This document shows, piece by piece, positions 1 through 26,894 of a stretch of DNA of 26,894 bases. Positions within the stretch are counted from its first letter, which is position 1. Every line of letters starts with the position of its first letter. Origin of the DNA: a virus. A program made the translations under genes and the position numbers. Where the stretch lies: positions 1 to 26,894 of IMG/VR virus record IMGVR_UViG_3300045125_000050; one strand, 5' to 3'. Below the pieces are notes generated by a model. It ran no database searches, had not been told where the DNA came from, and saw nothing but the letters and a program-made list of their open reading frames with translations.

Positions 1-174
1 ACAACAAAACGCGGCCAAGAGTTGGCGCCTGGGGGCTGCTAGGACCGCCTTTGGACGAACGTTTAGTGGTCTGGATGGTGCCGCGTATGGCTTTTGTTTT
101 GTACGCAGCCTGGGGCGTTTGGCGGCGGACGTTATCAGCATTATGGACTTTGCAACATTCAAGGAGGAGCCAAG

Positions 175-651
175 ATGGGAAAAAGAGGACCTAGACCAAC
201 ACCGACAACCGTTTTGAAACTTCGCAGCAGCACGCTGGTTGCCACAACGCACCGACGAGCCAGCTGGGTCAGACGGCCCCGCGCTGCTTCTGCCGTTCGT
301 CGCCAGTGACGAGCGGGCCCGCTGGTACTTCGACCGGCTGATCGAGGATCTGCGGCGCATGGGTCTGTACGCGGCCGAGGACTACGCCGCGCACAACCGA
401 TGGGCCGCGCTCATGGCTGAGATGGAGCGCGCTGATGCGGAGGTGCGGCAGACCGGGCTGGTCATTGAAACCGCCCAGGGCAAGTGGCAGAATCCGATGA
501 AGAAAGTCCGTGACGATGCCTGGGCTGAGGCGTCGAAGATCGGCAAGGAGTTTGGGCTGACTCCTGCAAGTCGCGTGGGTCTCGTTTCGTCGAGAAAGTC
601 GAAGGGGATGCCTCGGGCATCGAAGCGCTCCTCAAGCCGAAGATCGCCTGA
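175..651 (+). CDS. terS: Terminase small subunit (P27-like), two frame breaks
   Basis: Probable DNA-recognition subunit of the packaging motor. It starts at ATG 175 behind a perfect ribosome site (AAGGAGGAG, 161-169). The N-terminus MGKRGPRPTPT is typical of P27-type small terminases. Frame 1 carries about 20 residues; the similarity then moves to the second frame near 230-240 (DEPAGSDGP, a helical stretch with WYFDRLIEDL and a tryptophan-rich middle). It returns to frame 1 near 575-590 for the acidic tail GDASGIEALLKPKIA ending at the TGA at 649-651. The two shifts compensate each other, as expected for sequencing indels. It lies 26 bases ahead of the large subunit, the normal order. Family assignment is from the N-terminal signature, gene order and size (about 158 residues); I am confident of the role, less of the exact reading through the breaks. 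Confidence 0.82.
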
Positions 652-677
652 CCAGCTGGACCCCGTCGCGGGCTTCA

Positions 678-2250
678 GTGCGTCAGCCACCGCCCGCAAA
701 GGGCGACTGGTTTGACGTGGAGGAACTGAAACGCCTGACTGCGTTTTTCGGCCTGCTGCGTCACACGAAGGGCGTCTGGGCGGGCAAGCCGTTTGAGCTG
801 TTGCCCTGGCAGCGCGACCTGCTCGGTGCCCTGCTGTGCTGGAAACGTGCCGACGGCACCCGCCGATTCCGCAGCGCGTACATCGAGATCCCTCGCAAGA
901 ACGGGAAGAGCACCCTGCTGGCAGCGATCGGGCTGTACATGCTCCTGTGCGATCACGAGCAGGGAGCCGAGGTGTACTGCTGTGCCTCGGCACGGGATCA
1001 GGCCGCAATCGTCGGAGACGCCTGCAGGCAGATGGTGCAGAGCAACCCGGAACTGGCGGCAAAGGTTGAGGTGTTCCGCAACGTCATCACGTTTGGCACG
1101 TCGAAGCTTGAGGTGCTGAGCAGCGATGCCGGGACCAAGCACGGCAAGAACGCCAGCTGCGTGATCTTTGACGAGGTGCACACGTTCGCCGACCGCGACC
1201 TGTACGACGCGATGGTGACCTCGATGGGTGCCCGCCAGCAGCCGCTGCAGGTTTGCATCACGACCGCCGGGCACGACCGCGAAAGCCTGTGCTGGGAACT
1301 GCACGACTACGCGGCTAAGGTTCGAGACCGGATCATTGACGATCCGGGTTTCATGCCGGTGCTGTTCTCCGCGCCCGTCGAGGCCGATTGGAAGAGCCCC
1401 AAGGTGTGGCGGCAGTGCAACCCGTCACTCGGGGTCACCGTGTCGGAGGAGTTCCTGCGGGCTGAATGCGAGAAGGCGAAGGAACTGCCGACCTACGAGA
1501 CCACGTTCCGCCAGCTGTACCTGTGCCAGTGGACCGAGAGCAAGCGGGTCTGGATCAGCAGCGATGCCTGGGCGGCGTGTGCTTCGAGCGCGGCCGATGC
1601 CGACAGCCTGCAGGGTCGGGAGTGCTGGGGCGGGCTGGACCTGTCCACCACAACGGACCTGTCCTCGCTGGCGTTGGTGTTTCCTGCCAGCGATGGGTCG
1701 GTGGACGTGCTCACGTGGACGTGGTGCCCCGAGGAGGGCATCCGCCGACGCAGCCGCACGCGACCGAGCGCCGTACGACGTGTGGGCCAGCAAGGGCCAC
1801 CTGCACCCGACGCCCGGCTCGGTGGTGGACTACGACCACATCGCGGCCCGCATCCGAGACGTGTTCCGCCGCTATCAAGTGCGGCACATCGGCTACGACC
1901 CGTGGAACGCCACGCAGTTGGCCAGCGGGCTTTACACCGAGGGCGTTCCCATGCTGGAGGTGCGGCAGGGATTCCGCACGCTCAGCGAACCGTGCAAGCG
2001 GCTCGAAGCCCTGGTGACCAGCCGGAAAATTCGTCACCCCGACAATTGCCTGCTGAACTGGGCAGTGTCAAACACGGTCACGGATCAGGACCCAGCCGGG
2101 AACCTGAAGCCATCGAAATCGAGCAGCACGGAGCGCATCGACCCGCTCGCTGCCCTTGTCACCGCGCTCGCGACCTGGCTGCACCAGAAGCAGGACGAGC
2201 ACGGCCCCAGCGTCTACGAAGAACCCGAAAGGACCATCCAGTGGCTTTGA
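678..2250 (+). CDS. terL: Terminase large subunit (ATPase-nuclease), one frame break
   Basis: Motor protein that cuts and translocates phage DNA into the prohead. The N-terminal ATPase shows a Walker A-type loop IPRKNGKST (about residue 73), a Walker B CVIFDEVH, and the WQRDLL adenine-side motif before it. The C-terminal nuclease half begins with GGLDLSTTTDLSSLALV (metal-binding Asp) and ends with DPLAALVTALATWL. The frame changes between about 1740 and 1775: the first part reads in frame 3 (CPEEGIRRR) and the second in frame 1 (RDRAPYDVWASKGHLHPTPG) to the TGA at 2248-2250. The chosen start is GTG 678; the frame is open further upstream but has no ATG there. About 524 residues, normal for a Terminase_1-type protein. 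The last bases overlap the portal start. Confidence 0.95.
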
Positions 2251-4041
2251 GAGACATCTTGCGCCGTTACCTCGGCCCCACCCCGCCCCGCTCGGATTTC
2301 GAGGACACCGTGCCCATCGGTCAGGCGACCAGCGGAGCGGTGCAGTCCTACGTCCAGTCCTACTCGTACACGGGCGAGGCGATCACGCCTGCTCGAGCTC
2401 TGGAGGCCCCGAGCGTGTACGCCTGCGTCCGTCTGATCGCGTCCAGCATCAGCAGGCTGGAGTGGCAGGTCCTTCGGGAGACCCCCGACGGCAAGATCGC
2501 GGAGCCGGCGCACCCGCTCCACAACCTGCTGAACTACGAGGCGTCGGATGACGTCGGCGCGATCCAGCTGCGTGAGAAGCTGCTGACGGATTGCCTGCTG
2601 ACCGGCAACGCCTACGCCTACATCCACCGCGACCCCGCTGGTCGGCCAGTCGCCCTGGAGGCCCTGCGGCCGGACTACGTCGCCATGTACCGCGACCCTC
2701 AGAACCAGCCCTACTACCAGGTCTGGACCGGCCGCTACACCGGCACGAACGCCGAGAAGGCCGATGCGTCGATTCCGGGCATACGACATGTTCCACCTTG
2801 TCGGGCCGACCACGTTCGACGGCCTGCTCGGCGTGCCACCGATTCACTTGGGCCGCGACGTGATCGCGTTGGAACTGGAGATCACCGAGTACGTGACGCG
2901 GTTCATCGCTAACAACGCGGTCCCGGCTGGCACGCTGAAGATGCCGGGCCGTCTGAGCCCCGAGGCGTCGAAGCGGCTGCGTGAGGCGTGGCAGGCGGCC
3001 CACGGTGGTGCCAGCCGTGCCGGTCGCGTGGCCGTGCTCGAGGACGGCCTGGCATACGAGCCGATCTCAGGAACCTTCAAGGATTCTGAACTTATTGAGA
3101 TGCGGAAGTATTGCCGCCAGCAGATCGCGGCCATGTTCCAAGTCCCGGCCCACAAGGTCGGCGACACCGAGGCGGGCTCGTACAACAGCACGGAGCAGGC
3201 TGACTCCGAGTTCGTCAAGATGACGTTGGCCAGTTGGGCGGCCAAGTTGGAGCTGGAGGCCAGCCGCAAGCTGATCGTGCGCGGCGAGCCGTTCTGCACC
3301 AGGCTGGACTTTGGCAGCCTGCTGCGGGCTGACATGAGCACGCGGTTCCAGGCCTACGCCACCGCGATCACCAACGGCATCCTGACGCCCAACGAAGTCA
3401 GGGCCCTTGAAGGTCGCCCGGCCGTGGACGGCGGCGACGTGATCCGCCTGCCGATGAACACCGAGGCCCCCGGCCAGCAGCCCGCTGCAGCCCCTACCGC
3501 GCCCGCTGAGGCGCCGGAGGCTGAGGAGCCGTCGGTGGACCTTGACCCGGAGGAGATCAATCCGGAGGCATCCAGCGCGCCCGAGGAGCCTGCAGACGAT
3601 GAGGACGAGAATCAGAGAGCGGCCGAGGGCATTGCCGCGGCCCAGCGGATGGCCGCCAGGGCGGCCGTTCGTCCGGCGATCGAGGGTGCGTTCCGCCGTC
3701 ACTTGCAACGGGTCGCCGAGTACCTGACCCGGCAGCGCACGCAGGCGAAGCTCGACAAGTGGGCACCGCCGATCGACTGCCTCGAAGCCGAGCTGCGGGA
3801 CACCGTGGCCGGTCTGGGCCGACTGTACGGAGACGAGTCCAAGGCCCTGACCGCTCTATCCGACTGCCTGCTGAGGCACGCGAGGCACCTGCGCAGCAGC
3901 GTTGGGGCCATCGCCGACGTGGGCAGCGTCATCGACCGATGGGCAACCATTCCGGGCTCGGCCGCGGCCGAACTGCTCGACATGGTTCGTCTGGAGACAA
4001 CCGAAACCCCTGTCCTGGAGGACAACCATGCACAAGACTGA
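2241..4041 (+). CDS. Portal protein (HK97 type), one frame break
   Basis: Forms the dodecameric ring at the capsid vertex through which DNA passes and to which the connector binds. The start is GTG 2241, with AAAGGA at 2228-2233 as ribosome site, overlapping the terL stop by 10 bases. Family signatures: SVYACVRLIASSISRLEW, LLTDCLLTGNAYAYI, the YDMFHL and GLLGVPPI segments, and the clip/wing-like region MFQVPAHKVGD...NSTEQ. The frame shifts from 3 to 1 near 2770-2785 (at GGGCATACGAC) and then stays open to 4041. A proline/alanine/glutamate-rich linker (about residues 410-460) leads to a helical C-terminal extension of roughly 140 residues with many Arg/Ala. The total of about 600 residues is longer than the usual 400-450, so this tail is an unusual addition. 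Confidence 0.93.
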
Positions 4042-4554
4042 AACGCGAGCGACCGGAACCCTGTCCGAGGCAAAGGACCTCAAGGTCCGCGGCTATGCCG
4101 TGGTCTGGGACCCCCCTACGACATGGGCCGCGAGATGGAGCGGGTCGATCCCAAGGCGTTTGACCGGGCCATGGAGGACCCGGCCGACATTGCCCTGCTG
4201 TGGAACCACGACACCGGCAAGCCACTGGCTCGCGTCCGGGCTGGCAACCTGCGTCTATGGACCGACGGCACGGGCCTCGGATTCGAGGCCACCCTGCCCG
4301 ACACGGCAACAGCCAGGGAGGCCCACGCCCTGATCCAGAGCGGCGTTGTGAGCCAGTGCTCGTTCGGGTTCATCGTGCGTGAGGAACGCTACGAGAAGGG
4401 CGAGACCAAGCCCGTTCGCGTGATCCTCGACGCCGACCTGATGGAGCTGAGCCTGGTGACGTTCCCGGCCAACCCGGCAACGAGCGTCGAGGCTCGGTCC
4501 GAAGCCCAGCCGGCGCCGGCCAGGCGTCTTCTTCGCATGTTTCCACCGGCCTGA
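4028..4554 (+). CDS. Prohead maturation protease (HK97/U35 family), one frame break
   Basis: Serine protease that cleaves capsid proteins and itself during head maturation. ATG 4028 has GGAG (4017-4020) as ribosome site and overlaps the portal 3' end by 14 bases. The N-terminal strand reads KVRGYAVVWD, followed after the frame change by MGREMERVDPKAFDRAM. The conserved histidine lies in LLWNHDTGKPLARV and the serine in SQCSFGF, followed by LDADLMELSLVTFPANPAT, all typical of the family. The break is in a run of six C (about 4111-4116), a classic indel position. The product is about 175 residues, normal for the family. It is followed directly by both capsid genes, so it presumably processes one or both. 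Confidence 0.93.
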
Positions 4555-4564
4555 TCGTTGACCC

Positions 4565-4592
4565 TTGAAACGGGTTTTGTGCCTGCGACAAT
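4565..4592 (+). promoter_or_regulatory. Possible sigma70-type promoter ahead of first capsid gene
   Basis: The 225-base gap between protease and first capsid gene contains TTGAAA (4565-4570), 16 bases, then GACAAT (4587-4592) preceded by TGC, an extended -10 arrangement. A nearly identical block TGCGACAAT(A)CCCGGC recurs at 24562-24576. This would give the heavily needed capsid genes their own transcript with a leader of about 180 bases. Inference from base pattern only. Confidence 0.3.
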
Positions 4593-4779
4593 ACCCGGCG
4601 ACAACTCATACCTCCGCTCCCAGCAGCCCCTGCCTAGTGCACGCTGACTGACGAGCGAGCGAGCCTCCGTGCAGCCCGTGTGGCGCACTGGCCCGAATTG
4701 CGGACGTCAACGACGAAGACTTCCGCCGGGTCAGTGCGCCATTTTGCTGCGCAGTCCCGGCGCTAACACGGAGACTGAG

Positions 4780-5934
4780 ATGGCAGACAAGAACACCAAG
4801 CTGGACCGCGGCGGCGAGGAATATCGCGCGCTGTTCCGCAACTACCTGGCGAAGGGCCACAAGGGCCTGACTGATGCTGAGGCCCGTGCCCTGAGCGAGG
4901 GCAGTGCGACGGGAGGCGCCGTGCTGTTCCCAACCACCTACTCCAACATGTTCATGGAGGAAATGGGAGATGACCGCATCGTCGGACGGGTGAGCAAGGT
5001 CTACAGCTCAACCGGAACTTTCAGCGTGCCGATCATCACGCCGGCAAACGCCGGAGGATTTAGTGTGCAGAAGAACCCGGGCGAGGCGGGAACCCTTCTG
5101 GACGCCACCGCCAGCAGCCAGACCACGGTGACCGTTCCGAACTTTACCAATCCCGGAACCAGCAACACTGGAAGCGGAACCGCAACTTTCACGCTCAAGC
5201 GAATCAGCGTGATGGTGCGGGCTTCGCAGGAACTGGTCGAGGACTCCGCACAAATGGGCGATGCAAGTGTGGAGAGCGTCATTGTCAGGCAGGCGTCTCA
5301 AGACATCTATCGGGAACTGAGCCGCCAGATCCTGCTGGGCAACAAGGATGACAGCGTGACTGCCGGAACGGCCAGCACTGCTGGATCGGATGCGTGCCAC
5401 GGCATCGTGAACACTCTGAAGCGTTACAGCAGGTCGATCTCAACGACTACCGCAGTGGGCGTGAATTCGGGACTTCTCGATCAGAACAACTACATCTTGA
5501 ATTGCACGCAAGGTCTGTGTCAGCAAGAACGTCTGCCGTCGCATTATTGGGAGCGCGTCACGTGGATTCTCAATTCACGAATGAACTTCCACACAACCGC
5601 TTCGGCACAGGGTCAGTCCCTGGGCGCGCAAAATCAGAACTGGGTGTCCAACCTGCTGTCATGGAATGACCGAACTTTGTTCGGACAACCGTACACATGG
5701 GCAGACATGAGCCCCACCACGTTTGGCACATCGAACTTTGTTCCAAACGGGGACCCCATGATCATCGGAGTTGACCTGTCGCGATACCTGCTCGCGTTTG
5801 CGGGCAACGGCATCAGCGTGACCCGTCTCAACGAAACTTTCGCCGCCACGAACGAAGCAGCGTTCGTCGTGTCGGTTCGATGCGCAGGTGCGCTGACTGA
5901 CGTGAATGCTGCATTCGGAGTACATCGCGGCTAA
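4780..5934 (+). CDS. Major capsid protein 1, HK97 fold, without long N-terminal scaffold
   Basis: Shell protein of the head. It starts at ATG 4780 after GGAGAC (4770-4775); the frame is open upstream, but that part looks non-coding. The 384-residue product is unbroken, unlike its neighbours. It shows HK97-family landmarks: ARALSEGSATGGAVLFPTTY near residue 32, VMVRASQELVEDS, DIYRELSRQILLGN, then LFGQPYTWADMSP and MIIGVDLSRYLLAF, ending in a terminal strand AFVVSVRCAGALTDVNAAF. Only about 40 residues precede the conserved start of the mature chain, so there is no room for the coiled-coil delta domain that the next gene has. Base composition is visibly less GC-rich than in MCP2 (many AAC TTT, GGA, ACA codons), suggesting a separate origin. 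The two capsid genes are 18 bases apart. Confidence 0.88.
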   Translation: MADKNTKLDRGGEEYRALFRNYLAKGHKGLTDAEARALSEGSATGGAVLFPTTYSNMFMEEMGDDRIVGRVSKVYSSTGTFSVPIITPANAGGFSVQKNPGEAGTLLDATASSQTTVTVPNFTNPGTSNTGSGTATFTLKRISVMVRASQELVEDSAQMGDASVESVIVRQASQDIYRELSRQILLGNKDDSVTAGTASTAGSDACHGIVNTLKRYSRSISTTTAVGVNSGLLDQNNYILNCTQGLCQQERLPSHYWERVTWILNSRMNFHTTASAQGQSLGAQNQNWVSNLLSWNDRTLFGQPYTWADMSPTTFGTSNFVPNGDPMIIGVDLSRYLLAFAGNGISVTRLNETFAATNEAAFVVSVRCAGALTDVNAAFGVHRG

Positions 5935-5952
5935 GCCGCAGAGGAATTGAAC

Positions 5953-7243
5953 ATGGACAGCTACAAGAAGCTGCGGGCTGAGAACGACGCCCGCTACCGC
6001 CAGATGAGCGAGCTGATCGAGAAGGCCAACCAGGCCGGTGGCGATCTCTCGGCCGATGACACCAAGACCTTCGACAGCCTCGACGCCGAGTACCGCCGCG
6101 TCCAGGGCGTGATCGAGAAGAATCACCAGCTGATGGCGCTGGCCGCCAAGGACCGTGAGACGGGCTTTGTGGACGTCGGCCCCGACGCCCCCGAGATGCG
6201 TCGCGCTCCCGCGGCCCGCGAGACCGCTCAGCGGGCTCCCCGCTTCGGCGACTTCCGCTGCTCGGACGAGTACGTGAAGGCGTACGAGACCTACCTGAAG
6301 CGCGGCGAGCACACCCCGGTGGCCGAGATGCGCGCCCTCAGCGAGGGCACGGCGGGCTCCGGCGACGTGCTGCCGCCGACCGAGTTCCACAACGAGCTCG
6401 CAAAGCGTCTGCAGAACATGGTGGCGGTGCGTCAGCTGGCTCGCGTCCTGCCGCTGGGCAGCTGGAAGCGTGAGATCGCTTTCGAGACGGCTCTGCCCAA
6501 CGCGGCGTTCATCGCCGAGGGCAGCGCGCCGACCGAGAACACCGGCACGTTTGTCAACCGCGTCCTGACCCCCGCCGCCTGGCTGGCCTCAGCCTCGTCT
6601 CGAACGAGCTGATGGAGGACGCGCCCGCCCGTGGCCCCGGCTTCTCGATCGAGTCGATCCTGACCGAGCAGTTCGCCCGCAAGTTTGCCGAGGTGGAGGA
6701 GTCCGGGTTCCTGGTTGGCAACGGCACCGCGCCGAACCCGAAGGGCATCCTGACCTACACCACCGGCACGAACACCACCGTCAACACGGGCGCGACGATG
6801 AGCGGCACGGTGGCCTCTCCGGGCCTCACCGCTGCGAACGTGATCGACTGGGTGTACTCGATCCCCGCCAGTACCGCATGCACTCCAGCTGCGCCATCCT
6901 GACGAGCGACACCGTGCTCGGCATGATCCGCAAGCTGGGCTCGGTCGGCGGCACGGTCAACTACTTCTGGCAGCCCTCGGGCATGCTGGGCGAGCCCGAT
7001 CGGATCATGGGCATCCCGGTCTACGCCAGCGCCTACGTCAACTCGATCGCCGCCGGCGCCGTCATCGGCATCGCCGGTGCGTTCGACTACTGCGTGGTCG
7101 GTGAGCGCAGCGGCTACACGCTGAAGGTGCTGCGTGAGCGTTACGCGGACAGCAACCAGACGGGCTTCCTGGCCCAGAACCGCGTGGACGTGACCCTGAC
7201 CCAGACCGAGGCGTTCCGTTACCTCCTGGCTCCGGCCACCTGA
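5953..7243 (+). CDS. Major capsid protein 2, HK97 fold with delta domain, two frame breaks
   Basis: Second, clearly different HK97-family capsid protein, about 429 residues. Start ATG 5953 with GAGGAA (5941-5946) six bases upstream. Residues 1-70 form a charged heptad-like helix (KKLRAENDARYRQMSELIEK and onward), as in scaffold/delta domains, followed by the probable maturation zone AEMRALSEGTAGSGDVLPPTE. Core motifs: ETALPNAAFIAEGSAPTEN, RLAGLSLVSNELMEDA (after one base is added to the C5 run at 6569-6573), VGNGTAPNPKGIL, SIPxQYRMHSSCAILTSDT (a second missing base near 6870), GIPVYAS, and the terminal strand RVDVTLTQTEAFRYL. It shares the RALSEG(S/T)A block with MCP1. Both could be cut by the same protease. 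Either could be the principal shell subunit; MCP2 has the more standard architecture. Confidence 0.92.
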
Positions 7244-7267
7244 TCGGACACCTGACTGAAACCCACA

Positions 7268-7297
7268 CCGCTCGGGGGAAACCCCCGGGCGGATTTC
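7268..7297 (+). terminator. Stem-loop after the capsid genes
   Basis: An 11-bp stem (7268-7278 with 7282-7292, one G-U pair), loop AAA, then ATTTC. It sits between the MCP2 stop and the start at 7304. The U tail is weak, so it may be a partial terminator or an mRNA-stabilising hairpin that lowers expression of the connector genes relative to capsid. Confidence 0.6.
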
Positions 7298-7303
7298 AAA
7301 ACC

Positions 7304-7498
7304 ATGCCGAAGGTCAAGGTCATCCAGGCGTACGCGGACACCAGGGACGTGCACCAGGTTGGTGAAGTCCTCGACGTTGATGACCGCACCGCCACTGAAC
7401 TCATTGCCACCGGACTGGCCGAGCGAGACGAGCCCGAGCCCCGTGCGTGCGTGAAGCCTGACTGCTGCCGAGCCGTCAAGAAGGGAGCCAAGGCGTGA
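7304..7498 (+). CDS. Small head-region protein, 64 residues
   Basis: Intact small gene starting at ATG 7304, 12 bases after the stem-loop. The first 45 residues (PKVKVIQAYAD, GEVLDVDDRTATELIATGLAE) match the short proteins often found between capsid and connector genes in HK97-like phages, where a basic strand is followed by a helix ending in a GLA(E/x) turn. The tail carries a CVKPDCCRAVKKGAKA segment with three cysteines. Exact role is unknown; a head-joining or decoration-linked function is possible. The stop overlaps the next start (GTGA). Confidence 0.75.
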   Translation: MPKVKVIQAYADTRDVHQVGEVLDVDDRTATELIATGLAERDEPEPRACVKPDCCRAVKKGAKA

Positions 7499-8091
7499 GC
7501 GACGGGATGCGAACAACCCTGTCTGACACGGGTGCCTCGTCGCCTGCCATCACTGCGTCGGACGTGAAGACCCACGCCAGGATCTATCACACGCAGGATG
7601 ACACCTACCTGAGCACGCTTGTCACGACGGCCACGCAGATCATCGAGCATGAGACCCGCCGGGCTCTCATCAATCGCACCTTCGCGTACCAGCTCGAAGG
7701 CTTCCCGGCCGACGGCGAGATCATCCTGCCGCGCTCGCCGCTGTCCAGCGTCACGAGCGTCACCTACACGGACGCAGCCGGAGCAACGCAGACTCTGGCG
7801 TCGAGCGTCTACCACACCTACAGCGTCAACGGCATCGGCCGGGTGGTGCTGAAGAGCACCGAATCCTGGCCCACCACGCTGGGCACTGGCGGGCTGGACG
7901 TGACGGTGAACTTCGTCGCCGGTTACGGGGCGTCCGCAACGAACGTCCCCGCAGCACTGCGGCACGCCTGCCTGCTGCAGGCGACACACCTGTACGACAA
8001 CCGCACGGCCGTGGGCCCGACGCAGCTCTACGAGGTCCCGATGACCGTGCAGCGCCTGATCGTGCAGTACCACAGCGGGGACTACTCATGA
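7495..8091 (+). CDS. Head-tail connector (HK97 gp6-like adaptor)
   Basis: Ring protein that binds under the portal. Intact, 198 residues from GTG 7495, whose bases overlap the previous TGA. The family pattern is clear: ITASDVKTHARI with DDTYLSTLVTTATQIIEHET helices at the N-terminus, RRALINRTFAYQLEGFP and the ILPRSPLSSVTSVTY strand, VNFVAGYG, and VPAALRHACLLQATHLYDNR near the end. Location right after capsid and before head closure agrees. Ends with an ATGA overlap to the next gene. Confidence 0.88.
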   Translation: MSDGMRTTLSDTGASSPAITASDVKTHARIYHTQDDTYLSTLVTTATQIIEHETRRALINRTFAYQLEGFPADGEIILPRSPLSSVTSVTYTDAAGATQTLASSVYHTYSVNGIGRVVLKSTESWPTTLGTGGLDVTVNFVAGYGASATNVPAALRHACLLQATHLYDNRTAVGPTQLYEVPMTVQRLIVQYHSGDYS

Positions 8092-8432
8092 ACCCGGGCT
8101 ACATGCGGACGCCGCTGGCGGTCTACAACCCGACCGACTCGACCGACGAGTTCGGGCAGGTCACCAACAGCAAGGCCACCAGCACGCTGACCGTCATGGC
8201 TGCCATCAACGAGGCGAGCGCGGAGGAGCGGATGAACCACCGGCAGCTGAACCAGGTGGTCACGCACAAGATCCGGACCCGCTGGCACCCGGACATCACG
8301 CACCGCAGCCAGCTGCGGACGGTGGCTCAGGAGCAGGGCAAGACGCAAACGACGTGGGAAGTGGTCACGGTCATCGACTGGCAGGAACGGCGTCAGTACC
8401 TCGACCTGGTCTGCAGGCAGATTGTGACGTGA
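8088..8432 (+). CDS. Head closure / head-tail joining protein (SPP1 gp16-like)
   Basis: Intact, 114 residues from ATG 8088 in an ATGA overlap. It begins MNPGYMRTPLAVYNPT with DEFGQV following, then ASAEERM, THKIRTRWHPDITHRSQL and a terminal VTVIDWQERRQYLDLVC strand, the usual layout of the small beta-barrel that plugs the connector and accepts the tail (phage head-tail joining family). Position between the gp6-like adaptor and the gp10-like gene is standard. Confidence 0.87.
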   Translation: MNPGYMRTPLAVYNPTDSTDEFGQVTNSKATSTLTVMAAINEASAEERMNHRQLNQVVTHKIRTRWHPDITHRSQLRTVAQEQGKTQTTWEVVTVIDWQERRQYLDLVCRQIVT

Positions 8433-8435
8433 GGC

Positions 8436-9055
8436 ATGCCAGTACGCAGTCGAATTCCAACGCGTGCGAACGCACCTGGTCCAAGGCAATGCCGCCCGAA
8501 ATGGACACGGGCTACCACGGATGCTGAAGTGATCGAGGAATTGATGACGAAGGCCATGCTGAGCCGCGTTGCGTGACATCGGACACTGACACGAGACGCA
8601 CTGGTCGCAGCACTACAACAGCGTCCCCGCCAAGCACGATGGCGAGAGCACACGCAGCGGCACTGCAGCACCGGTGGTGGAATAGAAACAGCCAAGAAGG
8701 GCAAGCCCGTCGGATTCAGTCGTATTCGCAGCGCTCGAGCGCTGCATGCATCAAGTCTGGCTTCGGCATGCAGGTTCTGAGTGGATCAAAAGATGGCAAC
8801 GCCTACCGTGCTCCGCGTCAAGGCGTGGGCGCAGCCGTTCACCTGATGGACAAGGGCCGCAAGAAGGCTCGGGCGATTCATGGCGCAAGAACAACACGCA
8901 ATACACCACGAGCTGGCCAGTACCGATCTGGTTTCGCGGCTTACAAATCCTGATGCAGCTTCGCAGACTTTGCAATGCAGCATCTCGGCACTGAGATGCC
9001 CAACGCAAGGGTCAGCGGCTGCGCTGCGGCACGTCGAGCGGAGTCGTCGGCATGA
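8436..9055 (+). CDS. HK97 gp10-like neck/tail completion protein, several frame breaks
   Basis: No single frame is open, but a protein of about 200 residues can be followed by hopping frames. It starts at ATG 8436 (MPVRSRI...), continues through DAEVIEELMTKAM, THWSQHYNSVPAKHDGEST, ETAKKGKPVGF, a VGAAVHLMDKGRKKA segment, and ends with GTEMPNARVSGCAAARRAE at the TGA of 9053-9055, which overlaps the next ATG as ATGA. The order (head closure, this gene, tail terminator) and the basic HLMDKGRKK segment fit the gp10-like family that helps join head and tail. The family name rests on position more than sequence; the existence of one broken gene here is the firmer claim. Confidence 0.55.
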
Positions 9056-9522
9056 GCGCCACCATTGCCGCTGCAGTCCGAGATGCTCTGCTCTGCTCGA
9101 CCGACGTGGTCCAGTCTGTCGGAACGTCGTTTGCAGATGCCCGCATCTTTGTGTCGTACCGGGACACCAGCACCCTTCCGTGCATTGTGTTGGCCTATGG
9201 GAACGACTCAGACATCAGCCCGACGTTTGGCCGCACAGACAGGTTGCGAAAGCTCTCCGTCGATTGCGATTGCATCGCAACCACTGTCAAGGCATCCATG
9301 TCCATTTCCGAGAAGGTCCGCAAGGCACTGCACGGCGCCAGCGGAACCAGCCGCAGCACAAAGGTCATTGAAATCCGCGTGCTTCGAGAGAGCAGCAACT
9401 ACGACGTGGGTGCCGAGGGCGACGAGGGCGGCATTCACATCACAACCGTGACCGTCGAGGCGACCTATCAGGCCGACGCGGTTTCACCCATCACCATCAC
9501 CACCCCAGGGCAGGCGCCCTAA
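9052..9522 (+). CDS. Tail terminator / completion protein (gp17-like)
   Basis: Intact, 156 residues from ATG 9052. It has an N-terminal helix (IAAAVRDALLC), an ARIFVSYRDTSTLPCIVLAY strand pair, then RLRKLSVDCDCIATTVKASM followed by the helix SISEKVRKALHG, and ends with the strand ITTVTVEATYQA. This alpha-beta layout is that of the minor tail proteins which cap the tail tube (lambda U / HK97 gp17 / DUF3168-type). Located immediately before the major tail protein, as usual. Codon use is less GC-rich than in the connector genes. Confidence 0.7.
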   Translation: MSATIAAAVRDALLCSTDVVQSVGTSFADARIFVSYRDTSTLPCIVLAYGNDSDISPTFGRTDRLRKLSVDCDCIATTVKASMSISEKVRKALHGASGTSRSTKVIEIRVLRESSNYDVGAEGDEGGIHITTVTVEATYQADAVSPITITTPGQAP

Positions 9523-9534
9523 CAGGAGCAACAC

Positions 9535-9993
9535 ATGGCAGCATTCTCTTCATTTCGGATCGACCCTGAAGGTCGGCCGCGGCCACAGGCGGGACCTACA
9601 CGGCCCCCACCACGGCGGTCGGCGAGATCCTCAGCCTCAACGTGGACGGCATCAAGCTGAACACCATTGACATCACCACCCTGACCGACCGGTTCCGGAA
9701 GTTCACTGCAGGCCTGATCGACTCGGGCTCCATCAGCCTGGAAGTCAATCTGGACCCCGACGATGCTCAGCAGTCCACGATCATCGACCAGCTTGACGTG
9801 ACCGCTAGCACCACCGCCCCGACCCTGCTGTCGTGGCTGGTCGAGTTCGGGTCCAGCTCGAACAAGGGCGCCACGCTTGCGGGCGTCGGCATCGTGACCG
9901 ATTTCAGCATCAAGGGCGCGTCTGGATTCGGCCGTGACCGCCAGCATCACCGTGAAGTGGTCGGGCTCGGTCAACTTCACCGACGTGGACTGA
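9535..9993 (+). CDS. Major tail tube protein, frame breaks
   Basis: Probable tube subunit of the tail. Starts at ATG 9535 after AGGAGC (9523-9528). Reading needs small frame corrections near 9555, 9575 and 9925: FGSTLKVG, then TYTAPTTAVGEILSLNVDG, KLNTIDITTLTDRFRKFTAG, SGSISLEVNLDPDDAQQST, LLSWLVEFGSS, and finally AVTASITVKWSGSVNFTDVD with the stop at 9991-9993. The pattern of GxI, xVDGI, ITxL, then a GxISLExNxDPD strand, and a terminal SGSVxFT strand is that of the TP901-1/lambda V-like tube fold. About 152 residues, slightly short but normal for this type. Confidence 0.8.
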
Positions 9994-9996
9994 TCC

Positions 9997-10371
9997 ATGA
10001 GTGACCTGAAGGAACGCCTGCTGGCCCTCAAGGGCACCGTGCCGTCCGAAGTGGTTTCCATCCCCGGCGTCGGTGAGGTCGAAGTACGTGGCCTCACCGC
10101 CGCCGGGCGGGACGAATGGGAGCAGACGCATGTGGCAACAGCAAGGGCACGGACGGTTCAGCAACATCCGGGCCGGACTTCTGGCTCGCAGTGTCTCTAT
10201 CAGCGATGGCCAGCCATGCTGTTGACTCCGCTGGACGTCGAGCGCGATTGGGGCGTTGCCGGCCACCAGTTGTTGATCGACCTGTACGAAGTCGCATGCC
10301 AGCCTGAGCGGGACTTGGCGATCACGGACCGAGGAAGACGCCTTGAGGGAAACTCCGAGAGCGCCCGCTGA
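9997..10371 (+). CDS. Tail assembly chaperone (G-like), internal frame breaks
   Basis: Begins at ATG 9997, three bases after the tube gene. The N-terminus MSDLKERLLALKG, then VVSIPGVGEVEVRGLTA and RDEWE, is typical of small tail chaperones that hold the tape measure protein during assembly. The middle loses frame (about 10140-10310): FSNIRAGLLARSVSISDGQ and LYEVACQ in other frames belong to it. The last codons read RRLEGNSESAR and stop at 10369-10371. The following gene begins in another frame nine bases later, where many siphophages use a programmed frameshift to make a fusion (lambda G/GT); with so many indels here, this cannot be judged. Confidence 0.68.
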   Translation: MSDLKERLLALKGTVPSEVVSIPGVGEVEVRGLTAAGRDEWEQTHVATARARTVQQHPGRTSGSQCLYQRWPAMLLTPLDVERDWGVAGHQLLIDLYEVACQPERDLAITDRGRRLEGNSESAR

Positions 10372-10379
10372 GGCAGTTC

Positions 10380-10674
10380 ATGTTTCGGCTGGCGCTGGCA
10401 CTCGGGCAGGACCGTGGCGGAACTGGAGCAAACCATGAGTGGCCGTGAGCTGACCGAGTGGATGGCATACGACAGCCTGGAGCCCTTTGGCGACCAGCGG
10501 GCCGACCTTCGGGCTGGCATCGTCGCCGCCACCAATGGCCAACTGCCACCGCTCACGCGGTGACCAGCGTTCAAGCCGCAGGACTTCATGCCGTTTGTTG
10601 AGAAGCCATCGCCGACCCGAGCGACAGCCATGCAGGCCCTTCGCAAGCCGCATTTGGCAAGAAAGGACGCCTGA
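10380..10674 (+). CDS. Second tail assembly protein (T-like, DUF4035-type), frame breaks
   Basis: Reads MFRLALALG from ATG 10380, then after one correction near 10408 TVAELEQTMSGRELTEWMAY and SLEPFGDQRADLRAGIVAAT, then (another shift near 10560) FKPQDFMPFVEKPS and AAFGKKGRL, stopping around 10672-10674. The MSGRELTEWMAY...EPFGDxRADLRAGIV block is a strong signature of the small proteins encoded directly before the tape measure gene and, in lambda, expressed as the frameshifted T domain. The stop overlaps the tape measure start as TGATG. Confidence 0.72.
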
Positions 10675-12203
10675 TGGCAAGGGCTCTGCTGGCATTCGCG
10701 TTGGCATTTCCATGGAGGGCGTCAGGAGTTTGCTGCTCAGGCAGACAGGGCAGCGGCAAAGACCGAGCAGCTGCAGCAGCGATCGAAAGGCCATCGGTGG
10801 TGTCATGTCTGCTCTTCAAAGACAGTTCGACCGGCTGACCAAGAGCCAGGAACAAATTGGACTGGAGAAACTTCAGAAGGCTGGAGCTTCTCAAGAGGTG
10901 GTTGCCAAGTATCAAGAACAGTGGTCTGTCATCAACAGGTTGATGGAAGCCGAAAAGGCCGCAGAATTGCAAAGAGTTGCGGCTGAGGCTGCAGAGCGTT
11001 CTAGGATTGAGCGAATCAAGCAGGCTCAGATTGCGGCTGGCAGCAGTCCATGGATCGGAGACTGCAAATTGAGCGTGCTCTGAAGACGGAGCGTGATCGG
11101 ATGGACGCCGACTATCAAAGGTCCTTGAAGTACGCAGGGACTTCAACGTGGCCCCATGTTTGGCAAAACTCTTGGCCCGTTGGTCAAGGGTCTGCCGGGT
11201 ATCAAGGCCGGTCGATCTGGGCTTTCTGCTGTGGGCGGCGGTGTGCCCAGCTTGCATCGAGCGGGCAGATTGACGCCATGAAGCTGTATAGCGACACGGT
11301 CATCAACTTTGTAAACGGCCTGCCAGGCAGGGAGCGGCTGGTTTCCATCGCCGAATCCATCACAAGCTGTATTCGGGTGGACCATCAGCCAGTGAAATTG
11401 AGGCCAAGGCCGAAGCCATGGCCGAACTCAATCAGGTTCGCATGGATGCTGCTGGCAAGGCGTATGCCCGTATTGAAGACCTCAAGGCACAGCGAGAACG
11501 TGCCGGGAAATCGGATTCGGAATCGCCAGGCTTGATCAGGCAGATCAGCTCGAAAGGGCAAGGTCGGAAATGGTGGCTGGCGGAATGAATCCCGAGGTGG
11601 CTCTCGCCAAGATTCGTGCAATGAAAAGCCTGATGGAAGAAATTGACAAGCGAAGGGCAAGTCCAAGTGCCGCGATGCAGGCCGAGGAGTTTGGCCGAGT
11701 TGATGCAGGAACAAAGGGACACCTTGGCACAAATCACCGAGAGCGAGCGGGAGCTCTACTGGCAGAGACATCGATCGCCTGTTGACGAACGCAAGATCAT
11801 TCGTTGAGCAGGCGGATCAGATGAACGCCGAATACAAGAAGGTCACGAAGACCGCAGCGAACTAGGTTCCGGATCAAGCTGGACACGCTTGCAGCTTGAC
11901 GAAGAACTTGACGCGCAGGAAGCGCGGCGTGCGGCCGAGGAAGCAAAGAGGGAATCAGACGCCGCCGCTGAGGCCGCGGCACGAGCGAAATGCTTGCAAC
12001 AGACGGCTCGATCCTGCGTACACAATGTCAGCCAGCCAGACGTCGAGAACATTGGCACGGCCATTGGAGGCGTGCGGGTGGCCGGCATGACCAGCAGCAG
12101 AACTCCGAGCGCATGATGCCGCATGCAAGAGGCGATCAGAGTCGTACTCTGCGCCGAGATCGCACGCAACACGGAGCGGCTCGCGGCTGCTGGGGCACCC
12201 TGA
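10674..12203 (+). CDS. Tape measure protein, short, many frame breaks
   Basis: Sets tail length. Start at ATG 10674 with AAAGGA upstream. Frame-hopped reading: AGIRVGISMEGV, EFAAQADRAAAKTEQLQQR, then a long unbroken helical stretch (10801-11040; SALQRQFDRLTKSQEQIG and LEKLQKAGASQEVVAKY), RLQIERALKTERDRMDADYQ, LPGIKAG, MAELNQVRMDAAGKAYARI, and NARSFVEQADQMNAEYKK to a TAG at 11863-11865. Past this stop the same coiled-coil style goes on (LDEELDAQEARRAAEEAKR), then VENIGTAIGGVRVAGMT and MQEAIRVVLCAEIARNTERL to the TGA at 12201-12203. I read this as one gene broken by indels. The span of about 510 codons is short for a tape measure (usually 600-1500 residues); either the tail is short or the assembly lost sequence. 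It could also be two genes split at 11865. Confidence 0.65.
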
Positions 12204-12205
12204 CC

Positions 12206-13122
12206 ATGGCCATCATCATCAACCAGAAGCCGGACGGCGTCTCGATTGGGTTTGACCGCGGCAAGTGGAGCGGGACTTCGGCCTACGTCATCCGGGATGA
12301 CGCTGGCGCCCAGATCGACTCGTCCCAAATCATGGGTGACAGGCGGCGTGATCGCAAAGCTGGGACCGACCGAGTTTGGCGGCAGTTCCGGTGCGCTGGG
12401 TGACCTGGGTAGTTACTGGTCATCGCGAATGCGGCAGGTCTCGTTTGAGCTGAAGCAGCAGGACGCTGGCGGCTACGTTTGGGAGGCCACGGTCAACTTC
12501 GACAGCAATGTCGGCGATCCAACAACGACGCCGGTTGACCAGAAGAACGAGGGGCAGCAGGGATTCACGGCCGTGGAGTTGTCTGTCCAGGGCGAGCCCG
12601 TTGACATCTGGCGTACCGGCGACGACCATGCCGACGGGACAGCAACATATGACAGCCCAACGGACACCGACATCGGTGGCACCAAGGTGGACAGCGGTGG
12701 CGAGCCCATCAGCACATTCGTGAACATTGCGAGGATCACGTACCGCCAGGTCGTTGTCGGCCGTCCGACCGTCCCGCTTGCGGCGATCAACACCCGCAAC
12801 AGTGCGTGCCTATTCCGTCGGGGCCCTATTCGTTTGCGGCCAGGACGCTGCTGTTCACCGGCTGCTCCGTCAGCCGGGTGGGCGTCTCCACCTACGAGAT
12901 CGTCTACACGTTCGCCTACGACGCCAACTTTCACCTGCGGCAGATTGCCACACGCATGCCTGACACTCGTGAGGTGCAGGTTGGTGCAAACGGCAGATAC
13001 ATGCGGCAGCGACGCCAACCAGCAGCGACAAACGCCTATGGCCAGGTTGATGCGTCTACTGGGCGGCAGCCATTCCCAGAGCACCGGCGCATTTGCAGTC
13101 GACCATCGGCACCCTGGCATGA
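12206..13122 (+). CDS. Virion structural protein of the tail region, frame breaks
   Basis: Starts at ATG 12206, three bases after the tape measure stop. MAIIINQKPDGVSIGFDRG reads in one frame, changes near 12335 (VTGGVIAKLGPTEFGG) and again near 12800 (GPYSFAARTLLFTGCSVS). It is rich in beta strands (RQVSFELKQQDAGGYVWEA; FTAVELSVQGEPVDIW; EIVYTFAYDANFHLRQIA), like a distal-tail or baseplate component. The final part is uncertain; the most plausible stop is the TGA at 13120-13122. Not recognised as a named family. Location right after the tape measure supports a tail-tip role. Confidence 0.6.
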
Positions 13123-13173
13123 GAGTCAACGGGTCAACTCAAGCAGGCAGCTGGGGCCCATGGTCACCAAACC

Positions 13174-13668
13174 ATGGTGCGAACCATTGCCGACGCGGTC
13201 AACTCGTATCAACGACAGGCCGCGGCTCGTCTGTCCGCATCTGGCCAAAGATCCGTCCACGCTCATCGTGGCTCGCATCACCGGGAGCACCGCAATCTCT
13301 GGAAAGACGGCCACGGTGGGCGGCGTTGCGGACACCCCGGTGGCGTGGACGTTACGACTGGGAGGAGGCGTTCGTTGACGGTGCGGCACGCCTCACCAGA
13401 CGGCGCAAGGCGTACCGACGCAAGAGCAGCCTGATCGAGCGGCACCGCTCGGTAGGGCGTTCAACGGCGTGCGAGGGTCCGCAGATCATCGTCTGGCACC
13501 ACCACGCTCGGCCCCGGAATCACGACCGCAAACATCCCAGCCGGGTACACGATCAAGCCCATCGCAAACAACACGGTGGTGCTCATGTACGCAGCTGCAA
13601 CCGCGACAACGGCCAGCCGCTGCTTTGTCTTCTGCTGCCCCAACGCCATCGACGGAGCATGCCCATGA
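13174..13668 (+). CDS. Predicted virion protein, frame breaks
   Basis: Begins at ATG 13174 (MVRTIADAVNSYQRQAAARL). The coding signal moves to STLIVARITGSTAISGKTAT with VADTPVAWT, then YDWEEAFVDG, and ends in the long clean stretch GPGITTANIPAGYTIKPIAN with TVVLMYAAATATTASRCFVF and the stop at 13666-13668. Beta-rich, glycine/threonine-rich style suggests a tail or fibre-associated structural protein. No family recognised. The stop overlaps the following ATG (ATGA), placing it in the same operon as the membrane genes. Confidence 0.55.
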
Positions 13669-13946
13669 CGCCGCTTGGACCACGACATCAGACCAACCCG
13701 CAGCTGGCGTTTGCCATCAGCCTGCTGCAGCTCGTCACCCTCATCATCGGCGTGGCCGGGGTGTTCGTCACGCTGGGCCGGAAGGACGCCATCCTCGAAC
13801 GCCAGGACAGGGATATCTCGGAGCTGCGATCCATCGCCCAGGACCTCGTCAAGGCTCAGGTGCTGGGTGCTGCCAACGATCAGAAGCACGGCGAGGCCCT
13901 GCAGGCCGTCAGCGTTCGACTGGACAGGCTGGAGGGTCGCCGGTGA
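13665..13946 (+). CDS. Small membrane protein with coiled coil (holin candidate)
   Basis: Intact 93-residue gene from ATG 13665 in an ATGA overlap. One hydrophobic helix (residues about 14-37, LAFAISLLQLVTLIIGVAGV) is followed by a charged heptad-like helix (ERQDRDISELRSIAQDLVKA, then EALQAVSVRLDRLEGRR). One-helix proteins with a soluble coiled coil at this place, between tail and integrase, are often holins or holin-associated; this is inference from topology and location. Confidence 0.7.
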   Translation: MTPLGPRHQTNPQLAFAISLLQLVTLIIGVAGVFVTLGRKDAILERQDRDISELRSIAQDLVKAQVLGAANDQKHGEALQAVSVRLDRLEGRR

Positions 13947-14464
13947 TCCGGTGCATGCTGTTCCTGCTGCTGGTGGCTCTGGCGGGCTGCTCGTCTGCCG
14001 AGGCGATCAGCGTGCAGGCCACGGCCGTCGGCGACCGGGCTGCAGCCATCCGCGGCCTAGCCGAGCGGATCGGTGCCCAGTCCACCCAGCCCGACGTGGT
14101 GGCCGACGCGGCCGCGATCAGCCTTGAGGCTCAGTCGATCCAGAAGAGCGTCGGCGTCATCCATCAGCGGGTCACGCAGGTGCGAGATATCACGCCATGG
14201 TGGGCGACCCTGCTGCAGTGGGGCCTGATCGCCCTGGCCGGCGCCGCGGCTGTGTATCTGGTGCACGCGACGGGCATCGGTGCGGCGATCCGGGTGGCCA
14301 TCGGATGGCTGCCTCGTCGCAAGGTCACGGAAGCGGAGATGGCCGCAGCCACGATGGCAACGGACAAGCCCGAGACGATTCGGGAATGGATCGCCATGAA
14401 GCGAGCATCGGACAAGGAGTTCGACGCGGCATGGCGAAAGACTCAACAGGAGAGCAGACCATGA
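13943..14464 (+). CDS. Lipoprotein with internal transmembrane helix (spanin-like topology)
   Basis: Intact, 173 residues from GTG 13943 (GTGA overlap with the previous stop). The N-terminus is a lipoprotein signal: hydrophobic MLFLLLVALAG followed by the lipobox cysteine (LAGCSS, about residue 16). A helical segment (about 20-85) leads to a transmembrane helix around residues 92-115 (LLQWGLIALAGAAAVYLVHA), then a basic amphipathic C-terminal region (RRKVTEAEMAAATMATDKPE). A lipid anchor at one end and a membrane helix farther on resemble single-protein spanins that join the two membranes at lysis, but here the helix is internal rather than C-terminal. No homology recognised; role inferred. 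Confidence 0.65.
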   Translation: MIRCMLFLLLVALAGCSSAEAISVQATAVGDRAAAIRGLAERIGAQSTQPDVVADAAAISLEAQSIQKSVGVIHQRVTQVRDITPWWATLLQWGLIALAGAAAVYLVHATGIGAAIRVAIGWLPRRKVTEAEMAAATMATDKPETIREWIAMKRASDKEFDAAWRKTQQESRP

Positions 14465-14586
14465 TCCTTGGTACCGCAGAAAGTCTGATCGGCTCAATTT
14501 GGGCCGCGTTCGCATGCATGGCCGCCGGATACATCGCCGGGCATGTCGTGAGCCTCGACCGCATCGCGGGCTGGTTCAAGAAGTGA
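14461..14586 (+). CDS. 41-residue single-helix membrane protein
   Basis: Short gene from ATG 14461, sharing ATGA with the preceding stop and GTGA with the next gene. One hydrophobic helix (SLIGSIWAAFACMAAGYIAG) ends in a basic tail (LDRIAGWFKK), typical of small holin or antiholin-like proteins. It is intact and embedded in a run of overlapping genes, which supports that it is translated. Function inferred from topology only. Confidence 0.6.
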   Translation: MILGTAESLIGSIWAAFACMAAGYIAGHVVSLDRIAGWFKK

Positions 14587-15256
14587 ACCTGGCCCCGGCA
14601 AAGTGCTGCTGCGGCGGAGCCGGATCGTGCCTGACGGGCTGTGAGTGTCCAGAGTCAGCAACGCTGCCAAGCAGCGTTCTGGCGACAATTACCTTTTCGG
14701 ATTGCTGTGGCAATTCGAGAACCGTTGCAACTGTTCTAGCACTGACAAGTGCGGGACAGTGCGGCGCATGTCTGCAGTGCACGAGATATGAATGGCTCGC
14801 AACACGAACATACGCTCCTACGGAAAGTTGTTCGAGTTATCTCTGCGCGGGCGTGGTCTTCGATTTTGATTGCGAACCACTCAACAATGAGACGGAGTGT
14901 TTTCATACCGAAGGCCAGCTGTTTCAGGTTTCACTTGCTCCAGACTCTTGCACCTACGACGATGGGACTGGGCAATACGGACAATGCAAGTTTTGGTCTC
15001 TTCGGTTTGGCTTTACAGTGAAGGGTTATACGGCCGTGGGATACTTGGCTGGCCTCAGCGGTGTTTGCACATGCTCGTATCCGTCTGGCACGTGCCAATC
15101 TACTGCCGCATGCGCTGGCGGGCTTGTGACTGTGTGCAAGCAAAACGGACAGCCGATCCTCGTGGCTCGTACGGTGCGTGCACTGCGGATCTGGACTTCT
15201 GCGACGATTATGATGCATGGACCTGCAACCCCAACGCATCAGCGGTTGTCTCGTGA
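14583..15256 (+). CDS. Cysteine-rich protein (about 25 Cys), one frame break
   Basis: Starts at GTG 14583 in a GTGA overlap. The product of about 224 residues has clustered cysteines: CCCGGAGSCLTGCEC at residues 8-22, DCC, CGACLQC, CTCSYPSGTCQSTAAC and, after a frame change near 15165, YGACTADLDFCDDYDAWTC, ending at TGA 15254-15256. No signal peptide is visible. Cysteines are mostly in CxC, CxxC and CC groups, compatible with metal binding or dense disulfides. Aromatic, threonine-rich strands between them suggest a beta-rich extracellular or virion-surface protein. The base composition is noticeably AT-richer than its neighbours, like MCP1. No family recognised. The next gene is also cysteine-rich. 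Confidence 0.68.
14660..14678. repeat. Perfect 8-bp inverted repeat inside the cysteine-rich gene
   Basis: AACGCTGC (14660-14667), loop CAA, GCAGCGTT (14671-14678), followed by CTGG and no T run. It lies within the coding region near residues 26-32 of the protein. It may be chance or an mRNA structure affecting translation; it does not look like a terminator. Confidence 0.5.
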
Positions 15257-15735
15257 TCGACTGCGACCACTGGTCCCCGTGCACGGTCAAGTCAGGCGGC
15301 TGCTGCGCCGCTGGGCACTACGGCGGCCGTCCCAGCCTCGGCGTCTGCGGCCAGTGCCCGCACCGGGTTGTCGGTGGTGAGCAGCCACAGGGCACGACCG
15401 TGACCTACGGGGCGACCACGGCCAAGGCAGTGCAGTACCTGAAGGCCGAAGCGAATCACGCCCTCAACGGCCCGGCGCCGGCCGACGTGGTCGAAGCCCG
15501 CAAGGCTGCCTGCCGCAGCTGCGAGCATCGGGTGGACAGCCTGGAGGACAACACCGACCCCGGCGGGATTGGGTTCTGCACGAAGTGTGGCTGCGGCGGA
15601 AGCCGACGGGCTGCCCTATCGGTGAAGTTGACGATGGCCAGCGTCTCGTGCCCGGTCGGAAAGTTTCAGCCGGTGACTGGCGTTGGCGGCAGCATCGACA
15701 GCGTCATGCAGGCGCATCGAAGGGCCTGGCGATGA
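15253..15735 (+). CDS. Zinc-ribbon-like cysteine protein
   Basis: Intact, 160 residues, best start GTG 15253 in a GTGA overlap (the frame is open further upstream). Cysteine groups: CDHWSPC, GGCCAAGHYGGRPS, CGQCPHR near the N-terminus, CRSCEHR in the middle and CTKCGCGG...SCPVGKF near the end. Spaced CxxC pairs suggest one or two structural zinc sites. Between them lies a helix ATTAKAVQYLKAEANHAL. I recall small proteins with a CxxxxxPC...HYGGxPSLGVCxxC pattern in planctomycete prophages, function unknown. Location after the lysis-like block and before the late terminator makes it a late gene. Confidence 0.72.
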   Translation: MIDCDHWSPCTVKSGGCCAAGHYGGRPSLGVCGQCPHRVVGGEQPQGTTVTYGATTAKAVQYLKAEANHALNGPAPADVVEARKAACRSCEHRVDSLEDNTDPGGIGFCTKCGCGGSRRAALSVKLTMASVSCPVGKFQPVTGVGGSIDSVMQAHRRAWR

Positions 15736-15938
15736 GCGTGGTCGATCGAACGAGCAGATCGCTAGATGCCGGCGCGCTGATCAGAAGCGTCAGTCCAGGA
15801 ACAGCAAACGCCACGACTACCGCTGATGCCGCAATGATCAAGTCGCGTCTTCCTGTGATTCAGGACGCGAGCTCGCGGTATGAGGAACAGATTCGAACGA
15901 CGGCCAACGGCGATGGCAACGCTGCCATCCGATCTTGA
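15732..15938 (+). CDS. Hypothetical 68-residue protein
   Basis: Starts at ATG 15732 in an ATGA overlap with the zinc protein and continues to TGA at 15936-15938. The sequence (SRSLDAGALIRSVSPGTANA, DAAMIKSRLPVI, SRYEEQIRTTANGDGNAAIR) has low complexity and no recognisable domain. The complementary strand of the same DNA reads a hydrophobic segment, so the coding strand is not certain. The ATGA coupling favours the + strand. The 180 bases after it (15939-16118) hold no gene I can support, only a terminator-like hairpin. Confidence 0.4.
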   Translation: MSVVDRTSRSLDAGALIRSVSPGTANATTTADAAMIKSRLPVIQDASSRYEEQIRTTANGDGNAAIRS

Positions 15939-16070
15939 CGCAGTCCACGGCCAAGTCCTTCACCGGCAACGACTGCAAACACGTCCCGGCAGGGCGATGA
16001 TCTGTGCCCAACAGAAGTCAGCAGGATTGCTTTCATTCTGACACGATAAACCGCACAACCGTCCGAGAGC

Positions 16071-16092
16071 AATGGCGGTCCGCCGCCGTTTT
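16071..16092 (+). terminator. Probable terminator closing the late operon
   Basis: AATGGCGG (16071-16078), tetraloop TCCG, CCGCCGTT (16083-16090) with one G-U pair, running into TTTT (16089-16092) and CG. A compact GC stem followed by T is typical of intrinsic terminators. It separates the late genes from the integrase that starts at 16119. Confidence 0.55.
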
Positions 16093-16118
16093 CGTGATTT
16101 TCGTACCCTGTCCGCCCC

Positions 16119-17478
16119 ATGGTGATCCGGGTCACCGTAGAGTTTTGCGTGGATTCAGGTTGTGCAGCTCGGGGCGACGTTGGCTTGCTTGACCAGGTCG
16201 AGGCTTGGCAAGTGTACGCGCGAAGTCCAGGGCCACAGTCCCGAACACGCGGCACAAGCGGCCCGCTGGGCGCGCTCGTGGCTGCAACATTCACGCGAAC
16301 ACGCTACGCCAGATGCGTGCGTAGCGTGGCTTCGGGACATGACTCGCGGGGCCGCGCTTAGCCCCCAGACCATCCGCAACCGGGCCAGTGCCTGCAGGCG
16401 TTTCTGTGGCTGGATGGTTGTCCAGGGCGTGCTGGACGCCAACCCGTGGGCGTCGGTCCCGATGCCCCGAGGACGGGCAAAGCAGGGTGCGGACGCATTC
16501 ACGGACGAGCAGGTGGCCGCGCTCATCGCCCAGGCTGAACGCATGTCCAAGCAGGGACGCAAGCCCGCGGATCGAGCGTCGGCTGCCAACCGGGCCAACC
16601 TGTACAGGTTCCTCAGCTTGACCGGCCTACGCCGAGGCGAGGCTCGGGCTCAGCGATGGGAAGACATTGACCTGCAGGCCCGCACCATGGTGGTGACCCA
16701 CGACAAGGCCCGGCGGGCTGACCCGATCCCGCTGTCTGTGGCAGCGTGTGGCATGCTGCGGCAGATGCTGGCAGGACGTGGCACTGGGCTGGTGTTCCCG
16801 ACCATCGTCACCGACAAGGCCCTTGAGGCCGACTGCCGCGCCTGCGGGATCACCGGCCGAGGCAAGTGGCACCGATTCCGGGTTGGGTTCGTCACCGAAT
16901 CCTTCGAGGCCGGGGTGGCCCCTGAACTGATCCAGCGGCTGGCGAGGCACCGCTCTATCGACCAGACCCACCGATACTTGCGTCATCGGGAAGAGCGGCT
17001 CCGTGATGCTGTCGAGCAAAGATCGGAAAAATATCGAAATGGCTGTCCTCCAAAACCTCGTGCAGCCGATAGGTTCCCCGTGGATTCAGACATGGCCCAC
17101 GGCGCAACCATCACCGAGAGCACCAAGACGACCAGCCAGGTCGCAGCGCCCACCGGCCCTGAATCCACAAACAACCTGGCTGGTCTTCTGCGTGCTCTCG
17201 GCCGCTCGCAGGTGCCTGTTGCTCCGGCAAACGAAAAGGCCCGCGTCAATCGACGCGAGCCTCTCGTGAGTCGGGGTGACAGGATTTGCACCGACACCCC
17301 CACCGACGTGGGAGCCGAGCGGCTGATCCATGCGGCCACGCTCCTCTTGGAGCTGGCCGTGCTGCAGATGCAGCGAGGAGCCGCCAGTGACAACGCAGAA
17401 CGCGGGACGATTCGGGCAAGTGGTCGAGGACGTGGGCCTCGCCATTCAGGAACTTCGCAACGACAGCCGCGGGCTTGA
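16119..17478 (+). CDS. int: Tyrosine recombinase (integrase), one frame break near the N-terminus
   Basis: Site-specific recombinase that inserts the phage into the host chromosome. ATG 16119 (or GTG 16122) gives IRVTVEFCVDSGCAARGDV; the frame changes near 16210-16225 to TREVQGHSPEHAAQAARWAR. A SAM-like core-binding domain (AALSPQTIRNRASACRRFCG) precedes the catalytic domain: Arg I in TGLRRGEARAQRWEDI, Lys in HDKARR, HxxR in KWHRFRVGF, His/Arg in LARHRSID and the nucleophile Tyr in THRYL (codon 16975-16977). The open frame continues well past the catalytic tyrosine (DSDMAHGATITES..., ESTNNLAGLLRALG) through the attP-like segment to 17478. This read-through end, overlapping the gene at 17387, is probably not native; the true stop is likely before about 17270 and hidden by an indel. 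Confidence 0.9.
17233..17261 (-). terminator. Intrinsic terminator on the minus strand beside attP
   Basis: Read on the minus strand: GGCTCGCGTC, loop GATT, GACGCGGGCC (one U-G pair), then TTTTCG. It lies immediately 3' of the tRNA-like end at 17268-17292, exactly where a host tRNA-Pro gene would have its terminator. Integration would thus restore both tRNA end and terminator. Confidence 0.7.
17268..17292 (-). other. attP: Probable attP core: 3' end of a tRNA-Pro gene
   Basis: On the minus strand the segment reads GGTGCAAATCCTGTCACCCC followed by GACTC. This is the T-loop, T-stem and 3' acceptor strand of bacterial tRNA-Pro (usual form GGTTCAAATCCTGTCACCCC). The rest of a tRNA is absent: no CGGGGTG 5' acceptor strand and no proper anticodon arm follow in the next 100 bases. 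A tRNA 3' end next to an integrase is the usual layout of phage attachment sites. The core probably covers at least 17268-17287, where identity to the tRNA ends with an altered T-loop base. Confidence 0.72.
17308..17390 (+). CDS. Possible small hydrophobic peptide gene between attP and next gene
   Basis: From GTG 17308 the frame reads MGAERLIHAATLLLELAVLQ then MQRGAAS, a coherent amphipathic helix encoded after attP and before the GTG at 17387. The stop would be TGA 17388-17390 if one indel lies just upstream; as written the frame instead continues. It could be a short separate gene or simply read-through of the integrase frame. Confidence 0.25.
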
Positions 17479-17801
17479 CGCTCGCAAAATCGAGTTGGTC
17501 ATGGAGCACCACGCCGGGGACGTGGTCCGGGCGTTGGTCGAGACGTTCCCGTCCGGCCGCATTGAGCCTCGGTTTGTGCTGCTGGCAGCGGACGCGGTGA
17601 TCACGCAGACCACTGCGGCTCGTGCTGGCGCAGGTCAAGGAACTGAAGAAGCAGGCGGCCGAGGCACCGCTGGCCGTCCTTGGCCAGGGCGACTACCGGC
17701 GAGAGATCAGGCCGTCGGCAGCGATTGCCCGCCCGCGGCTGTGGGAGCGTTTCTGTGCTCGTGCTGCCCGGCTGCTGGGAGCCAAGGAGGTGACCCTGTG
17801 A
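17387..17801 (+). CDS. Hypothetical early protein, one frame break
   Basis: Starts at GTG 17387 with GAGGAG (17375-17380) as ribosome site. It reads TTQNAGRFGQVVEDVGLAIQ, DARKIELVMEHHAGDVVRAL and PRFVLLAADAVITQTTAA. The frame changes near 17615-17625 to LVLAQVKELKKQAAEA, DYRREIRPSAAIARPRLWE and ARLLGAKEVTL, stopping at 17799-17801. About 138 residues, helical and charged throughout, no domain recognised. It opens the early gene run after attP and is coupled (GTGA) to a putative DNA-binding protein, so a regulatory or replication-linked role is plausible but unproven. Confidence 0.6.
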
Positions 17802-18175
17802 ACCCCAAGACCAAGTTCGTGAACCAGACCCAGGCGTGCAACATGCTGGGCTTTCATAGCAAGAAGGGACAGTCGGACGTGCAGAGGCTTGAGGAACTGG
17901 GACTCAAGCCAGTTTCATCGGAGCGATACGCCAGGGGTCTTCGTAGGTGGTACTTCGTGCCTGACGTGCTCAGGGCAAAGGCAAGTGTGCTGGCAAGTCG
18001 CCGGGGCCCCACAACCCATGCCAAATGGCAAACAGATGATCTTCCTGCTGAAATTCAGGCGGAACTACTGATCTTGCGAACAAGGCTTGTGGAGGTCGAG
18101 CGCACTCAGTCAGACGTTTTGAGTCAGTTGAACGACATTCGCCGGCAAGTGTTGCCATTGGAGGAGTCTCAATGA
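17798..18175 (+). CDS. Putative DNA-binding protein with C-terminal coiled coil
   Basis: Intact, 125 residues from GTG 17798 behind a very strong ribosome site (AAGGAGGTGA, 17784-17793). The N-terminal 60 residues (FVNQTQACNMLGFHSKKGQS, VQRLEELGLKPVS, GLRRWYFVPDVLRAKAS) resemble the winged-helix excisionase/MerR-like fold: a helix with NQTQACNMLG, an LGLKP turn, an RRWYF strand and a closing helix. The C-terminus (AEIQAELLILRTRLVEVERT onward) is a coiled coil suited to dimerisation. Position near int and attP makes an excisionase or lysogeny regulator plausible. I cannot tell these apart. Confidence 0.65.
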   Translation: MNPKTKFVNQTQACNMLGFHSKKGQSDVQRLEELGLKPVSSERYARGLRRWYFVPDVLRAKASVLASRRGPTTHAKWQTDDLPAEIQAELLILRTRLVEVERTQSDVLSQLNDIRRQVLPLEESQ

Positions 18176-18294
18176 GCCACAAGGCAATCGCCAAGCGGCT
18201 AGGGATCAAGGTTTGCACAGTGCGCACGCATGAGAAACGAGCGCTTCTCAAGCTCCTGCGTGCGTGCCAGCGGGAGGGCATCCGATGCAACTGA
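18172..18294 (+). CDS. 40-residue helix-turn-helix protein, sigma region 4-like
   Basis: Small gene from ATG 18172 (ATGA overlap with the preceding stop, GGAGGAG at 18160-18166 as ribosome site) to TGA 18292-18294, overlapping the exonuclease start by 10 bases. The product is almost only a helix-turn-helix: MSHKAIAKRLGIKVCTVRTH followed by EKRALLKLLRACQREG. The pattern xxIAxRLGIxxxTVRxHxxRALxKL is that of sigma-70 region 4.2 and LuxR-type recognition helices. Alone it could bind a -35-like site or RNA polymerase. Its tight coupling to the recombination genes suggests that it regulates them. The regular ribosome site and overlaps argue that it is real despite its size. Confidence 0.72.
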   Translation: MSHKAIAKRLGIKVCTVRTHEKRALLKLLRACQREGIRCN

Positions 18295-19127
18295 CCTACG
18301 AGAACTGCTCGGTGCCTGACATGCCTGCGGAGCGGTATCACGCCATCGAGGCGTTGAGCAGCACGGTGGCCCGGGATTTGCTGTCGGCCAGCCCGATGCA
18401 CGCCTTGCACCGCCAGCAGCACCGTGACGAGACGCCAGCGATGCGTCTGGGGACCGCGCTGCATTCGGCCGTGCTGGAGCCCGAGCGTCGAATGATCGCC
18501 GTGGCACCAGACGTGGACCGCCGGACGAAGGATGGCAAGGCCAGGTACGAGGAGTTTCTGTTGGCCAACGCTGGAAAGATCACGCTGACCGCCGAGCAGG
18601 GAGACCTGCTGGCCGGGATGCTGTGTGGCATCCGCCGCTGTAAGTCGGCACTGTCAGTGCTCAACGTCGCCCCCAGCCGTGAACTCTCGCTGTTTGCCAG
18701 AGAACCGGCAAAGGGCGTTCTGTGCAAGGCTCGGATCGACGCGCTCAGCGTGTCTGAGCGGTTCATCCTGGACGTGAAGAGCACCAGCGGCGTGGCAACC
18801 ACTGACGAGTTCGAGCGTGCGATTGCGGCCCGCGGCTACGGCTTCCAGGCCGCGTTCTACATGCACGTCGCGTCGTTGCTGGGCTACGAGGTGGACACGT
18901 TCGCCTTCGTGGTGGTCGAGTCGGAGCCGCCGCACGGGTGTGCGGTGTTCATGCTGGAGCCCGAGGTGATCGACCTGTACATGCCAAAGGTCGCGAAGTC
19001 GATTGAGACCTACGCCGGGTGCGTTGGCAATGCCGAGTGGCCGGGCTACGAGGACAAGGTGCGACGAATTGGCATTCCAGCATGGCAGCGAAAGCAGCTG
19101 CTGGACGGCATGGAGGTGGCAGCATGA
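18285..19127 (+). CDS. PD-(D/E)XK exonuclease (RecE/exonuclease VIII-like)
   Basis: Intact, 280 residues from ATG 18285. Probable 5'-3' exonuclease that makes single-strand tails for phage recombination. Signatures: LSSTVARDLLSASPMHALH and RLGTALHSAVLEPER at the N-terminus (the GTALH helix typical of the family); the catalytic core CKARIDALS...ILDVKST with Asp and D-x-K; and the following QAAFYM helix (Gln motif). The C-terminal region (GIPAWQRKQLLDG) is basic. The next two genes encode an annealing-type protein and an SSB-like protein, completing a lambda Red / RecET-like set. Family assignment is from the motif order. Confidence 0.85.
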   Translation: MQLTYENCSVPDMPAERYHAIEALSSTVARDLLSASPMHALHRQQHRDETPAMRLGTALHSAVLEPERRMIAVAPDVDRRTKDGKARYEEFLLANAGKITLTAEQGDLLAGMLCGIRRCKSALSVLNVAPSRELSLFAREPAKGVLCKARIDALSVSERFILDVKSTSGVATTDEFERAIAARGYGFQAAFYMHVASLLGYEVDTFAFVVVESEPPHGCAVFMLEPEVIDLYMPKVAKSIETYAGCVGNAEWPGYEDKVRRIGIPAWQRKQLLDGMEVAA

Positions 19128-19981
19128 GCATCGTTCCACTGACTGACATGCAGGCCATCGACCAGATCGTGGTGTCTGGCGACCTGTCGAGGCTCACGCC
19201 TGAGCAGCGGGTCTCCTACGTGCACCACGTCTGCCAGTCTCTGGGCCTCAACCCGGCCACGCGACCGTTCTCGTTCCAGCAGTTCCAGGGGCGGCTGGTC
19301 ATGTACGCCACGAAGGACTGCAGCGAGCAGCTGCGTCAGATCCACGGCGTCAGCGTGCGGATCACTGGCCGGATCACGGACACCGAGGGCGGCGTCTACA
19401 CGGTCACCGTGCGTGGCGTGGACAAGGAGGGCCGACGCGACGAGGCCAGCGGGTCGGTGAGCATTGCCGGTCTCAAGGGCGGCGATCTGGCCAACGCCAT
19501 GATGAAGGCCGAGACGAAGGCCAAGCGGCGATTGACTCTGAGCATCTGTGGGCTGGGCTTCCCCGACGAGACGGAGATCGGGGATGGCGGCCCCGTCATG
19601 CAGCCCGTGCGAGCCGTGGCCGCGGACCGGCTGGCCAGGCTCAACGCGCTCACTGCTGCGGGTCCCGCGTCGGATGGGCCTGTGGCGGCTCCCGTGGCCC
19701 CGGCGTCGGCGGACAGCGAGCCGCCGGCGCCGAGGGCTGCGACCGGCACGGAGCAGGTGCCGGACCCCGTCGCCACGGACGGCGGCGAGGAGAGCCTCGA
19801 AGACCTGGCCGAGCAGGTGGCTGCGTTGGCCCGAAACACGGGCCAGAAGCGCACCGCCATGCAGGCGTTGGCAGCAGCGCAGAAGAAGGGAAAGACACCC
19901 GAGGGCACCAGGGCGGTCCTTGAGGAGTGGCACGAGGCCCTGAGCAATCACCCAGACAACTCGAAGGAGATCCGACTGTGA
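19124..19981 (+). CDS. Probable single-strand annealing recombinase
   Basis: Intact, 285 residues from ATG 19124 (ATGA overlap). It follows the exonuclease directly. The N-terminal half (about residues 15-160) reads LTPEQRVSYVHHVCQSLGLN, FSFQQFQGRLVMYATKDCSE, QLRQIHGVSVRITG, and ANAMMKAETKAKRRLTLSIC-GLGFPDETE. The K-A-E-T-K-A-K-R-R helix followed by (S/D)ICGLG resembles the conserved C-terminal core of RecT/Rad52-like annealing proteins of phages. Residues about 165-235 are a proline/alanine-rich linker, followed by a small helical C-terminal domain (EESLEDLAEQVAALARNTGQ). Name inferred from context and partial resemblance; the superfamily is not certain. Confidence 0.65.
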   Translation: MSIVPLTDMQAIDQIVVSGDLSRLTPEQRVSYVHHVCQSLGLNPATRPFSFQQFQGRLVMYATKDCSEQLRQIHGVSVRITGRITDTEGGVYTVTVRGVDKEGRRDEASGSVSIAGLKGGDLANAMMKAETKAKRRLTLSICGLGFPDETEIGDGGPVMQPVRAVAADRLARLNALTAAGPASDGPVAAPVAPASADSEPPAPRAATGTEQVPDPVATDGGEESLEDLAEQVAALARNTGQKRTAMQALAAAQKKGKTPEGTRAVLEEWHEALSNHPDNSKEIRL

Positions 19982-20442
19982 ACATCATCTGGAACAGCAG
20001 CGAAGACAAGCCCAAGAGCGACAAGCCGAAGGAGTTCAAGAACGAAGTTCTGCCGGAGGGAACCTACACCGCAGAGATCGTGAAGAGCACCGCGCGGCAG
20101 AGCCAGTTCGACAACGTCAAAACGCCGGACAACCCGGACGGCTGGGAGTGGAGCGTGTGGCTGGACGTGCACGAGAACGGCACGAGGTATCGGGTGTTCG
20201 ACAGCATCGCGGCCACCCGCATCAGCCGGATCAACGAGGTGCTGCGTGCTGCGGGGCGTCCGGAGCTGCGTCCCGGCAAGGATCACCGGTTTGAGGAGTC
20301 CAGCATCGAGGGCGAGACGGTCCGCATCCGCGTGTACCACAGCAAGGCGGGCAAGGCTCGCGTCGGTGAGTACATGAAGGCCGAGGCCGCGCCGTCCAAG
20401 CCAGCCAAGACCAAGGTGAAGGTCGATGACATCCCCTTCTGA
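19978..20442 (+). CDS. SSB-like single-stranded DNA-binding protein
   Basis: Intact, 154 residues from GTG 19978 (GTGA overlap). The core (LPEGTYTAEIVKSTAR, GWEWSVWLDVHENGTRYRVF, ATRISRINEVLRAAG, IRVYHSKAGKARVGEYMK) is the pattern of DUF669-type phage proteins, predicted OB-fold single-strand binders. The protein ends KVKVDDIPF, an acidic tip identical in style to the bacterial SSB tail (DDDIPF), which recruits partner enzymes. With the preceding exonuclease and annealer it completes the recombination set. The start of the following gene lies inside its last codons. Confidence 0.8.
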   Translation: MNIIWNSSEDKPKSDKPKEFKNEVLPEGTYTAEIVKSTARQSQFDNVKTPDNPDGWEWSVWLDVHENGTRYRVFDSIAATRISRINEVLRAAGRPELRPGKDHRFEESSIEGETVRIRVYHSKAGKARVGEYMKAEAAPSKPAKTKVKVDDIPF

Positions 20443-20680
20443 TCCGCAGGCACCTGGGGTGACTCAGGGATGGTCTAACACTCGGCCGCGCCCCGCGGCG
20501 ATTGAGCCGAGCAAGACTCCGCAGACGGGCCGACGGGCCCGCGGCAATGCGGGTGCGAGCCCCGCTCCCTCCCCACGTGTCCTGCTGTGGTTCTGGCTGG
20601 GCTTCGCCTGGGGCGTTGCCGGGTGCTGTGCGTTCACGCTGGCTGCCCTCGGCCGCGGCTGGATGGAGGCGTGGCTGTGA
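20426..20680 (+). CDS. Small membrane protein, 84 residues
   Basis: ATG 20426 overlaps the SSB-like gene end by 17 bases. A proline/arginine-rich soluble N-terminus (about 48 residues) precedes a single hydrophobic helix (VLLWFWLGFAWGVAGCCAFT, about residues 52-73) and a short tail. It ends in a GTGA overlap with the next gene. One-helix membrane proteins in the early region may act in superinfection exclusion or host takeover. No family recognised, so this remains a guess. Confidence 0.55.
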   Translation: MTSPSDPQAPGVTQGWSNTRPRPAAIEPSKTPQTGRRARGNAGASPAPSPRVLLWFWLGFAWGVAGCCAFTLAALGRGWMEAWL

Positions 20681-21324
20681 GCAGGCTAAATGATCCAGTC
20701 CTATCGAATGTTTGGGCGGCAACTAGTCCTAGTCGTGCGAGTGATTTGACTGTGACGATTGGTGATTATGAAGATGAAACCAAATCATCCGAAGCGTTTG
20801 TCAGTGCAATAAATCTGTCGCACTGGATCGTGCATGCCGAGGTGCCTGGCTGGTTGCCTGTTATGGGGCATCGTGAAGATCACAACGGCGTACGCATTGA
20901 TTTTGTTCTGGAGCCAACGCAACAGCTGAAACAGGCTGGGTGGTCGTTTGGATTCGTTGGCATTGAGTGCAAGAGGTCGTTGACCAAACTGGGACCCGTG
21001 ATTGCACAAGCAAGCGACTATGCAAGTGCAATGTGGAGGCTGCCTTGCGGAAACGTAGTTGCAACAAACTTCGTTTGTATTTGGAGGTGCCCAAGCGTTG
21101 CCGGAAATCTGCTGTCTTGCATGATTTCGCGGCGCGTAGGCGAAGCAGACCTGACTTACGCAGGCAATTACAAAAATCAGCTGCTGCTGCGTTGGGGCGC
21201 GATAATTGCGTACAGGGATTGCGGGAAAGATTTTCCGCCGCAAATTGCAAAGCAACTTCTGGGCGGAAACAAAAAGGGCAGCCGCAATAACAGAAGGTGC
21301 TGCTCTAACAAGGACGCCGCATGA
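20677..21324 (+). CDS. PD-(D/E)XK nuclease-like protein in an AT-richer segment
   Basis: Intact, 215 residues from GTG 20677. Middle section: GVRIDFVLEP, then about 15 residues, then GFVGIECKRS...GPVIAQASDY. This gives Asp ... Glu-x-Lys followed by a helix with Gln, the arrangement of PD-(D/E)XK nucleases. The rest (GWLPVMGHREDHNGV before, GNLLSCMISRRVGEADLTYA and LLLRWGAIIAYRDCG after) is not familiar. Codon use is much less GC-rich than in the flanking genes (GAT, AAT, TTT frequent), a sign of recent acquisition. Role may be DNA repair, resolution or defence; the nuclease call rests on motifs only. Confidence 0.55.
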   Translation: MSRLNDPVLSNVWAATSPSRASDLTVTIGDYEDETKSSEAFVSAINLSHWIVHAEVPGWLPVMGHREDHNGVRIDFVLEPTQQLKQAGWSFGFVGIECKRSLTKLGPVIAQASDYASAMWRLPCGNVVATNFVCIWRCPSVAGNLLSCMISRRVGEADLTYAGNYKNQLLLRWGAIIAYRDCGKDFPPQIAKQLLGGNKKGSRNNRRCCSNKDAA

Positions 21325-21617
21325 ACATTGAAGAACTTAGGGAACAGGTTCGCTCCATCGCCCTGGAGCGGGACGCAGCACGCGAGAAGGTTGCCCGCAT
21401 CATGGCCGGGCTGGAGGGCTGCTGCATGACCTGCGAGCCTGTCGGCCTGCGGAACCAGCAGATGCAGCGAGACATCGAAACGCTCAAGGCCGAGCGCGAC
21501 GAGGCGAGGCGATGGGTTGTGCTATAGTGGAATGGCTGCTGACAGGACGCGCAACGCGAGCCTGAAAACATCGCACGGGAGCATGGCTGGGACTGCTTCA
21601 AGGAGGAAGGCAAGTGA
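21321..21617 (+). CDS. Small coiled-coil protein ending GWDCFKEEG, frame break
   Basis: ATG 21321 (ATGA overlap) gives MNIEELREQVRSIALERDAA, a CCMTCEPVG cysteine pair and a coiled coil RDIETLKAERDEARRW, then a TAG at 21525-21527. In the same frame, after that TAG and a TGA, a very protein-like stretch QDAQREPENIAREHGWDCFK and EEGK runs to TGA 21615-21617, which forms GTGA with the next start. I read this as one gene of about 98 residues with a pair of indels around 21515-21550. If the TAG is real, the product is 68 residues and the tail is a relic. Confidence 0.5.
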
Positions 21618-22117
21618 GCGACGATCCCCGATCCCAAGCCGTCGGCGAATTGGACTGGACTTACGAGCGGCTACGCCAAGCCCTGGTTCGCGCCCAAATT
21701 GCTGAAGCCCGCGTCAAAACACTTACGGAAGAACTGCAGCGTGCCAAAACGTGTATGGCCATGGACCGCCTAAACAAGCTGGATGACGAGGTGGGCATTG
21801 CACCGCGCCCCACCGGGCCGGTCAGGGCACGCATGCTGCGTGAGGCTGCGACCGTCACCGAGGAACGCGGCAAGACCTACGGGCCTCCAGGCGAACACTT
21901 TGAGCGGACCGTGCGGGCGGCCTACGCCCTTATGCCTGACCTGTTCGCCCGGCCGCCGGAGCCTGAGGACTGGGGCAAGCTCATGTGCATCGACAAGCTG
22001 GCCCGAGACGCCGAGGTGGCCAAGGCCGACAACATGATCGACCTGGCGGGCTATGCGGCATGCGTGCACGAATGTCGGTCTGTGGATCAAACGACCGACA
22101 CTTCATCACAACTGTAG
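21614..22117 (+). CDS. DUF6378-type phage protein
   Basis: Intact, 167 residues from GTG 21614 behind AAGGAGGAA (21599-21607). An N-terminal coiled coil (residues 10-45) is followed by REAATVTEERGKTYGPPGEH, then FERTVRAAYALMP, DWGKLMCIDKLARDAEVAK and DNMIDLAGYAACVHE. The TYGPPxEHFxRT ... KLARxxxxxxxDNxxDLAGYAA pattern is the common small phage domain of all-helical nucleotide-pyrophosphatase style. An enzymatic role on nucleotides is possible but not shown. It sits just before the primase gene. Confidence 0.75.
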   Translation: MSDDPRSQAVGELDWTYERLRQALVRAQIAEARVKTLTEELQRAKTCMAMDRLNKLDDEVGIAPRPTGPVRARMLREAATVTEERGKTYGPPGEHFERTVRAAYALMPDLFARPPEPEDWGKLMCIDKLARDAEVAKADNMIDLAGYAACVHECRSVDQTTDTSSQL

Positions 22118-22144
22118 TCAGTTCTATCCACCGGCAAGGACGCC

Positions 22145-24090
22145 ATGCCAGACACCGTTACCGCCGAGGTTGAGGCTGCGATGCAGCTGCTCGGGTTCGT
22201 CTTCGAGCCCGGCGACCTGATCGAGTTTCGCACCATCGGGACCCGTCCGAGCCAGCACTGGGCGAAGCTGCAAGATGCATCAACTTGCATCAACTTGCTG
22301 CAGGCGTATCCGGCGGGCACCCATGTCTATTTCGGAGCCAACCCCCGCAAAGAGAAGGGAGGCAAGGCCGAGCACGTCGGGCTGGCTCGCTGCCTGTTCG
22401 CCGACTTTGACGGCGGCGTCAGCGTCGAAGAGGCCCGTCGCCGCTGGACCGAGGCCCTGATCCCGGAGCCGACGGTGATCGTCTCCACCGGTGGCGGCGT
22501 GCACGCCTGGTGGCGATTGCTGGAGCCTATGGAGGACCTGAAGGCGTGGACGGCACGGCAGAAGGCTCTGGCGATCCGGCTTGGCTCGGACCAAGCCGTG
22601 ACCGACGCCCCCGCATCATGCGGCTGCCGGGCTTCCGGAACTGGAAGTACCACCACCAGCCACTGTGCGTGGTCGAGGCGTGCGAGCCGGACCACGTCTA
22701 TGAACTGGACGAGTTCCCCGACCCGGTTCAGTACGCCCAGGACACCACGACCGAGGCCGTAGCGCCGGGGTCACTGTCCGACCTGTCCCAGCGGTTCCTG
22801 CACGAAGGCTTCGTGATGCGGGCTGGCCGGCGTCAGACGATCTTTACCGTCGCCTGCGACCTGAAGGCACGTCAGTGGGCCCAGGGCGACGCCGAGGCTG
22901 CCATCGTCAAGCGTGCCCGGCTGCTCAGGCTGGAGCCTGACGAGCTCGCCGACGTGCCCAGGCAGGTGCGGAACGCCTTCAAGGCCGACAGGGCGCCGTG
23001 CAGGGCCGGGCCGAGGACGTGGAGGTTGTGGAGGAGGCCGAGCCGGTGAGCCCGCCAGTGGGCATCCTGGACCTTGTACGGGCCAACCCGGCCATGCGTC
23101 GGCCGCTGGTGCACGGCCTGCTGCGGTCCGGCGAGACCATGAACATCATCGCCGCGCCCAAGACGGGCAAGTCGTGGATGGTGCTGGACCTTGCCCTGTG
23201 CGTGGCGACCGGCCGGGCGTGGATGAACACCTACAAGGTCGAGCGGTCCAAGGTCCTGCTGATCGACAACGAGCTGCACGAGGAGACGCTGGCCGAGCGC
23301 CTGCAGCGGGTCGCTCAGGCCATGGGAATCCCGCTGGAGGAACTGGACGGGTGGCTGGAGGTCAAGAGCCTTCGAGGTGCCCTGCAGTCCTTCGAGACGC
23401 TGGACACGGGCATGCTGGCACCCGTGCAGCCGGGCCACTACGGGCTGGTGATCTTTGACGCCTTCTACCGGTTCAACATCGGCGACGGTGCCGACGAGAA
23501 CGACAACTCGTACATGGCCAAGACGTACAACCGGCTCGACGCCATCGCCAAGCGGCTGGACGCGGCCCTGGTCTGCATCCATCACACGTGCGAAGGGCAG
23601 CCAGGCCGAGAAGGCGGTGACCGACGTGGGTTCAGGGGCCGGGTCCATGAGCCGGGCTGCAGACACCCATCTGGTGCTCAGGGAGCACGAGCTGGAGAAG
23701 CACCTGGTGATCGACGCCGCCTGCCGGTCGTGGGCCCCGATCCAGGCCGCGGTGGTGCGGTTCGAGTACCCGCGGTTCTACCCGGAGCCGATGGCCGATC
23801 CCAAGGCCCTCGAAGAAGGGCCAGCAAGGGCAAGGGCGACGGCTGGAACGTACGAGCAGGTTCGTGGACGAGTTCTTGCCAACTCAGGCTGGACCGAATG
23901 GCCGTACAAGGACCTAGTGGCCTGCTGGTGCAACGAGGCCGGGCTTGCACAGGATGAACCGCATCTGCACGTTGAAGGAGCCGAGCGGTCGCCAGGACTG
24001 ATCCGCAAGCGAAGGACCACCCTGGAATGCAGACCTGGTGACGGCCGTTCTGATCAACTACTCGGCTGGTCGATTGTGCGCGCATTGTGA
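22145..24090 (+). CDS. Bifunctional primase-helicase (AEP/RepB-type primase plus RepA/DnaB-like ATPase), several frame breaks
   Basis: Main replication protein. ATG 22145, AAGGA just upstream. Primase half: CLFADFDGGVS (metal-binding D87, D89), VSTGGGVHAWWRLLE (H120), QKALAIRLGSDQAV and RIMRLPGFRNWKYH, as in RepB-type AEP primases; the frame breaks in a C5 run near 22600. Near 22990 the frame changes again and the helicase half follows: VGILDLVRANPAMRRPLVHG, Walker A IIAAPKTGKSWM, LLIDNELHEETLAERL, Walker B GLVIFDAFYR, ALVCIHHT, and GSGAGSMSRAADTHLVLREH after a break near 23590. The C-terminus (GWTEWPYKDLVACWCNEAGL) resembles a small winged-helix tail; the stop is 24090 or slightly earlier. 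Whether this is one fused protein or two coupled genes (second start GTG 22998) cannot be settled because of the indels. Confidence 0.82.
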
Positions 24091-24127
24091 CGCACATGGA
24101 CGAATCAATCGGCAAGGCTCGGGACTC

Positions 24128-24167
24128 ATTTGATTACGCACCCTAAAGGGATGCAGGAGAATCAAAT
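24128..24167. repeat. Nested inverted repeat downstream of the primase-helicase (origin/operator candidate)
   Basis: Perfect outer arms ATTTGATT (24128-24135) and AATCAAAT (24160-24167). Inside lie GCA...TGC (24138-24140 / 24152-24154) and CCCT-AA-AGGG (24041+100: 24141-24150). The gap 24091-24220 has no supported gene and is locally AT-rich. A nested cruciform beside the replicative primase suggests a replication origin, a double-strand initiation site or a regulator-binding site. Confidence 0.5.
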
Positions 24168-24220
24168 CGAGGGAACCCGGCCTGAGGGTCTGCCGGTGAT
24201 GCCTTCCAGGACGCCTGCGA

Positions 24221-24592
24221 ATGAACCCCGAGATTCAGACGGCGGAAAGGGCGGACCTTGTCATCCGGGCCATCTGCTGGCTGGAGGTGGGCTCCTTCAC
24301 GCCCCGGAGCATGGCCACCCTCCACGGCCGGGTCTGCGACCAGCCAGACCGCTTGGCCCTGTACCTGGTCCTCGTCGGGCGTCTGGCCCAGGTGTCGGTG
24401 AACGACGCCTGCGGCTGTCTGAGGCAGCCCGTCCGGAGGTGTGCAAAGGCCCTCCGGTTCCACCAGCCCAGCCAGGACGAGGTGACCGAGTGGGCCAAGT
24501 TGATCCACGAGGCCCTGCTGGTGATGCCCCGGCCGAAGACCATGGAATCGAAACGAGCAGGTGCGACAATCCCGGCATGGAGGCGGTCCTGA
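24221..24592 (+). CDS. Hypothetical early protein, 123 residues
   Basis: Intact from ATG 24221. Helical: MNPEIQTAERADLVIRAICW, RSMATLHGRVCDQPDRLALY, LVLVGRLAQVSVNDACGCLR and PSQDEVTEWAKLIHEALLVM. The run RxMATLHGRV...RLAQVSVNDACG hints at a helix-turn-helix-like bundle, but no family is recognised. The last 20 codons overlap the promoter-like block and the next start, and may be non-native. It follows the inverted repeat and precedes three nuclease-type genes. Confidence 0.55.
   Translation: MNPEIQTAERADLVIRAICWLEVGSFTPRSMATLHGRVCDQPDRLALYLVLVGRLAQVSVNDACGCLRQPVRRCAKALRFHQPSQDEVTEWAKLIHEALLVMPRPKTMESKRAGATIPAWRRS
24562..24576 (+). promoter_or_regulatory. Extended -10-like element directly before a start codon
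   Basis: TGCGACAATCCCGGC ends immediately before ATG 24577 and nearly duplicates TGCGACAATACCCGGC at 4584-4599. If GACAAT (24565-24570) is a -10 hexamer, transcription would begin at or next to the ATG, giving a leaderless message. No matching -35 is seen at normal distance. Confidence 0.3.
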
Positions 24593-24816
24593 AATGGGGT
24601 CCGTGCGACGGCGACGTGGTCACGGTCGAGGACACGGACGTGGAGATCCGCGTGCCCATCGTCTGTGGCATTTGCCTGGACGAGCTGCCCACCGCCCTGT
24701 CGAAGGACATCTACACCGAGGGCATCTACCTGCACGATCCCCAGACCGGCCAGTGGACCTACAGCGGTCGCCTGCGATACGACCAGAGCGGGAACGCCTA
24801 CGTCTCGCCGGGCTGA
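24577..24816 (+). CDS. Hypothetical 79-residue protein with one CxxC
   Basis: ATG 24577 fits a compact beta-rich product: MEAVLKWGPCDGDVVTVEDT, VEIRVPIVCGICLDE, EGIYLHDPQTGQWTYSGRLR and YDQSGNAYVSPG. Alternating acidic and aromatic strands end in a WTYSGRL hairpin. There is no convincing ribosome site; an extended -10-like element ends right at the start. No family recognised. It overlaps the preceding reading frame by 16 bases. Confidence 0.6.
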   Translation: MEAVLKWGPCDGDVVTVEDTDVEIRVPIVCGICLDELPTALSKDIYTEGIYLHDPQTGQWTYSGRLRYDQSGNAYVSPG

Positions 24817-24853
24817 CCCTTGAATGGGCCTGCGAAACAGGCAGCATGTAATC

Positions 24854-25240
24854 ATGGGGCTGCACAGCAGGAACAAGGGCAAACGAGGCGAACGCGAGGC
24901 GGCGGCGGTCATCGCCCAGCACTGGAACGCGACGGCCGCACGACGCAGCCAGCAGTTCTGCGGCCGCGATGGCGATGCCGACCTGACCGGCGTGCCCGGC
25001 ATGCACCTCGAAGTCAAGCGGTACGCCCGCATCGCGGCCCTCGACTTTCTGGAACAGGCCGAGATGGACGCAACGCCAGGCAGTGTTCCCGTGGTGCTCA
25101 TGCGTGAGGACACCAGCACGGAGTGGGTGGCGATGGTGCGGGTGTCGGATGCCCCAGAGTTTGCCCGTCGAGTCATGCAGCTGCTGGGCGAGAACGCCCC
25201 TGCAGTCGATCCCGATGCCCACGCTGGGGGTCTGGAGTGA
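24854..25240 (+). CDS. Holliday-junction-resolvase-like PD-(D/E)XK nuclease
   Basis: Intact, 128 residues from ATG 24854 (an in-frame ATG at 24824 would add 10 residues; the shorter form matches the usual start). SRNKGKRGEREAAAVI is the N-terminal helix of the resolvase family. RDGDADLTGVPGMHLEVKRY provides Asp and Glu-x-Lys of the active site, followed by DFLEQAEMDATPGSVPVVLM, a helix and strand as in VRR/Hjc-like nucleases. No clear ribosome site is present. The role is probably processing of branched DNA before packaging. It is coupled by GTGA to the metallophosphoesterase. Confidence 0.78.
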   Translation: MGLHSRNKGKRGEREAAAVIAQHWNATAARRSQQFCGRDGDADLTGVPGMHLEVKRYARIAALDFLEQAEMDATPGSVPVVLMREDTSTEWVAMVRVSDAPEFARRVMQLLGENAPAVDPDAHAGGLE

Positions 25241-26235
25241 AAAAGACTCCTAAGAAAAGAACGCCAATAGTTCTTACTGCTGGTGAGATCCTGACGCCGG
25301 CTCCCGTGCGGCAGAAGTACCCGGACCGCAAGCGTGGCTGGAGCGTCGAGCATCACGGGCGGAACGTGCACGTCGTGAAGGTGCCGAGGCCGAACACGAA
25401 GCAAGTCGAGCAGTGGGTGCTGCTGCTGGCCGACAATCACGTTGACAACCCAGCAGCCAGGAACGACGTGCTGACCCGCCTGCTGGCCCAGGCCGTGGAG
25501 CGTGACGCCGTCACGATCATCGTCGGCGACTACCTCGACCTCATGCAAGGGCGACAGGACAGGCGATCCAACAAGGCCGCGTTGCGTTCGACGCTGTTGA
25601 GCGATGCCTACTTCGACAAGGTTGTGGACATGGGAGCCGACCTGCTGGCCCCCTACGCCAGCCATGTTGCCGTGCTGGCCGCTGGAAACCACGAGACGGG
25701 CTGGATGCGGCACAACGAATCGGACCCGACTGCCCACGTCGTGCGGGCCGTGAAGGAACGGGCCGAGTCACCCATCGGCGCTGGCGGGTACGGCGGTTGG
25801 ATCAAGTTCCAAGTGCAGGCTGGTGGCAACCACCTCGCCTACACGATGCGATACCAGCACGGCACCGGCGGCGGCAACAGTCCCATGAGCATGGGCATCC
25901 TCGATGCCAAGCGCATGTTCGCGTGGATCGAAGGTGCGGACACCATCGTCATCAGCCACAACCACGCGAGCAACGTGGCCGGAATTGCACGGGAATATCT
26001 GTCCTCCCAGAACGGCCAGTATCGCGTCGAGACGAGGTACGCTGATTTCGTGCGGGTGGGTAGTACAAAGGCGTCATGGGAAAAATCCCAAGGTGCTGCA
26101 GGTTGGGAGGTCGAGAAAGGATTTGGACCACAACCCATCCGACAGAAGTGGCTGCGGCTGTTCGTGACATGGGACTACGGCGAGCGTCGAGGCGGCAAGC
26201 CGCGCCTCGCGTGGGAGGTGCACGATGCCCAGTGA
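25237..26235 (+). CDS. Calcineurin-like metallophosphoesterase
   Basis: Intact, 332 residues from GTG 25237 (GTGA overlap). Metal-binding motifs in order: LLADNHVDNP (D66, H68), VGDYLD (97-101), AAGNHETGWM (G150, N151, H152, E153) and, near the C-terminal third, IVISHNHAS (HxH). These are the five blocks of the calcineurin-like phosphoesterase superfamily. The first 55 residues are a basic extension. The domain resembles phage and archaeal DNA-repair esterases, acting on phosphodiester bonds. The DNA-metabolism neighbours (resolvase before; peptidase and HNH after) favour a nucleic-acid substrate. Substrate is not visible from sequence. Confidence 0.85.
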   Translation: MKKTPKKRTPIVLTAGEILTPAPVRQKYPDRKRGWSVEHHGRNVHVVKVPRPNTKQVEQWVLLLADNHVDNPAARNDVLTRLLAQAVERDAVTIIVGDYLDLMQGRQDRRSNKAALRSTLLSDAYFDKVVDMGADLLAPYASHVAVLAAGNHETGWMRHNESDPTAHVVRAVKERAESPIGAGGYGGWIKFQVQAGGNHLAYTMRYQHGTGGGNSPMSMGILDAKRMFAWIEGADTIVISHNHASNVAGIAREYLSSQNGQYRVETRYADFVRVGSTKASWEKSQGAAGWEVEKGFGPQPIRQKWLRLFVTWDYGERRGGKPRLAWEVHDAQ

Positions 26236-26503
26236 TTACAGAACACGCATCAACGGCCGCACCTGGCGTGTTCAGTTCGTGGAGCCAAAAGCCATGGGCA
26301 AGGCGTGGGGCCTGTGCGATCATCCGCCAGGCAGGCACCCGACCATCAGCATCCGCCGCAGCCTCAAGCCGCAGGCCATGCTGGACACGCTGGTGCATGA
26401 GGTGCTGCACGCTGCCCGGCCTGAGCTGGACGAGGAAGCCGTGGACACCACGGCCACTGCAATCGCCAGGGCCCTGTGGCGTGCGGGCTGGAGGCAGGCA
26501 TGA
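26225..26503 (+). CDS. Small HExxH metallopeptidase
   Basis: Intact, 92 residues from ATG 26225, overlapping the esterase end by 11 bases. An N-terminal strand (GRTWRVQFVEPKAMGKAWG, LCDHPPGRHPTISIRR) leads to the zinc motif LVHEVLHAARPELDEE (H58, E59, H62; a glutamate at 70-71 is a possible third ligand), then a closing helix. This minimal SprT/peptidase layout is frequent in phages. The substrate is unknown. The stop shares ATGA with the next gene. Confidence 0.75.
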   Translation: MPSDYRTRINGRTWRVQFVEPKAMGKAWGLCDHPPGRHPTISIRRSLKPQAMLDTLVHEVLHAARPELDEEAVDTTATAIARALWRAGWRQA

Positions 26504-26831
26504 GACAGCGTCCGCCCAGGCTGAGGGTTGGCCCTGCCCCGACGCCGCGAGTCGTGACGCGGCAGTCCGAGGACCGAGGGACCACGCATGAGCGCGGCTA
26601 CGGACGCCAACTGGCAGCAGCTGCAGACTGGTGGTGCTCAACAAGGAGCCGACCTGTCGCCGGTGCATGGAACGAGGCAGAGTGACCGCGGCCACGGTGG
26701 TCGATCACATTCGCCCGCTGCGGGACGGCGGCGACCACGGCCGCGACAACCTGCAGCCCCTGTGCGTGGATTGCCACGCGGTGAAGACGCAGCAGGACCT
26801 GCGGGCTAGGAGGGCCGATTTTGGTGCATAA
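26500..26831 (+). CDS. HNH endonuclease (packaging-associated), two frame breaks
   Basis: ATG 26500 gives MRQRPPRLRVGPAPTPRVVT and THERGYGRQ; two single-base shifts (about 26610 and 26630) then lead through WQQLQT to VVLNKEPTCRRCMERGRV and the HNH core DHIRPL, GDHGRDNLQPLCVDCHAVK, ending at TAA 26829-26831. Two zinc pairs (CRRC, CVDC), the catalytic DH and the Asn are all present. About 109 residues. HNH nucleases encoded next to the terminase often support cos cleavage and packaging; in a circular genome this gene would lie about 240 bases upstream of terS. Confidence 0.85.
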
Positions 26832-26834
26832 ACG

Positions 26835-26870
26835 GCCATTTCATAAAAGTGGCGATATTGGGCCAATATC
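26835..26870. repeat. Two adjacent stem-loops at the HNH-terminase junction
   Basis: First hairpin: GCCATTT (26835-26841) with AAGTGGC (26847-26853), one U-G pair, loop CATAA. Second, directly next to it: GATATTGG (26854-26861) and CCAATATC (26863-26870), perfect with a single-base centre. They lie in the non-coding end of the window, which in a circle would be the gap before terS. They may be a packaging (cos/pac) or operator site, or a terminator of the early operon. Confidence 0.55.
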
Positions 26871-26894
26871 GGGGGTGTGCCAAAATCGCGCGCA

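Follow-up and report, generated by a model that had tools for sequence, protein, structure and literature searches.

A conserved tandem pair of predicted HK97-fold capsid genes in a lineage of small tailed phages, with a possible vertex role for the first

The stretch of DNA analyzed here, the window, is the IMG/VR virus record IMGVR_UViG_3300045125_000050 with a length of 26,894 bp. Its head genes lie on the plus strand and begin with those for the terminase small subunit (239-715; phrog_83, E 8.5e-17), the terminase large subunit (678-2250; phrog_9, E 8e-123, and TerL_ATPase), the portal protein (2260-4041, with its C-terminal part at 2764-4041; Phage_portal, E 2.4e-64) and a prohead protease of the Peptidase_S78 family (4123-4554; PF04586, 126 bits; phrog_80, E 1.9e-48). 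The latter is the sole prohead protease gene found, and its true start may lie further upstream of 4123. Two predicted HK97-fold shell genes follow: MCP1 (4780-5934), for a second shell protein of 384 amino acids, and MCP2 (5953-7243), for a major capsid protein with a predicted fused delta (scaffold) domain. The head module continues with a small gene of 64 codons (7304-7498), which shows weak similarity to DUF7302/DUF7210 with a Pfam score below the cut-off and is kept in nearly all relatives whose contig extends there, and with the genes for a head-tail adaptor (Ad1, 7495-8091; phrog_442, E 6.5e-28) and a head closure protein (Hc1, 8088-8432; phrog_25, E 2.3e-11). Downstream of head closure are tail genes, genes for an integrase (phrog_1; 16162-17478) and exonuclease VIII (18264-19127), primase/helicase-like and RusA-like genes and, at the genome end, a plus-strand HNH endonuclease gene (26631-26831; phrog_589, E 2e-19). 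The integrase and exonuclease VIII genes indicate that the phage is probably temperate.

Frame breaks are numerous in the window record and affect the terminase large subunit, the portal, MCP2 and parts of the tail and replication genes. Since these genes are intact in relatives, where the terminase large subunit is an open frame of about 550-560 codons, the breaks are a property of this record and not of the lineage; either error-prone assembly or a decaying genome could be their source. Contig ends fall between the HNH and terminase small subunit genes in the window (26631-26894 and 1-715) as well as in L044, L146, L060, L081 and L099. The same end site is found in contigs G001, G005, G012, G014 and G015, suggesting a real terminus, and the several independent contig ends suggest that the genome has a fixed end, for example a cos site. 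In relatives that are cut elsewhere (e.g., G006 and G002), the HNH and terminase matches are some 600-1000 bp apart, and the window is thus close to a whole genome. The longest member records of this lineage, which is represented by metagenome sequences only, are 24.4-27.8 kb. By the published relation between genome size and triangulation number, G = 10^0.37 T^1.47 (PMC7762592), this range corresponds to a T of about 5, which lies above T=4 and below T=7, although this is only an allometric hint.

The sequence-only reading of this DNA had described two unlike HK97-fold capsid genes in tandem behind one protease, and the profile matches, the models and the single Peptidase_S78 gene agree with that description. 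MCP1 is open from the ATG at 4780 to the stop codon at 5932-5934, bearing out the earlier statement that it is intact with 384 residues. It matches PF05065 with 58.9 bits (cut-off 24.2) and phrog_10 with E 1e-21. Its predicted structure (pLDDT 67, pTM 0.67) matched solved HK97-type shells by Foldseek (E 1.9e-11, prob 1.00) and gave VIA Z scores up to 16.9 with an rmsd of 4.0 over 250 residues. In this model, the E-loop comprises residues 77-136 (5008-5187) and the A-domain residues 189-325 (5344-5754). Structure prediction, which had been named as a test of the two-capsid claim, thus gave an HK97-type model for MCP1 rather than another fold.

MCP2 is spread over three frames in the window (5953-6612, about 6590-6902 and 6878-7243) by its two frame breaks, and each piece matches both phrog_10 and PF05065 (27.3, 41.8 and 57.3 bits, respectively). 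The gene encodes 414-442 amino acids where it is intact in relatives that have it whole. The nearest of these, in L036, encodes 431 residues, the N-terminal part of which is predicted to be a coiled coil (helices 2-28 and 34-69), close to the about 429 residues with such an N-terminus described earlier; that description did not mention that the window copy is broken. Residues 1-127 (5953-6333) form the predicted delta domain or propeptide, which would end at the arginine of EMRALSEG, as judged from the L036 helices and the start of the HK97 chain. The predicted structure of L036 MCP2 (pLDDT 71, pTM 0.56) likewise matched HK97-type shells (Foldseek E 2.6e-18, prob 1.00), and the best solved relative of MCP2 is the Rhodobacter capsulatus gene transfer agent (GTA) capsid protein (E 9e-51). 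Although the models are of medium quality, with pLDDT values of 67 for MCP1 and 71 for L036 MCP2, both proteins are predicted to adopt the HK97 fold. All relatives scanned, 51/51 for MCP1 and 40/40 for MCP2, match phrog_10.

We compared the two proteins by profile-profile alignment with hhalign. MCP1 from residue 9 to its end pairs with MCP2 from about residue 101 to its end (Prob 99.9, E 3.5e-32), with 21% identity over 309 columns. The block common to the two (EARALSEGSATGG in MCP1 and EMRALSEGTAGSG in MCP2) had been noted before as nearly all that they share; the block is real, but the similarity extends from end to end. Of the delta domain, MCP1 is without only the coiled-coil part of about 100 residues; the last helix and the E-x-R-A-[LI]-S motif are kept. 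The short predicted propeptide of MCP1 (residues 1-36, 4780-4887) would consist of the last delta-domain helix and aligns with MCP2 residues of about 101-127. Across MCP1 relatives, E34 and R36 are invariant and A37 and S39 nearly so, and EARALSEG (4879-4902) is the putative maturation site by its alignment with MCP2 and its offset to the HK97 chains. The mature HK97 chain begins at the cleavage site, residue 104. Its start corresponds to approximately position 129 of the MCP2 profile, and in the structure match HK97 residue 119 corresponds to MCP1 residue 48. Together, these correspondences place the predicted cut near the conserved arginine, R127 in MCP2 and R36 in MCP1, and MCP1 is probably cleaved by the same S78 protease as MCP2. 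The genes differ in composition as well. The earlier observation that MCP1 is richer in AT was confirmed by the G+C contents in the window, which are 58.3% in MCP1 versus 67.9% in MCP2, and MCP1 has the lower G+C in 60/66 relatives, too.

Relatives were collected with MCP1, one MCP2 piece and alignments of each as queries, which yielded about 100 contigs. After removal of identical copies, IMG/VR provided 66 non-identical full-length MCP1-MCP2 pairs. The order was the same in all, with the pair located behind the protease wherever the contig extends that far and with 15-30 or 71-102 nt between the two genes; the pair is incomplete solely at contig ends. A PF05065 scan of 28 records, in which the matches fall into pieces for the window, L018 and L165, found two capsid genes in every untruncated member and one in the distant outgroups L050 and L051. 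Four isolate or prophage records that are near by terminase, protease or capsid have one capsid-sized gene after the protease. With MCP1 as the query, tblastn at 1e-5 found no match in isolate phages or plasmids, and a scan of genome contigs with the MCP1 sequence found no relative. Five weak alphaproteobacterial matches came from a scan of genome contigs with the MCP1 alignment, and all scored better as MCP2-type proteins. We found no open-access paper that describes a small siphovirus with HK97-fold capsid genes in tandem. L165 carries a tandem capsid pair (2307-3530 and 3540-4823) that is far more divergent, MCP1 included, a hint that tandem capsid genes may go back further and occur more widely than the MCP1 profile can reveal.

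In a tree of 46 proteins, MCP2 falls on one side with a support of 100/99 and MCP1 on one side with 91/73. An AU test did not reject MCP1 and MCP2 as a single clade (p 0.162), so the two may have originated either by duplication within the lineage or by an older divergence. These results bear on the possibility that the two genes come from different genomes joined in assembly, or that MCP1 is a recently acquired and redundant second capsid gene. The difference in G+C and the frame breaks in the window would fit such an origin. However, the same order recurs in dozens of independent contigs and the proteins form separate old clades, which refutes it, and we regard its chances as negligible. The comparison of related records for the retention of both genes, proposed with the earlier reading, thus came out against an assembly join. 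The suggestion of a second shell acquired by transfer is not supported: MCP1 is old, its sequences fall together on the tree and, wherever both genes are visible, it is accompanied by MCP2. We are highly confident that this is a conserved pair of HK97-fold shell genes.

MCP1 occurs in distinct types. The long type has 375-394 amino acids and the E-loop motif [QL]xNPGE in 33/33 cases; the short and insert types have 329-342 and 415-417 amino acids, respectively, and the motif in 0/33. When this long or short label is placed on the MCP2 tree, 10 changes are needed, at least 8 of them by well-supported branches. L081 and L103 are 92% identical in MCP2 versus 25% in MCP1, whereas L039 and L055 have identical MCP1 and 69% identical MCP2. 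By these sequence comparisons, MCP1 alleles transfer between members of this lineage.

The E-loop is where relatives of MCP1 carry fibre-domain inserts. It is 124 residues long in ten insert-type MCP1s, seven of which were scanned; in these seven, the segment at about 88-170 is similar to repeats from tail-fibre, baseplate and virion structural proteins. Examples in which the insert is a repeat common to tail-fibre and baseplate proteins are the MCP1 genes of L046 (2601-3851) and L146 (4629-5876). In the MCP1 of L165 (2307-3530), residues of about 94-164 form a tail-fibre-type domain of another kind (phrog_9370). The only comparable match in the 40 MCP2 relatives scanned was to the structural-protein family phrog_1623, in 13/40, and MCP2 lengths stay within 414-442 amino acids.

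A further gene accompanies some of these MCP1s. Between MCP2 and the adaptor gene, all 32 long-type loci and five short-type ones (L038, L166, L167, L172 and L173) have a gap of about 250 bp, and the other 20 of the 25 short or insert loci have one of 1.3-2.2 kb. Beyond MCP2, 20/20 loci with one MCP1 subclade contain the extra gene, compared with 0/37 others. The subclade was delimited partly after the gap had been seen: L038 and L167 are a supported MCP1 pair in the tree, and L166, L172 and L173 were grouped with them by MCP1 length (329-330 amino acids, like L167) and by having no extra gene. On the MCP2 tree, with the chosen subclade, the extra gene and the MCP1 subclade each change five times, and agreement is seen in 4/4 independent pairs, a number too small to be significant (sign test p 0.125). 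When all short types are counted, 3-4 pairs agree, none disagree and 3-4 are without difference. The product of the extra gene has about 285-578 amino acids. In most copies, the N-terminus is a short conserved segment (e.g., M[KR]GN[AS]YVPFMLRRG or MSRSNAAAALLFR), and what follows in the copies typed is a tail-protein (phrog_5939), glycine-rich (PF21722) or GDSL-lipase-like (PF13472) module. Such interchangeable C-terminal modules are found in L044 (5648-6901), L155 (3014-4318), L161 (4898-5749) and L106 (5605-7020). Such a layout is that of an anchored adhesin. Because MCP2 and the small gene separate the extra gene from MCP1, the linkage is suggestive of a functional tie to MCP1 but no proof of one.

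Codon usage and divergence provide clues to the roles of the two proteins. Codon bias was measured by ENC', which is corrected for composition and is lower when bias is stronger. The mean values were 43.6 for MCP2, 49.2 for MCP1, 47.5 for portal, 46.8 for TerL and 47.9 for the adaptor. The bias of MCP2 is the strongest among the head genes tested, exceeding that of MCP1 in 89% of pairs and that of portal in 91%, while MCP1 is more biased than portal in 42%. This contrast suggests that MCP2 is abundant and MCP1 low-copy like portal and terminase. Among genomes with MCP2 at least 85% identical, and with domain boundaries that are approximate since they come from models and alignment, the A-domain is the least conserved part of MCP1, with 55% identity and 10 gap positions on average. 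The MCP1 E-loop is 70% identical and its N-extension, N-arm and P-domain 74-79%; the MCP2 A-domain is 87% identical in the same genomes.

We propose that one shell would be built from two HK97-fold proteins, with a chance that we put at about even that MCP1 occupies the capsid vertices as pentamers, like T4 gp24, and MCP2 forms the hexamers. In the architecture we infer, which extends to the cleavage, copy number, vertex position and anchoring of MCP1, MCP2 would be the abundant hexamer-forming protein with its fused delta domain as scaffold. MCP1 would be an ancient second copy of the fold that lost the coiled-coil scaffold, retained the cleavage segment, is probably cut by the S78 protease that cuts MCP2 and takes a dedicated minority position, most likely as pentamers at the 11 non-portal vertices. 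As such pentamers would be without the coiled coil, the hexamers may supply the scaffold in trans. Among the readings offered earlier, MCP1 as a pentamer subunit with MCP2 providing the scaffold in trans fit best. With an A-domain that would touch only other MCP1 copies at the five-fold axis and an E-loop on the outside, MCP1 could diversify freely, be swapped between phages and carry or anchor adhesin-type domains. A dedicated vertex subunit would therefore account together for the low-copy codons, the loss of the scaffold domain, the freedom of the A-domain and a surface role. One doubt is that single-capsid relatives presumably form both pentamers and hexamers from one protein, so that no vertex protein is needed in principle. 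In addition, free recombination between MCP1 and MCP2 is not expected of a tightly co-adapted interface, unless the contact surfaces are the conserved parts, and the weaker codon bias of MCP1 could reflect recent swapping instead of low expression. More tentatively, MCP1 may be a vertex platform for surface interaction that presents interchangeable adhesin domains (fibre repeats, glycine-rich or GDSL-like) on its E-loop or binds them at its surface. These would be exchanged along with a partner head-fibre gene while the main shell protein stays the same, and with two proteins the shell of these 24-28 kb phages may also reach a size above T=4 and below T=7. The linkage of the adhesin gene rests on about 4-5 independent switches, and that gene is nearer to MCP2 than to MCP1.

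The main rival to a vertex position is a mixed shell, in which the two proteins would share capsomers or combine in a variable ratio, as in the two-component Family 2B encapsulins. There is documented precedent for two HK97-fold paralogues that assemble together into irregularly tiled shells of variable composition (PMC12407261), both of those encapsulin subunits are structural matches of MCP1, and the P-domain and N-arm are conserved in MCP1 and MCP2. Yet a hypervariable A-domain in MCP1 next to a conserved one in MCP2 is unexpected if both meet at one capsomer axis, and the codon bias suggests unequal expression; we consider a mixed shell rather unlikely. The fibre-type E-loop inserts, the variable A-domain and the adhesin-like gene that accompanies one MCP1 subclade would also suit an HK97-fold accessory, namely an outer decoration or platform protein for adhesin display or anchoring that is no lattice subunit. 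MCP1, however, still has an N-arm, an E-loop, a P-domain and the cleavage motif, as lattice-forming capsid proteins do, and we know of no HK97-fold decoration protein, which makes this role improbable. An even slimmer chance is given to MCP1 making an alternative particle, altering capsid size or serving around the portal vertex only. Unusual geometry is conceivable, as 24.4-27.8 kb is more than expected for T=4 and less than expected for T=7 (PMC7762592), but there is one genome with one packaging system, the pair is never split and neither a satellite nor regulated use is indicated.

Under a dedicated vertex role for MCP1, this lineage makes testable how a pentamer subunit could arise from capsid duplication, whether delta-domain scaffolds could act in trans and whether a shell subunit could turn into an adhesin platform. 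The natural MCP1 swaps separate the roles of the two subunits. Annotation pipelines that assume one major capsid protein per phage will misread this group.

Among the closest known systems is the family of HK97 gp5 (PF05065, phrog_10), with which the lineage shares the order of terminase, portal, protease and capsid genes, the delta domain fused to the capsid protein and the fold. That family normally has one capsid gene after the protease, whereas the lineage here has two. The R. capsulatus GTA capsid protein Rcc01687, the nearest solved relative of MCP2 and also the best VIA match of MCP1 (Z 16.9), is a single shell protein as far as the structure entries listed show. Family 2B encapsulins of Streptomyces lydicus resemble the pair in that one operon encodes two HK97-fold proteins of one shell (PMC12407261). 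Unlike the pair, they form a cellular compartment without DNA packaging genes and have a variable composition instead of fixed roles; the MCP genes are flanked by terminase, portal, protease and connector genes.

The pairing of two shell proteins that share a fold is best known from the much larger phage T4. There, gp23 forms the hexamers and gp24 the pentameric vertices; they are HK97-fold paralogues of one virion, about 20% identical and processed by one protease, and the minor one has the much shorter propeptide, 10 residues in gp24 versus 65 in gp23 (PMC9958956). MCP1 is likewise a paralogue of the major capsid protein with the same predicted fold and low identity (21%), lies behind a single protease gene and has a short N-extension with the conserved E-x-R-A-[LI]-S motif, which may be cut by that protease. 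As a PF05065 member, it showed no sequence link to gp24; gp24 was absent among the fold or sequence matches listed for MCP1, which does not exclude similarity. T4 differs in being a 171-kb phage with a separate scaffold core, whereas here the genomes have 24-28 kb and the scaffold is fused to MCP2. The use of a separate HK97-fold protein for part of the shell has been described as T4's departure from other well-studied phages (PMC9958956). If MCP1 takes the vertices, the same solution has apparently evolved independently in a simple lineage of about 27 kb whose head module is unrelated to that of T4.
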